Shown here: positions 1 to 64,000 of the stretch, in pieces | How positions within the stretch are numbered: position 1 is the first letter of the stretch | Layout of the letters: every line of letters starts with the position of its first letter | NCBI RefSeq assembly: GCF_004217095.1 | Contig: NZ_SHKO01000004.1 | Coordinates: forward strand, 248,001-312,000 | DNA length: 64,000 nt | Source of the DNA: Advenella incenata | GTDB taxonomy: Bacteria > Pseudomonadota > Gammaproteobacteria > Burkholderiales > Burkholderiaceae_B | Reading direction: 5' to 3' | Translations under genes and position numbers: made by a program | Notes under the pieces: model-generated | Database searches by the model: none | Told to the model about the DNA's origin: nothing | What the model saw: only the letters and a program-made list of their open reading frames with translations

Positions 1-335
1 CGGACGGATTTATACAAATGCGGGTTAGTGGCAACCGCAGACATGTGAGTAAGCATCATGATTGTGCCGTCGCCAGGGGACTTTGCAGTCAGTCCCATTG
101 CAATACTGCCCCCTTGTCCCGGTCTGTTGTCAACAATGTAGTTGTCGCCCGTGATGGTTTGCAATTTTTCGGCAAGCAACCTGGCCACGATGTCCGTTGC
201 CTGCCCAGGGGGAAAGCCAACGATGATCCGTACTACTTCCGCAGCCTTTGAGGATTCCGCGTGGACCAAAGCGCAAAGTCCGGCACTAACTGAGGCGATA
301 AGCATTTTTCGCCGTGAATGCGTGAGTTGTGTCAT
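1..335 (-). CDS. Bug/TctC-family tripartite tricarboxylate receptor, N-terminal part
   Basis: The minus strand is open from an ATG at 335 to the window edge, with AGGAGA just upstream. I translated it by hand. The protein begins MTQLTHSRRKMLIAS, a basic start followed by a hydrophobic segment typical of an exported protein, then VVRIIVGFPPG, near residues 34-44, and VDNRPGQGGS, which are hallmark strands of periplasmic Bug receptors. These proteins bind small, usually carboxylated solutes and hand them to a membrane transporter or sensor. The C-terminal two thirds lie outside the window. It is the last visible gene of the molybdenum hydroxylase operon, so its ligand may be that enzyme's substrate (inference). 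A second in-frame ATG at codon 11 is a possible alternative start. Confidence 0.85.
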   Translation of the reverse strand, partial: MTQLTHSRRKMLIASVSAGLCALVHAESSKAAEVVRIIVGFPPGQATDIVARLLAEKLQTITGDNYIVDNRPGQGGSIAMGLTAKSPGDGTIMMLTHMSAVATNPHLYKSV

Positions 336-406
336 TTTGTTGTCTCCTATTGTTTTGAATATTTATACTGGCAAAGGTCCGATGGCCATAGCCAGGTAAA
401 CGCTCC

Positions 407-1063
407 TTAGCGCATCAGCAGCGTTCCGACCACAGTCAGGGCGGATCCTAAGGCAGTGGCCACCAGCAGCCACCAGCCAGGTACCATTACTCTGGGACGC
501 TCTTCATGAGTCGAGGCAGATGAACCATGGCTGCTGGTAACCGTGCTTTGAACACGCGTTTTGGATTTGGCGGGTGATGTGGTGGGTACAACCAGCGATG
601 CCTCTGCCTCTTGACTGTCAGTTGGTGTCGTAAGTTGCTTTTTGAAGGCCTTGAAAAAGTCGTCAGCCATCTTGCGGGCCACGCTGTCAATAAGCCGTGA
701 TCCAACTTGGGCGAGTTTGCCACCCACCTGCGCGCTTGCCATGTAGCTCAGTTGAGTTCCATCTGATGTTTCGGTCAATTCGACCGACGAAGAACCCTTG
801 CCAAATCCAACGGGACCCCCTTGGCCTTCGAAGACCATTGTGCAACTCGAGGGAGGCGTGGCATCGGTCATTCGCAGCGTGCCATTGAAGCGAGCACGCA
901 AAGGACCGATGGCGGCGGCCATGATGACCGTGTATTGCTCGGCATTTATTTTTTCGACGGATTCGCATCCCGGCAGGCATCGTTTGAGAACATCGGGATT
1001 GTTGAGCGCATCCCACACTGTTTGGCGGGACGCGGCGAGCGCCTGGCTTCCGGTGATTTCCAT
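407..1063 (-). CDS. CoxG-like SRPBCC protein with C-terminal membrane anchor
   Basis: The first ~145 residues match the CoxG (CO dehydrogenase subunit G) branch of the START/SRPBCC fold: MEITGSQALAAS at the start, LPGCESVEKI near residue 33, and a late stretch with GGKLAQVGSRLID. A Ser/Thr-rich linker and one C-terminal hydrophobic helix (WWLLVATALGSALTVVG) follow, which suggests anchoring in the inner membrane. In CO dehydrogenase clusters CoxG has been linked to recruiting or maturing the Mo-Cu enzyme at the membrane. Here it sits downstream of a three-subunit Mo hydroxylase, so a similar role is likely but inferred. I chose the ATG at 1063 over a TTG nine bases upstream; it lies 5 bases after the stop of the preceding gene. 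Confidence 0.75.
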   Translation of the reverse strand: MEITGSQALAASRQTVWDALNNPDVLKRCLPGCESVEKINAEQYTVIMAAAIGPLRARFNGTLRMTDATPPSSCTMVFEGQGGPVGFGKGSSSVELTETSDGTQLSYMASAQVGGKLAQVGSRLIDSVARKMADDFFKAFKKQLTTPTDSQEAEASLVVPTTSPAKSKTRVQSTVTSSHGSSASTHEERPRVMVPGWWLLVATALGSALTVVGTLLMR

Positions 1064-1068
1064 GGGAG

Positions 1069-1800
1069 TCAATGCCCCTTTTTCATCGAAGCGGCCGTGT
1101 TTACCATGGAATGTAGCGTTCTTGCGTAATCAATGGCGGCCTGTTCATCCATACGAGGCGCCACGCGTAGGTATTCCTTTAGCCCAAGAATGGCGGGCCG
1201 TGGCCGTGCCAGCAGCAGGTCAATGAAGCGTTGCACTTCGCTGTCGAGCCGATTGTCTGAAACAACCTGACTTATCAGACCATAGGCAAGCGCCCGCTGT
1301 GCATCAATGAAGTCGGCGGAGTAAGCCATCCACAGTATCGCGTTGCGGTTTAACCGGTCATAGACCGCTGACATAACCATGGTGGGCATGACATTGTGAC
1401 TGATCTCGGGGATATTGAAGGTCGCGGCATCGCTGGCGAAGCTGACATCGCATAATGACGCAATGGCGGTGCCAAATCCCATGCATCTGCCTTTAATCAC
1501 ACCAATGATCGGTACCTTGGCACCTCGCATGGCTTGATAGCTGCCGAAGATGCCGTCGTATTCATCCCGGCGCGTGTAAGCCTCCGAGGCTGCGGGGGTC
1601 GGGCCAGCGTCCCTGATGCGCCCTGTGCAAAAGTCAGGGCCGGCGCTCGTCAGTAGTACTGCATCAGACGTCTCGTGCGCCTTGAGCAGGACGTCGGAAA
1701 GTGCCGCCGCCATGCTGTCAGATACGCCGTTGTCCTCGGTACGATTCAGGGTGATGTGGAGTAAGCGGCCTTTTTGTTCAAACTTCAGGTGTTGATGCAT
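1069..1800 (-). CDS. enoyl-CoA hydratase/isomerase family protein
   Basis: This is a crotonase-fold protein of about 243 residues. It shows the N-terminal LLHITLNR strand, a DAVLLTSAGPDFCTGRI segment and the oxyanion-hole region around KGRCMGFGTAIASLCDVSFA. The usual catalytic glutamates of true hydratases are not obvious: ISHNVMPTM replaces the common GLxPG segment. It may therefore catalyse another crotonase reaction such as isomerisation or C-C hydrolysis. I start it at the ATG at 1800, with GGAGAT upstream, rather than at the ATG five codons earlier. It sits in the minus-strand Mo hydroxylase operon between the alpha/beta hydrolase and the CoxG-like gene, so it probably processes a CoA ester formed later in the same pathway. 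Confidence 0.8.
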   Translation of the reverse strand: MHQHLKFEQKGRLLHITLNRTEDNGVSDSMAAALSDVLLKAHETSDAVLLTSAGPDFCTGRIRDAGPTPAASEAYTRRDEYDGIFGSYQAMRGAKVPIIGVIKGRCMGFGTAIASLCDVSFASDAATFNIPEISHNVMPTMVMSAVYDRLNRNAILWMAYSADFIDAQRALAYGLISQVVSDNRLDSEVQRFIDLLLARPRPAILGLKEYLRVAPRMDEQAAIDYARTLHSMVNTAASMKKGH

Positions 1801-1831
1801 GTAGGATATCTCCATCTATTCAGAAAAAGTG

Positions 1832-2650
1832 TCATAGTGCGTAGCGTACGAAGTGGTGCATGAGTGCTGCGTTGAAGGCTACAGGTTGATCAACATTGGG
1901 AAGGTGGCCCGCGTCCGGAATAACTTCAAGTGTTGAGTCGGAAATTCGCGTCTGAAGATCACGCATGGTTTCAGGAAGCACGCCATCATTGGCCCCGACA
2001 ACAAGTGTGGTAGGTACCTCAATAGCGCCTACAAGATTAAGATAATTTAGAGATTGAATGGCACGCGCGCTGCCGACAAACCCAGGTACCGAGGTACCGT
2101 TTGCGATAGATCGGAATCGTTCGTTAACTTCGGGATGACTCTGCAGAAATGGTTTGCCGAACCAGCGTTCCAGCGTGGGCTCGACCAGAGGAGCACAACT
2201 GCCGTGCAGCTCTGCCGATGCAATGCGGTCATCCCAGGGGGTAGCCACCGCAGGCGGTGCATCAGCGCGTGCATCACAAAGAAAAAGGCTGAGCAAGCGA
2301 TCGGCTTGCATCACACCCAAGCCAAATCCGCTCATACCGCCCAACGATAGTCCGACGTAATGCGCTCGCGGAATATTCAATGCCTCGAGCACTGCAACCG
2401 TGTCAGCTGCGAGTTCGTCCATTGTGAAAACTTCTGCGGGCACCGACGAATTGCCGTGGCCGGCTGTGTCGATACGTATCACGCGAAAGCCCTTATTTGC
2501 GAGGAGGGTAGCCTGCTTGTCCCACATTAAGCTGGAAGAAAGGATGGAGTGGGTCATCACTACCGGTAAGCCGTCCGGCGGGCCTTGCATATAGACTGCC
2601 AGGTCGCAAGTGACTCCGCGTATGGTCCGGTGTTCGATATTGTCGATCAT
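1832..2650 (-). CDS. alpha/beta hydrolase, enol-lactonase-like
   Basis: A 272-residue alpha/beta hydrolase. The nucleophile elbow GLSLGG places Ser at about residue 102, GANDGVLP supplies a candidate acid near 222, and DAGHLPN the catalytic His near 249. The order and the sequence around them resemble 3-oxoadipate enol-lactonases (PcaD type), but the substrate could be another lactone or ester. The ATG at 2650 follows AAGGAAACAAC and overlaps the stop of the upstream molybdopterin-subunit gene as ATGA, which indicates translational coupling. An upstream extension to 2695 is not needed. Its place directly after the hydroxylase suggests it cleaves a ring or ester after hydroxylation (inference). 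Confidence 0.8.
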   Translation of the reverse strand: MIDNIEHRTIRGVTCDLAVYMQGPPDGLPVVMTHSILSSSLMWDKQATLLANKGFRVIRIDTAGHGNSSVPAEVFTMDELAADTVAVLEALNIPRAHYVGLSLGGMSGFGLGVMQADRLLSLFLCDARADAPPAVATPWDDRIASAELHGSCAPLVEPTLERWFGKPFLQSHPEVNERFRSIANGTSVPGFVGSARAIQSLNYLNLVGAIEVPTTLVVGANDGVLPETMRDLQTRISDSTLEVIPDAGHLPNVDQPVAFNAALMHHFVRYAL

Positions 2651-5070
2651 GTTGTTTCCTTGGTCGAAAAAGAGGCTTTGCGCAATACACGCCAAATCGC
2701 TTGGGGGGTCATGGGAAGTTCGTCGATGGATGCATCTATTGTTGAGAGCGCATCATTCAGTGCGCTGGCAATGGCCGCTGGACTACCCAGATAGCCCGCT
2801 TCGCCGGAGCCCTTTTGACCGAAAACGGTCAGGGGCGAGGGCGTGCAATGGTCTACTATCGTTATTGATGGAACTTCTTCAGAGCTAGGAAGTAGATAAT
2901 CCATGAAGGTACCCGAGAGCAACTGGCCTTCGTCGGAGTAAGCGAATTTCTCCAGGAGTGCCGCACCCAGGCCATGCGCCACGCCTCCGTAAGTCATGCC
3001 ATGCACAACATCAGGACTAATCATGACGCCGCAATCGTGGCCAACAACGTATCGATGTAGTGTGGTCTTGCCGGTATCCGGATCGATGCTGGCCAGGACG
3101 ACATGACATTCAAAAGAGTGGCACGGGTACATTTGCACGCGTCCATCCTCGGTTGGCAATTGGCCTCCGGTCGGCACCTCCCAGCAAAATTTCTCTTGCA
3201 GGCCCGGTTCCATCCCAGTGGGCATTCGGTGATATTTGCGATGTGCAATTTCGACAAGTGCATCCCAGTCAAGGCGACGCGCCTGTTCGTCCCGGATGAA
3301 GATATTGCCGTCCTCGTAAATAAGCGCGTCCTCATTGACGCCTAGATTATGGGCGGCGATGGCCAGCAATTTGGATTTAAGAATTTTTGCAGCGCCAGCT
3401 GCAGCACCGCCCAGCATGATCGCCATGCGACTGCCTACCGGGCTATTTGAGGGTAGGGCATTGAGCGAGTCGGCGTGCAGCACCCGCACGGTATCGGGCT
3501 CTTTTTGCAGTATTTCGCCGATGACGGTGGAAACAAGCGTCTCATGTGCCTGGCCGGAGGTCGAGGTACCCATTAGTGCGGTTACAGCGCCGTTCAAGTC
3601 AATGCGGATCAGACATGAATCCATCCAAGTGGTGGTTTCGTTTTTGGCGTTAAAGAGCGGCTCGAATGCTGAATTACCGCCCGACGGCTCCAGGCAAGTG
3701 GAGATGCCGATGCCGGCGAGCATGCCTTGTGCACGCAGCGCATCGCGCTGCTGTTCAATGGCCTCGAAAGGAGCCGCAGACAGGGACTTATCCAGCACCG
3801 TTTCGTAATCGCCGGAATCGTAGTGAGTGCCACTGGGAATCAGATAGGGAAATTCATCCTTTCCAATCAGATTTTTACGCCTTAACGCGATCCGATCCAT
3901 ACCCAGGAATCGTGCCACCTTGTCTATACCGGTCTCAATGGCATAGTTGGTAGGCGCTTGGCCGAAGCCGCGCACAGCTTCTTGTGGCGTTTTGTTTGTC
4001 ATCACTGAATAGGCATCATATTCAACACTGGCAATACGATAGGGCCCCACAATAGCCCCTACTGGCTTACCAAGCTGCAGTGGAGAACGCCCCGAGTAGG
4101 CACCGATGTCATCTACTGCACGCATGCGCATGGAACGGATAGTGCCATCGCCGTCGAAGGCCAAACTCACATCGAAGATACGATCAGGACCCTGCATGTC
4201 GCCACCGCGCATGTTCTCCAATCGATCTTCGAGAAAACGGACTGGCCGGCCCAGTTTTTTTGCCAGATAGCCTACCAGAATGGAATGCTTTAATCCGCGC
4301 TTAACGCCATAGCTGCCCCCAACGTCCACGTCAAAATGCACACGCACGCTGTTTCCTGGTATGCGTAGGCATTTGGCGAGCAAATCGGGGTACTTTGGCA
4401 TCTGGATCGATGCCCAGACGTCCAAGATCTGTGTCGCATCACTCCATAAACAGGTTGCGACAAACGTTTCAATAGGCACCGTTGAGCTGCGAGCCCAGCG
4501 GGCGCGGTAGTTGAGTTGATGGTCAGCATCGGCAAAGTGCTTGCCCACCGGGCCCCAGGTGAACTTGCGGTGCCAGATGACATTCGGGCCATGATCGGGA
4601 TGCACCTGCGGCGCATTCTCGGCCATGGCGCCTTCTGTGTCAATCACATGAGGAGTCTGTTCGTATTCGATCATGACCATTTCTGCAGCATCTTCGGCCA
4701 ATGCGCGGGTATCTGCCGCAACAGCCACAACCCACTCGCCGGCATAGCGAACCACGCCCCTTGCCAATGGATAACGCGCGACTTTCGGCGCATCGACACC
4801 GGGCAGCATGGGCTCTATCTGGGCAGTGAGCTCTTCGCCAGTGAGCACGTCGTGCACACCGGGCATACTCAGGGCCGTCGAAGTGTCGATGGAAACAATG
4901 CGGGCGCTGGCGTAAGGACTGGCGACGATGGCTACATGCAAAAGCCCGGGCAGAGCTACATCGGCTGCATAGTGTCCCTGGCCAGTGACAAAGCGTCGAT
5001 GCTCCACCGCGCGCCGATGACGGCCAATATACTTGAATGCGTTGTAGGCGGGATGTTTCGGATCAGTCAT
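2647..5070 (-). CDS. molybdenum hydroxylase large subunit (xanthine dehydrogenase/CoxL family)
   Basis: This 807-residue protein is the molybdopterin-cytosine-dinucleotide-binding subunit of an aerobic hydroxylase. The N-terminal a/b hammerhead domain (residues ~15-140) precedes the Mo domain. GGSYGVK near 251 and RGFGQAPTNYAIE near 367 are cofactor-binding loops, and GSGEAG near 754-759 carries the catalytic Glu (about 757). True CO dehydrogenases carry a Cys in an AYxCSFR loop; here that region reads EAVRGFGQ, so this is not a CO oxidiser but probably hydroxylates an aromatic, heterocyclic or other organic substrate. The gene overlaps the 2Fe-2S subunit gene by 8 bases and the hydrolase gene by 4. 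Cytoplasmic location is likely, as no signal peptide is seen. Confidence 0.9.
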   Translation of the reverse strand: MTDPKHPAYNAFKYIGRHRRAVEHRRFVTGQGHYAADVALPGLLHVAIVASPYASARIVSIDTSTALSMPGVHDVLTGEELTAQIEPMLPGVDAPKVARYPLARGVVRYAGEWVVAVAADTRALAEDAAEMVMIEYEQTPHVIDTEGAMAENAPQVHPDHGPNVIWHRKFTWGPVGKHFADADHQLNYRARWARSSTVPIETFVATCLWSDATQILDVWASIQMPKYPDLLAKCLRIPGNSVRVHFDVDVGGSYGVKRGLKHSILVGYLAKKLGRPVRFLEDRLENMRGGDMQGPDRIFDVSLAFDGDGTIRSMRMRAVDDIGAYSGRSPLQLGKPVGAIVGPYRIASVEYDAYSVMTNKTPQEAVRGFGQAPTNYAIETGIDKVARFLGMDRIALRRKNLIGKDEFPYLIPSGTHYDSGDYETVLDKSLSAAPFEAIEQQRDALRAQGMLAGIGISTCLEPSGGNSAFEPLFNAKNETTTWMDSCLIRIDLNGAVTALMGTSTSGQAHETLVSTVIGEILQKEPDTVRVLHADSLNALPSNSPVGSRMAIMLGGAAAGAAKILKSKLLAIAAHNLGVNEDALIYEDGNIFIRDEQARRLDWDALVEIAHRKYHRMPTGMEPGLQEKFCWEVPTGGQLPTEDGRVQMYPCHSFECHVVLASIDPDTGKTTLHRYVVGHDCGVMISPDVVHGMTYGGVAHGLGAALLEKFAYSDEGQLLSGTFMDYLLPSSEEVPSITIVDHCTPSPLTVFGQKGSGEAGYLGSPAAIASALNDALSTIDASIDELPMTPQAIWRVLRKASFSTKETT

Positions 5071-5614
5071 TCGATGCTTCCTTGATAGCCACTTGGCCAG
5101 GCTGTCTAGCGATCGGCTCCGATTTTTCCTTGACTTGGTAACCTGGCGTGGTGGCTAGTTTCACTGCGTCGACGATCTGCTGATAGCCCGTGCACCTGCA
5201 CAGATTACCGCCGATCGCCTCGCGAATCTGAGCCTCATCAGGTTGTGGCGTGTTCTGGACAAGCGCGTGGCAGGCGATGAGCATGCCTGGTGTGCAATAA
5301 CCGCACTGAAGGGCGTGCGTTTCACAAAAAGCATCCTGGATTTTGGATAGGCATCCTCGTTGCGGTGCCAACCCCTCGACGGTAGTGACCGACATCCCGT
5401 TGGCTTGAACTGCAAACATGCAGCAAGATCTGACGGGTTCGCCGTTGAGCAAGATTGAACAGGCTCCGCAGACACCGTGCTCGCAACCAACGTGCGTCCC
5501 GGTCAGTCCCAGGTGATCACGCAGAAAATCGACCAGCGTGGTACGCGGCTCGACCGTTTGTGCTCGAAGCAGGCCATTGACTTTTATTTCAATCGTCACA
5601 GGCGGTGAGGGCAT
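5063..5614 (-). CDS. molybdenum hydroxylase small subunit, two [2Fe-2S] clusters
   Basis: A 183-residue electron-transfer subunit of the CoxS/XdhC-like type. The N-terminal plant-ferredoxin domain has cysteines at about 44, 49, 52 and 64 (CEHGVCGACS...C), and the helical C-terminal domain has cysteines at about 104, 107, 139 and 141 (CGYCTPGM and CRCTGY). It passes electrons from the Mo centre to the FAD subunit. It lies between the FAD-subunit gene, 15 bases upstream, and the Mo-subunit gene, which it overlaps, so the subunit order is medium-small-large. The length is slightly longer than the usual ~160 residues because of a charged C-terminal tail. Confidence 0.92.
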   Translation of the reverse strand: MPSPPVTIEIKVNGLLRAQTVEPRTTLVDFLRDHLGLTGTHVGCEHGVCGACSILLNGEPVRSCCMFAVQANGMSVTTVEGLAPQRGCLSKIQDAFCETHALQCGYCTPGMLIACHALVQNTPQPDEAQIREAIGGNLCRCTGYQQIVDAVKLATTPGYQVKEKSEPIARQPGQVAIKEASND

Positions 5615-5629
5615 TAGAAACTCCTTGGA

Positions 5630-6532
5630 TTAAGCTTGAACGACAGAATTGGTTGTGCCATTCGGACTTGGGGCCGACGCTGCTTGAAGTACCCGGGACA
5701 GCATTACAACAGCTAGTTGTCGGCGGAATTCTGCATCTGCGTGCAAATCAGATCCTGGCTCGGTCTGCTGCACTGCGCAATGGGCCAGCTCTCGAGCAAT
5801 TCGTGCATCAATGCGCTGACCGACGAGTTGTTGAGCAAGTTCCGGAAAAGATCGCGGCACACCGTCCAGGCCGCCTATACCTATAGCTGCCCGCTGGCAG
5901 ACGCCATTCTCATCGATCTGTAATTGACAAGCGGCAGATGCCATGGCGAAATCGCCGTGTCGCATGGCGGTTTCGTCGAAAGCAGTTCTGACGCCACTAC
6001 CTTCCCAAATGGGCCATTCAATACTGGTCAGACATTCTGTTTCGGCTGTAGCGGTGAACATGGGGCCCAGAAAAAACTCCTGAGCTGCGATCTCTCGTTC
6101 ACCATCGGCCTTGCTGCATAGGCGCAGGGTGGCGTCCAGAACGACGGCGGCTAACGGTAATTCTGCCGAAGGATCGGCATGAACCAGGCTGCCACCGATT
6201 GTGCCGCGGTTGCGCGTCTGGATGTGCCCTACCCAACGCAGGGCATCGCGCACTAGTGGTATTGCCCCATGTACTTCAATGTTATTCTCAATGGCGCGCT
6301 GTCCAGTTGTGGCACCCATGGACACTACGCCCTCGCGTATGTCAACCTGTTTGAGTTCAGCCAACCGGTTGATGTCCAGTAGCATAGAGGGGCGGGCGAG
6401 CCGCATGGCCATCATAGGCACAAGGCTTTGACCACCGGCCAAGGTTCTGGCGTCCACTCCGTACTGATCCAGGCATTCCAGCGCATGATCGAGAGATTCA
6501 GCGAGGACGTATTCAAAAGGAGCGGCTTTCAT
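5630..6532 (-). CDS. molybdenum hydroxylase medium subunit, FAD-binding
   Basis: A 300-residue CoxM-type flavoprotein subunit. The first FAD pyrophosphate loop AGGQSL lies near residues 32-37 and the second, TIGGSLVHADPSAELP, near 112-127; the CO dehydrogenase flavoprotein C-terminal domain follows. It transfers electrons from the 2Fe-2S subunit to an acceptor such as quinone or oxygen. This is the first gene of a minus-strand operon that runs to the window edge (FAD, FeS and Mo subunits, hydrolase, crotonase, CoxG, Bug receptor). The divergent LysR regulator at 6989 is the likely controller. Confidence 0.92.
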   Translation of the reverse strand: MKAAPFEYVLAESLDHALECLDQYGVDARTLAGGQSLVPMMAMRLARPSMLLDINRLAELKQVDIREGVVSMGATTGQRAIENNIEVHGAIPLVRDALRWVGHIQTRNRGTIGGSLVHADPSAELPLAAVVLDATLRLCSKADGEREIAAQEFFLGPMFTATAETECLTSIEWPIWEGSGVRTAFDETAMRHGDFAMASAACQLQIDENGVCQRAAIGIGGLDGVPRSFPELAQQLVGQRIDARIARELAHCAVQQTEPGSDLHADAEFRRQLAVVMLSRVLQAASAPSPNGTTNSVVQA

Positions 6533-6548
6533 CGATTGAATGGCCTAT

Positions 6549-6591
6549 GCGGTATCGCTTTGTGGTGTACAACTTGCGGTATCTTTGTACA
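6549..6591 (-). promoter_or_regulatory. tandem direct repeats upstream of the hydroxylase operon
   Basis: GCGGTATC followed a few bases later by TTTGT occurs twice (6549 and 6576), and TGTACA occurs at 6566 and 6586, 20 bases or two helical turns apart. All lie 17-59 bases upstream of the first operon ATG. The spacing suits a regulator contacting one face of the DNA, possibly the divergent LysR protein. This is inference from layout only. Confidence 0.35.
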
Positions 6592-6702
6592 AGCCTGGTT
6601 GATAGTTAGCATCCTGATGGTCAGCGCGTGTAAGCGCAAAGTGGTTTCGATCTCCAAATTATCTGTGGTACCGACTAACGGGGCAAACGACTTAAGTTCT
6701 TA

Positions 6703-6725
6703 GAGCGTGAGTTATTCTCACGCTC
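6703..6725. promoter_or_regulatory. perfect inverted repeat, candidate LysR operator
   Basis: GAGCGTGAG and CTCACGCTC are exact reverse complements around TTATT. It is not followed by a T-run on either strand, so a protein-binding site between divergent promoters is more likely than a terminator. LysR-type regulators commonly bind dyads with a T-N11-A core like the one here. Confidence 0.4.
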
Positions 6726-6988
6726 CACAGTTGCCATATCCGATAACAGTGCGTATTTATGGCGAAAATTCAGTCGTGATTAAATTCTGACATGGGTTTG
6801 GGGCTGCTACTTTATACGACTATGAGACAAGCAGACTGGCTGCAGTACCCATAGCGACTAGCCAGGGATTCCTGCGAATATATTGCGACGAATCAGTTGA
6901 AGCTTTCACGACAAAGTAATACTATCCATTGAGCGTGCGTTTCAGTCACGCCAAGCAAACCACAAATAGGAGAGATCTCATCCGAAAA

Positions 6989-7909
6989 ATGCCCCCGCTC
7001 AATGCCGTGCGGGCGTTCGAAGTGGCGGCGCGTCACGTTAGTTTTACAAAGGCCGCAGCGGAACTGAACGTCACCCATGGAGCGGTGAGCCGCCAGGTTG
7101 CGTTGCTTGAAGACTGGCTGGGCGTCGCGCTGTTTCACAGGACACCGTCGCAGTTATCACTCACCGAAGAAGGCCGGGAATATCTCAACGAGGTCTCGAC
7201 TGCACTTGATCGCTTGGTGACCGCGTCTATGCATGTTATGCAGCGGGCGGCGCCTGTTGTGTTGCGTGTCAATGCGCCGCCTACGTTCACCATGCGCTGG
7301 CTGATCGCACGCATGTCGGTGTTTCAACGCAAACGGCCTGACGTCGAAATCCGTCTGACTACTTCAGTGGCTCCACCGCATTTTCAGGAGAATACCTACG
7401 ACATTGCCCTGCGCGGGCAACAAGGGCCCCTGAATAACTGCAGGTCGATTCCCTTCATGACCGAGATCATCATTCCCATCTGTCACGTTGACTTGCAAGA
7501 GACGCTGAGGCTTGCGCACCCGCGTGATTTGGCAGCGCATACGCTTATCAGCTATGCCACTGAACCATATGCCTGGAGCGAATGGTTGGCGGCCGCTGGT
7601 GTCTCCGATCTGAAGCCCGCCAATATACTGCGCTTCGAGCAGATGTACTTTGCCTTGCAGGCGGCGTCTGAGGGACTGGGGTTGGCAATGGTCCCGCTAT
7701 TTCTGGCGATAGACGATATAATTGCAGGCCGTCTGTGTGTGCCGTTCGGCCCTCTTGGTGCCAAGAGGCGTACATACTACGTCAACAGCGTTGCGATATC
7801 CAAGGCACAGACGCTGAATGTTGATTTTTGCGAATGGCTGCAGCAAGAAGGTCGCGATACAGAGCAGTCGATCACGGCATGGGCGGCGAGTCAAGGGTGG
7901 AGACTTTGA
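6989..7909 (+). CDS. LysR-family regulator, GcvA-like
   Basis: A 306-residue LysR regulator. MPPLNAVRAFEVAARH and FTKAAAELNVTHGAVS form the N-terminal winged helix-turn-helix of the GcvA/AmpR branch. The rest is a periplasmic-binding-protein-like effector domain (RVNAPPTFTMRWLIARM onward). I chose the ATG at 6989, which gives standard family length. AGGAGAG lies 14 bases upstream, rather far, and an in-frame TTG at 6929 is the alternative. It is divergent from the Mo hydroxylase operon and is its most likely regulator, probably responding to the operon's substrate (inference). Confidence 0.88.
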   Translation: MPPLNAVRAFEVAARHVSFTKAAAELNVTHGAVSRQVALLEDWLGVALFHRTPSQLSLTEEGREYLNEVSTALDRLVTASMHVMQRAAPVVLRVNAPPTFTMRWLIARMSVFQRKRPDVEIRLTTSVAPPHFQENTYDIALRGQQGPLNNCRSIPFMTEIIIPICHVDLQETLRLAHPRDLAAHTLISYATEPYAWSEWLAAAGVSDLKPANILRFEQMYFALQAASEGLGLAMVPLFLAIDDIIAGRLCVPFGPLGAKRRTYYVNSVAISKAQTLNVDFCEWLQQEGRDTEQSITAWAASQGWRL

Positions 7910-8172
7910 ACCTGCGTTGAGGTCAGAAAGTCGGCAGTCAATGCGTCTGAAGTAGCCGCACTTTCAATCACTTTAATATCACGAAATTCCCTTAGCCGGA
8001 CCTTACCAGTTTTTTATATGATTATTGGCACGTGCTGATCGAAGATATGATTTTCTGAACTTCATTCTCCTGCGGCAGACTTTATGTCTGAATGATGCTG
8101 CAACATCTGAATATTAGGCAACTGGCACACCTTGCAAAGGACAGAAAATCCAAGCGCAAGACTCATGGCTGT

Positions 8173-9060
8173 TTACCCTTGGTCACCGTCACGCTCGCGT
8201 CGAATGATTTCGACGGTCGCGGTCATGCCCGCTGCGAGCTTGACACCCGGAGCAACCCGATCAATATGGATGCGCACCGGGATGCGCTGAGCAAGGCGCA
8301 CCCAGGAAAATGTTGCTGCGACATTCGGCAAACCCAGATGACCAGGTGCGTCATTGCTGTTCTCGATACCATGACCGATGCTTTCGACGTGGCCAGATAC
8401 TGGTTGATCAAAGCCCATTAGCATAATCTGGGCAGGGTTACCGACATTAATTTTCCGGATCTTTGTTTCTTCGAAATAACCGGTTATCCAGAAGCTGGCC
8501 GAATCAAGGATGGTGATCTTGGTCACGCCGGCCGTCGCATAGTCGCCAGGCCGAAGCCTGAGATTGGTGACATAGCCGTCGATAGGTGAGCGGATAACTG
8601 ATCGGGCCAGGTTGAGTTTGGCAAGATTCAGTGTCGCGACTGCCGCTTGATAGGCGGCGCTGGCCACAGCCGCCGCTCCGCTGGCTTGTTGGACCGCTTC
8701 TTTGGACACGGCATCCCGAACCTGGCTGTATCGCCGCGCCGTCGCTTGACGAACGATCATATCCTGACGTTTGGCCTGGACGTCAGCATCGGCCAACGCC
8801 ACTGCGATGCGAAGCCGCTCGGGGTCGATCTTGTAAAGAATGTCACCCCGGCGCACATACTGATTGTCCACTACAGGTACGAAGCTGACCGTGCCGGAGA
8901 CTTCTGGTGCGATTTGCACGACATCCACGCCAACCCGCCCATCGCGGGTCCAGGGCGTTTGCCCGTAGTGGCCCCAGGCCTTCAACGCGATAAAAAAGGC
9001 GATAGTCACAAGACAAAGTGTCAGGGCATAGCGGGTAAGTAGGGATAGCATAAGCTTCAA
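8173..9060 (-). CDS. HlyD/EmrA-type periplasmic adaptor, AaeA-like
   Basis: A 295-residue membrane-fusion protein. One N-terminal transmembrane helix lies at about residues 8-28. A lipoyl-type half follows (VQIAPEVSGTVSFVPV, then DNQYVRRGDILYKIDP), then a coiled-coil hairpin rich in Ala and Gln (~85-145), a second lipoyl half (IRSPIDGYVTNLRLRPGDYA) and a beta-barrel domain. This order matches AaeA/EmrA adaptors. It would connect the FUSC-type inner-membrane transporter encoded just upstream to an outer-membrane channel. The gene overlaps the DUF1656 gene by 4 bases. Aromatic carboxylic acid efflux is known for AaeAB, but the substrate here is not known. Confidence 0.85.
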   Translation of the reverse strand: MKLMLSLLTRYALTLCLVTIAFFIALKAWGHYGQTPWTRDGRVGVDVVQIAPEVSGTVSFVPVVDNQYVRRGDILYKIDPERLRIAVALADADVQAKRQDMIVRQATARRYSQVRDAVSKEAVQQASGAAAVASAAYQAAVATLNLAKLNLARSVIRSPIDGYVTNLRLRPGDYATAGVTKITILDSASFWITGYFEETKIRKINVGNPAQIMLMGFDQPVSGHVESIGHGIENSNDAPGHLGLPNVAATFSWVRLAQRIPVRIHIDRVAPGVKLAAGMTATVEIIRRERDGDQG

Positions 9061-9272
9061 GGCAATGGTCCAATTAATGGGAGGGACTGCAGAAGCAGAC
9101 CGTAAATGATGACGAAGGTAGCGAGCTCGACGAGTGCTCGAGAAGCGAACAGGCGTTGGATGCCGGTCGTGGAGAAAAAACGGATCATTGCCACGGCGAC
9201 TAGCAGCGCAACAAACGCCAGCACCACCAGGCCGGGGATAAGGACGCCGCCAATATTAAGATCAACGATCAT
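9057..9272 (-). CDS. DUF1656 small membrane protein, AaeX-like
   Basis: A 71-residue protein with two predicted transmembrane helices (VLIPGLVVLAFVALLVAVAM and a C-terminal FVIIYGLLLQSLP segment). DUF1656 proteins are regularly encoded between FUSC transporters and HlyD adaptors, as AaeX is with AaeB and AaeA. The exact role is unknown. Its start overlaps the stop of the FUSC gene as ATGA, and its end overlaps the adaptor start, so all three are translationally coupled. Confidence 0.85.
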   Translation of the reverse strand: MIVDLNIGGVLIPGLVVLAFVALLVAVAMIRFFSTTGIQRLFASRALVELATFVIIYGLLLQSLPLIGPLP

Positions 9273-11386
9273 GCGCTGTGTTTCCTTGCGTCTGTCGTTT
9301 CAGTGGAGCGTAGTGCGAAGCTGAGGTCGATGAGCAAATCCAGTATCCGCAAGCGCTTACTGATCGAGCTGCTCGCCATCAGCGCTGTCAATGTCTCGAT
9401 GCGTTGATCAAAGTGGTTGTGTTCTGCAGGCGTCATGGGTCCTGTGGCGCTGAAACGTGCGGCGATGGAGCAAAGCAGTTCGTCCATTTTGATACCGGCT
9501 TCGCCGGTGACCAGGTGGGCTGTCCGGTGAAGCTGCCCTGCGGCATGGCCGATGCGAAGATGGTTCAAGGTGTCGTCGAGGATGTTCGTATAGCTTTTCC
9601 CGGACACCCGCAACCTTGGTAACAGCAATGCTGTTCTATCGATCATAAGACTGGTCCAGCGAGCTTCATTGGGCGCTCCGCCCAGGGCTCGTCTGCTGAC
9701 GTCCCGTCGACTTAAATGCAGCAACCTGTTGATCGCCACATCGACCGGTACGGTCTGGAGCAGGGACATGCTCACTGCTCCGAACCCGACCCCGGCAAAG
9801 AGCGCAACCGAAGTGTTGAGGGATGCGGCGAAGTCACCGGTGTAATGGGCACCCAGATTCAAGAGGATCGGAATAGTGAGGGTAATGCCTAGCGCCATGT
9901 ACGTTGTCGGCAGGCGCGCCTGCAGCGAGCCTGCGAACAAGAACGCCGGGGCGAGCACAGCGACAAGAACTGCGAAGTCGGTAACTTGGGGAAGGATAGC
10001 GAAGCTGTAGGCGAAGCTGATGACTACCCCGTAGATCGAGCCGACTGTGTATTTGACCACGCTAGGCGCTGGTGCATCGACGTTCCCGAAGAGGGCGCAG
10101 CATACGCCGAGTATGGAGACGGCCGTTGCTCCGTCTGACCAGGCCGACCAGATCCAGAAGGCGCAGCCAAGAAGGATTCCGATGATTGCGCCCAGCGCAG
10201 CGCGGCCCGCCATCCAGGGATCACGGTGATAGACGTAACCCTTGGCACGGCTCGGCCCATGAAGTGATGTTACTTTACTCGATCGTACAGGCGATGCGAC
10301 ATTGCGCTCAAGCCTGTCGCAGTCCTGAAGTAAACCGATCATCTCGGCCAGATGACCGGCGAGGTTCGCCGCAAGCCTGTGGACGGACGTTGCCGCGTCC
10401 GCGCCAAAAAGCTTCTGGATCGAACGCGCCCGGACGATCAGTTGGACTGCGGTGTTCTCCTGATTGTCCGTCCCGTTGGTTGCGATCCAGGAACCGATGT
10501 CACTAACTAATGCGACCAATTCATCGGGCGCATTGTCGTCGCTTATACCAAGGGAATGGATCCGGTGTTCGATCTCTGTCGTGAGCGCAAGCAATCGAGC
10601 GAGCCGGTCATGAATCAGTTGCAGTGTCTCGCGACGTGGCGTCGCGGGAGCGGCATCGTATGGTAAGTGCGTCGCAAGCCCCTGCAGCGCAAGCAGATCC
10701 GCGGCAAGCTGGTTGCGGCCACGACGATTTTCCCCGGACGTTCCATTGAGTGCGCCACCCGCCAGCCGACGAGCGTCCCGCAGCGTCGCCAACAACTTAC
10801 CGGTGAATTGACCGGTCATGCGCTTTGGCAAGACGTAGCGATGAATCAGAACTGCACAAAAAATTCCGATAGATATTTCCTGGACACGCACGAACGCCGT
10901 GTCAAAAACCGCACTTGGGTCAAGCACACTCGGGAAACCGATAAGACTCGCTGTGTAGCCAGCAAGGACGAAGGCATAGGCTCGTGGCGTGCGATCAAGT
11001 AGTGAGAAAAATAGGCACAGGCCAATCCAGATGGCAAGCACTGCGCTGCATACGATCGGATCGTTCACGAAATTGGGCACGATCAAGACTGTCGCCATGG
11101 CGCCAATAAGCGTCCCGGCAAAGCGATAAACGCCACGACCAAGGGATGCTCCGGCAGAAGTCTGCGAGACAACGTAAACGGTAACGATCGCCCAATAAGG
11201 CTTGGGAAGCCCGATTCGCAGCGCAATGTAGTAGGCCAGCATCGCCGCAGTGAAACTCTTGGCCGAAAAGAGGATTGCATCCGCATCTGCCTTCATGGTG
11301 GGCGTGCGAAGGATATTTGGCACTGCGTGCCGCAATGCTGCACTGGCTTTGCTTTGAATGGTATTTGCGGACTGCGAAGTGTTCAT
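9269..11386 (-). CDS. FUSC-family efflux transporter, AaeB-like
   Basis: A 705-residue inner-membrane protein with the duplicated architecture of aromatic-acid exporter AaeB. A bundle of hydrophobic helices at about 35-185 opens with the FUSC motif KPYWAIVTVYVVSQTSAGAS. A soluble helical region (~190-380) follows, then a second bundle at about 390-520 and a soluble tail. It is expected to export organic anions together with the adaptor and DUF1656 proteins. It is the first gene of the efflux operon and has a near-consensus promoter just upstream. The AraC-family gene is divergent, 76 bp away, and probably controls it. Confidence 0.87.
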   Translation of the reverse strand: MNTSQSANTIQSKASAALRHAVPNILRTPTMKADADAILFSAKSFTAAMLAYYIALRIGLPKPYWAIVTVYVVSQTSAGASLGRGVYRFAGTLIGAMATVLIVPNFVNDPIVCSAVLAIWIGLCLFFSLLDRTPRAYAFVLAGYTASLIGFPSVLDPSAVFDTAFVRVQEISIGIFCAVLIHRYVLPKRMTGQFTGKLLATLRDARRLAGGALNGTSGENRRGRNQLAADLLALQGLATHLPYDAAPATPRRETLQLIHDRLARLLALTTEIEHRIHSLGISDDNAPDELVALVSDIGSWIATNGTDNQENTAVQLIVRARSIQKLFGADAATSVHRLAANLAGHLAEMIGLLQDCDRLERNVASPVRSSKVTSLHGPSRAKGYVYHRDPWMAGRAALGAIIGILLGCAFWIWSAWSDGATAVSILGVCCALFGNVDAPAPSVVKYTVGSIYGVVISFAYSFAILPQVTDFAVLVAVLAPAFLFAGSLQARLPTTYMALGITLTIPILLNLGAHYTGDFAASLNTSVALFAGVGFGAVSMSLLQTVPVDVAINRLLHLSRRDVSRRALGGAPNEARWTSLMIDRTALLLPRLRVSGKSYTNILDDTLNHLRIGHAAGQLHRTAHLVTGEAGIKMDELLCSIAARFSATGPMTPAEHNHFDQRIETLTALMASSSISKRLRILDLLIDLSFALRSTETTDARKHSA

Positions 11387-11408
11387 GCCGCAATTATTCT
11401 CTATTTTT

Positions 11409-11437
11409 AATATAAAATAAATTTAGTATTCTGACAA
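11409..11437 (-). promoter_or_regulatory. sigma-70 promoter of the efflux operon
   Basis: On the minus strand TTGTCA (11437-11432) and TATATT (11414-11409) are separated by exactly 17 bases in an AT-rich stretch. Transcription would begin about 16 bases before the FUSC ATG at 11386, leaving a short leader. The site lies in the 76-bp gap shared with the divergent AraC gene. Confidence 0.6.
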
Positions 11438-11462
11438 AAAATACCTAAATTATGCCAATGTT

Positions 11463-12266
11463 ATGACCAAGTCTCGATCTGCTATTTCTGCTTTCGACCC
11501 AGACCTTACGCCGCTGCCGGCGGTCGCCCATCAATTGGACTTCTCGGATCATCAGGCGGAGGTGCCTTTGCATGTTCACAGGAAGGGTCAGTTGATCCTT
11601 GCCTTGCATGGCGCCGTTACATGCACGACGGGCAACGAAATCTGGATCGTGCCTCCAAACTGCGGTGTTTGGATTCCAGGCGGCGTGCCCCATAGCGCAC
11701 ATGCGACTGTGAACGCGCGGCTTAACTATCTGTTCGTGGAACCGGGGGCTGCGAACCTGCCCGAGTACAGTTGTACACTCTCGGTCTCTCCCATGGTCCG
11801 GGAGTTAATTGATCGGTTGGCTCGCGAGCGCGCAGATTATCTCGCTGACAGCCATGCTGCGCGGCTTGCGAGGGTAGTGCTGGACGAATTGGCGCAAATG
11901 CCTCGTGAGCAGTTCAACCTCCCGATCTCCAGCAATCCGAAGATCCGGGCGATGGCAGAGGCGTTGACAAGCGAACCATCAGATCGCAGTACATTAAGCA
12001 ATTGGGCGAAGCGGCTGGCAATGAGTGAGAGGTCATTGGCGCGCCTGTTAATCCGGGAAACGGGCCTGACGTTCGGTCGCTGGCGTCAACAACTTCACCT
12101 GATCGTAGCCCTTCGTGAACTGGCAAGCGGCGAGTCGGTGCAAAATGTCGCGACCGAACTGGGCTACGAGTCGGTCAACGCATTCATTACAATGTTCAAG
12201 AAAGCGCTAGGAAGTACCCCAGCGCAATACTTCAAGAAACGCAATGTACCAGTACATACATCCTAA
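11463..12266 (+). CDS. AraC-family regulator with cupin sensor domain
   Basis: A 267-residue regulator. The N-terminal cupin-like domain includes PLHVHRKGQLILALHG near residues 38-53 and WIPGGVPHSAH near 78-88. The C-terminal AraC domain has two helix-turn-helix motifs: LSNWAKRLAMSERSLARLL, and the second around VATELGYESVNAFITMFKK. It resembles regulators of single-component or AaeB-type efflux genes. Its position immediately divergent from the efflux operon suggests it switches that operon on in response to the exported compound (inference). Confidence 0.85.
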   Translation: MTKSRSAISAFDPDLTPLPAVAHQLDFSDHQAEVPLHVHRKGQLILALHGAVTCTTGNEIWIVPPNCGVWIPGGVPHSAHATVNARLNYLFVEPGAANLPEYSCTLSVSPMVRELIDRLARERADYLADSHAARLARVVLDELAQMPREQFNLPISSNPKIRAMAEALTSEPSDRSTLSNWAKRLAMSERSLARLLIRETGLTFGRWRQQLHLIVALRELASGESVQNVATELGYESVNAFITMFKKALGSTPAQYFKKRNVPVHTS

Positions 12267-12448
12267 AGCGGCATTTACGCCGTCATTGACCTGACCACCA
12301 TAAAATCGCAGGCAGCCATGGCCGGGTTGTCTATTTTCTACCTTTACGCATCAAGTTGATCGAAAGCCTCCCGTTTCACAAGTGCGGCTCGTGTCCGACG
12401 GCACTGGAATTGCCACGTTAAGAACTTGGTGTCGCGGGATCTGATTTT

Positions 12449-13348
12449 CTATCGTAGAGCATTAGATTTTGATTCTTCCAGGAGCGCTAATAAGTTTCTG
12501 AGTGCTGTTGTAGCAGAATCTTCGCGCCATGCGACCCCAAGGCTGGCCAACAGCTCAGTCCCCTTAATAGGTATATAGCGCACTTGATCGACACGACTTG
12601 TGCTCATGCAAGCTGGAACAATAGTTATTCCAAGCGAGGCCGCCACCAAATTAATGGTGGATGAAATTTGCGGGACATTCTGTACCACGCGAGGGCTAAA
12701 GCCCTCCCTTTCGCACGCAGTAATTATCTGATCAGTCAGACCCATCCGGGTCGGCCGCGGGTAGAGCACAAATGGCTCGTCGCGCAATTGAGTTAACTCA
12801 AGTATTTCTTTATTTGCCAGGTGATGCGATTTAGCCAAAGCAACGACCATAGGTTCCGTGGAAACCAGCTTGAATTCCATGTCGGAATCACGCCCGATCG
12901 GAAGCCGTACAAAGGCAACATCCAGTTGTCTATGACGCAATCGCTCCATTAGTGGTTCGGTTCTGTGTTCCTCCAAAGTTAAATCTACTTCGGGGTACAG
13001 TTCGCGAAATTTCTGCAGAACCCAGGTCACTTCGCCTGTGAATGAGGCCGATTCGGTGAAGCCAACGCTGAGCCGGCCGATCCGTCCGGCGTCTGCTAAT
13101 CGGCACCGTTCGGTTGCTTTGGCCACGCGCTCCAGGATCACTCGACACTCAGCCAAGAGTACTTCCCCCGGCTCTGTCAACCTGACATTACCTGGCTGGC
13201 GATCAAAAAGCTTGACGCCAATTTCCTCTTCCAGTGACTTGATTTGGTATGTCAGCGGAGGCTGAGAGATACCTAGGCGCCGCGCGGCTTTCGTGAAGTG
13301 AAGTTCCTCCGCTGTCACCACAAAATAACGTAGATGTCTGAGTTCCAT
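12449..13348 (-). CDS. LysR-family regulator, CatM/BenM-like
   Basis: A 299-residue regulator beginning MELRHLRYFVVTAEELHF, the classic start of the CatR/BenM/TsaR group. A winged helix-turn-helix (KAARRLGISQPPLTYQIKSL) is followed by an effector-binding domain with GRLSVGFTESASF near residue 92. I use the ATG at 13348; a TTG three codons earlier is the alternative. It is divergent from the MmgE/PrpD-Bug-oxidoreductase genes, 107 bp away, and is their likely activator. Related proteins sense aromatic acids or muconates, but the ligand here is unknown. Confidence 0.88.
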   Translation of the reverse strand: MELRHLRYFVVTAEELHFTKAARRLGISQPPLTYQIKSLEEEIGVKLFDRQPGNVRLTEPGEVLLAECRVILERVAKATERCRLADAGRIGRLSVGFTESASFTGEVTWVLQKFRELYPEVDLTLEEHRTEPLMERLRHRQLDVAFVRLPIGRDSDMEFKLVSTEPMVVALAKSHHLANKEILELTQLRDEPFVLYPRPTRMGLTDQIITACEREGFSPRVVQNVPQISSTINLVAASLGITIVPACMSTSRVDQVRYIPIKGTELLASLGVAWREDSATTALRNLLALLEESKSNALR

Positions 13349-13455
13349 ATGATTCAAAAAACGTATTGGGACAGCTTGTATTATATATTAGACAGGTAGT
13401 GATGGTGTTGTTAAACTTTTTTCACTTCTTCCACTACACATACTTTTTTGTCACT

Positions 13456-14853
13456 ATGCAAACGACCGATCTCATTGACCAGCCAGCGACAATGGCACTT
13501 GCTGCATTCGCCTCATCCTTAACTTTGGATCAAATCCCAGCGGAGCTGGTTGATAGTGTGAAGTTACATTTGCTGGACGGTATCGGGGTCGCGTTATACG
13601 GCTCACAGTTGCCGTGGACGCAACATGTCGCGCATATCGCCATGGCCGAGGGCTGCACCCCGGTGGCTACCCTGTTGGGCGATGGTCGGCGGACCTCTGC
13701 ATTGAACGCTGTTCTTGTTAATGCAACGGCCGGCCATGCCTTTGAGATGGATGATATTCACAAGAACTCGGTCCTGCACCCAAATTCGCTGGGGGTGCCG
13801 GTGGCACTGGCCCTTGCTGAGGCACATCCCGGCATTGGTGGGGTCGATGTAATCACAGCATTAACGGCAGGAACAGAAATTGGTGTGAGAGTGGGAAACG
13901 CCGCGACGACAGCACTTTTTCTCAATGGTTTTCATCCTCAAGGAACGACCGGTGCCTTTGTGTCAGCGGCGGCAGCAGGACGGCTTTTGCGGCTGACGCC
14001 TGGCCAGATGCAACACACGCTTGGGATAGCGGGATCTATGGGGGCCGGACTGATGGCGGCTCAGGAAGGTGCAATGGTTAAGCGTTTACACGCGGGCAGG
14101 GCTGCGCAAGCAGGATTGCAGGCGGCATTACTTGCTCAGCAAGGCTTTACGGGAATCGAAAATATATTGGAGGCGGGCTACGGTGGATTCTTAAGTGCCT
14201 TTGCCCGGACGTGTAAACCGGAGCGACTTTTAGACGGTTTGGGCACAGATTGGGAGGCAGGGAAAGTTGGCTACAAGATGTACCCCAACGTTACCAGCAT
14301 CCATGCAGCATTGGATGCAATGAAAGCGCTGATGCGGGAGTACGGACTAAACGCTTCTGATATAGATCGTATTGAAGTCGGTTGTGGGCACATGACCTAT
14401 GTACATACTGCTTGGCCATACGAGCCCAAAGGCGTAACCGCTGCGCAGATGAACCTGTTCTATGGCCTGGCTGTGATGGCATTGAGAGGATCCGTTTCTG
14501 CAGGCGACTACGCCCAAGCCCGAATTGCCGATCCAGAAATTATGGATTTTATATCTCGAATTCATCCATTCGAGGATGAGATGATTGAGAGTCGTGGTGC
14601 AGAAGCTCGGCATGCCGCACGGCTCCAGGTGAAAACCAAATCAGGACAATTGCTTTCTCATGATGTTTGGGCAAGACGCGGTAGTCCGGAAAATCCGGTG
14701 ATCCCGGAAGAGGTAAAAGAGAAGTTTTTTGCAAACTCATCGCATTTACTTAATAAAACAACAGCACAAGAACTGGTACGCCAGGTATTAATACTTGAAT
14801 CCCTGGATTCATTGGAAGGAATTATTTCTCTGCTAAAGGAGGAGAGAACATGA
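13456..14853 (+). CDS. MmgE/PrpD family protein
   Basis: A 465-residue member of the MmgE/PrpD family, which includes 2-methylcitrate dehydratase, cis-aconitate decarboxylase and iminodisuccinate epimerase. Family landmarks are LHLLDGIGVALYG, the HAFEMDDIH segment near residue 95, HPQGTTGAFVSAAAAGRLL and MVKRLHAGRAAQAG. The reaction is therefore likely a dehydration, decarboxylation or epimerisation of a small polycarboxylate, but it cannot be fixed from sequence. I chose the ATG at 13456; the hydrophobic extension back to 13366 would need a TTG and lies in the regulatory gap. No good ribosome-binding site precedes either start. Its stop overlaps the Bug receptor start. Confidence 0.85.
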   Translation: MQTTDLIDQPATMALAAFASSLTLDQIPAELVDSVKLHLLDGIGVALYGSQLPWTQHVAHIAMAEGCTPVATLLGDGRRTSALNAVLVNATAGHAFEMDDIHKNSVLHPNSLGVPVALALAEAHPGIGGVDVITALTAGTEIGVRVGNAATTALFLNGFHPQGTTGAFVSAAAAGRLLRLTPGQMQHTLGIAGSMGAGLMAAQEGAMVKRLHAGRAAQAGLQAALLAQQGFTGIENILEAGYGGFLSAFARTCKPERLLDGLGTDWEAGKVGYKMYPNVTSIHAALDAMKALMREYGLNASDIDRIEVGCGHMTYVHTAWPYEPKGVTAAQMNLFYGLAVMALRGSVSAGDYAQARIADPEIMDFISRIHPFEDEMIESRGAEARHAARLQVKTKSGQLLSHDVWARRGSPENPVIPEEVKEKFFANSSHLLNKTTAQELVRQVLILESLDSLEGIISLLKEERT

Positions 14854-15815
14854 CTATTACACGACGTAAATTTGTTTTAGCGTCGATGGTTGCGGGCGCT
14901 TTGGGAGGGTTTTCCTTGTCTGCTCGTTCTGCGGGCGCTCCGGTGCGGGTAATCTGCCCGTACGCGCCCGGTGGTGGGACCGACACCATCACCAGGCTGA
15001 TGGCTAATGGGCTCGCTGAAATCAGAGGCCGGCCTTACATTGTTGAAAATCGCCCAGGGGCTGCGGGCACTATCGGACACCAGTTTGTTGCGTCTTCCCG
15101 GCCCAATGGCGGTACATTGTTACTTGGCGCAATTGGACCACTGGCTGTGGCGCCCCATTTGATGAAAGTCTCATATGATCCACTGGAAGATCTGGCCCCG
15201 ATAACAATGGGGGCCGTTTTTCCGAATGTCCTGGTCGTCAGCCCCGCACTTGGCATCAAGACAGTCAAGGAATTTATCGAACTGGCCAAGACTGGAAAAC
15301 TGAGTTATGGATCTACCGGTATCGGGTCGTCGTCTCACCTGGCAGGTGAACTTTTAAACAGTAACGCCGAGGTGAATATCCTGCATGTGCCATACAAAGG
15401 TGGCTCAGCTGCGCTAGTGGATGTAATAGGCGGAGCTTTATCGGCCTTTTACGCCACGCCTTCATCCTCTAAACCCTTTATCGATTCCGGCAAATTAGTT
15501 GCCCTGGCGACAACTGGTCTTACGCGTTCTGAAATACTTCCTGATGTACCGACAATTGCTGAATCGGGATTCAAGGAATTTTCAGCACTTAACTGGTACT
15601 GTTTTATGGCCCAGGGGAAAACGCCGGCCCCCATCTTGGACAAACTGAATGATGATATGGTCTCTATACTAAAGCGTCCAAAAGTGCGAGAGGAATTGCT
15701 GAGTCATGGGCTCACCCCGCAACCGTCCTCACGGGCAGAATTGCGTCAATTTATCGAGTCTGAATCGACCCGTTGGGGAAAGCTCATCCGCGAGCGGAAT
15801 ATTGCATCGGCCTGA
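14850..15815 (+). CDS. Bug-family solute receptor with signal peptide
   Basis: A 321-residue Bug/TctC receptor. The start MTITRRKFVLASMVAG with a double Arg and the AGALGGFSLSARSAGA segment look like a twin-arginine-type or Sec signal cleaved near residue 28. Hallmarks are VRVICPYAPGGGTDTITRL, IVENRPGAAGTIG and HVPYKGGSAALVDVIGG. AAAGGAGGAGA precedes the ATG, a very strong ribosome-binding site, and the ATG overlaps the MmgE/PrpD stop as ATGA. The tight coupling suggests that the receptor captures the substrate of the MmgE/PrpD enzyme, probably a carboxylate (inference). Confidence 0.92.
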   Translation: MTITRRKFVLASMVAGALGGFSLSARSAGAPVRVICPYAPGGGTDTITRLMANGLAEIRGRPYIVENRPGAAGTIGHQFVASSRPNGGTLLLGAIGPLAVAPHLMKVSYDPLEDLAPITMGAVFPNVLVVSPALGIKTVKEFIELAKTGKLSYGSTGIGSSSHLAGELLNSNAEVNILHVPYKGGSAALVDVIGGALSAFYATPSSSKPFIDSGKLVALATTGLTRSEILPDVPTIAESGFKEFSALNWYCFMAQGKTPAPILDKLNDDMVSILKRPKVREELLSHGLTPQPSSRAELRQFIESESTRWGKLIRERNIASA

Positions 15816-15899
15816 CCGTCATTGTGTTTATCGATGCTTTTAGGCGGGTCATAGTGCCAGCCGCCCCGGAACATCCACGTCAACAGGAAGTGAAGCCAT

Positions 15900-16910
15900 A
15901 TGCGAGCCATAAAGATTAACCGATACGGAGGCCAAGAAGTCGTCCGGTACGAAAATGATGTACCCATTCCCCAGCCACGGGAGGGAGAGGTTCTAGTGGC
16001 AATAGCATGCGCCGGCATCAATTTCATGGACATTCACACGCGGCAGGGTAAGTACGAGAATTCCCGAACTTATGCAGTACGCGCACCGTGTACTCTTGGA
16101 ATGGAAGGAGCAGGCACTATCGTTGCGTTGGGCGAAGGTGTCGATTTTTTGCAGGTAGGGCAGCGCGTGGCATGGTGTATCTCCTGGGGTAGTTTTGCTG
16201 AATACGCTAGCGTTCCCGCCTCGCTCATCGCTGTAATTCCCGAGGAGATAGGTTTCGATGTTGCAGCCGCTGCGATGTTCCAAGGATGTACCGCTCACTA
16301 TTTGGTGAACGATGTTGCCCAGTTAAAGCAGGGGATGGATTGTCTGGTCCATGCGGCATCCGGTAGCATCGGCCAGATCCTCATCCAAATGGCCAAGCTC
16401 GCGGGCGCAACCGTGTACGCTACAGCGAGTAGCGAAGAGAAAAGGGCGACAGCCACTGAGCGTGGAGCCGACGTTGTACTTCCCTACGAGGGCGGGCTAT
16501 TCGCTGACCGGGTTCGGGATCTCACCTCGGGTAGCGGGGTTCACGTGGTTTTCGATTCGTTAGGAAAAACGACGCTGCGTGACAGCATGCGAGCCACACG
16601 CACGCGCGGGCTCGTCATCAATTACGGGAATGTTTCAGGCTCCGTTGATGATCTGGACCCCTATGAGCTCGGTGAGCGAGGATCACTATTTCTCACCCGC
16701 CCGCGTTTGGCAGATTATATGGCAGGCCACGCAACCGTCCAGCGCCGCGCAGATGCAATATTTTCTGCAATTCTGGATCGTCAATTAGTTATTGATATTG
16801 CTGACTGCACGACGTTTGAAGAGATACCAAGCGTTCACGCAGCAATTGAAGCGCGGCAACAAATTGGCAAATGCGTTGCGTGGATTGGCCCGCGCGATGT
16901 TTCCGGTTAG
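15900..16910 (+). CDS. zinc-independent quinone oxidoreductase/alcohol dehydrogenase family
   Basis: A 336-residue medium-chain dehydrogenase/reductase of the NADPH:quinone reductase branch. The N-terminal GroES-like domain carries CAGINFMDIHTRQGKY and LGMEGAGTIVALGEGV. The Rossmann domain shows VHAASGSIGQILIQMAKL near residues 149-166 in place of the usual AAAGGVG. Structural-zinc cysteines are absent. A ribosome-binding site AGGAAG precedes the ATG. It lies 84 bases after the Bug gene on the same strand, so it is probably the third gene of that operon and reduces an enone or quinone intermediate (inference). Confidence 0.87.
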   Translation: MRAIKINRYGGQEVVRYENDVPIPQPREGEVLVAIACAGINFMDIHTRQGKYENSRTYAVRAPCTLGMEGAGTIVALGEGVDFLQVGQRVAWCISWGSFAEYASVPASLIAVIPEEIGFDVAAAAMFQGCTAHYLVNDVAQLKQGMDCLVHAASGSIGQILIQMAKLAGATVYATASSEEKRATATERGADVVLPYEGGLFADRVRDLTSGSGVHVVFDSLGKTTLRDSMRATRTRGLVINYGNVSGSVDDLDPYELGERGSLFLTRPRLADYMAGHATVQRRADAIFSAILDRQLVIDIADCTTFEEIPSVHAAIEARQQIGKCVAWIGPRDVSG

Positions 16911-17219
16911 ACTGCGGAAAATAAAACAGTTTTTTTGTGACGGTACGCCGTGTTCGCTTAATCGATGTTGCGCTCGCGTGGGTGACCCGACGCAGTTATT
17001 GCGTGACGGCGCTAGCGGCGCAGAAGAGGTTGTCTGCTCTGACAGTAGATGAGTGGGAAGGAAATACGCAACGGTTGGAAGAAAGAATTAAAACCGAATC
17101 AAAATAGGGGCAACAGACAATGCTTGACGCAAGGTCACCCCGGAATAAATCCTTTCCGTACATTTACTGGCAGCAGCATTATTGCTGGTGGATGGACGTC
17201 AAACGTCACTAACGAAGAT
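16911..17219. other. intergenic stretch after the oxidoreductase gene
   Basis: About 310 bases without a supportable gene. There is a T-run shortly after the oxidoreductase stop (16931-16937) but no convincing stem before it. A small palindrome GACGTcaaACGTC lies near 17198. The stretch ends at the convergent small lipoprotein gene. Confidence 0.4.
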
Positions 17220-17351
17220 TTATTGCGACATCAGTGACGTTGGGGGAGGTGCGTCGGCTGGCATGGGAGGGGCACCAGTGTAGTGTCCTTGATACACGCC
17301 ACAGCCGGAGAGAGCGATGAGGATGGCAGATATGGCGACAAATTTTTGCAT
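17220..17351 (-). CDS. small putative lipoprotein, 43 residues
   Basis: Hand translation of the minus strand from the ATG at 17351 gives MQKFVAISAILIALSGCGVY followed by a short Pro- and Ala-rich tail ending in MSQ. Residues 1-17 form a textbook lipoprotein signal: Lys at 3, a hydrophobic core, then the lipobox ALSGC with Cys at 17. After processing only about 27 residues would remain. The family is unknown, but many betaproteobacteria have tiny lipoproteins of this type. The ribosome-binding site is weak (AGGTCC about 10 bases upstream). It is a single gene facing away from the ectoine operon. Confidence 0.6.
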   Translation of the reverse strand: MQKFVAISAILIALSGCGVYQGHYTGAPPMPADAPPPTSLMSQ

Positions 17352-18122
17352 GATGATTCAGGACCTGGATGGGGGAAATGGGAGTCAAATAGCTAGTGCA
17401 TCGACTTTCTACAAAAATCAAATACCAATCAAACAAGATCGAGATCAACTTACTCGTTTTCAATAATGGAGCAGTCAATCAGCCTGAAAGGCAAGCAATT
17501 CTCATTCAACGCATATGGTTTTAAATAATCCACGGCAGTCGGATTGATGAACAATGTTCGGCCATTCAACCTTGAATTCACTTCTTTGGTATAGACGTAT
17601 CAGGTTGACCTTTTCGATACTGTTCATAAACAAAACCCTGCGATGATGCTTTAAATCTTTCCGTGATTTTTATGCACTGAAGCGCACGGCATAAAAAATG
17701 ACGCCCTGCCGGAAGACAAACAACTCCGGAAGGGCGATGCAATCAATTGAAGGGTAAAGGGACAATTGATTGCATAGGCAAATATTAACCGGTCAATTAA
17801 TGTTTGTCAAAACAAAGCTGTGATTGAACTGATAGGAAAAGCGATCGGGCAGCCAGAGGGCTTCAGCTCGCTCGAAGTTGCATTTGAAATCGGAAGTTTT
17901 CATTGGACAATATTTCTTATTTTTTGCAATTATATAAGTAACTCATTGTTAAAAAATAGACCGATTATTGTCGTCATTTAAGAGAAGTTAAAAGAAAATA
18001 ATAATCAATAGCCTTCATTTTCTTCTGGCAGACTTTATTTCTCATCTTCACTTTTTCTACTGATCATTAGGGTATGAACCGGTTTGACAGCAATCATTCG
18101 ATCGCATATGATTAGGACTGAA
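17352..18122. other. AT-rich 770-bp region upstream of the ectoine operon
   Basis: This long region has no convincing gene. It contains two adjacent inverted repeats (17702-17736 and 17739-17773), then a strongly AT-rich stretch from about 17900 to 18080 that probably holds the osmotically controlled promoter of the ectoine operon. On the minus strand around 17450-17600 a short frame ends in a run including DYLKPYALNENCLPF; it has no clear start or ribosome-binding site, and I do not call it a gene. Confidence 0.4.
17702..17773. repeat. two adjacent stem-loops upstream of ectR
   Basis: The first hairpin pairs CGCCCTGCCGG (17702) with CCGGAAGGGCG (17726-17736) with one mismatch. The second pairs GCAATCAATTG (17739-17749) perfectly with CAATTGATTGC (17763-17773) around a 13-base loop. 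Neither has a clear T-tail. They may end transcription of the small lipoprotein region or act as protein or RNA elements. They lie 350-420 bases upstream of ectR. Confidence 0.45.
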
Positions 18123-18707
18123 ATGATTTTTAAGGGAAGCGATTTCTCTATAAATTTAATTATGAGTAAAACAATTAATATGCAAACTCAATATGACATT
18201 CGTATCCTTAGCGCGCTGCGCCGTATAACCCGGGCTATCGCCGTGCACTCACGGCAACTTGCCGCCTACAGCAACGTCACTGCACCGCAGCTGATCTGCC
18301 TGGGCGCCATCGTTGAAAACGGGCCCATTACGGCTACCGCCATCAGCCGCAAAATCCACGTCAGTCCCAGCACCGTCGTTGGTATTCTTGACCGTCTGGA
18401 AGACAAAGGCTGGATTCGTCGCGAGCGCGGCAAGGAAGATCGCCGCATTGTATTTATCACTGCGACCGAAGCCGGCATTGAATTGGTCAGGGCAACGCCA
18501 TCGCCCATTCAGACCAAGCTGACAGATGCGCTGAAGGATCTGCCAGAAACAGAACAGGCCGCCATTACGACGTCGTTAGAAAAAATTGTCATGCTCATGG
18601 AGGCACACAGCGTTGTGGCACATGAGGTTTCCAATGAACCGGCATCTCCTATCCTGGATGTTCCAGTGACGGATGCCCAACACCCAGAATCCGGAATTTT
18701 AATTTGA
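18123..18707 (+). CDS. ectR: MarR-family regulator of ectoine genes
   Basis: A MarR-type regulator of up to 194 residues. The winged helix-turn-helix includes ITATAISRKIHVSPSTVVGI and the basic wing RRERGKEDRRIVFITAT; dimerisation helices flank it. It precedes ectA and overlaps it by 4 bases, the usual setting of EctR-type repressors of ectoine synthesis. The start is uncertain. The ATG at 18123 has AGGA five bases upstream; the ATG at 18162 (181 residues) and one at 18180 also fit the family and have no ribosome-binding site. Being first in the operon, it is likely autoregulatory. Confidence 0.8.
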   Translation: MIFKGSDFSINLIMSKTINMQTQYDIRILSALRRITRAIAVHSRQLAAYSNVTAPQLICLGAIVENGPITATAISRKIHVSPSTVVGILDRLEDKGWIRRERGKEDRRIVFITATEAGIELVRATPSPIQTKLTDALKDLPETEQAAITTSLEKIVMLMEAHSVVAHEVSNEPASPILDVPVTDAQHPESGILI

Positions 18708-19270
18708 TTGATACGGCCCTCACCACATCTCAAACGCATTCGCAACACGCTCATGCGGCAGGGGCAGCGCAGAACACCGCGCACCTGCTCAGAGCACCTG
18801 CCAGGGCCGATGGTTATGACATCTGGCAATTGGTCTCCCAGTGCCAGCCATTGGATTTAAATTCGGTATACAGCTATCTGCTGCTGTGTGAGCATTTTGA
18901 CAATACCTGCGTTCTCGCGCAGGCCAATGAGCAAATCGATGGATTTGTCTCAGCCTATCAGCCTCCTGATAAGGCCGACGTATTGTTTATCTGGCAGGTC
19001 GCCGTCCACGAGCGTGGGCGCGGCCATGGACTGGGTCAGCGAATGCTGCAAAGTCTGCTGGAAAGGCCAAACCTGGCGCATATTCGATACCTTGAAACAA
19101 CGGTGGGTCCGGACAACGCCGCATCTCGTCGCATGTTCGCCGCCGTCGCTCGCAACATGGGCGCCGGCATCGAAGAAAGCCCGCTATTTGAACCAGAATT
19201 ATTCGGGCCGCAAGCGCATGACGACGAACGTCTTTTGAAGATTGGGCCGCTTAGGCCAACGCCGGGCTGA
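18704..19270 (+). CDS. ectA: L-2,4-diaminobutyrate acetyltransferase
   Basis: EctA acetylates diaminobutyrate on the gamma-amino group with acetyl-CoA, the second step of ectoine synthesis. The 188-residue protein has the GNAT fold: LRAPARADGYDIWQLV near residue 29, FIWQVAVHERGRGHGLGQRM with the acetyl-CoA-binding R/G-x-x-G loop near 95-113, and ETTVGPDNAASRRMF near 131. The only reasonable in-frame start is a TTG at 18704 whose bases overlap the ectR stop (TTGA), so ectA translation is probably coupled to ectR. The N-terminal ~28 residues before the conserved domain are Ala/His/Thr-rich and unusual. Confidence 0.93.
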   Translation: MIDTALTTSQTHSQHAHAAGAAQNTAHLLRAPARADGYDIWQLVSQCQPLDLNSVYSYLLLCEHFDNTCVLAQANEQIDGFVSAYQPPDKADVLFIWQVAVHERGRGHGLGQRMLQSLLERPNLAHIRYLETTVGPDNAASRRMFAAVARNMGAGIEESPLFEPELFGPQAHDDERLLKIGPLRPTPG

Positions 19271-19347
19271 GTTCACCAGGGCGTGCCCGGCGTCCGAATG
19301 CCTTTAACAGGCATTGTCTTTTAATATTTAATCAAATAGGAAAAATC

Positions 19348-20646
19348 ATGGATTTAGAAATTTTCGACCGCATGGAGTCTGAAGTACGTGGTTACGTACG
19401 TTCATTCCCCGTCATATTCAATCAGGCCAAAGGCTCTGTACTGACTGACGAATCAGGAAAAGAATACATCGATTTTTTCAGTGGTGCAGGTACCTTGAAT
19501 TACGGGCATAACAATCCGATTCTCAAGAAAAAGCTAATTGAATATTTGAATACCGACGGCGTGGTGCATGGCTTGGATATGGCCACATCGGCGAAAAAAT
19601 ATTTTATGGAGACTTTTGAGCGCGTGTTGTTGATCCCGCGCAAAATGAATTACACGCTGCAGTTTACCGGTCCAACCGGCACCAATGCTGTAGAGGCGGC
19701 ACTCAAACTGGCGCGCCAGGTCAAGGGTCGCTCCAACGTTGTGTCGTTTACTCATGGTTTTCATGGTGTGAGCGGCGGCTCGCTGGCTGTTACCGCCAAC
19801 GAAAAGTTCCGGGATGCTGCCGGCGTCTCGCTGCATAACACTGCCTTTATGCCTTTTGACGGCTATATCGGCCCCGACGTAGACACCATCGCGTATTTCG
19901 AACGCATGCTGGAAGATCCCAGCAGCGGCCTGGACTTGCCGGCAGCTGTTATTGTAGAGACGGTTCAGGGAGAGGGCGGTGTGAATGTAGCCAGTTGGCG
20001 CTGGATTCGTGAACTGGAAAAGCTGTGCCGCAAGTTCGACATGCTGCTGATCGTGGATGATATCCAGGTCGGTTGTGGCCGTACCGGCAGCTTTTTCAGC
20101 TTTGAAGCAGCTGGCATCAAGCCCGACATTATCACGCTGTCCAAGTCGCTGTCCGGCTTTGGTCTGCCAATGTCACTTGTGTTAATGAAGCCTGAACTGG
20201 ACGTGTGGAAGCCCGGCCAACATAGCGGTACGTTCCGTGGCAATAACCTGGCCTTTGTTACAGCGGCCCAGGCGCTGGATAGCTACTGGACTGATGATCG
20301 CTTCCAGAACGAAACGCGCCGCAAGGAGCGCATTGTGCGCGACTGGCTTGAAAACATTGTGCACAGCTTCCCAGAGGCCGGCTTCAGTGTGCGTGGCCGT
20401 GGCCTGATCCAGGGACTGGTCTGCGATGACAAGCCCGAGCTAGCAAATAAAATTGCCCAACAGGCTTTTGCACACGGGCTGGTCATTGAAACCTCGGGCG
20501 CCCAGGACGAAGTCCTGAAGATTTTGCCGGCGCTTACTATCGAGGATGCGCAATTGACGCAGGGCCTGGAGCTGATTGAACGCAGCGTCGCAGAAGTGCT
20601 CAAGCAGGAAGGCAAGAAATCCAAAGTTCTCAAATTCGGAGCGTAA
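19348..20646 (+). CDS. ectB: L-2,4-diaminobutyrate transaminase
   Basis: EctB converts aspartate-semialdehyde and glutamate to 2,4-diaminobutyrate, the first dedicated ectoine step. The 432 residues match family length. GPTGTNAVEAALKLAR near 108-123 binds the PLP phosphate, SFTHGFHGVSGGSL stacks on the ring, VDDIQVGCGRTG near 236-247 holds the PLP-contacting Asp, and Lys in TLSKSLSG (about 266) forms the Schiff base. ATAGGAAAAATC before the ATG supplies the ribosome-binding site. It is 77 bases after ectA. Confidence 0.96.
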   Translation: MDLEIFDRMESEVRGYVRSFPVIFNQAKGSVLTDESGKEYIDFFSGAGTLNYGHNNPILKKKLIEYLNTDGVVHGLDMATSAKKYFMETFERVLLIPRKMNYTLQFTGPTGTNAVEAALKLARQVKGRSNVVSFTHGFHGVSGGSLAVTANEKFRDAAGVSLHNTAFMPFDGYIGPDVDTIAYFERMLEDPSSGLDLPAAVIVETVQGEGGVNVASWRWIRELEKLCRKFDMLLIVDDIQVGCGRTGSFFSFEAAGIKPDIITLSKSLSGFGLPMSLVLMKPELDVWKPGQHSGTFRGNNLAFVTAAQALDSYWTDDRFQNETRRKERIVRDWLENIVHSFPEAGFSVRGRGLIQGLVCDDKPELANKIAQQAFAHGLVIETSGAQDEVLKILPALTIEDAQLTQGLELIERSVAEVLKQEGKKSKVLKFGA

Positions 20647-20651
20647 GAAAT

Positions 20652-21050
20652 ATGATAGTTAGAAATGTGAAAGATGTTATTGGTACCGATCTCGAAGTTA
20701 AAACCGACACCTGGCTCAGCCGCCGCGTGTTGCTGGCCAAGGATGGCATGGGATTTTCCTTTCATGAGACTGTGATATTTCCCGGCACGGAAACCCATAT
20801 TCACTACCAGAATCACTTGGAAGCGGTGTGGTGCGTGGAAGGGGACGGCGAGATCGAAACCATAGCCGACGGCAAGAAATACGCACTGGGCCCGGGCGTA
20901 GTCTATGCCCTGAATGAGAATGATGAGCATTGGCTGCGCGGTGGGAAAGAGCCGCTACGTGTAATCTGCGTCTTCAATCCCCCGGTAACCGGTCTTGAAG
21001 TTCATGACGAAGACGGTGTTTATCCGGCAATGACCGAGGAAACCGCCTGA
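20652..21050 (+). CDS. ectC: L-ectoine synthase
   Basis: EctC closes N-gamma-acetyl-diaminobutyrate to the cyclic solute ectoine. This is a 132-residue cupin. THIHYQNHLEAVWCVEGDGE (residues ~44-63) and the late NDEHWLRGG segment hold the iron-binding residues typical of the family. It begins 5 bases after the ectB stop with AAGAAAT upstream, which implies co-translation. Length and sequence are standard. Confidence 0.96.
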   Translation: MIVRNVKDVIGTDLEVKTDTWLSRRVLLAKDGMGFSFHETVIFPGTETHIHYQNHLEAVWCVEGDGEIETIADGKKYALGPGVVYALNENDEHWLRGGKEPLRVICVFNPPVTGLEVHDEDGVYPAMTEETA

Positions 21051-21075
21051 ACTGTAAATAGATAAGGAGTACAAG

Positions 21076-21993
21076 ATGGTCGTAACCGACATTTATGAAT
21101 CACGTACCAGCGGCACAGCCGCAATTATCGCCAGACAGGAACCCGTGGTATATGGTGACGGCAAGGTTGCCGACGCGCTGTCTGCCGAGCAGATCGCTGC
21201 CTACGAACGGGACGGGTTTTTGGTGTTGGACAGCCTGTTTAGTGAGCAGGAAGTCAAGGTGTTGATGGACGAAGTGCTAGCGATGACCAACAACAGCAAG
21301 ATTGCCTCGAGCGAGGAAGCGATTACCGAACCTGGCAGCAACGCTGTCCGTTCGATTTTCAAGGTGCATGCCTTGAATAAGGTGATTGATCGGCTTTCAC
21401 GCGATCCTCGCCTGATTCATGTTGCACGCCAGATACTGGGTTCGGAAGTGTACCTGCATCAGTCGCGGGCCAACCTTAAGCCTGGCTTCAAGGGCAAGGA
21501 GTTCTACTGGCATTCCGACTTCGAAACCTGGCATACGGAAGATGGCATGCCGCATATGCGCGCGTTAAGTTGCTCGGTATTGCTGACTGACAACAATGAA
21601 TGCAACGGCCCGCTCATGGTCGTTCCGGGCTCCCATCGGCAGTTTATTTCCTGCCGGGGCGTTACACCCGACGAGAACTACAAAAAATCGCTGAAGGCAC
21701 AGGAATATGGTGTGCCGGATCCGTTGAGCCTGGAGTTGCTGGCAGAGCAGGGCGGCATCAAAGCCATCACCGGCAAAGCAGGCTCGGTGGTATTTTTCGA
21801 TTGCAATACCATGCACGGTTCTAACGGCAATATTTCGCCATGGCCACGTGCCAACGTATTCATGGTGTATAACAGCGTTGAAAATACGCTTAATGCACCG
21901 AAATATGGGCTGGCGCCGCGTCCTGAATACATCGCGACGCGGGCATTCGAAGGCGCGCTGGAACCGCTGGACGCATTGCAGGAAGTCGCCTGA
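21076..21993 (+). CDS. ectD: ectoine 5-hydroxylase
   Basis: EctD is a non-heme Fe(II)/2-oxoglutarate dioxygenase that hydroxylates ectoine to 5-hydroxyectoine. The 305 residues carry the EctD signature FYWHSDFETWHTEDGMPHMR near 143-162. His146, Asp148 and His247 (MHGSNGN) form the iron triad. AAGGAG lies upstream of the ATG. It is the last gene of the ectR-A-B-C-D operon and is followed by a strong terminator. No specialised aspartokinase gene (ask_ect) is present, unlike in some other ectoine operons. Confidence 0.96.
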   Translation: MVVTDIYESRTSGTAAIIARQEPVVYGDGKVADALSAEQIAAYERDGFLVLDSLFSEQEVKVLMDEVLAMTNNSKIASSEEAITEPGSNAVRSIFKVHALNKVIDRLSRDPRLIHVARQILGSEVYLHQSRANLKPGFKGKEFYWHSDFETWHTEDGMPHMRALSCSVLLTDNNECNGPLMVVPGSHRQFISCRGVTPDENYKKSLKAQEYGVPDPLSLELLAEQGGIKAITGKAGSVVFFDCNTMHGSNGNISPWPRANVFMVYNSVENTLNAPKYGLAPRPEYIATRAFEGALEPLDALQEVA

Positions 21994-22097
21994 TGTCCAA
22001 TACGGAACGCATTTGCTACGGTTGAACGCGTTGCCTATTGAACATGGTTGCGCCTGCATGCGCAAGCCAACATTGTTGTAGGAAAATGAGCATCTGA

Positions 22098-22131
22098 ATG
22101 GCCCCGGTTTTTTTACCGGGGCCATTTTTTA
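22098..22131 (+). terminator. intrinsic terminator of the ectoine operon
   Basis: ATGGCCCCGGT and ACCGGGGCCAT form a perfect 11-bp stem around six T, followed by TTTTT. It ends about 105 bases after ectD. Confidence 0.92.
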
Positions 22132-22342
22132 TTGGCCTGCTAGCTGCTGTGAAATGATGGGATATGGCGTCCCGGCCTGAAATGGCTGTTATTTTTTGCA
22201 GATTGCATATAATCAGTCGATAGGGTGGGAAATGAGACCCACCTGGTCGATATTGGGCGATGCTTTCGTGCAGTGCCATGGAGTATGCCTTTGTTGTAAT
22301 GCAAAGATGAAGGCGACACGCTACTGTGCGGTGAGGTTAAGT

Positions 22343-22600
22343 ATGGAAATGAAGCTGGAAAATCTGGAAGCCATGACAGACGTGGAAGAAAAGGTGTTCT
22401 GGAGAATGTTTGATGTCAGGATCGTGCGCGATGATGGCGCCGCTGCGCGCGCACACCTGCAGGCCGGCCGCCCGGTTTATTATCGCGAAGACAATACGCC
22501 GCCAGGCCTGATCATTAAGGAATTTCCTGACGGGCGACGCCAGTTCGTGCGTTTTGTCGATGGAGTCGAACAAACGGTCGGCGATACTGCAGCGGCATGA
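22343..22600 (+). CDS. 85-residue protein paired with a zeta-toxin-like kinase
   Basis: A small acidic protein starting MEMKLENLEAMTDVEEKVFW, with IIKEFPDGRRQFVRFVDG near its end. I do not recognise a named domain. It lies directly upstream of and overlaps the zeta-toxin-like gene as ATGA, so an antitoxin or partner role is inferred from position. GAGG six bases before the ATG at 22343 supports this start over the longer frame beginning at 22196. The C-terminal basic/aromatic strand could wrap a partner, but no function is proven. Confidence 0.6.
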   Translation: MEMKLENLEAMTDVEEKVFWRMFDVRIVRDDGAAARAHLQAGRPVYYREDNTPPGLIIKEFPDGRRQFVRFVDGVEQTVGDTAAA

Positions 22601-23223
22601 GTGCACCAAAACTCTGGGTCGTAGCCGGTCCCAATGGGGCAGGCAAAACAACGCTGACGCGTTTGCATCTGACGGGCCATCTGCCGGTTGTCAATCCGGA
22701 CGATATTGCCGCGCAGCTTGATATCGAAAACCGCAATAGCGCACAGGTGCAAATGCGCGCCGGCAGGCTGGCTTTGCTGGCGCGAGACAAGCTGCTGGCC
22801 AGCGGACGCAGCTTTGCAATAGAAACAACGCTTAGCGGCAACTCAGAACTTGACCTGATGCATCGTGCCCGTCTTGCGGGCTATCAGGTCATCCTGGCTT
22901 TTGTTGGTGTGGATGACGTGGGGCTGCTTATTGCGCGGGTCAAATCTCGTGTTGCCGACGGTGGTCACGCGGTTCCGCTGGAAGCGATAGAGCGGCGTTA
23001 CGGGCGCAGTATGGATAATCTGGGATTTGCGCTGCAGCTTGCTGACCGGGCCTGGGTGTTCGAGAACAAGCGTAAAAGAGGGCGCCGAACTCTGCTTATC
23101 CGCGAGGCCGATCGGTTGAAATATGTCAGCAAATCATTGCCGATGTGGGCCAAACGGGCGATCCCCACCGCGCTGCGTAAACGGACCCGTCTACTGAAGA
23201 AAAAAAGTCAGGCTATGTTGTAG
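22597..23223 (+). CDS. zeta-toxin/AAA-family P-loop kinase
   Basis: A 208-residue P-loop protein. The Walker A GPNGAGKTT lies near residues 11-19, VNPDDIAAQL near 31-40 corresponds to the zeta-toxin substrate-binding Asp region, and FAIETTLSG follows. Zeta toxins phosphorylate UDP-N-acetylglucosamine and block cell-wall synthesis, but many chromosomal relatives are uncharacterised. The C-terminus is very basic (KRTRLLKKK). The gene overlaps its small upstream partner by 4 bases and overlaps the convergent iclR gene by 16 bases at its 3' end. No upstream epsilon-type antitoxin is recognisable. Confidence 0.72.
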   Translation: MSAPKLWVVAGPNGAGKTTLTRLHLTGHLPVVNPDDIAAQLDIENRNSAQVQMRAGRLALLARDKLLASGRSFAIETTLSGNSELDLMHRARLAGYQVILAFVGVDDVGLLIARVKSRVADGGHAVPLEAIERRYGRSMDNLGFALQLADRAWVFENKRKRGRRTLLIREADRLKYVSKSLPMWAKRAIPTALRKRTRLLKKKSQAML

Positions 23224-24038
23224 CCCAGTTGCTGGCTGATGAGTTGCGCTTGTTGACGAACGCAAACGGCGATGGGCCCGTTCAGCGACGTGTCAAAGCC
23301 GCCGCTGGCGCCCAGGGCGGTAAGCACTGCAGTAAGTTGTCCGGCGTAGTTAAATACCGGGGCAGCTACGGCGCTGATGCCTTTCAGGTTGGTATCCCTG
23401 ACACACACACATTCAAATCGGCTTATTTCATCCTGCAATTGCGTCACCAGGGTATCAAATGGTGCGGGCGGGTCCTGAGTTTCGCCCAGGGTATCAAATT
23501 CCTGCCGGGCCAATGCGCGAACGGCGGGTTCGTCGTGCAGCCCGAGAAAGACTCTGCCGGTGGCCGACCACAAAAAAGACAGTACTGAGCCCACTCTTAC
23601 GTTCACGGTGACTGGCAGGCTGGGTTCTTCCATGCGCACGATGGTCGGGCCTTTATTGCCCATGACGGCAATAAAACTGGTGATGCCCAGGTGCTCGCGC
23701 AGATGTATCAGGGCGGGCTCCGCGATCCTGATGGGATCGGCCTGTCGCATGGCGGCCAGGCCAATCAGCATAGATTCCAAACCGAGCGTGTACTGTTGTG
23801 TATTGGCGTTCTGTGTAACCAGCCCGCCGTCAATCAGGCTTACCAGATAGCGATGGACTTTGGCAGGGTTTTCATCCAGATGCGCAGCCAGGGTGGTAAG
23901 GCTGGCGCCTCCGCCCAGGCCTGCCAGCCCTTTGAGTACCGCGACCACGGTGTCGGCTGCCTGTACACTTTGTCTTCTTTCGCGGCTGCGCGCGGGTGTT
24001 GCGGCAGTAAGATTGTCTGGGGCGCTCAAGGCGTTCAT
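23208..24038 (-). CDS. IclR-family regulator of the P450 cluster
   Basis: A 276-residue IclR regulator. The N-terminal winged helix-turn-helix includes LTTLAAHLDENPAKVHRYLV near residues 46-65. The C-terminal effector domain shows VRVGSVLSFLWSATGRVFL and FNYAGQLTAVLTALG. I start it at the ATG at 24038, giving normal length. It follows the P450 gene on the same strand with a 165-base gap. The operator-like palindrome upstream of the Bug gene (27581-27610) is a candidate target. Confidence 0.86.
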   Translation of the reverse strand: MNALSAPDNLTAATPARSRERRQSVQAADTVVAVLKGLAGLGGGASLTTLAAHLDENPAKVHRYLVSLIDGGLVTQNANTQQYTLGLESMLIGLAAMRQADPIRIAEPALIHLREHLGITSFIAVMGNKGPTIVRMEEPSLPVTVNVRVGSVLSFLWSATGRVFLGLHDEPAVRALARQEFDTLGETQDPPAPFDTLVTQLQDEISRFECVCVRDTNLKGISAVAAPVFNYAGQLTAVLTALGASGGFDTSLNGPIAVCVRQQAQLISQQLGYNIA

Positions 24039-24178
24039 TTGATGGTTAGACCGGTAGTAAACATGGCCGGTATTATAGATGACGAAAAAAGGACAGGATC
24101 GGCCTGAGAGGCATCTTCGCCCGGAACCAGGTAGCAAGGTTGGCAAGGCAGGCAAGCGCAATGGTGGTAATCGTTCAT
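24035..24178 (-). CDS. possible 47-residue Cys-rich small protein
   Basis: An ORF from the ATG at 24178 begins MNDYHHCACLPCQPCYLVPG. It has a CxCxxCxxC cluster preceded by two His. Its TGA overlaps the iclR ATG as ATGA, and AAAGGG lies about 9 bases upstream of its start. The overlap suggests translational coupling, but the second half of the frame runs through what could simply be the iclR leader. It may be a small metal-binding or leader peptide, or chance. Confidence 0.3.
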   Translation of the reverse strand: MNDYHHCACLPCQPCYLVPGEDASQADPVLFSSSIIPAMFTTGLTIK

Positions 24179-24203
24179 GACCCGACCCTTTATATGCTGA
24201 CTG

Positions 24204-26543
24204 TCATAGATCCAGGACGATGCGTTTGTCTTTGGCACGGGAGCAGCAACTCATCATTTTGTTGCCTGCCGCACGCTCGGTGCGCGTGAGTACGACATCC
24301 CGGTGATCCGGCTGACCGCTCACTACATTGACTTCGCAGGACCCGCAAAGGCCTTCTTCGCAATCGCTCTGGATGTCGATATTGGCGGCGCGCAAGGCCT
24401 GCAGCAGCGTCTGGTCTGCCGCAACGGTAACGGTAATGCCCGACTGCTTCAATTGAGCTTCGAAGGCGTGTTCCCTGGTCGGGTCCAGTTTGCCCAGGGT
24501 TGAATGAAAGTGTTCGATATGCAATGCGTCGTTGGGCCAGTTTTCACAGATTCTCTGCAGGCAGTCGGTCAGGCGCTGCGGCCCACAGGCATAGATCTGT
24601 GTATCGGCGTCTGGTGTAGCCAGCAGGCTGGCAAAGTCTGCGCGCCGGGCTTCATCGGCAGCATAGACATGCAGTCGCTCGCCATGATCCTGCAAGGAGG
24701 CCAGCAGTGCCATGCTCTTGCGGCTGCGACCGCAATAGTGGATCTGGTAATCAATCCCGCGGTTTTTGGCCGCCCGCGCCATGGCGCTGATGGGGGTAAT
24801 GCCGATTCCGCCGGCTATGAAGATGGCCTTTTTGGCCTGTTCATCGAAATGGAAGTGATTGCGCGGCCCACGAATATGCAAAGGGATGCCGCCACGGACA
24901 TGCTGATGCACCCATGCCGAGCCGCCGCGACCGGCATCTTCGCGCAATACGGCAATATCCAGAACCTGTGGATTTGCCGGGTCGCCGCAAAGAGAATATT
25001 GTCGCGAGATGCCCAGGTTGCCGCACACCAGGTCAATATGGGATCCTGGCGTCCAGCGCGGCAGGGTCTGGCCATCGGCCGCAGCCAGGCGGATTCGCAT
25101 GATATCGTCGGTGAGCATCTCGGTTTCCTGAACTACAACCTGACGCGATAGCGAATGGGTGGAAGGCTCGCCAAGCCGTATCAGATGCTGTCTGCCCAAT
25201 ATGGCGGGGTTATGGCGTTCCGGATTGGCTGCAGGATCCCAGTGCACCCATAAATGTTCCGGCCCACGGAATGAAGTGTTGGGTACATAGGTAAATGTCT
25301 GCTCCGACAATTTCAAATGAGGCAGGCGCAGGGTGAGTTCTTCAAGAAATATCTGCATCTCCATTCGCGCCAGATTCTTGCCCATGCATTGATGCGAGCC
25401 ATAGCCGAATGTGAGCTGGTCGCTGGCATTTTCGCGCCGGATGTCCAGCAGATCGGCATCAGCAAAATGACGTTCGTCATGATTGGCCGATGAGCTGACA
25501 ATCAGCAATTTTGAACCTGCCGCAATCTGGATTCCACCGATCTGCACATCGCGCGTTGCGAGTCTGCGCCATGCCGCGACCGAGCCATTATGACGCAGGC
25601 ATTCTTCCACTGCGTTCGGAATCAGGTTTGGATCCTCACAGATTTCCTGCCAGACATGGGGGTGCGATAGCAGCAACTTGATGGCATTGGCAGAGGCGTT
25701 GGCGGTGGTTTCATGCGCAGCCACAATGCCGGCCATCATCATGGAATGCAGGTAGGAGTCAGGCACCACCTCCGGATGCAATTGCTGCATGCGAATGCCG
25801 TATTGCATCCAGCCGGGCTGCTCTGGGTTCTTGCGCATCTTTTGCAGAATCTTGCCGGCCAACTGCCAGAAGTTGCCTACGGCATGGGCGACGGCAACTT
25901 GTTCTTCCGGCTTTGGGCGGCCCCAGGTATTAACGGTATGCGCGATGGAATACTTGCGCAAGGTGTCCATGTCTTCTTCGGGAACACCAAGAAAATGCAG
26001 GGCGACGGTCAACGGCACTTCCCACAGCATCTGTTCGACCAGGTCTGCCTTGCCATCGTTAATAAAGCGATCAACATATTGGCGGGTGAGCTGGCGCACC
26101 ATGGGTTCGTGATGCTTTAATGCGTCGATGGTAAACGGTTCCATGAGCAGGCGCCGCCGCGGCATGTGCGCCGGCTCGTCTTCATTGACCAGGGTGCGGC
26201 TCATGCCGTAATTGTAGGACTCCAGCACGGCATTGGCTTCTGGGCCGGTGGGTGTGATTTTTTCAAGTGCAATAGAGGGGCTGAAGGTGATGTTGTCACG
26301 GAATATCTGTTTGATATCCTCGTACCGGGTCACCACCCAGTATCCAAGTTTGGGACTGAAGAATACCGGTTCCTGTTCGCGCGACCATTTCACATACTCT
26401 GGCGGGTCCTGTTGGTAGGCATCTTCGAAGGGATCGAACTGCGCAGCGCGCTCGCTTACCGGGCAGCCCGGGGCCGCATTGGTGTGTGCGCCGGAATAAG
26501 GGCATTGCGCCTGCGTTGACTGCGAAGTGGGTTGGGTATTCAT
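24204..26543 (-). CDS. self-sufficient cytochrome P450 fused to a reductase, CYP116B-type
   Basis: A 779-residue single-chain monooxygenase: P450 heme domain (1-~445), FMN/NAD(P)H reductase domain (~465-680) and C-terminal [2Fe-2S] ferredoxin (~695-779). Visible motifs are the I-helix GIVAAHETT near 272-280, ExxR at about 314-317, heme loop FGYGSHQCMG with Cys386, FMN site RQYSL near 514, nucleotide site GGIGITPISAM near 578-588, and the cluster Cys728, 733, 736 with Cys766/767. This is the P450RhF/CYP116B layout. These enzymes need no partner protein and hydroxylate or dealkylate aromatics and related molecules. It starts 13 bases after the Bug receptor stop. The physiological substrate is unknown. 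Confidence 0.93.
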   Translation of the reverse strand: MNTQPTSQSTQAQCPYSGAHTNAAPGCPVSERAAQFDPFEDAYQQDPPEYVKWSREQEPVFFSPKLGYWVVTRYEDIKQIFRDNITFSPSIALEKITPTGPEANAVLESYNYGMSRTLVNEDEPAHMPRRRLLMEPFTIDALKHHEPMVRQLTRQYVDRFINDGKADLVEQMLWEVPLTVALHFLGVPEEDMDTLRKYSIAHTVNTWGRPKPEEQVAVAHAVGNFWQLAGKILQKMRKNPEQPGWMQYGIRMQQLHPEVVPDSYLHSMMMAGIVAAHETTANASANAIKLLLSHPHVWQEICEDPNLIPNAVEECLRHNGSVAAWRRLATRDVQIGGIQIAAGSKLLIVSSSANHDERHFADADLLDIRRENASDQLTFGYGSHQCMGKNLARMEMQIFLEELTLRLPHLKLSEQTFTYVPNTSFRGPEHLWVHWDPAANPERHNPAILGRQHLIRLGEPSTHSLSRQVVVQETEMLTDDIMRIRLAAADGQTLPRWTPGSHIDLVCGNLGISRQYSLCGDPANPQVLDIAVLREDAGRGGSAWVHQHVRGGIPLHIRGPRNHFHFDEQAKKAIFIAGGIGITPISAMARAAKNRGIDYQIHYCGRSRKSMALLASLQDHGERLHVYAADEARRADFASLLATPDADTQIYACGPQRLTDCLQRICENWPNDALHIEHFHSTLGKLDPTREHAFEAQLKQSGITVTVAADQTLLQALRAANIDIQSDCEEGLCGSCEVNVVSGQPDHRDVVLTRTERAAGNKMMSCCSRAKDKRIVLDL

Positions 26544-26556
26544 GATGTATCTCGGA

Positions 26557-27537
26557 TCAGTCCAGAGTAATGTTCAAGTCTTTGATCAGTTTGTGCCAGC
26601 GAGTGCGTTCGTCCTCAAGCAGCTTGCTGTATTGCTCGGGTGTATCACCCACCGGTTCGATGCCGAACTCGATCAGCTTTTTGTGTGTCGCCGGCTTGTT
26701 CAGGGCAGCAACAACGCTCTTATTGAGGCTGGCAAGAATGTCTGCAGGGGTCTTTGCCGGCGCCACCATCCCAACCAGCGCGGCCGCTTCCACATTGGGA
26801 TAACCGGATTCGGCAAAGGTGGGCACGTCAGGCAGTTGCGGCAAACGTTTGGCGCTGGCCACGGCCAGTGGACGTATTTTTTTGCCTTTCAGAAAACCGG
26901 CGCCCGCCGCCAGATCAACCATCATGGCCTGCACCTGGCCGCCGGCAAGATCTGTGAGCGAAGGGGCCGCGCCGCGATAGGGTACATGGGTCATTTTCAG
27001 GCCAGCTTCTGTCTGAAACAGCTCCATGGCCAGATGATGTGGGCTGCCGGCGCCTGCCGAACCATAGTTGATGCTGCCGTTGCTGCTTTTAACGTGCTCG
27101 ACAAAGTCTTTCAGGTTTTTGATATTGCTGGCCGGATTGACTACCAGAATCATGGGGAACCGTCCGAGCAGGGTAACCGGCGCCAGATCCGTGACCGGAT
27201 CATAGGAAAGTTTTTTGTACAGCGCTGAATTAAAGACCATGGTGCCGTTGTCAGCCGACAGCACGGTGTAGCCGTCGGCAGCGGAACGCGCCGTGTCGCT
27301 GGCCGCTATGGCGGTGTTGCCGCCGGGCTTATTGTCGATCACGACAGACTGTTTGATATCTTCCGACAGGCTTTGGCCGATAGTGCGGGCCAGGAAATCC
27401 GAACCACCGCCAGCGGGATAAGGCACGATCCAGCGTATCGGTTTGTCGGGGAATGACTGCGCCAGGGCAGGGGCCATGCCCAGGCTGCCGGCGACAATGG
27501 CCAGCGTACAGGATGTCAGGTAGGTGCGAATGCGCAT
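26557..27537 (-). CDS. Bug-family solute receptor of the P450 cluster
   Basis: A 326-residue periplasmic receptor. A Sec signal at about residues 1-26 ends ALAQS; IRWIVPYPAGGGSDFLART, VVIDNKPGGNTAIAAS and THVPYRGAAPSLTDLAGG are Bug hallmarks. It is the first gene of the minus-strand operon Bug-P450-iclR, with a 13-base gap to the P450. No transporter membrane subunits are nearby, so it is an orphan receptor. It may deliver the P450 substrate to a shared transporter (inference). Confidence 0.92.
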   Translation of the reverse strand: MRIRTYLTSCTLAIVAGSLGMAPALAQSFPDKPIRWIVPYPAGGGSDFLARTIGQSLSEDIKQSVVIDNKPGGNTAIAASDTARSAADGYTVLSADNGTMVFNSALYKKLSYDPVTDLAPVTLLGRFPMILVVNPASNIKNLKDFVEHVKSSNGSINYGSAGAGSPHHLAMELFQTEAGLKMTHVPYRGAAPSLTDLAGGQVQAMMVDLAAGAGFLKGKKIRPLAVASAKRLPQLPDVPTFAESGYPNVEAAALVGMVAPAKTPADILASLNKSVVAALNKPATHKKLIEFGIEPVGDTPEQYSKLLEDERTRWHKLIKDLNITLD

Positions 27538-27580
27538 GTTGTCTCCGTTATTGATATAGGTGCTGCGTGGGCGCTACTTT

Positions 27581-27610
27581 ATTGCGTAAATAATATACGC
27601 AATGCGTAAT
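27581..27610. promoter_or_regulatory. palindromic operator upstream of the P450 operon
   Basis: ATTGCGTA (27581-27588) and TACGCAAT (27596-27603) form a perfect inverted repeat with a 7-base AT spacer; a third half-site TGCGTAAT follows at 27603-27610. It lies 44-73 bases upstream of the Bug ATG, where a repressor would act. IclR proteins commonly bind such dyads, so the local IclR regulator is the natural candidate. Confidence 0.55.
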
Positions 27611-27911
27611 GAATACAACACAAATGAAATAAGGGTTTGCCCATGGCAACTGTGATTACAGTATCTGTGGCGGTCTGGCGCGACTTGCACGGCGCCGGGC
27701 AATGTTTGCCGCCTGCCGACTGGCAAATGCAGCGCTCGCTGACGGTGTAATTATTTAATAGGGTGTCTGTGCTTTAGCGGTCAGCTCGTGATCGCGGTGT
27801 TCAGTGGCAGGCACGGGGGCGTCCCGGCGCAGACAGCCATGGCCAGGGAATGACGTAGTGCTGACAGGGCCATCAATGGCCGCGCTGGCTGGGTATCGGT
27901 GCGGGCCAAAA

Positions 27912-27960
27912 CAGCAGTGGCCGCCCTGATCACCTGGGTGAAAAAGGGCGGCCACTGCTG
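27912..27960 (-). terminator. long perfect stem-loop, possible terminator of the aldo/keto reductase gene
   Basis: CAGCAGTGGCCGCCCT (27912-27927) is exactly complementary to AGGGCGGCCACTGCTG (27945-27960). On the minus strand the stem is followed by TTTTGG, a short T-run, about 90 bases after the aldo/keto reductase stop. The weak T-tail leaves a non-terminator role open. Confidence 0.5.
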
Positions 27961-28049
27961 GAGACGCTTGTTGGCGCCGCTTTCATTTCTTCTAGCGGCT
28001 TTTTACCTATGATTAGTGATATACGTAGTTATATGGATCGTTGCATGTA

Positions 28050-28907
28050 TCAATCGGGAATGGGCATACTCATGAGCTTGGCGATCCATTCCGGATCCTT
28101 GGGGTCACCGGCGCTGCGCTGGTTGGTATCCAGGGCATTGATGGCCGCCATCTGTTCTTCGTTTAACTCGAAATCGTATATCTGGAAGTTGCTCTCTACA
28201 CGGCTTGGTTTGCTTGAGCGTGGAATGGCCAGTGAGCCGCGCTGCAAGTGCCAACGCAGAATGACCTGGCCAACATCCTTGCCGTGGGACTTGGCGATTT
28301 CCTGAAGAACAGGATTGGTCAGCAGCGTAGCGTCGCCCCGTCCAAGCGGCGACCAGGCTTCAAGCAGAATGTCCTGTTCGTTCATATACTTGAGTAGCTC
28401 ACGCTGCTGAAACAGGGGATGTGTTTCCACCTGGTTCAATACCGGCTTGCTGTTGGAACTGGCTGCCAGTGCCTGCAGATGGTCGATTTCAAAGTTGCAT
28501 ACGCCGATGGCTTTGGTCAGGCCTTCGTCCTGCAGTTTTTCCAACGCCTTCCAGCTTTCCCTGAAGCCTTCGACCGGCCAGTGCAACAGATACAGGTCAA
28601 CATATTCAAGGCCCAGCTTTTTGAGTGATTTATCAAAGGCGCGCAGGGTTTGCTCGTAGCCGAAATCCGTTACCCAGACTTTCGTGGTCAGATGGTAGTG
28701 TTCACGTTTTAATCCCGATTCGGCCAGCGCCTTTCCAACAAAGGCTTCGTTCATATAACGGGCTGCCGTATCAATGACGCGATAACCGGTTTTGATGGCC
28801 TGGGTAACTGCGGGCACACAGATTTCTTCCTTGTCCAGTTCCCATGTTCCAAAGCCCAGCGAGGGGATGGTCTGGCCATTATTCAGCGTAAACGTTTTCA
28901 ATGACAT
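28050..28907 (-). CDS. aldo/keto reductase, 2,5-diketogluconate-reductase-like
   Basis: A 285-residue NADPH-dependent TIM-barrel reductase. The motifs are VIDTAARYMNEAFVGKAL with catalytic Asp and Tyr, TTKVW with the Lys, and YLLHWP with the His. The late segment AIPRSSKPSRVESNF binds the NADPH phosphate. I start at the ATG at 28907, preceded by AAGGAAT, rather than seven codons earlier. It resembles DkgA/DkgB-type enzymes, which reduce keto sugars and small aldehydes. It stands alone. Confidence 0.9.
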   Translation of the reverse strand: MSLKTFTLNNGQTIPSLGFGTWELDKEEICVPAVTQAIKTGYRVIDTAARYMNEAFVGKALAESGLKREHYHLTTKVWVTDFGYEQTLRAFDKSLKKLGLEYVDLYLLHWPVEGFRESWKALEKLQDEGLTKAIGVCNFEIDHLQALAASSNSKPVLNQVETHPLFQQRELLKYMNEQDILLEAWSPLGRGDATLLTNPVLQEIAKSHGKDVGQVILRWHLQRGSLAIPRSSKPSRVESNFQIYDFELNEEQMAAINALDTNQRSAGDPKDPEWIAKLMSMPIPD

Positions 28908-29222
28908 GTGTAATTCCTTGTCTGGCAAATTGGTTAAAAGGGTAGTGTACGTATGGTGAGCCTCATTACAGTTACCATACCAAAAACAAACGTCAGTTGT
29001 CTGACAATTGCATCGTGCCGAAAATATTCTGTGAAATCTGCTGTCGGATAATGGGGGCGATTTTCAGGCCTTGCTTAGCACCGGCCGATATGTGGATGAT
29101 GAAATCGTGGCGCGGCCCGTTGACGAGCAGCAGTGCTGGGTCAGCATAACGCGCCAGCACCGGATATGTCGGGCGAAAAAAGGCTGACCCGAACTCCTAA
29201 AAAGGACGGATCAGCCAGACGG
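28908..29222. other. intergenic region with a degenerate reading frame
   Basis: Between valS and the aldo/keto reductase gene, the minus strand is open from about 29193 to 28997. Its codon choice looks gene-like (reading includes LLLVNGPRHDFIIHIS and GLKIAPIIRQQ), but no plausible start with a ribosome-binding site is seen and its 5' end overlaps the valS terminator. It may be the remnant of an unidentified gene. The remainder up to 28997 probably holds the reductase promoter. Confidence 0.3.
29175..29216 (-). terminator. intrinsic terminator of valS
   Basis: On the minus strand GGCTGATCCG pairs with CGGGTCAGCC (one G-T pair) and is followed by TTTTTT. It begins 6 bases after the valS stop. 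Confidence 0.85.
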
Positions 29223-32063
29223 TTACTGCAGCCTTGCCTGCTGTCCGCGAATGCCTTCAAGGCGTTCGGTAAACTGGGCCAGGCGCTCTTTTTCCTGTTC
29301 AATGACATGACCCGGCGCACGTGCGACAAAGCCTTCGTTGGACAGTTTGCCTTGTGCCTTGGCAATTTCGCCTTCCAGGCGCTGGGCTTCTTTGGCTAGG
29401 CGAGCCAGTTCAGCTTCCTTGTCAATTTGCACGTTGAGCATCAACCGGGTGTTGTCCAGAATCTGAACGGGCGCACCCAGATCGGGCAGCAGATCAACAA
29501 CCTGTACCTCGCTCAGTTTGGCCAACGCCATCAGGTAAGGAGTATTGCGGTTGAGCATTTGGGCGTCGCCTTCGGCGAACAGGGGTACTTTCTGGGCCGG
29601 CGACAGGCTCATTTCTCCGCGCAGCGCACGAATGGCCTCTACCTGCGCCTTGAGTGTGGCGACCTGTGTTTCGGCAGCCTCGTCAATTAGCTCGCTGTTG
29701 GCAAGAGGATAGGGCTGAACGCTGATGCTGGCTGTCGTGCCCGCTGGCTTTTTGCCAGCCACCGGCGCCACTTTCTGCCACAGCGCTTCTGTGATAAACG
29801 GAATGATGGGATGGGCCATGCGCAAGATGGCTTCCAGCACCCGAATCAGCGTGCGGCGCGTGCCGTTTTGCTGCGCCTGGTTGCCATGCTGGATCTGAAC
29901 CTTGGCCAGCTCAACGTACCAATCGCAGTATTCGTCCCAGACGAACCGGTATATTGCATTTGCAATCATGTCGAAGCGATATTCATGAAACCCTTTCTGT
30001 ATATCTTCAAGGGTTTGCTGCAGGCGACTGGTAATCCAGCGGTCGGCAAAGGAAAGCTCGTTGTCGTCCTGATTGACTGCTTCGGCGTCCGGCACGTTCA
30101 TGAGCACAAAGCGGCTGGCATTCCATAGCTTGTTGCAGAAGTTGCGATAGCCTTCACAGCGCTTTAAGTCAAAGTTCATGTTTCTGCCCAGCGTCGCATA
30201 GGCAGCCATGGTAAAGCGCAATGCATCGGCGCCGTAAGGTGCAATACCGTCCGGAAATGCCTTGCGGGTATCCTTTTCAATCTTGCCTGCCTGTTTCGGG
30301 TTCATCAGGCCCGAGGTGCGCTTGGCGACCAGCGTGTCCAGATCAACGCCGTCGATCAGGTCGACCGGGTCGAGCGTGTTGCCCTTGGATTTACTCATCT
30401 TCTGGCCGTAGGCGTCCAGAATCAGCCCGTGCATATAGACATGACGGAACGGTACCTGGCCGGTCAGGTGCATGCTCATCATGATCATGCGGGCCACCCA
30501 GAAAAAGATGATGTCAAAGCCGGTGACCAGCACATTCGAAGGCATATAGCGTTTGAAGTCGGCGGTCTCGGCCGGCCAGCCCATGGTTGTAAAGGGTACC
30601 AGGGCCGATGAAAACCAGGTGTCCAGCACGTCGTCGTCGCGGCGCAGCGGCCCTGTCACGCCGGCTTTCTTTGCTTTGGTCTGCGCTTCTTGCTCGGTGC
30701 GGGCCACAAAAATCTGGCCGTCTTCTGCGTACCAGGCCGGAATCTGGTGACCCCACCACAATTGCCGGGAAATACACCAGTCCTGGATGTTTTCCAGCCA
30801 CTGGTTATAGGTATTGCTCCAGTTTTCCGGAAAAAAGCGCACTTCACCGTCGCGCACTACGTCGAGCGCCACCTGGGTAATGCTTTTGCCCGGGTTGTAC
30901 GTGCCTTCCGGAGCTGGCTTGCTCATTGCCACAAACCACTGATCGGTCAGCATGGGTTCAATGACCGATTTGGTCCGGTCGCCCCGCGGTACCATGAGTT
31001 TGTGCGGCTTGATGCTCTCCAGAAGCGATTGTGCCTCGAGCTCTGCAACAATTTGCTTGCGGGCTTCGAAGCGGTCCAGGCCCTGGAAGCGGGCGGGGGC
31101 GTCTTCGCTGATTTTTGCGTCCAGCGTCAGGATGCTGATCATATCCAGCTGATGGCGCTGGCCCACGGCATAGTCATTGAAATCGTGGGCGGGGGTTACC
31201 TTGACCACGCCGGTGCCGAATTCGCGATCGACATAATCGTCGGCAATCACCGGGATGTCGCGATCGCACAGGGGCAGACGCACTGACTTGCCAACCAGGT
31301 GGCTATAGCGTTCGTCTTCAGGGTGAACCATGACGGCAACATCGCCCAGCATGGTTTCGGGGCGGGTGGTGGCCACGACCAGATAGTCCAGTCCGTCTAC
31401 CGGTTCGGTAAGCGGATAGCGGATATGCCAGAGAAAGCCATCTTCTTCCTGGCTTTCGACTTCCAGATCAGAAACGGCCGTGCCCAGGACCGGATCCCAG
31501 TTAACCAGCCGTTTGCCGCGGTAGATGAGGCCTTGTTCGTACAGACGGACAAAGGTTTCTACCACGCCAAGGGACATCTGGCTGTCCATGGTGAAATATT
31601 CCCGTGGCCAGTCTGCCGACGCGCCCAGGCGTCGCACCTGAGCGGTGATCGTATTGCCCGATTGTTCTTTCCATTGCCAGACCCGCTCTACGAAAGCCTC
31701 CCGACCCAGGTCGTGGCGGGTGATTTTCTGGGCATCCAACTGGCGTTCAACGACAATTTGCGTGGCAATGCCGGCATGATCGGTGCCAGGCACCAGGACG
31801 GTGTCGCAGCCCAGCATCCGGTGGTAACGGGTCAGGCCATCCATGATCGTATGATTGAAGGCGTGCCCCATATGCAGTGTGCCTGTGACATTGGGGGGCG
31901 GAAACTGGATGGTATAGGGTTCGCCACTTTCCGGTGCGTCTGTGGAGGTGTGGCGGCCGGCCCGAAAGACGCCCATGCGTTCCCACTCATGGAGCCAGGT
32001 GCGTTCAAGCTCCTTGGGTTCAAAACTTTTGGGCAATTCGTCTGTGGCAGGTGTTTGAGTCAT
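29223..32063 (-). CDS. valS: valyl-tRNA synthetase
   Basis: ValS charges tRNA-Val. The 946-residue length is normal for class I ValS. The HIGH-like motif appears as [14 protein letters not shown] near residues 53-66 and the KMSKS motif as KMSKSKGN near 560. The editing domain lies between them and the C-terminal coiled-coil ([20 protein letters not shown]) is present. It is transcribed divergently from ndk and ends in its own terminator. Confidence 0.98.
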
Positions 32064-32245
32064 AGTATCAACAGTGGATGGGCCGGCAGTTTATGGCCGT
32101 CAGGCCCAAAGGGTCAGCAAAATGGTGAGTCTTTATCGAAAACCCTTATTTTAAGGTGTAGCGCCCTAATTTTGCATGTTAAAATGCCGAGTTAGTTAAA
32201 ACTTCGCAGAAGTAACTGTTTTCATTGAATATTTGGAGTAATTAA

Positions 32246-32653
32246 ATGGCTGTTGAACGTACGCTCTCTATCATCAAACCCGATGCTGTTGCCAAAAATG
32301 TAATTGGCCAAATCATTTCCCGCTTCGAAAACGCCGGCCTCAAAGTGGTTGAAGCTCGCATGCAGCAACTGAGCCAGGCCGAAGCCGAAGGCTTTTACGC
32401 CGTTCACAAAGAGCGTCCTTTTTTCAACGATCTGGTCAAGTTCATGATTTCCGGCCCCGTCTTTATTCAGGTTCTGGAAGGTGAAAACGCCGTCGCCAAA
32501 AACCGTGAACTGATGGGCGCTACAGATCCCAAGAAAGCCGACGCCGGTACCATCCGCGCCGACTTCGCCGACAGCATCGACGCCAACGCTGTACATGGCT
32601 CCGACGCCGCTGACACAGCAGCCAACGAAATTGCTTACTTCTTCAAGAAGTAA
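32246..32653 (+). CDS. ndk: nucleoside diphosphate kinase
   Basis: Ndk balances nucleoside triphosphate pools by phosphate transfer through a His intermediate. The 135 residues start [17 protein letters not shown], and NAVHGSDA near 114-121 holds the catalytic His. It lacks the last few residues of the usual 141-residue bacterial form and ends FFKK. TTGGAGTAATTAA precedes the ATG. It is the first gene of the housekeeping block, followed 43 bases later by rlmN. Confidence 0.97.
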
Positions 32654-32696
32654 TAGGCTCGCTGAAAACGTGCTCCATTTTCCGCAAAAGGCTGTT

Positions 32697-33875
32697 ATGA
32701 CTACTACCGATCAACGCATCAATCTTCTGGGTGTCGAATCCGATTCGCTCGTCAAGCAGGTGGGTGCCTGGGGTAACAAGCCTTTTCGCGCGAAACAGTT
32801 GCTGCGCTGGGTACACCAGCGCGGCATCTCCGATTTTGACCAGATGACAGATCTGGCCAAGGGCTTTCGCAGCACGCTGACAGAACGCTGCACGCTGCAA
32901 ACGCCATCGGTTATTACCCAGAAAGTGTCTACAGACGGTACGCGCAAGTGGCTGTTTGATGTAGGTAATAATAATGCTGTCGAAACCGTATTTATTCCGG
33001 AAGATGACAGGGGAACCCTGTGCATTTCCAGTCAGGCCGGCTGTACCGTGGGCTGCCGTTTCTGCTCTACCGGTCACCAGGGGTTCAATCGAAATCTGAC
33101 CACAGCTGAAATTGTCGGCCAATTATGGAAAGCCCGTCACGACATTATGCAGGACAAGCCTGCCGCACGCCTGGCCGCCGCAGGGCAGGGGGAAGCCCCT
33201 GTCTCAGTACAGGACCAGGACCTTCGCGTCATCAGCAATGTCGTCATGATGGGAATGGGCGAGCCGCTCCTTAATTATGATCAGGTTCTGCCTGCATTGC
33301 AGCTTATGCTCGACGATAATGCCTATGGGTTATCGCGACGCCGCGTCACGGTGTCCACCTCCGGTGTCGTACCGTTTATGGACCGTCTGGCGCATGACTG
33401 CCCGGTTGCGTTGGCTGTATCGCTGCATGCGCCGAACGATGCGTTGCGCGATCAATTGGTGCCGCTCAATCGCAAATACCCACTGGCCGAACTTATTGCC
33501 GCCTGTAACCGCTATCTTGAGCATGCGCCGCGTGACTTCATCACCTTTGAATATGTCATGCTCGATGGCGTGAATGATTCAGATGAGCATGCTCGGCAAT
33601 TGATAGATATCACGCGCCAGGTCAAATGCAAGCTGAATCTGATTCCGTTCAATCCGTTTCCGGAGTCGGGGCTGAAGCGGTCCAGTAATGCACGCATTCG
33701 CCAGTTCTCCAGCTTGCTGGTGGATCACGGCGTGATTACCACGGTGCGTAAAACCCGAGGTGAAGATATTGATGCCGCCTGTGGACAGCTCGCGGGCGAC
33801 GTAAAAGACCGTACCCGCATCAGCGAACGCATGCAGGCCTTCAAATCCATTCCCATTACCGAGATTTCTTCATGA
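32697..33875 (+). CDS. rlmN: 23S rRNA/tRNA adenine-C2 methyltransferase RlmN
   Basis: A radical-SAM enzyme that methylates A2503 of 23S rRNA and A37 of some tRNAs. The 392 residues include the cluster motif [11 protein letters not shown] near residues 117-127 and the C-terminal Cys in DAACGQLAG that forms the methylated intermediate. I chose the ATG at 32697, preceded by AAAAGG, because the longer frame would overlap ndk. Its stop overlaps the next gene's start as ATGA. Confidence 0.96.
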
Positions 33876-34396
33876 CCAACGAAACAGACATTGCCGCTGA
33901 TATGCCCCGTGAAGAGTCAGCTCCCGTACAGTCGCTGGGCCAGACGCTCGCGACGCTGAGGGCTGCCCGGGGTCTTACGCTGGCTGAAATCTCCAATCGC
34001 ATCAAGTTTTCCGAGACTCAGTTGCGCGCGCTGGAAAGTCAGAGCTGGGCATCGTTGCCCAGCGGCTTCATGTTGCGTGGCATGGTCAAGAAATATGCGC
34101 AGGTATTGGAAGCGGACGAACAGCCATTGCTGCAATTGCTGAGTCAGCAACCCGGCATCGAAGGCGGCCAGCAGGCTGTTGCTGCTTCTGCGGCTCCGAC
34201 CAATATCAATCTTAAACGCAGCACCGATTATGAAATCCGGGACAGTTACTCTCGGTCCGGGCGCTCCAGTGGTACAGGCTTGTGGCTGTTTGTTATCCTG
34301 CTTGTGCTGGTGGTTATTGCTGTCTACGGCTTTACCCGCGGCTGGTATACCTTGCAGGATCTCGGTCTCGAAAGCCTGCAGCACTGGTTTGAATAA
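33872..34396 (+). CDS. rodZ: RodZ-like helix-turn-helix membrane protein
   Basis: A 174-residue protein. A cytoplasmic HTH_25 domain ([20 protein letters not shown] near 22-41, then the [15 protein letters not shown] region) is followed by one transmembrane helix at about 135-156 and a short periplasmic tail. RodZ ties MreB to the elongation machinery. This version lacks the usual large periplasmic DUF4115 domain. It lies between rlmN and ispG, a very common rodZ location, and overlaps rlmN by 4 bases. Confidence 0.8.
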
Positions 34397-34454
34397 CTGA
34401 TTCAATGGTGTCGCTGCAGTGCGCTGACCCGACTTCGGCAATACCACTCTGTTT

Positions 34455-35771
34455 ATGACTGACACTACCATGACCATCGTTGAACAATCGCCGTTTCCCA
34501 TTGGCCAGCTGACCCGCCGTCTGACGCGTGGTGCGCGTGTCGTATGGGGAGACAAGCAGGTCCAGATTGGTGGTGGTGCGCCAGTCGTGGTGCAATCGAT
34601 GACCAACACCGACACGGCTGATCCGATTGCGACTGCAATACAGGTCAAGGAATTGGCGCAGGCCGGTTCCGAGATGGTGCGCATCACCGTCAATACACCC
34701 GAGGCGGCAAAGGAAGTGCCGGCAATTCGCGAGCAACTGGACCGCATGGGTGTCTCGGTCCCGCTGGTGGGCGACTTTCACTACAATGGGCACAAGCTGC
34801 TTACCCAGTTTCCAGAGTGCGCGCAGGCGCTGTCCAAATACCGGATCAACCCGGGCAATATGGGCGGTGGAAAAAAGCGCGACGACAATTTCGCGCAAAT
34901 GATTGAAGTGGCCTGCCGCTACGAGAAGCCGGTACGCATCGGCGTAAACTGGGGCAGCCTGGATCACGAGCTCATGGCGCGCATGATGGACGACAACAGC
35001 CGGCGCAGCGTTCCGTGGGACGCATCGGCTGTCATGCGCGAAGCGCTGGTGGTGTCTGCCATCACCAACGCCGCCCGCGCCGAAGAGCTGGGTCTGGCCG
35101 ACGATGCCATCATTTTGTCCTGTAAGGTGAGCCACGTCCAGGATCTGATTTCGGTATATCGGAATCTTTCGGCCCGTTGTGATTATCCGTTGCATCTGGG
35201 CTTGACCGAGGCCGGTATGGGTAGCAAGGGCATTGTGGCTTCTACGGCCGCGTTGTCCGTACTACTTCAGGAAGGAATCGGTGATACGATTCGCATTTCC
35301 CTCACGCCTGAACCGGGGGGCGATCGCACCCGCGAGGTGATTGTGGCGCAGGAAATACTGCAGACCATGGGCTTGCGGGCGTTTACGCCCATGGTGGTGG
35401 CATGTCCCGGTTGCGGGCGTACCAGCAGTACTTACTTTCAGGAGCTGGCCGATAGCATTCAGTCTTACCTGCGGCGACAGATGCCGGTATGGAAGGCGCA
35501 GTACCCTGGCGTAGAATCCATGAACGTTGCAGTCATGGGCTGTGTGGTAAACGGGCCTGGCGAAAGCCGCCATGCCGATATCGGAATCAGTCTGCCGGGC
35601 ACCGGAGAGGTCCCGTCAGCGCCGGTCTTTATCGATGGGCAGCGCAGCGTTACCCTCAAGGGTGATGCGATTGCCGAAGAATTCCAGGAAATCGTGCGTG
35701 ATTACGTTCACAAGCGTTATGGCGCACAGGGTTCGGATGTATCCGGACAGAACAGCAATAATTTGAACTGA
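34455..35771 (+). CDS. ispG: 4-hydroxy-3-methylbut-2-enyl diphosphate synthase
   Basis: IspG makes HMBPP in the MEP isoprenoid pathway using a [4Fe-4S] cluster. The 438 residues show the TIM barrel opening [17 protein letters not shown] near 35-51 and INPGNMG. Cluster cysteines lie in CPGCGRTSS near 317-325 and [10 protein letters not shown] near 358-367. The first ATG is used; a second in-frame ATG five codons later is possible. Confidence 0.97.
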
Positions 35772-35785
35772 CAAGAGTAACTATT

Positions 35786-37093
35786 TTGAGTAACACAACC
35801 GCCTTCCAGAAGGTCACAGCTTTACGCGGAATGAACGACATCCTGCCAGGCCAGTCGGCCCATTGGGAGCAACTGGAAGCCTTGCTGCGGCAGTGGCTAA
35901 GTTTATATGGCTATCAGAACGTACGCACCCCCGTTCTGGAACAGACGCGTCTGTTTGCGCGCGGCATTGGCGAGGTGACCGATATTGTCGAGAAGGAAAT
36001 GTATACCTTCAGCATGTCGGCCGACCGGCAGGACCTGATGACGATGCGCCCCGAATTTACTGCAGGCGTTGTGCGGGCCGCGATTGAGCACAATATGTTG
36101 TATGAGCGTGCGCAGCGCCTGTATACCATGGGGCCGGTGTTCCGGCACGAGCGGCCGCAGAAAGGACGCTACCGGCAGTTTCATCAGATTTCGGTCGAAG
36201 CCCTGGGCTTTGCCGGACCCGATATTGATGCCGAGCAGATCATCATGCTGGCGCGCCTGTGGAAGCAACTGGGTATCAACGACATCCGGCTGGAACTCAA
36301 TTCGCTTGGGCAGCTGGAGGAGCGACGGGCGCATCGTGAAGCGTTGATCGCGCACCTGGAAAAGCACAAAGCGGTTCTGGATGCTGACGGGCAGCGGCGC
36401 ATGTACAGCAACCCCTTGCGAGTACTAGATACAAAAAATCCGGCGATGCAGCAAATGGCCAATGACGCGCCCAAGCTGTTTGATTTTCTGGGCACTGAAT
36501 CCAGGGCGCACTTTGATGCCCTGTGCCAGCGTCTGGATGATGCCGATATCGCCTATACTCTGAATCCGCGACTGGTGCGCGGGCTCGATTACTATAATCT
36601 GACCGTGTTTGAATGGGTGACTGACAGGCTTGGCGCCCAGGGAACCGTATGCGGGGGCGGGCGCTATGATGGCCTGTTTGATCTGCTGGGCGGTAAAACG
36701 GCGCCAGCCATCGGCTTTGCCATCGGACTGGAACGATTGCTCGCATTATGGCTGGAGGATGCGAAAGTGCAGACGACGCCCGAATGTGATGTATATTTCG
36801 TCCATAGCGATGCGCAATCGGCCCGTGTGGCTGCCAGCATGGCTGAATCGGCCAGAGATCTTGGTGTGCGCTGTATTGTGCATCCTGGCGCGGGTTCATT
36901 CAAATCGCAATTTAAACGAGCCGATGCCAGCGGCGCGTGCCTTGCTGTAATCTTAGGGGAAACCGAGATGGCGCAGCATACGGCATCCGTGAAGTTTTTG
37001 CGTGCAGATGCCCAGGGCGCGACCGCGGCGCAATTTAGCGTGGCGCAAAGCGAGCTGGCAAGTGCATTGCTGGATAAGCTCCAGGCTCAGTAA
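35786..37093 (+). CDS. hisS: histidyl-tRNA synthetase
   Basis: A class II synthetase that charges tRNA-His. The 435 residues begin [11 protein letters not shown] near 12-22, motif 2 is [15 protein letters not shown] near 114-128, and [15 protein letters not shown] near 257-271 is the histidine-binding HisA motif. The start is a TTG at 35786, 14 bases after ispG; no ATG precedes the conserved core. The C-terminal anticodon-binding domain is complete. Confidence 0.96.
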
Positions 37094-37167
37094 ATAATTA
37101 ACAATCAACAGCAGGCAGTCTCGTTACGTGATCGGCTTGAAAAATCAGTAAAGGATAGTTGAATAAT

Positions 37168-37809
37168 ATGGCTTTTGACCTCGAAGAACAGGAAAGGATC
37201 GACTCGCTAAAGGGGTGGTGGGATCGTTTCGGCAACACAATTCTGACCGCCATCATCGTGGTCATGCTCGGCATACTGGCCTGGTACGGATGGAACTGGT
37301 ATCAGTCCTCGCAGGTAAAGCAGGCGCTTGGCTACTATGAAATCGTCCAAACCTCGGCCGTGTCTTCTGACGCAGATAGCCAGGCCAGGCTGGACCAGGC
37401 TGCGGCTGAACTCAAGAAGAGTTATGGCGATACCGCCTACGCTGCCCGTGGCGCTTTGCTGGCGGCCGATTTTTATATTCGCGGCGGCCATTATGAGCAG
37501 GCGCAGCAGGAATTGACCTGGCTGGCCGAACGCGGCAGCGATTTCCCTGAGTTGTTGCCTGTAGCAAAGCTGCGTCTGGCCAGTGTCTACGCTGATCAGA
37601 AAAAATTCGACGAGGCGCTGGCCCAATTGAATAATCCTCCCGAGGCGTTCAAGGCGCTTTACGATGATCGTAAAGGTGATGTCCTGATCGCCCAGGGCAA
37701 GAAGCAGGAGGCGGTTGTAGCGTGGAAAGCGGCGCTTTCAGGTAAGCAGTTGCCAGCAGCATTTGTGAACACCATTCAATTGAAAATCAGTGCTTTAGGT
37801 GGAGAATAA
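37168..37809 (+). CDS. yfgM: YfgM-like tetratricopeptide membrane protein
   Basis: A 213-residue protein with a short cytoplasmic start (MAFDLEEQERIDSLKGWWDR), one transmembrane helix at about 22-44 and a periplasmic TPR-like domain (AKLRLASVYADQKKFDEALA). YfgM works with the PpiD chaperone at the Sec translocon in E. coli. The gene sits between hisS and bamB, exactly as yfgM does in many proteobacteria. An in-frame TTG nine bases upstream is nearer to AAGGA, so the start is not certain. Confidence 0.88.
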   Translation: MAFDLEEQERIDSLKGWWDRFGNTILTAIIVVMLGILAWYGWNWYQSSQVKQALGYYEIVQTSAVSSDADSQARLDQAAAELKKSYGDTAYAARGALLAADFYIRGGHYEQAQQELTWLAERGSDFPELLPVAKLRLASVYADQKKFDEALAQLNNPPEAFKALYDDRKGDVLIAQGKKQEAVVAWKAALSGKQLPAAFVNTIQLKISALGGE

Positions 37810-37811
37810 TC

Positions 37812-38969
37812 ATGATGTTTCAACATACGCCTCGTCGTTTTCTGAAACTTACGGTGCTGGTCGGCGCGCTGGCGCTCGGCGGTTGCAGCCTGTTTGAGAC
37901 TCCGTCGCAATTTGAGCCGGTTGATCTGACCGAATACACGCAGACCACCGTACCTGCAGCAGCGTGGAGCACATCAATTGGTTCCGGCAGCGGTGTCGGG
38001 TTCGCTCCTGCGGTTGCTGGCGATAGTGTCTTTGCTGCAACGCCGGATGGGTCAGTGGCCCGAGTGGCGCTGTCCAATGGCGCAATCCAATGGAAAACAT
38101 CGGTGGGCGACGCTTTGTCTGCCGGCGTGGGAGCAGATGGCAATATCGCCGTGGTTGCCGCCCCGGATGGCAAGATTACGGCGTTGGATATGGCTGGCAA
38201 AACGTTGTGGACTGCTAAAGCCAGCACACGGGTGTCAACGCCGCCAGCAGTAGGGCAAGGCGTTGTGGTAGTGCGGGCCGACGATTATCGTGTACAAGGT
38301 TTTGATGCCGGCAGTGGCGAACTGCTGTGGAACTATCAGCGCACCAATGCTGCGCTGGCGCTGCGCGCCGTTTCCCGCATGGTTATCGACAAGGGCAATG
38401 TCCTGGTCGCTGTTCCCAGTGGCCGACTGGTTGCGCTGGACCTGAAAACCGGCAGATTGCAGTGGGATATCCTGGCTGGCCCCATTCGCGGCGTGACCGA
38501 TCTCGATAGCGTGACTGACGTTGTGGGCGCACCGGTGCTGGTCGGCAATGGTCTTTGCGTGGCCACTTACCAGGGCAATGCCGGCTGCTATACACCGGAC
38601 CGCGGCGACGGACAGGCATTGTGGTCACAACCGTTCTCCAGCGCGACAGGCGTCACACTGAATAATAATTCGCTGTATGCCACCGGCATTCACGGTGAAG
38701 TCGTACGCATGGCATTGGGTAACGGTCAGCAGCAATGGATCAATCAGGTTCTGAAAAACCGGGGCCTGACCAACGCCGTGTCCAACGGCAATGTTGTTGC
38801 TGTTGGTGATTATGAAGGCTATATACATTATCTGTCTGATGCCGATGGGCATCTGCTTGGCAGATCCGAATTCGGCGGCGATTCTATGTTGTCGCCGCTG
38901 ACCGCCACCGCCCAGGGTATCCTGGTGCAAACCGGTGCGGGTAATCTTGTTATGCTTGGTGCACGTTGA
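37812..38969 (+). CDS. bamB: outer membrane assembly lipoprotein BamB
   Basis: BamB is the beta-propeller lipoprotein of the BAM complex that inserts outer-membrane proteins. The 385 residues have a signal with lipobox LGGC at about 22-25 and repeated PQQ-like blades with [AG]-L-[DN]-x-x-[TG]-G-x-x-x-W patterns such as [17 protein letters not shown] and TGRLQWD. It starts 2 bases after yfgM, and its stop overlaps the der start (TTGA). Confidence 0.95.
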
Positions 38970-40429
38970 GTACTGTTTCCTTTAAACCCGTGGTATCGCT
39001 GGTTGGCCGGCCCAATGTCGGCAAGTCAACCCTGTTTAACCGCCTGACGCGCTCCCGGGCGGCGCTGGTGGCCGACTATGCCGGTCTCACGCGCGACCGG
39101 CACTACGGCGAAGGCCGGGTTGGCGACATTCCGTTTCTGGTCGTGGATACTGGCGGTTTCGAGCCGGTAGCCAAAAGCGGCATCCTCATGCAAATGGCAA
39201 GGCAAACCAGCCTGGCCATCTCCGAATCTGATGTTGTTATTTTTCTGGTTGATGCGCGCGCCGGAGTCAATGCCCACGATCATGAGATTGCCCGTCTGTT
39301 GCGCAAGACGCGGGCGCATGTCTTTCTGGCCGTGAACAAGGCCGAGGGCATGAACCATGGCGTAGCCACAGCAGACTTTCATGAACTCGGCCTGGGCGAG
39401 CCCTATGCGATTTCATCGGCGCATGGCGATGGCGTGGTCGATCTTATCGAGACCGCGCTGGCTAAGGTGCTGGCAAAGAACCAGCCTGCCGGCCAGGCTG
39501 AAGCGGAACACGACGAACAGGCCGATGAGGTGGAACTGTCAGATGAGCAGATCGCCCAGGTGCTGGCGAGTGCAGACACGCCAGAGGACGTGGCCGAAGT
39601 CGCGCCTGAAGCATTTACTGACCATCGCCTGAAGCTGGCGATTGTGGGGCGCCCCAACGTTGGCAAATCCACGCTCATCAATACACTGCTGGGCGAAGAG
39701 CGGGTGATCGCCTTTGATATGCCGGGCACCACGCGCGATGCAATTGAAATTGATTTTGAACGCAATGGTCGTCTGTATACCCTGATCGATACGGCAGGCC
39801 TGCGCAAGCGCGGCAAAGTGTTCGAATCTATCGAAAAGTTCTCGGTGATCAAAACGCTGCAGGCGATTGAAGCCAGCAACGTGGTCGTGCTTATGCTTGA
39901 TGCGCAAAGCGAAATTTCCGAGCAGGATGCGCACATTGCCGGGTTCGTGCTTGAGACCGGCAGGGCGCTGGTGGTTGCCATTAACAAATGGGACGGCCTG
40001 GATCGCGATAAGCGCGACTGGATCGAGCGCGAGTTTGAGCGCAAACTGCGGTTCCTGTCATTTGCCAAAATGCATACTATTTCTGCGCTCAAGGGCGCAG
40101 GCATTACGCAATTGATGCGTTCGGTGCATGAAGCGCATGCTGCCGCGTTTGCCAAGCTGTCAACACCCAAGCTTACACGCGAATTGCATGCCGCAGTTGA
40201 GCAGCAGCAACCGCCGCGCAAGGGAATTTTCCGACCCAAGATGCGTTATGCGCACCAGGGTGGACAGAATCCGCCACTCATTGTCATTCATGGCAATGCG
40301 CTGGATGCGATTCCGGAATCCTACCGCCGCTACCTGGAATCCAGAATGCGTACCGTATTCAAGCTAGAGGGTACGCCGCTGCGGATCGAGTTCAAGTCTT
40401 CCAAAAATCCATACAAGAAAGCAGAGTAG
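38966..40429 (+). CDS. der: double-GTPase ribosome assembly factor Der
   Basis: Der (EngA) matures the 50S subunit. The 487 residues contain two GTPase domains, each with a [10 protein letters not shown]-loop (near residues 14 and 228) and a DTAG/DTGG switch, then a C-terminal KH-like domain ending KNPYKK. Between the GTPase domains lies an acidic linker ([20 protein letters not shown]) longer than in E. coli. The start is a TTG at 38966 overlapping the bamB stop. Confidence 0.97.
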
Positions 40430-40432
40430 AAA

Positions 40433-41506
40433 ATGAGTGCGTACTGGAGTGATTTTGTCAAAACACTGGATCCCTATGTGCCGGGCGAGCAACCGAAACA
40501 GACTGATCTGATCAAGCTCAATACCAACGAGTCACCCTTTGCGCCGTCACCTGCGGTTCTTGAAGCAATCCGCCATGAAACGGCGGATCAGTTGCGCCTG
40601 TATCCGAGTCCCGAAAGCGACCGCCTGCGCACGGCCCTGGGCGAATATTACGATTTGCCGGTAGATCATGTGTTTGCCGGCAACGGTTCAGACGAAGTGC
40701 TGGCGCATCTTTTTCTGAGCCTGTTTCGCCATCATGGGAAACAGATTCTGTTTCCCGATATTACTTACAGTTTCTATCCCGTCTATTGCCGGCTTTACGA
40801 TATTGATTTTCAAAATGTCCCGCTGGCAGAGGATTTCAGTATTCGTATTCAGGATTATCTGGCGTTGCCGGCCGACGCTGTCAGTGCTGTCATTTTCCCC
40901 AATCCGAATGCCCCGACCGGTATGGCGCTTAAACGCGCCGAGATCGAACAGTTACTGATCCAGCGTCCGCAGTGGGTCATTGCCATAGACGAGGCATACG
41001 TCGATTTTGGTGCAGAGTCATGTGTGCCGCTGATCAAAAAATACAAGAATCTGGTGGTGTTGCAAACGCTCTCAAAGGCTCGCTCGCTGGCTGGCCTGCG
41101 GGTCGGCTTTGCGCTGGGCCAGCCCGAACTGCTGGAAGGATTGGTTCGCGTCAAGAATAGTTTTAATTCGTATCCGGTTGATCGCCTTGCTGAGGCCGGC
41201 GCCATTGCTGCGTTTGAAGATCAGGCATACTTCGAACACACAACACGGGAGGTTATCGCCACGCGTGATGAACTGACCGAGGCATTGACCAGGCTCGGTT
41301 TCGTCGTGTTGCCGTCCAAGGCGAATTTTGTTTTCATATCGCATCCGCGCCATGATGCGGCACAGTTGGTGGTCGCATTGCGGTCACACGCCATTTTGGT
41401 GCGTCACTTCCGTCTTCCACGTATCGCTTCATTTCTACGTGTTACGATTGGCACAAAAAAACAATGCGAAACACTCATTAAGTCATTGTCTGAAATAGTT
41501 TCTTAA
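40433..41506 (+). CDS. hisC: histidinol-phosphate aminotransferase
   Basis: HisC converts imidazole-acetol phosphate to histidinol phosphate in histidine synthesis. This fold-type I PLP enzyme has 357 residues. [38 protein letters not shown] and the PLP-binding Lys in [15 protein letters not shown] are all present. It starts 3 bases after der. It lies away from any main his operon but near hisS and hisZ. Confidence 0.94.
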
Positions 41507-41634
41507 TCTAATATAGCAAATTACTGCTTTTTTTCTGATTGATCCTGTATTGTCGTTTGTGGCTGATCAGTAATCAGGTAAATCAGTAAAGTCGTTTTCA
41601 GTTGTAAACCCAAATAACATATGGAGCCTAGCCA

Positions 41635-41877
41635 ATGAGCACTAAAGGGCAATCACTACAAGATCCTTTCCTGAACGCGTTACGTAAAGAACATGTTCCC
41701 GTTTCCATTTATCTTGTAAATGGAATCAAATTGCAAGGGCAAATCGAATCCTTTGACCAGTACGTCGTCTTGCTACGCAATACGGTAACGCAAATGGTCT
41801 ACAAGCATGCTATTTCTACAGTTGTTCCCGCAAGGGCCGTCAGTTTCCAAATTGACGCACCAGCTGAACAGGAATAA
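41635..41877 (+). CDS. hfq: RNA chaperone Hfq
   Basis: Hfq forms a hexameric ring that pairs small RNAs with mRNAs. The 80 residues hold the full Sm fold: [15 protein letters not shown] (Sm1), [20 protein letters not shown], and the Sm2 YKHAIST. The intrinsically disordered C-terminus is short. ATATGGAGCC precedes the ATG. A terminator-like hairpin follows before hflX. Confidence 0.98.
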
Positions 41878-41893
41878 CAACCTCAGGTTTTCG

Positions 41894-41934
41894 CAAAAGC
41901 CCGCCAAGCTGTCTTGTGCGGGCCTTTTGTTTTT
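41894..41934 (+). terminator. intrinsic terminator between hfq and hflX
   Basis: CAAAAGCCCGC pairs with GCGGGCCTTTTG (one bulged C) and is followed by TTTTT. It ends only about 10 bases before the hflX ATG, with the ribosome-binding site CAGGAC between. It may partly terminate the hfq transcript while letting some read through. Confidence 0.8.
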
Positions 41935-41943
41935 CAGGACGCT

Positions 41944-43032
41944 ATGCGCGTATTAATTATTAGTGTAGATTCAGGCGATCTGGATCATCCGGCACATGCC
42001 GAAGAATTTCAAATGCTGGCCGAAGGGGCGGGCGCAGTTATTGCGGGCACCCTTACCGTAAAAAGAGACAAACCCGATGCAGCCTACTATATCGGTAAAG
42101 GCAAACTCGAGGATGCGGTGGCCATGGCCGAGGCTGAAGACGTTGAGCTGATTCTGTTTGATCAGCCGCTAAGCCCGGCGCAACAGCGCAATCTGGAGCG
42201 CGCTTTTGAGCGACGCGTGGTAGATCGGGTTGCGCTTATCCTGGATATCTTTGCCTTGCGCGCCAAGAGTCACGAGGGCAAGCTGCAGGTTGAACTTGCC
42301 CAGTTGCAGCATTTGGTTACGCGTCTTACACGCATGTGGACCCACCTTGAACGTCAACGGGGTGGTATCGGCATGCGCGGGCCTGGTGAATCCCAGCTGG
42401 AAATGGATCGCCGCATGATTGGCTCCAAGGTCAAAGTGTTGCGCGAGCGTCTGGCCCGGGTAGAGCGTCAGCGCAAGACGCAGCGCCGCTCGCGGGTCCG
42501 CAGCAATACGCTGTCGGTATCGTTGGTCGGCTATACCAACGCGGGTAAAAGCACATTGTTTAATGCCCTCACCAGGGCAGATGCGTATGCGGCCGATCAG
42601 CTTTTTGCCACGCTGGATACCACGACCAGAAAAATATGGATCGAAGGTGCCGGCAATGTCGTCATCTCCGATACGGTAGGCTTTATCCGGGATCTGCCCA
42701 CGACACTGATCGCCGCCTTCAAGGCGACGCTTGAAGAGACGGTGCATGCAGACCTTTTATTGCACGTGGTGGATGCGGCGAGCCCGCAAAGAGACGAGCA
42801 GATTGCCGAAGTTGATAAAGTTTTAGAAGAAATTGGGGCCAATGATATCCCTTGTATACTTATTTACAATAAAATAGATCAAGCGGGCTACGAACCGCAA
42901 GTGGAAAGAAACGAAAAGGGCGAACCAGCCCGTATATTTGTGAGTGCACTACAACGAACTGGTCTGGATGGGTTGCGCGGGGCAATCGCTGAATTCAGGC
43001 CTTCAATAGGAAACGAAGTTGCGATTCTTTAA
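41944..43032 (+). CDS. hflX: ribosome-associated GTPase HflX
   Basis: HflX splits stalled ribosomes under stress. The 362 residues have the N-terminal HflX domain (AYYIGKGKLEDAV), the GPGESQLEMDRR linker and a GTPase domain with GYTNAGKST near 200-208, DTVGFIRDLP and NKID. I chose the ATG at 41944, with AGGA upstream, because the longer frame would begin inside the terminator. It overlaps hflK by 14 bases. Confidence 0.95.
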   Translation: MRVLIISVDSGDLDHPAHAEEFQMLAEGAGAVIAGTLTVKRDKPDAAYYIGKGKLEDAVAMAEAEDVELILFDQPLSPAQQRNLERAFERRVVDRVALILDIFALRAKSHEGKLQVELAQLQHLVTRLTRMWTHLERQRGGIGMRGPGESQLEMDRRMIGSKVKVLRERLARVERQRKTQRRSRVRSNTLSVSLVGYTNAGKSTLFNALTRADAYAADQLFATLDTTTRKIWIEGAGNVVISDTVGFIRDLPTTLIAAFKATLEETVHADLLLHVVDAASPQRDEQIAEVDKVLEEIGANDIPCILIYNKIDQAGYEPQVERNEKGEPARIFVSALQRTGLDGLRGAIAEFRPSIGNEVAIL

Positions 43033-44344
43033 TCTTTTTAATCTTAATGATCCGGGCTGGGGTCGAGGAAGCCAGAATAACAATAATTCCGATGACCCGT
43101 CGAAACGTCCTGGCAGGCCAAATGATGGCCCGCCAGATCTCGATCAGGTCTGGAACGATTTCAACAAACGGCTTAAATCCCTTTTCGGCAAAAAGCAGGG
43201 CGGTGGCAATAACGGGTTCGACCGCCCTCCGCAGAATAATGGGTTTTCCCCTTCGCCAAAGGCGACACGATTGGGTATCGTGTTCATCATCATTGCCGCG
43301 CTGGCGCTATGGCTGGTAAGCGGGTTCTATATCGTCCGTGAAGGTTATGTGGGCGTGGTCACGCAATTTGGTCGCTACCAAAGCACAGTGCTGCCAGGCA
43401 TGCACTGGCATATGCCAACGCCTATCCAGAGCGTTGAAAAGGTCGATGTTTCAAGTGTACGTAACTTTACATTTGGCTATAAGAACGATCTGAATAACAA
43501 GGTGCCGGAAGAATCGCTGATGCTCACTGAAGACGAGAATATCGTCGAGGTGCAGTTTGCGGTGCATTACCGCCTGAAGACTGAACTGACACCGGACGCA
43601 GCGACACAGCGCTCGCCTGCTGCCGACTTCCTGTTCTCCATGGTCAATCCAACCGAGGCAGTACGCCAGTCTGGTGAAACCGCGATGCGAGAAATCGTGG
43701 GCAAAGAGTCCATGAACAATATTCTGTATGAATCTCGTACTGCGGCAGCCAACAATGTCATGACGCTGATGCAACAGATTCTGAATCGCTATCGTTCAGG
43801 CATTGAAGTGACTTCTGTCGCGATCCAGAACGTACAGCCTCCGGAGCAAGTGCAGGCGGCATTTGAAGACGCCATCAAGGCAGGCCAGGATAACGAGCGG
43901 CAGAAAAACGAAGGTAATGCTTATGCCAGCAAGGTCATTCCTGAAGCTCGAGGTCGTGCTTCGCGTCTGGTTGAAAGTGCCGAAGGCTATCGTGAAGCAA
44001 TCGTGACGCAGGCCAAAGGTTTGGCTTCACGTTTTGAAAGCGTGCAGGCCGAGTATGCGAAGGCGCCGGAGGTGACCCGCGAGCGGATCTATATTTCTAC
44101 TATGCGAGAGGTATTTGAAAATACATCAAAAGTGCTTCTTGATACCAAAGACGGCAACAACATGATGTATCTGCCGATCGACAAGATTCTCGAAGGCCAA
44201 ACCGGGCAACGGCAGCCGCCGCGCAAGCCCGCCAGTGATTCATCCTCGTCAAGTTCGTCGACCGATACTCCGTCGACCGGCAATCCCACGGCACCACGCA
44301 ACGATAATCGTTTGAGCCGTGATAACTTTGACCGCAGCAGGTAA
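43019..44344 (+). CDS. hflK: FtsH-associated membrane protein HflK
   Basis: HflK and HflC form a cage around FtsH protease at the inner membrane. The 441 residues begin RFFNLFNLNDPGWGR, followed by an Asn/Asp/Gly-rich cytoplasmic segment, a transmembrane helix at about 85-105, a SPFH/band-7 domain and a Ser/Pro-rich tail. The start is a TTG at 43019 inside the end of hflX; the conserved NDPGWG directly after it supports this choice. Confidence 0.94.
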   Translation: MRFFNLFNLNDPGWGRGSQNNNNSDDPSKRPGRPNDGPPDLDQVWNDFNKRLKSLFGKKQGGGNNGFDRPPQNNGFSPSPKATRLGIVFIIIAALALWLVSGFYIVREGYVGVVTQFGRYQSTVLPGMHWHMPTPIQSVEKVDVSSVRNFTFGYKNDLNNKVPEESLMLTEDENIVEVQFAVHYRLKTELTPDAATQRSPAADFLFSMVNPTEAVRQSGETAMREIVGKESMNNILYESRTAAANNVMTLMQQILNRYRSGIEVTSVAIQNVQPPEQVQAAFEDAIKAGQDNERQKNEGNAYASKVIPEARGRASRLVESAEGYREAIVTQAKGLASRFESVQAEYAKAPEVTRERIYISTMREVFENTSKVLLDTKDGNNMMYLPIDKILEGQTGQRQPPRKPASDSSSSSSSTDTPSTGNPTAPRNDNRLSRDNFDRSR

Positions 44345-44355
44345 GAGGACTCATC

Positions 44356-45264
44356 ATGAATAAAACAATCTTCGGGGCGGTCGTCTTTGTTATCGCCGCA
44401 TTTCTTTTTTCCTCATCGGTGTATACCGTGAGTGAACGTAATACAGCCCTGGTGTTCAAGCTGGGTCAATGGAAACGTACGGTCTCCGAGCCCGGGCTGC
44501 ACTTTAAGTGGCCTGCGCCGCTGGAGACCGTGGTCAAGCTCGATAAGCGCATCCAGACAATCGAATCGGGCGACGCAGAACGCATCCAGACTTCTGAAAA
44601 GAAGAACCTGATTATCGATTCCTACGTCAAATGGCGCATTATCGATCCGCTGCGTTACTACATTTCTTTCGGCAATCAGCTTGATGCCGCTCAAAACCGG
44701 TTGGGTGCGCAAATTCGCGATGCCTTGAACGCTTCTGTCAACACGCGTACCGTTCGTGATGTGATCTCCCAGGAGCGTCACGTGGTCATGGACGAGATCG
44801 TGAGAAACGTTGAGCAGCGTGCCAAGCCGCTGGGTATCGAGGTTGTTGATGTCCGGCTCAAGCGCATCGAGTTTTCACCCGAGGTGTCCGAGTCCGTATA
44901 CGCCAGGATGCAGGCCGAGCGTAAGGAAGAAGCCAACAGCCTGCGCGCCAACGGTGCTGCCGACAAGGAGCGCATTCAGGCTGAAGCCGATCGCCGGGTG
45001 CGTATTGAACTGGCCGAGGCTGAAGCCAAGGCCGAAGTGTTGCGCGGGCAAGGCGATGCCGAAGCGGCCGAGATTTATGCGGCAGCCTATGGCAAGGATC
45101 CGGCATTCTTCAGCTTCTACAATAGTATGGATGCATATCGCAGCGCCTTTAGCACCCGCAACGATTTGCTGGTTGTTGATCCGGCCTCCGATTTCTTCCG
45201 TTATTTCAACCAGTCTGGCATCAGCGGACAGGGCGCAGCGCGTCAGCCGCTACCGGTACAATAA
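44356..45264 (+). CDS. hflC: FtsH-associated membrane protein HflC
   Basis: A 302-residue SPFH protein that partners HflK. The N-terminal transmembrane helix lies at about residues 4-22, followed by the band-7 domain (VSERNTALVFKLGQWKR onward) and an Ala/Glu-rich coiled coil (AEADRRVRIELAEAEAKAEV). It lies 11 bases after hflK with AAGAGG before the ATG. A strong terminator follows. Confidence 0.95.
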   Translation: MNKTIFGAVVFVIAAFLFSSSVYTVSERNTALVFKLGQWKRTVSEPGLHFKWPAPLETVVKLDKRIQTIESGDAERIQTSEKKNLIIDSYVKWRIIDPLRYYISFGNQLDAAQNRLGAQIRDALNASVNTRTVRDVISQERHVVMDEIVRNVEQRAKPLGIEVVDVRLKRIEFSPEVSESVYARMQAERKEEANSLRANGAADKERIQAEADRRVRIELAEAEAKAEVLRGQGDAEAAEIYAAAYGKDPAFFSFYNSMDAYRSAFSTRNDLLVVDPASDFFRYFNQSGISGQGAARQPLPVQ

Positions 45265-45341
45265 TTCGCAAAAGAACCATTTGCGCGACTTACAGCTAAT
45301 TAAAGAGTACAATATACTGTAAGTTTTAAGTCACTTTTATC

Positions 45342-45380
45342 AATGCGATTCGGCTGCTTACGCAACCGAATCGCATTTTT
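45342..45380 (+). terminator. intrinsic terminator after hflC
   Basis: AATGCGATTCGG and CCGAATCGCATT form a perfect 12-bp stem around a 12-base loop, followed by TTT and more T. It ends about 24 bases before the hisZ ATG, so hisZ must rely on read-through or a promoter inside this gap. Confidence 0.88.
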
Positions 45381-45403
45381 GTTTGGTTTCTCCATTTTCG
45401 GAC

Positions 45404-46567
45404 ATGACGACAAGCAACTGGTTACTCCCTGAACATCTATCCGATATTCTGCCCGCAGAAGCGCGTCGAATCGAAGAGCTGCGTCGTGCGATGCTGGATC
45501 TGTATCGAAACTGCGGTTTTGAGCTGGTCGCGCCGCCGCTGGTTGAATATACCGACTCGCTATTCGTCGGCAACAGCCACGACCTTAAGCTGCAAACCAA
45601 TAAATTGGTGGATCAGCTCTCGGGCCGCACCATGGGCGTGCGCGCCGACATGACTTCGCAGGTAGCGCGTATTGATGCGCACTTGCTCAATCGTGAAGGG
45701 GTGGCTCGGCTTTGTTACTGTGGCAGCGTGTTGCATGCGCGTCCTTCGGGCTTGCTGGCAGATCGTGAGTTGCTGCAGATCGGGGCCGAAATTTATGGCT
45801 ACTCCGGCTACGAAGCAGATTTGCAAATTATCCAGCTGGCGCTCGATAGCCTTGCCCTGGCAGGTATAGAGAATGCCAGCCTGGACCTGAATCATCCGGG
45901 TGTATCACGCGCGTTAATCGAAGCGGCGGGCCTGCAGGATCAGGCAGGCGAAGTGCTGTCGCTGCTCAAGGAAAAAGATGTCCCCGGGTTGCGGCAGCTA
46001 TTTGAAGCCACCTCTGGTGTGCCGGAGGATATTGCCGCTGCGCTGATTCGTCTGCCGTCGCTGTATGGCGATGTCACGGTGCTTGCCGAGGCGGCTTCGG
46101 CTTTGCCCGATTTGCCGGGCATCCGAGCCGCATTGCAAGCATTGCGCACTCTGGTTGATGCGCTCGATGTGACTGCGGTCGGGATAGATCTGGCTGACGT
46201 CAAGGGCTACGATTATCACTCTGGCGTCAGCTTTGCGATTTTTGGCCGCGGCTGGCCCGATGCCATTGTTCGCGGTGGCCGGTACGACAATGCAGGCTCC
46301 TCCTTCGGACGAGCGCGTGCAGCTACCGGGTTCAGCCTGGATTTGCGCAAGGTTTCCGCCGGTCTGGCTCCGGCCGAACCGTCCCGGGCCGTGCGCGCGC
46401 CGTGGAGTTCAGAGCCCGAGCTGGGCGAAAAAATTCGCCAGCTTCGGCAGGAAGGCAATGTGGTGGTTCAGTTTTTTCCGGGCACCACGCAAAGTATTGA
46501 TGAATTTGTTTTCGACCGTGAGCTTGTTTGCGACAACGGTCAATGGGTATTGAAAAGTACCAACTAA
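45404..46567 (+). CDS. hisZ: ATP phosphoribosyltransferase regulatory subunit
   Basis: HisZ is a HisS-like protein without tRNA-charging activity that activates the short form of HisG, the first enzyme of histidine synthesis. The 387 residues start [16 protein letters not shown], have class II synthetase-like segments ([15 protein letters not shown]) and [15 protein letters not shown] near 266-280. The ATG at 45404 is preferred to a TTG seven codons upstream. The hisZ-purA order is common in betaproteobacteria. Confidence 0.94.
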
Positions 46568-46599
46568 TCGGGTCCTGTTGATTTGTTCGGCAGGAATAA

Positions 46600-47931
<1,332 letters not shown>

Positions 47932-47944
47932 AGGACAACAGAAC

Positions 47945-48487
47945 ATGAGTGCGCCAGAAAATTCTGACAAACATTTGTGGATCAGCTGGGATGAATATAA
48001 CCGGCTGATCGAGCGACTTGCCCTGGTGGTTCATCAATCCGGCTGGAAATTCGACAAGATCCTGTGCCTGGCGCGGGGCGGGGTGCGGGTTGGCGACGTG
48101 CTGTCTCGTATTTTCGACGTGCCGCTGGGCATACTTGCCACCAGCAGCTATCGTGAAGCGGCTGGTACCGTGCAGGGCCAGCTGGATATCGCCAAATTCA
48201 TTACTATCACCCGCGGCACGCTCGATGGCCGGGTACTGCTAGTAGACGATATGGTTGACACCGGGCTGACCTTTGCCCGGGTGCAGGAGCACCTTGTTAC
48301 GCAATATCCTGCCATTACCGAGCTGCGATCTGCGGTTTTGTGGTGGAAAGGCCACGCCAAGGCAGAACCCGATTATTACATCGAAAAGCTACCCACCAAT
48401 CCGTGGATCCACCAACCGTTTGAAGATTACGACAGTTTGCGGCCCCATCAGCTGGAGGCTTGGGTAAGAAAAGGTACACAATCCTGA
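47945..48487 (+). CDS. purine phosphoribosyltransferase family protein
   Basis: A 180-residue type I phosphoribosyltransferase. The PRPP-binding loop VLLVDDMVDTGLT lies near 99-111. LARGGVRVGDVLSRIF near 43-58 and PWIHQPFEDYD near the C-terminus resemble hypoxanthine/xanthine-type enzymes. It begins 13 bases after purA, so the pair may tune purine flow between salvage and AMP synthesis. The exact base is not certain. Confidence 0.85.
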   Translation: MSAPENSDKHLWISWDEYNRLIERLALVVHQSGWKFDKILCLARGGVRVGDVLSRIFDVPLGILATSSYREAAGTVQGQLDIAKFITITRGTLDGRVLLVDDMVDTGLTFARVQEHLVTQYPAITELRSAVLWWKGHAKAEPDYYIEKLPTNPWIHQPFEDYDSLRPHQLEAWVRKGTQS

Positions 48488-48494
48488 GCTTTTG

Positions 48495-48503
48495 TGCTAG
48501 AAT
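48495..48503 (+). promoter_or_regulatory. extended -10 promoter element before rpsU
   Basis: TGCTAGAAT contains a TGn extension and a near-consensus -10 hexamer, about 54 bases upstream of the rpsU ATG. No good -35 is seen. It is the best candidate for starting the rpsU-dnaG-rpoD transcript. Confidence 0.4.
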
Positions 48504-48556
48504 CCTTGATTATCCAAGATTTTTTCTTCCAATTTTAAAGAACACGCCTACAATTC

Positions 48557-48769
48557 ATGCCTAACGTACGCTTAAAAGAGAACGAGCCATTTGAAGCCGC
48601 ACTTCGCCGCTTCAAACGCACTATCGAAAAAACCGGTCTGCTGACAGAACTGCGCTCACGCGAGTTCTACGAAAAACCAACAGCAGAGCGCAAACGCAAG
48701 CACGCTGCTGCGGTTAAACGTCACTACAAACGTATCCGTAGCCAGCAATTGCCTCCACGCATGTATTAA
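48557..48769 (+). CDS. rpsU: ribosomal protein bS21
   Basis: A 70-residue, very basic 30S protein involved in translation initiation. The sequence [20 protein letters not shown] and the end [13 protein letters not shown] are typical. It heads the conserved macromolecular synthesis operon rpsU-dnaG-rpoD. Confidence 0.98.
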
Positions 48770-48778
48770 TGTGTACAG

Positions 48779-50659
48779 TTGATTCCTGACAGCTTTGTTC
48801 AGGACTTGCTGGCACGGGTCGACGTTGTCGATGTTGTTGGCAAGTACGTTCAACTTAGAAAGGGCGGAGCGAATTTACTCGGCCTTTGCCCCTTTCACAA
48901 CGAAAAATCGCCTTCCTTTACCGTTAGTCCCACCAAACAGTTTTATCACTGCTTTGGCTGCGGCGCGCATGGTACTGCCATCACATTCCTTATGGAACAC
49001 ACCGGGGCCTCGTTTCCCGAAGCGGTGCGGTCTCTTGCTGCGAATGTGGGTATGGTCGTGCCTGAAGAGCAGCGCAGCCCACAGCAACAGGTGCGTGCGC
49101 GCGAACAAAAGGCGGAAGTCAATCGGCACCAGCAGGTACTTGAGAAAGCCCAGGCACGTTATCTGGCGCTGCTCAGGGAAAGCCAGGACGCCATTGCCTA
49201 CCTCAAGCAGCGGGGCATTACCGGCAAGACCGCCAAGCTCTTCGGGCTGGGCTGGTCTGGTCATGATCGCAGCGGTCTAAAACAGGTTTTTGATAACTAC
49301 GATGACCCGTTGCTGACCGAAGCTGGCCTGGTCATTGAGTCCGATGATGGCCGGCGCTATGACCGGTTCCGCGAACGGATCATGTTCCCCATCATCAATG
49401 CGAAGGGTAATCTGATCGGCTTTGGCGGTCGGGTCATTGGTAAGGGCGAGCCCAAATACCTGAATTCCCCGGAAACCCCAGTGTTCAACAAGGGCCAGGA
49501 ACTATACGGCCTGTGGGAGAATCGCCAGGGTATCCGGCAAGAAGGTTGCGTGCTGGTTGTGGAAGGTTACATGGATGTGGTGGGTCTGGCGCAGCAGGGC
49601 ATCGGGTTTGCGGTGGCCACGCTGGGCACGGCAACCACGCCGACCCATATTCAGAAATTGCTGCGCACCAGTGATCGCATCGTTTTCAGCTTTGATGGCG
49701 ACGGGGCGGGCCGTCGAGCGGCCTGGAAAGCACTGAATGTGTGCTTGCCGTTCCTGCGCGACGATATCTCCTTGCGATTCCTGTTTCTGCCCAATGAGCA
49801 CGACCCCGATTCCTTTGTGCGCGATCTGGGTCCGGAAGCGTTCCGCAAGGAGCTTGCGCAGTCACGCGTGTTGTCCACATTCCTGCTTGAAGAGCTGGCC
49901 TCTCGCCACAATCTGAACGAAGCCGAGGGCAGGGCAGCCTGCCTGCATGAGGCCCGGCCCCTGATCTCGTCCATCCCGGCTTCGGGCATCCGAACGCAGA
50001 TCGAGAATGACTTTGCCAAGCTGGTCTCATTGACCTCGGCCGAGTTGTTGACCGACCTTGCTCGTTTTGAAGAAGCGGCCCAAAAGCGCCAGGAGTGGCA
50101 AAAAGCGCTACCCGACGCGCCCGCCAAAAACCAGGGAGCCACCCAGGATAACTCTCCATTTGGTTCGCCATTTGATGCGGCGCCAGCGTCGTTTGAGCCC
50201 AAGCCATCGGCCCGTTTCGGCCGTGCCGGCACCCGTCGGGGTGGCCGTCAGGTGACGCCACTGGCCCGCAGGCTCATCAAGTTGCTGGCCTCCAATCTGG
50301 AGTTGGTTCATAAAATAACCGACCAGCAGCTTGAAGTTTTGGGGTTTAGCCCCCAATTTGCTTATGTAAGGGAATTTATTGCATTTGCCCAGACCACTCA
50401 GGCAACACACCTTGCGGCGCTCATACAACGCGCCGAACCCGGCTCCGAAATAGCCAATATGCTGACTGGTCTGACAATTGACTCTTTCGACGAGGATGCC
50501 TTACCCGACCCCGTCGCAGAGTGGAATGATGCGCTGCGCAAAATTGAATTCGAACGTCTGAACCAGGATAAGGAAAACCTGGTGGCAGGCGGCTTGAAAA
50601 CAGCAGCGGATCGCGAACGATACAAGGCCATCAATGCCCGTATCAGATTGTTAAAATAA
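48779..50659 (+). CDS. dnaG: DNA primase
   Basis: DnaG lays RNA primers for replication. The 626 residues have the N-terminal zinc finger (CPFHNEKSPSF ... HCFGCGAHG near 37-64), the TOPRIM core with VVEGYMDVVGL near 261-271 and FSFDGDGAGRRA near 303-314, and a C-terminal DnaB-binding domain. The start is a TTG at 48779, 9 bases after rpsU; the nearby GTG is out of frame and stops at once. A Gln/Pro-rich linker lies at about 440-485. Confidence 0.96.
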   Translation: MIPDSFVQDLLARVDVVDVVGKYVQLRKGGANLLGLCPFHNEKSPSFTVSPTKQFYHCFGCGAHGTAITFLMEHTGASFPEAVRSLAANVGMVVPEEQRSPQQQVRAREQKAEVNRHQQVLEKAQARYLALLRESQDAIAYLKQRGITGKTAKLFGLGWSGHDRSGLKQVFDNYDDPLLTEAGLVIESDDGRRYDRFRERIMFPIINAKGNLIGFGGRVIGKGEPKYLNSPETPVFNKGQELYGLWENRQGIRQEGCVLVVEGYMDVVGLAQQGIGFAVATLGTATTPTHIQKLLRTSDRIVFSFDGDGAGRRAAWKALNVCLPFLRDDISLRFLFLPNEHDPDSFVRDLGPEAFRKELAQSRVLSTFLLEELASRHNLNEAEGRAACLHEARPLISSIPASGIRTQIENDFAKLVSLTSAELLTDLARFEEAAQKRQEWQKALPDAPAKNQGATQDNSPFGSPFDAAPASFEPKPSARFGRAGTRRGGRQVTPLARRLIKLLASNLELVHKITDQQLEVLGFSPQFAYVREFIAFAQTTQATHLAALIQRAEPGSEIANMLTGLTIDSFDEDALPDPVAEWNDALRKIEFERLNQDKENLVAGGLKTAADRERYKAINARIRLLK

Positions 50660-50680
50660 GGGTTTTATAAATTACTTGTG

Positions 50681-50686
50681 TATAAT
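50681..50686 (+). promoter_or_regulatory. -10 box of a possible internal rpoD promoter
   Basis: A perfect TATAAT lies about 130 bases upstream of the rpoD ATG in an AT-rich gap after dnaG. No convincing -35 is found at the right distance. Internal rpoD promoters, including heat-shock ones, are known in this operon. Confidence 0.35.
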
Positions 50687-50816
50687 GTAAAGTTTGCTCG
50701 TCTCTATATATGCGCCTCCTTTTGCTGCTTAAATAAAAAATAACAAGCGGCGAAGCAGTGCGTGGTTTTGTTGTTTTTGTTTTGTTTGTGTTGATCTGAG
50801 ATTGCCGGAACTGACT

Positions 50817-53300
50817 ATGACCAAATCCAGTAGTAAACCAACTCCTTCGAAGACAGCAGTTAAGAAAGTGACCGCAAAGTCTTCTTCGAAAACCACAGCA
50901 CCAGCCAGTTCTGCCCTGAAAAAAGGCAAAACGGTGCCAGCAGAGACTAAGGCAAGTCCTTCAGTGAAAAAAACGGCGGCTTCAGGCAAAGTCAGTAAGG
51001 CCGCCAAACCGGAAATGAATGTGAAAGATACTGCTGCAAAAGTAACCAAGTCAGCGCCTTCGGCTAAACCCGGGACAAAGGCACCGGCCAGCAAAACGGC
51101 GACAGCTGCGCAGGCAGAAGCCAAAACTGTAAAAACGGTCGCAGCCAAAACGGCATCGGCCCGTCCTGCTGCCCAAAAGGCTCCGGCCAAAACGGCTGCG
51201 TCCAAAACAGCACAGGCAAAAGCTGACGTGGATGACACGGACTTCGATCTGGACGACACCGATCTGGATCAGGAAAAAGCCGGGAAGCGCAAGCCCAAGG
51301 TAGGAACAGGCCGCAAGCCTGGTCGTCCGTCAAAAAACAAAAGCAATGACGAAGATGATGAATTCCTCGAATCCGAAGATGGCGAAGTAGAAGAAGTGCC
51401 CGATTTCAAGCCGGCCAAGCGCGGCAAACGTGGTGCGAAAGATGCCAAAGAGGTATCAAGTCGCGGCCCGGTCTCGCCTGAAGAACAGGAAGCGCGCCGG
51501 AACCGTCTCAAACTGCTTATCAAGCTGGGCAAGGAACGGGGCTACCTCACCTACGGCGAAATCAATGACCATCTTCCCGATGATCTGGTAGATGCAGAGG
51601 CCATTGACGGCATCATCAGCACCTTCAGCGATATGGGCATCTCCGTCTATGACCAGGCGCCCGATGCAGAGGCGCTGCTGCTGAGCGACAACGCGCCCGT
51701 AGCGTCCTCCGACGACGACGTGGAAGACGAAGCCGAAGCTGCGCTCACCACGGTAGACTCCGACTTTGGTCGCACTACCGACCCCGTTCGCATGTATATG
51801 CGCGAAATGGGCACGGTCGAGCTGCTGACGCGTGAGGGCGAGATTGAAATCGCCAAGCGTATTGAGGAAGGTCTCAAGCACATGGTCATGGCCATTGCTG
51901 CCTGCCCGACAACGATTCAGGAAATTCTGAACCATATCCAGCGCGTTCGCGATGGCCAGGCGCAGATTGATGAAATCGTTGATGGCCTGGTCACCGAAGA
52001 CGGCGAAGAATATGCCGGTTCAGGCGTACAGGAAGAAGACGAGAGTGACGACGGCCCGGCCGGCGGCATGAGCAGCAAGCAGCTGGAAATGCTGCGTCAA
52101 CAGGCGCTGGAAAAATTCGACTCCGTTGAAAAATGGTTCGGCAAAATGCGCAGTGTTTACGAACAGGGCGGCTACCGTACACCAGATTACATTCGCTCCC
52201 AGGAAGCTATTCTTGAGGAACTGATGGGCGTGCGCTTTACAGCCAAAATGGTCGAACGCCTTGCAGACACGCTGCGTAACCAGGTTGAGGAAGTGCGCCA
52301 GCTCGAACGCGCCATTTTGCATACCTGCGTGGATCGTGTCGGCATGCCACGTTCTTACTTTATTAAAGTATTTCCTGGTCAGGAAACCAATCTGAACTGG
52401 GTGCAGGAAGAAGTGAACAAGAACGCTGCTTACGCAGAAACGCTTGAGCGCTCCATTCCTGATATCCATGAAATTCAGCAAAAACTGATCGACCTGGAAA
52501 ATGCAGTTGTTCTGCCTCTCAAAGATCTGAAAGACGTGAACAAGCGCATGGTTACCGGTGAAGCCAAGGCCAAGAAAGCCAAACGCGAAATGATCGAAGC
52601 CAACTTGCGGCTGGTTATCTCTATTGCCAAGAAATACACCAACCGTGGCCTGCAGTTCCTTGACCTGATTCAGGAAGGCAATATCGGCCTGATGAAAGCC
52701 GTGGACAAATTCGAATACCGTCGTGGCTACAAGTTTTCTACGTACGCCACATGGTGGATTCGTCAGGCCATTACGCGTTCAATCGCCGACCAGGCGCGCA
52801 CGATCCGTATCCCGGTTCATATGATTGAAACCATCAACAAGATGAACCGTATCAATCGCCAGATTTTGCAGGAAACAGGCACCGAGCCTGATCCGGCAAC
52901 ACTGGCGCAGAAAATGGATATGCCGGAAGAGAAGATCCGCAAAATCCTCAAAATCGCCAAAGAGCCCATTTCCATGGAAACGCCGATTGGTGATGATGAC
53001 GATTCGCATCTGGGCGACTTCATCGAAGACAATGCCACACTGGCGCCATCAGACAATGCGCTGTATGGTTCCATGCGCGATGCCTTCAAGGAAGTGCTCG
53101 ACTCTCTGACGCCACGCGAAGCCAAAGTGCTGCGTATGCGTTTTGGTATCGGCATTAGTTCGGATCAGACGCTGGAAGAAGTGGGCAAACAGTTTGACGT
53201 AACTCGTGAGCGGATCCGTCAGATAGAAGCCAAGGCCCTGCGCAAGTTGCGTCATCCAAGCAGAGCTGATAAACTTAAAAGCTTTCTTGAAAACCAGTAA
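50817..53300 (+). CDS. rpoD: primary sigma factor RpoD with long Lys/Ala-rich N-terminus
   Basis: The housekeeping sigma-70, 827 residues from the ATG at 50817, larger than the 613 of E. coli. Residues 1 to about 140 are a low-complexity Lys/Ala/Thr/Pro stretch resembling histone H1-like tails, followed by an acidic patch ([16 protein letters not shown]). The canonical parts follow: region 1.1 ([20 protein letters not shown]), 1.2 ([20 protein letters not shown]), a large non-conserved domain, 2.3-2.4 ([20 protein letters not shown]), 3, and 4.2 ([20 protein letters not shown]). A TTG five codons upstream is an alternative start. Confidence 0.97.
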
Positions 53301-53404
53301 TTAAATTTGCCGGTCGCGCGTGAGTATTTGAAGAAATACTTGGCGTTAGTTAGACGCTAGCGCAGCCGCATTTAAATTGTAGTTAGCAAGAAAAAAGCCG
53401 GAAA

Positions 53405-53457
53405 TTGGCCGCATCTGTCAGGTGTTTTATACACAAGGTAGTCTGACAGGCGGCCAA
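53405..53457. terminator. long stem-loop after rpoD
   Basis: TTGGCCGC plus CTGTCAG (53405-53421) pairs with CTGACAG plus GCGGCCAA (53443-53457) with a small internal bulge. The loop is about 21 bases. The T-tail is missing, so it may be an RNA-processing or weak termination element between rpoD and the tRNA. Confidence 0.45.
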
Positions 53458-53468
53458 AATAATGGATA

Positions 53469-53545
53469 CCCCCTGTAGCTCAGTTGGTTAGAGCAGAGGA
53501 CTCATAATCCTTTGGTCGCTGGTTCGAGTCCAGCCGGGGGGACCA
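53469..53545 (+). tRNA. tRNA-Ile2 (anticodon CAU), CCA encoded
   Basis: A full 77-base cloverleaf: acceptor arms CCCCCTG / CGGGGGG (one T-G pair), D arm GCTC/GAGC, anticodon loop CTCATAA with CAT at 53503-53505, T arm GCTGG/CCAGC, then A and an encoded CCA. A CAU anticodon could be Met, but the anticodon-to-T-arm part (TTTGGTCGCTGG) matches the isoleucine tRNA whose C34 becomes lysidine and reads AUA; elongator Met tRNAs differ there. Its 3' end abuts an integrase remnant, so it is a likely island attachment site. Confidence 0.85.
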
Positions 53546-53574
53546 GAGAAAGCTTTTAGAATCAATAAATTAGC

Positions 53575-53769
53575 CGCTTGCTTAAGCGGCTTTTTTGTTG
53601 TCTGTTTCGCCACCGTGACTAAATCGTGACTGTATTTCGCTGGCCGTGACATATTGGCAAGATGACCGACATCCAAATGGGCATACTTCTGTACCATTTC
53701 GATCGTCTCCCAGCCACCCAATTCTTTCAAAACCATGAGCGATGTGCCGGACTGAACATGCCGGCTTCC
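53575..53769 (-). pseudogene. C-terminal remnant of a tyrosine recombinase (phage/island integrase)
   Basis: On the minus strand the reading GTSLMVLKELGGWETIEMVQ followed by KYAHL is the C-terminal core of phage-type integrases, with the catalytic Tyr in QKYAHL. The upstream Arg-His-x-x-Arg boxes are missing: the frame before it (KGDRYAAIAVLIGSRHVQSG) looks as if an internal deletion joined two parts, and no full gene is present. The frame has no stop before the tRNA. The ends given are approximate. It shows that an element once integrated at the tRNA-Ile2 gene. Confidence 0.75.
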
Positions 53770-53879
53770 TATCAACACAGCTATCGCAGCATATCGATCT
53801 CCCTTGCCACGACGGGAGCTTGACGCGAGTATCTTTGCCCTGGACAAGGAGTGGCAAGACGGCCTAGCCGAGTGAGCTA

Positions 53880-54215
53880 TTAAATCGCGGCAGCTTCGGC
53901 TATTACGTTCGCCGCCCATTGATTCAAACTCACTCCTGATGCCTGCGCCGCTAGTGCAGCGGCTTGGTGTGTTTCCGGAGAAACGCGTAGGACGAACTTG
54001 CCGGAGAACTGTTTTTTCGGTTCAATGCCGCGTCTCTCGCATTCTTCCAAGAAGATGCGCAAGGAGGTTTTTGCTTCCTCTTTGAGAGTCGCTACATCGG
54101 TGGCGTAAAAGTCTGCGCCGCCGTTCAGGTCGACAAACTCCCCACGAAACATTTCTGTTTCGGGATCGAAGGAAATGACGGCTTTGTAGCCGTCGATATT
54201 CAAAATGTTGTTCAT
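53880..54215 (-). CDS. hicB: HicB-family antitoxin
   Basis: A 111-residue antitoxin. The N-terminal HicB-like domain (YKAVISFDPETEMFRGEFVD) is a degraded RNase-H fold that binds the toxin. The C-terminal ribbon-helix-helix (FVLRVSPETHQAAALAAQAS and SLNQWAANVI) binds DNA. It overlaps the toxin gene by 4 bases (ATGA). It would neutralise HicA and repress the hicAB promoter. Confidence 0.88.
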   Translation of the reverse strand: MNNILNIDGYKAVISFDPETEMFRGEFVDLNGGADFYATDVATLKEEAKTSLRIFLEECERRGIEPKKQFSGKFVLRVSPETHQAAALAAQASGVSLNQWAANVIAEAAAI

Positions 54216-54496
54216 GGTTTAACTCCGTTTTCTTCAAGCCATTTTCTGATGCTTGCCACTGCTCCTTTATCGACGTCCGGGGAGGGGTGGGGCTTGTGTA
54301 GGACTCGGACTTGATCGAACAGGAATATCGCGACCCTTGATCCCTCTCGCTCTGTTACCTCGCCGCCAAGTTCTGTGAAAAGAGTCAGCAGATCGAGCCA
54401 TTTAACTCCTGCTGGGGTGGGTCTCGAAAAGATCAGTTGAAGGGTTTTGCTATGCTTCGATTTTATGCAATAAATGATACTAAAATATAGTATCAA
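54212..54496 (-). CDS. hicA: HicA-family mRNA interferase toxin
   Basis: The core of this ~80-90 residue protein reads SKHSKTLQLIFSRPTP, WLDLLTLFTELGGEV, EREGSRVAIF and VRVLHKPHPSPD, and it ends KWLEENGVKP. This is the HicA double-stranded-RNA-binding-like fold with the catalytic-type His in LHKPHP. The start is unclear. The only in-frame NTG is a TTG at 54496, which would make the first residues overlap the operator palindrome. Relatives start at the residue before KSKH, but here that codon is ATA (54466-54464). The toxin may therefore be poorly translated or silenced. Confidence 0.8.
   Translation of the reverse strand: MILYFSIIYCIKSKHSKTLQLIFSRPTPAGVKWLDLLTLFTELGGEVTEREGSRVAIFLFDQVRVLHKPHPSPDVDKGAVASIRKWLEENGVKP
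54476..54494. promoter_or_regulatory. operator-like palindrome at the hicA start
   Basis: GATACTA and TAGTATC form a perfect 7-bp inverted repeat around AAATA. It sits at the 5' end of hicAB, where the HicB ribbon-helix-helix domain is expected to bind and repress its own operon. Confidence 0.55.
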
Positions 54497-54517
54497 AATA
54501 AATATGTTTTTATAAGA

Positions 54518-54545
54518 CGCTCCAAGCGCTGGGGCGGCTTTTTTT
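54518..54545 (+). terminator. intrinsic terminator-like hairpin 1
   Basis: CGCTCC pairs with GGGGCG (one T-G pair) around AAGCGCT, then GC and seven T. No plus-strand gene precedes it within this region. Confidence 0.6.
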
Positions 54546-54729
54546 AACCACTGTCGCGGCCGCTTTCAATGTTCCTTGATCAATTGATCTGATAGTTATT
54601 GAAGATGCATTTTTGCTACGTGCGAAATAAAACCTCAGCTAAGGCTAAGATGATTAAGCTATGTGAACTTCACTGCTAATTCATCGCCTTTTCAGCTGTA
54701 TCCCAATAGAATTCTGATGTGCGAATGAT

Positions 54730-54883
54730 ATTCACCTATCCATCGTACTTTTCGCCTCGGTCGTAACGGCCGGGGCTTTTTTGCATACGTTGCTCGTGCT
54801 CGTTTCCCCTGATAAGCAATGCAGTAATAAACATGTAATATTTCAAAACGCAATGTTATAAGTAAAAAAACGGATAGGTGAAT
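54730..54883. repeat. 12-bp inverted repeat in the gene-poor region
   Basis: ATTCACCTATCC (54730-54741) and GGATAGGTGAAT (54872-54883) are exact reverse complements 130 bases apart. Each lies a short distance upstream of its own terminator-like hairpin, so separate RNAs from the two segments could pair with each other. Confidence 0.6.
54754..54782 (+). terminator. intrinsic terminator-like hairpin 2
   Basis: GCCTCGG pairs with CCGGGGC (one T-G pair), followed by six T. The 12-mer ATTCACCTATCC lies just upstream at 54730-54741. Confidence 0.65.
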
Positions 54884-54893
54884 GCATTGCGTT

Positions 54894-54917
54894 GCCCTGG
54901 CTTCGGCCGGGGCGTTT
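54894..54917 (+). terminator. intrinsic terminator-like hairpin 3 with TTCG tetraloop
   Basis: GCCCTGGC pairs with GCCGGGGC around the stable tetraloop TTCG, followed by GTTT. The T-run is short. GGATAGGTGAAT lies just upstream at 54872-54883. Confidence 0.55.
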
Positions 54918-55108
54918 CGTATGGGCGTTTATCATTGTTCCGTAATTGATTGCACAGCCGACAGAGTGTAATCTATTGCCGCCCTGTGGGGCCGCAGCCC
55001 AGGCGCAGGCGTTTCCTTGCGTTAACATTTATTAAATTGACCCCCTCAAGCCCAAAGTGCTAATTTGAATGTGTGCACAGGCTCTGCTCAAGAGAACCCA
55101 CTGGGCAC

Positions 55109-55141
55109 CGCCCCGTTAATGTCCTTTTCGGGGCGTTTTTG
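55109..55141 (+). terminator. intrinsic terminator-like hairpin 4
   Basis: CGCCCCG and CGGGGCG form a perfect 7-bp stem around a 13-base loop, followed by TTTTT and a further T-rich tail. Confidence 0.65.
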
Positions 55142-55313
55142 TTTTTGGGGCTACTATGTAACAGCAACAAACCCAGGTTGCCAGCGATGGTACAGATTCA
55201 GAAGCCAGCAACAACACGCGCCTATGCCCCATGTGGGAAGGCAGCTGTATTTCAAAATTAGCACTGTTAAAATCCAGCTCGTTGTACACAACATAAATTC
55301 TTATGGAATGACC

Positions 55314-55676
55314 ATGAAATACATAGGCGCGTGCCACTGCAATGCAGTCAGATTCGCATTCGATGCAGACATTAATGAAGTGGTTAGCTGTAACTGTACG
55401 TTGTGTTCCAAGCGCGCTGCCCTCATGCTTTCCGTTCAAATGGAAAGCTTTGACGTCACTGGTGGTCGGGAGGGGATGCGGGAGTATCGCTGGAATACAG
55501 GAACAGCTCGACACTATTTCTGCGGACAGTGTGGAATCTATATATTTCATCAACGCAGAAGCGATCCGTCGATGCTCAGTGTTAATGCAAATTGTGTGAT
55601 AGGGTTGGACATACAAGGTTTGCCAGTACGGCATGTCGACGGCAAAAGCAGATCCGAAGCACAGCAAGCCAACTGA
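55314..55676 (+). CDS. GFA-family zinc protein (glutathione-dependent formaldehyde-activating-like)
   Basis: A 120-residue protein of the GFA fold. Its zinc-binding cysteines appear in GACHCNAVRF near residues 5-14, CNCTLC near 31-36 and FCGQCGIY near 77-84. Family members bind structural and catalytic zinc; most are of unknown function despite the name. I take the ATG at 55314 because relatives begin with MKYIGACHC; an ATG two codons earlier is possible and the longer upstream frame is not conserved. Two more GFA genes lie at the right end of the window. Confidence 0.82.
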   Translation: MKYIGACHCNAVRFAFDADINEVVSCNCTLCSKRAALMLSVQMESFDVTGGREGMREYRWNTGTARHYFCGQCGIYIFHQRRSDPSMLSVNANCVIGLDIQGLPVRHVDGKSRSEAQQAN

Positions 55677-55847
55677 AGGCAGACCGGCTATCCCGTGGTA
55701 TCACGGTGGTTCGCAAAGGCCCCTTAATGGAGGCTATCCGGGCCAGGCTGCTGGATCGAGCCAATTGGATGCAGGTTGCACAAGCTTAGTCGCTTTGAGG
55801 CCAATTGGGTAATAGTTACATTCCCTCAGACGGGTCTATTTCGCTTT

Positions 55848-56177
55848 CTATCCCAACTCATGGGTCTGGCGATCGCAGCTTGACATCGTTCGGACGCTGC
55901 CATGTGGCCGTTTGTCCAGCGATGTACCTTCATCATTGATTTTGAAATGCTGGGACTTATTCTGTTCGCACAGTTCCAGGAATGCGGTATCAAGGGCGAA
56001 ATGGTCTGCTTCGAACGCTGATTCATACACCGTTACGGTGCCGCCACTGTTGAGATAAAACTTGAATATATCGCCTTGCACCGACGGCATTGTATATTGA
56101 GGCCCATTCCGATACCTCCCAACAAATAGATTAGGCGACCGGGTCAACTGCTGATTAGCCCATTGAAAGAAATTCAC
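55848..56177 (-). CDS. hypothetical protein, 109 residues
   Basis: I do not recognise a family. The protein starts NFFQWANQQLTRSPNLFVG and has a central hydrophilic beta-rich part (GDIFKFYLNSGGTVTVYESA). It has no signal or membrane segment. The GTG start at 56177 has AAGGAGATGTA directly upstream, a strong ribosome-binding site, which supports it as a real gene. It lies alone in the accessory region between GFA and the broken repeat copy. Confidence 0.5.
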   Translation of the reverse strand: MNFFQWANQQLTRSPNLFVGRYRNGPQYTMPSVQGDIFKFYLNSGGTVTVYESAFEADHFALDTAFLELCEQNKSQHFKINDEGTSLDKRPHGSVRTMSSCDRQTHELG

Positions 56178-56223
56178 TACATCTCCTTGTTCAAGTAACC
56201 ACTATACACCGTTCTCACCAGGC

Positions 56224-56249
56224 AAAAAAAACCAGCCGTCAAGGCTGGT
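56224..56249 (-). terminator. intrinsic terminator downstream of the broken repeat copy
   Basis: On the minus strand ACCAGCC TTGAC GGCTGGT is followed by seven T. It would end minus-strand transcription coming from the pseudogene at 56366-56546. Confidence 0.75.
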
Positions 56250-56365
56250 AAATCACCCAAACAACAGGTGAGGAGACAGGCCAATTATAAGGCCTGGCGG
56301 GATCGGGGATATTCAAGGATCGTTAATTTTCTGAGTGCTTGCTGCCAGGCACAACAGGGCGCCCA

Positions 56366-56546
56366 GCATATGCCTTTTGGAAAAATCAATCCAGTCCTGG
56401 CAAAATTGAAGAGCATCGAGGTGAGCGATACCTGTCGATGGGCGCCTGTCTTGCATATGTGTTCTCCATAGTCATCGTAGAAAGCTTCCGTAGAGGCATT
56501 CCATTCGGGAGGAGGGGATTTCTTGCTTGCCGATTGTCTGGCAATG
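56366..56546 (-). pseudogene. truncated, frameshifted copy of the hypothetical gene at 62244-62612
   Basis: This 181-base segment matches 62396-62577 closely in the same orientation, including the stretch CATTCGGGAGGAGGGGATTT. One A of the CGAAGG run is missing here (CGAGG), so the frame is broken. The N-terminal start and the C-terminal third of the intact gene are absent. It is the left member of a pair of direct repeats around the CoA-transferase module. Confidence 0.85.
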
Positions 56547-56602
56547 GTAACGGTCTGCGGAGGCTGCTGTTTTGCTAGCCCCGACAGACTTATAAAAACA
56601 AT

Positions 56603-57829
56603 TCAGATTACACGTTCGGTGCGTAATTGCTCGAGTTCCGACATGCCATATCCCAGCAGCCTTCGGTATAGTTCCTGATTATGTTCTCCCACAGCGGGTG
56701 CTGCACTCGAAATCTTGCCCGGTGTTCGGGACATTTTGGGAACAATGCCTTGCATCCGTAGGGGCCCTAACTTTGGATGCTCGATAGTCACAATATTTTC
56801 TCTCGCCTTGTATTGTGGATGCTTTGCTATATCCTCTATGGTTAACACAGTCGAAAAGGGAATGCCATTGGCTTGCAGGGCCTCGTGAACTTGTTGAGCT
56901 GGCGTATTTTTCATCCAATCGGCAACAATCTGATTTAGTTCCTCAATGTGACCAAACCTAAGCTCGTGATTGGCATAGCGCGGATCGTCAGTCATTTCCT
57001 GCTTCTCCATTGCAATACACAGTCGTCGAAAAAGAGTGTCTCCTGATATCGTCATGATGGTATATCGTCCATCGGAGGTCTCAAAGGTGCTTCCGGGTGC
57101 CGCTCCAAAATGTACATTTCCCGTGCGCTCCCGAATTAAACCAAGCTGATCGAATGCAGCAACCATTGAATCGCTGAATCGGAACATGGATTCATAGAGC
57201 GCAAGATCAATCTGCTGGCCTTCACCGCCGCGCACATCTCTGTAGTATAGTGCCATCATAACGGAAAAGGCGCCCATTAATGCAGTTGAATAGTCAGCGA
57301 TGGATGTGCCAACGCGTACCGGAGGGCGATCAGCAAATCCCGTCATTCCCATCACACCACTGAATGCAAGACCTATCCTATCGTATCCAGCTCGGTTTGC
57401 AAGTGGTCCACTCTGGCCAAATCCCGAAACGCTCAGCATGATCAGGCGGGGATTGACGCCCGACAAATTTTCATAGTCAAGATTCCATTTCTCAAGTGTG
57501 CCGGGCCTGAAATTTTCCACGACCACATCGACCTCTTTGACTAGTTTTCGCAAGATTTCTTGTCCTCGTGCTTGCCGCAGGTCAAGCGTGATAGATTTCT
57601 TATTCCGTCCATCCACGTTCCACCATAGACTTTCGCCTTTTGAGAATGGACCTACGCCACGAATTGTATCGCCGACACCTGGCTGTTCTACTTTAATGAC
57701 CTCAGCACCAAAGTCTGCCATCAGTGTGCCCGCGACCGGACCAGCAATCATTGTTCCGAGATCTAGGACTTTGATCCCAGCCAGTGGGCCAGCTGACTCC
57801 GAGAGTGCTTGTTGTTTATCATTCGACAT
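56603..57829 (-). CDS. CaiB/BaiF family CoA transferase
   Basis: A 408-residue class III CoA transferase. GIKVLDLGTMIAGPVAGTLM near 18-37, VVVENFRPGTLEKWNLDY near 102-119 and the catalytic Asp in SIADYSTALMG (about residue 179) are all present. Such enzymes move CoA between carboxylic acids, for example formyl-, succinyl- or carnitinyl-CoA. It lies after the Bug gene (11 bases) and the crotonase gene on the minus strand. AGGAAATAATT precedes the ATG. It likely activates the acid captured by the Bug receptor (inference). Confidence 0.9.
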   Translation of the reverse strand: MSNDKQQALSESAGPLAGIKVLDLGTMIAGPVAGTLMADFGAEVIKVEQPGVGDTIRGVGPFSKGESLWWNVDGRNKKSITLDLRQARGQEILRKLVKEVDVVVENFRPGTLEKWNLDYENLSGVNPRLIMLSVSGFGQSGPLANRAGYDRIGLAFSGVMGMTGFADRPPVRVGTSIADYSTALMGAFSVMMALYYRDVRGGEGQQIDLALYESMFRFSDSMVAAFDQLGLIRERTGNVHFGAAPGSTFETSDGRYTIMTISGDTLFRRLCIAMEKQEMTDDPRYANHELRFGHIEELNQIVADWMKNTPAQQVHEALQANGIPFSTVLTIEDIAKHPQYKARENIVTIEHPKLGPLRMQGIVPKMSRTPGKISSAAPAVGEHNQELYRRLLGYGMSELEQLRTERVI

Positions 57830-57840
57830 AATTATTTCCT

Positions 57841-58812
57841 TTAGTTGGTCGTTGCACCTGATTGACGAACGATTTCACCCCATTTTGCAACTTCCTGTTT
57901 CACTCGTTTATTAGCCACATCAGGACCTTTGTTTACGATCACGAGTCCCTGATCAATAAGTGGTTTCTGGAAGTCCGTCGAATTGATGGTCTCTTGGGCA
58001 GCTTTGTGCAAAATATCAATGACCTCGCGCGGAGTGGTTGCGGGAGCGCCAACTGACATCCAGGAAGTGGCCTCATAGCCAGCCCAGCCTGCTTCATCAA
58101 GCGTAGGAACATCGGCCAAGAACTTAGAGCGCTCCTTTCCTGCTTGAGCTAATGCCCGCGCTTTGCCTGCGTTGATTTGCTGCATTGCTAGAAATATTGT
58201 GTCAAATACCAAGTCGGTTTGTCCTGCAAGTGTTGACATGACGGCCGGAGCACTTCCCTGGTAAGGCACGTGTGTCATCTTAATGTCTTTCATACTTGTG
58301 AACATCGCTGTAGCAAGATGAGGCGTTCCTCCTACGCCAGATGATGCATATGTTAATTTTCCTGGTTCCTTCTTAGATATTTCTACAATATCGTTAACTG
58401 ATTTCAGAGGAGAGTCCTTTCTGACAATTATCACGACAGGGGCTTCGACTACATCCACCACCATCGTAAAGTCCTCTAGTGTTTTATATGGAATTTTCTT
58501 GTATAGAGTATCGTTGATGGCAAACGGAGGAGTCATCCATAGCAGCGTATAGCCATCCGACGAGCTGCGCGCGACGGTGTCGGTGCCGATAATTGTGCCG
58601 CCGCCGCCTTTGTTCTCAACAACAACGGGCTCGCCTAGACGTTCACCCATTCCCTTGGCCAGTAAGCGGGCCACGCTATCTGATGTTCCCCCTGCGGGAA
58701 ACGGCACAACCAGCCGAATTGGCCGATCAGGAAAGGATTTGGCTGCTGCCAGTGTGGCTGAGGTAAAGAAAAAAAAGCCTGTAATGCCTACAACAAATTT
58801 GCGAAAATCCAT
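57841..58812 (-). CDS. Bug-family solute receptor of the CoA module
   Basis: A 323-residue periplasmic receptor. The signal MDFRKFVVGITGFFFFTSAT ends near AAAKS. IRLVVPFPAGGTSDSVAR, VVVENKGGGGTIIGT and THVPYQGSAPAVMSTLAG are family hallmarks. GGAGACATC upstream of the ATG at 58812 supports this start over one five codons earlier. It lies between the crotonase and CoA transferase genes, so it is embedded in their operon. Confidence 0.92.
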   Translation of the reverse strand: MDFRKFVVGITGFFFFTSATLAAAKSFPDRPIRLVVPFPAGGTSDSVARLLAKGMGERLGEPVVVENKGGGGTIIGTDTVARSSSDGYTLLWMTPPFAINDTLYKKIPYKTLEDFTMVVDVVEAPVVIIVRKDSPLKSVNDIVEISKKEPGKLTYASSGVGGTPHLATAMFTSMKDIKMTHVPYQGSAPAVMSTLAGQTDLVFDTIFLAMQQINAGKARALAQAGKERSKFLADVPTLDEAGWAGYEATSWMSVGAPATTPREVIDILHKAAQETINSTDFQKPLIDQGLVIVNKGPDVANKRVKQEVAKWGEIVRQSGATTN

Positions 58813-58969
58813 GATGTCTCCAATCAATGATAATTTGCGTATTGTTCAAGCGAGTGTGTACCGGGTGAGCGCCGGTCACACCTGTATGTCTATCCAGTTG
58901 AATTTTTGCTCTGTTCGAGCTTGATGTTCTCTTGAAGTCCTTAGTGGGACTTGCTGAATCTTTTAAGGC

Positions 58970-59719
58970 TCATCGGCCTTGAAAAATAGGCTTTCTACGC
59001 TCACGATAAGCTTGAAATCCCTCCTTGATATCCTCGCTTTGAGCGATTTCGTCGATATCCGCGCTTGCCAAGCCAAAAAGCTCGGTAGGTCCGCGCGGCA
59101 ATACCCCATTGACGACGAATCTTTTTAGAAGTTTTAGTACTAACGGCGCCATGGAAGCGAGCTCGCGCGCTAGCTCGAGTGCCCGATCCACGTGCTGCCC
59201 TGGTGAAACGACTTCGTTGATCAAGCCAACGTTCTGTGCTCTTTCAGCGTCGACTATCCTTGCTAACAGTATGATTTCCATCGCAACTTTATGTGGAATC
59301 CGTGCTGCAAGCCCCGCTATAACACCTTGAGCAAGGCCCAGTTTTGCTTCTGGGTAATAGAATTTCGCATCCGTCGTTGCTACAACCAAATCGCTCATCA
59401 TGGCCATGACCAATCCGCCGCCGACGCACCAACCGGATACTGCACTTATGACAGGTTTTTCGGTTTTGATGCCTATTGTTGGAATACAGCGCCAGAGCTG
59501 AGGAACGTCGTCCACATCTGCGCCGGCACTAAATGCCTCGACACCGGCTCCGGTAATTACAGCTACCCGCTGTTCAGACATGTCAAACTTTGCAAATTCA
59601 TCTTGAAGCGTTTTAGCCGTATTTGAGCAAATCGCATTGCGTCTGGATTCCCTGTTAATCGTGAAGAGGGAAACACCATCTTCAAAATTTTCCACCAAGA
59701 CTATTTTTTCATCCTTCAT
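58970..59719 (-). CDS. enoyl-CoA hydratase/isomerase family protein
   Basis: A 249-residue crotonase-fold protein. SLFTINRESRRNA near 17-29, AFSAGADVDDVPQLW near 62-76 (oxyanion hole), VSGWCVGGGLVMAMMSDLVV near 94-113 and FYYPEAKLGLAQGV are visible. The Glu in the PEAKLG segment matches one catalytic position of hydratases. ACAGGAGGAAGTT before the ATG is a very strong ribosome-binding site. It is the first gene of the minus-strand CoA module, divergent from the IclR gene. Confidence 0.88.
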   Translation of the reverse strand: MKDEKIVLVENFEDGVSLFTINRESRRNAICSNTAKTLQDEFAKFDMSEQRVAVITGAGVEAFSAGADVDDVPQLWRCIPTIGIKTEKPVISAVSGWCVGGGLVMAMMSDLVVATTDAKFYYPEAKLGLAQGVIAGLAARIPHKVAMEIILLARIVDAERAQNVGLINEVVSPGQHVDRALELARELASMAPLVLKLLKRFVVNGVLPRGPTELFGLASADIDEIAQSEDIKEGFQAYRERRKPIFQGR

Positions 59720-59867
59720 AACTTCCTCCTGTGGTTGGACAACTTATTTATTTGCAAAAATAAAAATTGTTCTATATAATGGAAAGCATATCCTATAATT
59801 TAAAGTCTATCACGCGCATATTGGTAGGTCAATGTCTGCGCGTCGTTAGCTTTTCCATGGAGCTCGC

Positions 59868-60611
59868 ATGAACAATACGCTCAACACAGGTTTGCGATTG
59901 ATTGAGATTCTTGCTGCTAGCCCGCATCCTATGGGCATAACGGAAATAGCGAATAAAATCTCAATCGGAAAAAGTAACGCTCATCGCATACTGCAAGCTC
60001 TCGTGGAAGAGGGGTATGCATTGAAGGATGATGCAAGCAGGACTTATCGCGCCTCGCTCAAGATCTGGGCAGTTGGGCATTCTGTCCTGATGGGATTGAA
60101 TGTGAGAACTGTGGCGCCGCCATTTATGACTTCGCTTCTGGAAACAACTCGGGAAACTATTGTTTTGTCCGTGCTTGATGGCATAGAGGTGATTTACATC
60201 GATAAACTGGATAGCCCCGAAGCTGTTCATATCTACGCGCCTGTCGGTCAGCGAGCCCCTGCATTTTGTATGGCGACAGGCAAGGCGTTGCTAGCATATT
60301 CCGATGCTGCTGTAGTTCAAGCAAGTCTAGACTCGGTCCACAACTATCCGGGCCGGGATTCAATTGATCCAGTTGTATTCGAAAAAAAATTGCAGGAGAT
60401 AAGGGTGAGGGGTTATGCGCTCAACCCCGGAGAGTGGCGAGAAGGCGCATGGGGTGTAGCTGCGCCGATCTTTGATGCAACCGGAGCAGCAGTTGCAGCC
60501 ATTGGCGTATCAGGGCCCAAAAGCCGCATCTCCGAAAACATGGAAAGTATCATTATTCCTGCGATCGTTGCGACGGCACGAAATATTTCGATGGAATTAG
60601 CTTGTGGTTAA
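59868..60611 (+). CDS. IclR-family regulator of the CoA module
   Basis: A 247-residue IclR regulator. The winged helix-turn-helix reads MGITEIANKISIGKSNAHRI near 22-41. The effector domain has YAPVGQRAPAFCMATGKALL near 123-142 and REGAWGVAAPIFDATGAAV. It is divergent from the crotonase-Bug-CoA transferase operon, 148 bp away, and precedes a second CoA-transferase-family gene on its own strand. It probably controls both sides. Confidence 0.9.
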   Translation: MNNTLNTGLRLIEILAASPHPMGITEIANKISIGKSNAHRILQALVEEGYALKDDASRTYRASLKIWAVGHSVLMGLNVRTVAPPFMTSLLETTRETIVLSVLDGIEVIYIDKLDSPEAVHIYAPVGQRAPAFCMATGKALLAYSDAAVVQASLDSVHNYPGRDSIDPVVFEKKLQEIRVRGYALNPGEWREGAWGVAAPIFDATGAAVAAIGVSGPKSRISENMESIIIPAIVATARNISMELACG

Positions 60612-60921
60612 GAGACTAATGGAAAGATATTAGCCAGCTTTTCATAACGCGTCGTTTGCTATATGGCTAAATTAGGCTGGTAGAAGATTTATTGTTGTTT
60701 TCTCTATGCGCTAGAATCGTTGAAAATTCGGTAGTTTGGGTGAAAGTTAAATTATTAGTATCTGGGGGGGAATCGGTATTCTGGAACGACGTTTCCCTAC
60801 CCAAATGGCATTGTTGGCTGTTGGATGCTTAAAAAAATCTATGTTCCTTTTATTCACAATACAGTCAGCGATGCCGGGTCAATACGAGTGGTAATCGCCT
60901 AAATTTTTTGCAAATCTACTT
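60612..60921. other. 310-bp gap before the racemase-like gene
   Basis: No ORF is evident. The stretch is AT-rich with a short G-run (GGGGGGG near 60764-60770). It probably holds the promoter of the downstream racemase-like gene, but no consensus boxes stand out. Confidence 0.35.
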
Positions 60922-61992
60922 ATGACGAAAAAATCTGTACTGGCGGGCGTTCGAATAGTGGAATTTTCAGCGATAGGACCAGTACCCTGGGCGGCAATGG
61001 TACTGGCAGATATGGGTGCCGATGTCGTCCGAATTGTGAAGGAGGGTACCAAACACGACACGGCCATGTTGAGAGGCCGACGGGTCCTGCAAGTGGATTT
61101 AAAAACTGAGTGTGGAGTAAATGATGCGAAGCAGGTAATTCAACGAGCGGACATTCTGCTCGAAGGCATGCGTCCTAAGGTTATGGAAAGACTCGGGCTC
61201 GGTCCGTCAGTATGTTTCCAGCTAAATCCAAAATTGGTCTATGGGCGGATGACAGGATGGGGTCAGTCCGGCCCCTTGGCCCAGACCGCTGGCCACGATA
61301 TCAATTATATTGCGCTGACGGGCGCGTTACATGCAATTGGACGAGAAAAGCCGGTGCCGCCGCTGAATTTGATCGGCGATTATGGCGGTGGTGCTACCTT
61401 TTTGCTCATTGGTGTGCTGGCAGCATTCGCAAAAGTACGAGCAGGTGGAGAAGGACAAGTGGTGGATGCTGCGATGGTAGATGGCGCTGCGCTTCTCATG
61501 GCACTGCAGTACGAACGATTGGCGTCTGGCGAATGGCGAGACCAGAGAGAGTCAAACGTTCTTGATGGGGGAGCTCCTTGGTATGATGTTTACGAGACAC
61601 TTGATGGAAAATACATTGCTCTGGGTGCTATTGAGCCGCAATTTTATCAGGAGTTGCTCAATGGTCTTGGGCTATCTGCCAGCGAGTTGCCTGATCGAAA
61701 GTGTCGTGAAAACTGGCCGGTGCTGCGCCGCATTTTCGCCGACCGTATTATGAGTCGTACACGGCAGGATTGGGAAAGCTGCTTTGCCGGTACGGATGCT
61801 TGCGTATCTCCAGTGCTGTCGATGAAGGAAGCACCAGAACACCCGCACAACGCAGCCAGAAGTATTTTTGAGCAATGCAAGGGAGCGTATGTACCAATGG
61901 TCGCACCTCGATTTAGCTCAATGGAAAATCAAATGGCAGAACATACAGAGAACATTACGTTAGGCAGGATATTAGAGCAGTGGGCGCAGTAA
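60922..61992 (+). CDS. alpha-methylacyl-CoA racemase-like CoA transferase family protein
   Basis: A 356-residue member of the CaiB/BaiF family, closest to alpha-methylacyl-CoA racemases. GRMTGWGQSGPLAQTAGHDI near 108-127 carries His at about 125, and NLIGDYGGG near 149-157 carries Asp at about 153, matching the His/Asp pair of the mycobacterial racemase. It therefore more likely epimerises 2-methyl-branched acyl-CoAs than transfers CoA. Together with the CoA transferase and crotonase it suggests degradation of a branched or chiral acid. Confidence 0.87.
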   Translation: MTKKSVLAGVRIVEFSAIGPVPWAAMVLADMGADVVRIVKEGTKHDTAMLRGRRVLQVDLKTECGVNDAKQVIQRADILLEGMRPKVMERLGLGPSVCFQLNPKLVYGRMTGWGQSGPLAQTAGHDINYIALTGALHAIGREKPVPPLNLIGDYGGGATFLLIGVLAAFAKVRAGGEGQVVDAAMVDGAALLMALQYERLASGEWRDQRESNVLDGGAPWYDVYETLDGKYIALGAIEPQFYQELLNGLGLSASELPDRKCRENWPVLRRIFADRIMSRTRQDWESCFAGTDACVSPVLSMKEAPEHPHNAARSIFEQCKGAYVPMVAPRFSSMENQMAEHTENITLGRILEQWAQ

Positions 61993-62243
61993 TTGGATGA
62001 TTTAGATGAGTTTTTGACCTTACTAACTCCGATGTTAGCGAGTAAACTATCAGGCGGTAATGTCGGCAGATATGGCTCTGCATTCTTTCATTTTACTTGG
62101 CATCGGCAGCAGAGTCAGGGCCGTTATGCAGGCTAACGATGATCGATCGCAGAGCAGACAAAACATGATTTTGTCGTGCCGTTAACTAAAGCAATGGCAT
62201 GAAAATGAATGCGTTTCCCTGGCGAAGGTAAATAGTCGCCAGG

Positions 62244-62612
62244 TTATAGAAACGCGCCGGTGTTTGGTCGCGTTTCCCAGCCCCCGTCATAAGGCACCCA
62301 GCCCATAACCGGTTCATTGGTTTTTTTATTGATTCTGGGCATGCCATGTTTGTCGGTCACCTGGCCACGATACATGATTTTAAGACCACGCGTGCGCATA
62401 TGCTTTTTGGCAAGATCAATCCAGTCCTGGCAAAATTGCGGGGCATCGAAGGTGAGCGATACCTGTCGATGGGCCCCTGTCTTGTATATGTGTTCTTCGT
62501 AGTCGTCGTAGAAAGCCTCCGTAGAAGCATTCCATTCGGGAGGAGGGGATTTCTTGCTTGCCGATTGTCTGGCAATGACATCTGTCATGCCGAATACACA
62601 AAATGCACTCAT
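62244..62612 (-). CDS. hypothetical protein, intact copy of the flanking repeat
   Basis: A 122-residue protein I do not recognise. It is hydrophilic with a Trp/Tyr-rich middle (PPPEWNASTEAFYDDYEEHI) and a conserved-looking C-terminus (GMPRINKKTNEPVMGWVPYD). The first ~8 residues before an internal ATG at 62588 are hydrophobic and may not be translated. Part of it is duplicated in broken form at 56366-56546. The style is reminiscent of small phage- or plasmid-borne proteins, but no function can be claimed. Confidence 0.55.
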   Translation of the reverse strand: MSAFCVFGMTDVIARQSASKKSPPPEWNASTEAFYDDYEEHIYKTGAHRQVSLTFDAPQFCQDWIDLAKKHMRTRGLKIMYRGQVTDKHGMPRINKKTNEPVMGWVPYDGGWETRPNTGAFL

Positions 62613-62761
62613 TGCTTTTACATCAGGTGGGGAAGGGTAAAGATGCGAGATTTTATATGCGACCCGCAGTTAAAGCAAATGGTAACGCCTCACTTACCTG
62701 ATACGGGCTCCTAGCGCACGCAATCGCGTCTGACCGCCTCCTGTCATTCCTTGACCTTGGG

Positions 62762-63094
62762 TTACCACGGCTGTTCCAGCGGCCACACCTCAACGACACC
62801 GTGCGCGACAGCGCAGGGGGTTCGTGACACCATCTCGATGGCCTCGGCCATGTCTTTGGCCTCTATGATGGCGAAGCCGGCCACCGGCAGGGATGATCTC
62901 ATGAATGGTTCGTTCGTCGTTATAACTTGGGCCGCGTCGGCATTGCGCACCTGCACAGGGCGGCCCGCAATACCCATCAATACGCCGGCTTGCTGTAATT
63001 TTGCGTCGTGCGCATGGGCAGCGTTTCGGATGTCGACTGCGGTGCGATCGTAGCCTTCCCGATCCCCATATCCGATAGTTACAAATTTGGGCAT
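62762..63094 (-). CDS. YCII-domain (DGPF-like) protein
   Basis: A 110-residue protein. MPKFVTIGYGDREGYDRT at the start, GIAGRPVQVRN near 42-52 and GFAIIEAKDMAEAIEMVSRT near 72-91 are typical of the YCII/DGPF ferredoxin-like fold. Members are small cytoplasmic proteins, often encoded beside ECF sigma factors; some act in chloroaromatic breakdown, but most have no known reaction. AGGAGACGAGCT lies upstream of the ATG. It stands alone here. Confidence 0.8.
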   Translation of the reverse strand: MPKFVTIGYGDREGYDRTAVDIRNAAHAHDAKLQQAGVLMGIAGRPVQVRNADAAQVITTNEPFMRSSLPVAGFAIIEAKDMAEAIEMVSRTPCAVAHGVVEVWPLEQPW

Positions 63095-63366
63095 AGCTCG
63101 TCTCCTATAGTTGGCTTAGGCAAGGGCTTGTTTACAAGCCTCTCACCATAAATCATACATCAACACTAACGGGGACAGCCGATCCAACGCGCTTGCGCAA
63201 TGGCGCATGTTGAATGTCTGACGGTAGGTGATCGCACGGCGGTTGCCGACTGACTGATGGCGCTGGGTGCGGGTTTAGCGCGGGCGCATCAAACACGACA
63301 TGGCAGAGCAGATCAAAACTGGTTCAGCTTCGCCTGTTATTATTGATCAACTGACAGGAGTGAAAA

Positions 63367-63768
63367 ATGGCCAAGCTTCAGGGAAGTTGCCTCTGTAAAG
63401 GTATTCGATATCAAATAAACGGACCGTTAACCGGGGCGTTGAACTGCCATTGTTCTATGTGCCGTAAGGCACATGGTGCTGCTTTTCGAAGTCGGGCAAG
63501 GGTTTGGGCACGAGATTTTGAATTTTTGCAAGGCGAAAAATTAATGAAATTTTACGAATCTTCACCAGGAACGCATCGCGGGTTTTGCGGCAACTGTGGC
63601 TCTCCCATACTCAGCAAATTCGATGACGATAAGTCTTGCTATGGATTGCCGCTGGGTGGCCTGGATTCTGACCCAGGTATCAAACCTGAGTTGCACGTGT
63701 ATGTTAGTGACAAAGCACCATGGCACGATATTACCGATGGCCTACCGAAATTTAGCGAAGGGGTTTAG
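63367..63768 (+). CDS. GFA-family zinc protein
   Basis: A 133-residue GFA protein with zinc ligands in GSCLCKGIRY near 6-15, CHCSMC near 27-32 and FCGNCGSP near 73-80. It ends with the DKAPWHDITDGLPKF motif common to the family. ACAGGAGTGAAAA precedes the ATG. The next gene at 63898 is another GFA member in the same direction, so the two may be co-transcribed. Confidence 0.87.
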   Translation: MAKLQGSCLCKGIRYQINGPLTGALNCHCSMCRKAHGAAFRSRARVWARDFEFLQGEKLMKFYESSPGTHRGFCGNCGSPILSKFDDDKSCYGLPLGGLDSDPGIKPELHVYVSDKAPWHDITDGLPKFSEGV

Positions 63769-63897
63769 AGACGAATAACACATCTGAATACGGCGAGAGG
63801 ATTTGCAAGTCGATGAATTAAGAATCACAAAGAAAATAGATCTGCTGGGATACTGACCGAGTAATCGATTCGAATTTCATAAGGGTGGGGTGAAAAA

Positions 63898-64000
63898 ATG
63901 TCTGAAATTACTGGAAGCTGCTTATGCGGGGAATGCCAATATGAAAGCGGGGCAGAGCCTTTGAATATTAGAGTGTGCCATTGCAATCAATGCCAGAAGG
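63898..64000 (+). CDS. GFA-family zinc protein, N-terminal part
   Basis: The frame opens at the ATG at 63898 and runs off the window. It reads MSEITGSCLCGECQYESG, then CHCNQCQK, the first two zinc-ligand motifs of the GFA fold. AAGGGTGGGG lies upstream as a ribosome-binding site. It lies 130 bases after the previous GFA gene and is clearly a separate, diverged member. Confidence 0.8.
   Translation, partial: MSEITGSCLCGECQYESGAEPLNIRVCHCNQCQK

Follow-up and report, generated by a model that had tools for sequence, protein, structure and literature searches.

Comparison of a 64,000-nucleotide stretch of the Advenella incenata genome (the window) with related genomes revealed two families of putative small RNAs of opposite sense, A and B, which correspond to the second and third of four hairpins in a stretch without genes. 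It is probable that the A copies are siblings that block translation of mRNAs for a family of Hint-domain proteins, and that B is a decoy for A, which would free the Hint mRNAs. All conclusions on A and B are based on sequence comparison in one genus, in which the two units appeared with conserved structure, complementary cores and a match to the putative target site, in the same genomes as the Hint family.

Hairpins in the gene-free stretch

The first-pass annotation had described four plus-direction hairpins without a preceding ORF and had proposed an array of four small RNAs. All four hairpins were recovered by a hairpin scan and are real (Table 1), and no plus-strand ORF of at least 40 amino acids exists in 54500-55060; in the ORF listed from 55065, the GFA domain is found only from about 55320 onward. 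On both strands of 53000-57000, 13 terminator-like sites were detected, versus 4.3 (sd 2.0) in shuffled sequences. A consensus scan for sigma-70 promoters found none in the hairpin stretch and two in the whole 4 kb, where 5.1 were expected. The array itself was reduced to two to three units rather than four.

Table 1. Positions of the hairpins, candidate small RNAs and neighbouring features in the window
Feature	Position	Strand	Details
hfq, candidate chaperone gene	41656-41841	+	PF17209, 103.2 bits
tRNA gene (CAT anticodon) and integrase C-terminal match	53469-53919		3' part of tRNA gene overlaps the match, on opposite strand
hicB and hicA genes	53880-54496	-	Pfam
Inverted repeat GATACTA-AAATA-TAGTATC	54476-54494		Just inside hicA start
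Hairpin 1 with T-run	54518-54545	+	Stem 54518-54536, tail GCTTTTTTTA; hairpin scan; fold z -1.36
Possible -10 of A, TAGAAT	54707-54712	+	No clear -35; not reported by consensus scan
Unit A, sRNA-like	54713-54788	+	R1 match 73.7 bits; fold z -4.77
Hairpin of A, GTGCGA..TCGTAC	54719-54748	+	Loop core ATTCACCTATCC, 54730-54741
Terminator of A with T-run (hairpin 2)	54754-54776	+	10 pairs, tail TTTTTTGCAT; hairpin scan
Possible -10 of B, TAATAT	54836-54841	+	No clear -35; not reported by consensus scan
Unit B, sRNA-like	54838-54923	+	R2 match 83.1 bits; fold z -2.13
Stem of B, CGCAATG/CATTGCG	54849-54855/54885-54891	+	Encloses GGATAGGTGAAT, 54872-54883
Hairpin of B, weak T-tail (hairpin 3)	54893-54914	+	9 pairs, weak tail TTTCGTATGG; hairpin scan
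Unit C, sRNA-like, weaker evidence	55037-55144	+	Fold z -1.87; terminator 55109-55135
Upstream elements of C, TTGACC/TAATTT	55037-55042/55061-55066	+
Hairpin 4 as scanned	55118-55137	+	Tail TTTGTTTTTG
Inverted repeat CACGCGCCTATG/CATAGGCGCGTG	55215-55226/55322-55333		Around GFA gene start
Hint gene 3'-end remnant, 30 codons	55697-55786	+	25/30 residues identical to L129:7743-8942 protein

Hairpin 1 is not supported as a conserved unit: it was left uncovered by every DNA match in the 10 genomes of the genus, and it adjoins the hicA start and an inverted repeat, the latter possibly an operator of hicB/hicA. Further upstream, the region with the tRNA gene and the weak integrase match (E-value 0.00034, below the Pfam cut-off) resembles the border of an old island.

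The stem of hairpin 4 is better taken as CGCCCCG (55109-55115) with CGGGGCG (55129-55135). This hairpin looks like the end of a third putative small RNA, C, for which the evidence is weaker than for A and B. Relatives of C were found at four loci in four of the 10 genomes (the window, G003, G006 and G007); the match in G003 covers the terminator only, and one of the four loci is degenerate. A search for targets of C through its terminator loop (AAAGGACAT before ATG) gave 40 rows versus 21 for the reversed pattern, and this pattern is unspecific, because it is also present in genomes without C.

The annotation had further noted a 12-base complement upstream of hairpins 2 and 3 and had suggested an RNA and its sponge. 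The complement is exact. Taken alone it was rejected as significant, because 500 of 2000 sequences simulated for the 649-nt stretch with a first-order Markov model contained at least one 12-nt inverted repeat; two further perfect 12-nt pairs lie within 3.2 kb around ATTCACCTATCC and GGATAGGTGAAT. The inverted repeat around the GFA gene start is likewise of a kind that arises by chance. Support for the RNA/sponge idea comes instead from the comparison of genomes, since hairpins 2 and 3 belong to separate recurring units with complementary, near-invariant cores and a likely common target; hairpins 1 and 4 fall outside this support.

Two recurring units with complementary cores

A DNA search with 54480-55320 matched six of the 10 genomes of the genus, its own included, in separate blocks. 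Some of these blocks are repeated elsewhere in the same genomes, and the repeats centre on hairpin 2 (A) and hairpin 3 (B). Covariance models of A (R1) and B (R2) were run over 268 genomes of the family (10 of the genus and 258 others), which yielded 15 copies of A (at least 38 bits) and nine copies of B (at least 50 bits). Every one of these copies lies in one set of six Advenella genomes, and both units are present in each of the six.

Each A copy is composed of a hairpin (GUACGA/UCGUAC) with the core in its loop, followed by a terminator. The core TCACCTATC is present in 14 of the 15 copies, with a drifted core in one copy (G007), and longer loop sequences are also shared (the 12-mer AUUCACCUAUCC in 10/15, TCACCTATCC in 13/15). 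The reverse complement of the loop resembles a Shine-Dalgarno site. In B, the core GATAGGTGA is found in all nine copies, and the stem CGCAATG/CATTGCG surrounds GGATAGGTGAA in all nine.

Pair counts were made on alignments that had been fitted to the covariance models. In A, 96.2% of cells were paired and 21 cells were changed on both sides, a count that none of 500 shuffles reached, while further pair types were close to the shuffled value (13 vs 12.2); nearly all of the pair-change signal lies in the terminator, and the first stem contributes one pair changed on both sides. For the first stem of B, all cells were paired, with the outer pair G-C in five copies and A-U in four; two pairs were changed on both sides, which 102 of 500 shuffles reached, so that the pair counts of B are only partly above shuffles.

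The near-invariance of the inverted repeat GTACGA-N18-TCGTAC in A, together with the weak promoter matches, would also fit conserved DNA sites, such as operators of a dimeric regulator, with the following hairpins being incidental. We regard this as very improbable: the terminators stand at fixed distance and keep their own stems by compensatory change, the asymmetric core matches Hint leaders, and the stem of the window A is kept by a G-U pair, which is meaningful for RNA only.

With regard to possible promoters, TAGAAT lies within 20 nt upstream of the hairpin in 8/15 copies of A, and GTAATAT no more than 25 nt before the stem in 8/9 copies of B. Upstream sequences vary from one group of copies to another. 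An inverted repeat like AAGGGTTATCCCT was observed upstream of six of the nine B copies (L030 and L040; also L026, L032, L035 and L088). At L030 and L040, B begins 180-195 nt past an operon for an ABC transporter (matches to PBP_like_2 and ABC_tran in L030), which we take to be pst. A role of B as a coding leader was unsupported, with an ATG directly after the core in the window copy only.

Distribution of A and B

Copy numbers of A and B are three and two in G000 and G003, two and two in G004, three and one in G006, and two and one in G007 and G008; the genome of the window, which is one of these six, carries three copies of A and two of B. At the above strengths, neither unit was found in the 258 other genomes of the family, in searches that apply stricter filters above 40 genomes and lose some weak matches. 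At an E-value of 0.01, R1 matched 51 of the 268 genomes, 45 of them with weak matches only (the best outside Advenella 34.6 bits, and one of 27.4 bits in Advenella genome G002). We inspected 24 weak R1 loci; four of them (L053, L057, L061 and L064) are cut by a contig end, and three of these four (L053, L061 and L064) were covered incompletely.

An Rfam scan of five weak R1 loci outside Advenella identified four as RF02278. These loci (L048, L050, L051 and L058, in other genera of the family) match 'Betaproteobacteria toxic sRNA' at 66-70 bits and carry TCTCCTCCACCCTCCTCCTTTGGTGGATTT and a terminator; an anti-Shine-Dalgarno-like small RNA had come up through R1. RF02278 (PMC4603805) shares with A the layout of a short RNA in which a pyrimidine-rich hairpin precedes the terminator, and the scan placed it in other genera of the same bacterial family. 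Membership of A in RF02278 was rejected, since the gathering score is 50 and the window A reached 17.9 bits and the L029 A 17.5 bits; scores as high were obtained with unrelated Rfam families. At gathering scores, Rfam 15 gave no match for A or B in the window and five loci with copies.

Advenella belongs to Alcaligenaceae. A pattern scan for A in contigs of named genomes, a set that may omit the window's own or very near records, found four loci, only in A. kashmirensis W13003, Advenella sp. FME57 and Advenella sp. S44; the contigs of A. kashmirensis W13003 carry B as well. The window and G003 share the order A, B, C; in G004, A lies next to B and C was not detected. The four genomes of the genus without A and B are the small ones (2.6-3.3 Mb), so the common presence of A, B and Hint may follow phylogeny. 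A mobile origin was considered and rejected, as no A pattern was found in viral contigs, no plasmid match was obtained and no Hint relative was seen in viral contigs.

Hint genes and their leaders

In the six genomes, the pattern GATAGGTGAN{0,12}ATG occurred in 38 rows, compared with five for the reversed pattern. Eighteen of these are starts of Hint genes (for example CAACTTTTATGGATAGGTGAATAATGGC), one is the window B, and 19 are inside other reading frames; the 19 rows are 17 places, two of them listed twice with different gap lengths, and for L122, L123 and L125 the enclosing frame was taken from the locus midpoint and not from the site. One type of Hint leader carries TTTTATGGATAGGTGAATAATG. 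The putative target family has a Hint_2 domain (PF13403; E-value = 1.9e-39, 5.7e-40 and 7.1e-37 for three members).

By tblastn, the Hint family is present within the genus in exactly the six genomes (of 10) with A and B. The Advenella set comprises 33 rows in 30 loci, and 29 genes after L159, a fragment without start, was left out. The sequence GATAGGTGA precedes the start in 18 of these 29 genes but in one of 16 homologue starts from genera without A and B (P-value = 0.00035, Fisher test, with genes treated as independent although many are orthologues); the single exception is in G097, again with GATAGGTGA. At an E-value of 1e-10, the family was found in 15 of the 268 genomes, nine of which belong to three other genera without A or B; outside Advenella there were 28 Hint rows among the best five candidates per genome, and 16 of the 28 were examined. 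Across the 268 genomes, therefore, every genome in which A and B were found has Hint genes as well, but the reverse does not apply, as some genomes have Hint genes and neither A nor B.

Of the 11 Advenella starts without the site, four have GGATGAGTAA, GGAAAAGTAA and GGATAGATGA are found in one each, and five are divergent. Among these 11 are Hint genes that stand tail to tail with an A copy: in G000, G003 and G006, about 280-310 bp separate one A copy from a GGATGAGTAA-type Hint gene that ends towards it. Five of six A1-type copies are 8-9 kb from a site-bearing Hint gene. An A variant for GGATGAGTAA leaders was sought with a pattern allowing one mismatch and rejected; the two hits in the six genomes both had one mismatch and were both in G004. 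In the region L127:2872-7834, a glycosyltransferase-like gene and a Capsule_synth gene come after a Hint gene, perhaps indicating a surface role.

The relatives do not show the hairpins to be ends of deleted protein genes, although the Hint remnant lies about 0.6 kb downstream of them. In G003 the nearest Hint ORF is about 2.2 kb from the A-B pair, and Hint genes may formerly have been neighbours of the window array too. The remnant, as well as the shortened loop of the window B, could mean that the window copy is a relic, inactive here beside a decayed Hint gene while the units work elsewhere in the genome. Stem, core and terminator are intact in both window units, and such a relic seems decidedly unlikely.

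Pairing of A with Hint leaders and with B

Both tested A copies are perfectly complementary to the 18 site-bearing Hint leaders over 9-15 nt, and the B copies are identical to them over 9-17 nt (B1) and 9-12 nt (window B). The cofolding gain of the G000:C2 A with the 18 leaders was -5.6 to -13.7 kcal/mol (mean -8.6); 102 other leaders averaged -2.7, and six of them reached the weakest of the 18. The window A had the same mean (-8.6 kcal/mol), and its weakest value (-3.5) was reached by 32 of the 102 background leaders. Site-less Advenella Hint leaders (nine of 11 cofolded) averaged -4.2 and -4.3 kcal/mol with the two copies, and those from other genera (12 of 16) -3.2 and -3.7. These energies are not independent evidence, because the 18 leaders were chosen by motif.

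Across genomes, 95 of 135 A-B combinations share a perfect complement of at least 12 nt, and 126 one of at least 9 nt. Six combinations gave cofolding gains of -8.4 to -12.8, compared with -1.3 to -4.7 for six control leaders of the window. Because the cores hardly vary, A could not be seen to covary directly with its partners.

These complements, 12-14 nt in most combinations, are as long as those between A and Hint, and A copies persist beside site-less Hint genes. Both features could indicate that A and B, as real small RNAs, mainly control each other (for example by mutual degradation) or that A has other main targets, with Hint mRNAs being minor. This appears unlikely, because Hint genes alone have clean starts that carry the 9-nt site, and A, B and the Hint family are common to the same genomes. 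A looser pattern for further targets (RGATAGGT..ATGRC; 38 rows vs 20 reversed) added none: the 13 non-Hint loci inspected were all in other frames.

Proposed circuit and known systems

We propose that A, once transcribed, presents an anti-Shine-Dalgarno sequence in its hairpin loop, with which it would pair over 9-15 nt with the ribosome-binding site of Hint_2 mRNAs and so block translation. B, carrying the same sequence as these sites, would act as a sponge that pairs with A and frees the mRNAs; having the sense of the target, it cannot pair with Hint mRNAs via its core but can pair with A. Binding by Hfq or another chaperone is usual for trans-acting small RNAs in Gram-negative bacteria. The hfq gene, reported earlier as present, lies in the window, and we infer that Hfq might help A and B to pair. 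Since the copies differ in upstream sequence, several signals could feed each arm.

A more far-reaching version is a closed RNA circuit of two mirror-image multi-copy families, an anti-ribosome-binding-site repressor and a decoy mimicking that site, dedicated to one Hint family and gained or lost together with it within the genus. Each copy would respond to a different signal, the A:B ratio would set the output of Hint paralogs, and paralogs with altered leaders would escape. We put this forward tentatively, as a somewhat doubtful extension.

We assign A and B to a functional class only. Like trans-acting small RNAs, A has a conserved seed (TCACCTATC in 14/15 copies) matching mRNAs encoded elsewhere (18 Hint leaders), and like sponges, the core of B is the complement of a small-RNA seed and mimics its target. 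The working principle is already known. SisA-D (alphaR8) of Caulobacter are described as sibling RNAs with unrelated promoters and one anti-Shine-Dalgarno-like core, neutralised by the complementary RNA CrfA (PMC12559287). A and B resemble them in the common core of the siblings and in the complementary partner. As far as that account goes, they differ in that A and B are both multi-copy and only Hint targets were found, whereas the Caulobacter system is presented with one sponge RNA and broad targets (PMC12559287). No sequence relation was seen (no Rfam match). AgvB of E. coli O157 is reported as a phage-derived anti-sRNA that mimics an mRNA substrate of the core-genome small RNA GcvB (PMC4104026). 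B would likewise be a decoy mimicking the mRNA sequence bound by a repressor, but A showed no link to phages or plasmids, and B adjoins A in three genomes. LhrC1-5 of Listeria, a multi-copy small RNA blocking translation of a surface-protein mRNA, is similar to A as a proposed multi-copy translation blocker; it differs in its CU-rich sites and phylum, and a matched decoy is unmentioned in the abstract (PMC4132741). Titles and opening parts of abstracts on sponge and sibling small RNAs, LhrC, anti-sRNAs, Alcaligenaceae small RNAs, Hint domains and Advenella small RNAs contained no description of the A and B RNAs or of the Hint target family, which we have not found in print; full-text matches for Advenella small RNAs came to two papers, in each of which the genus is mentioned a single time.

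Should the proposal hold, sponges would not have to be by-products or weapons of phages, and a repressor could evolve together with its decoy as a pair matched to a single protein family. Alcaligenaceae would also gain an example of an RNA circuit, and the Hint_2 proteins studied here a regulator that can be tested.
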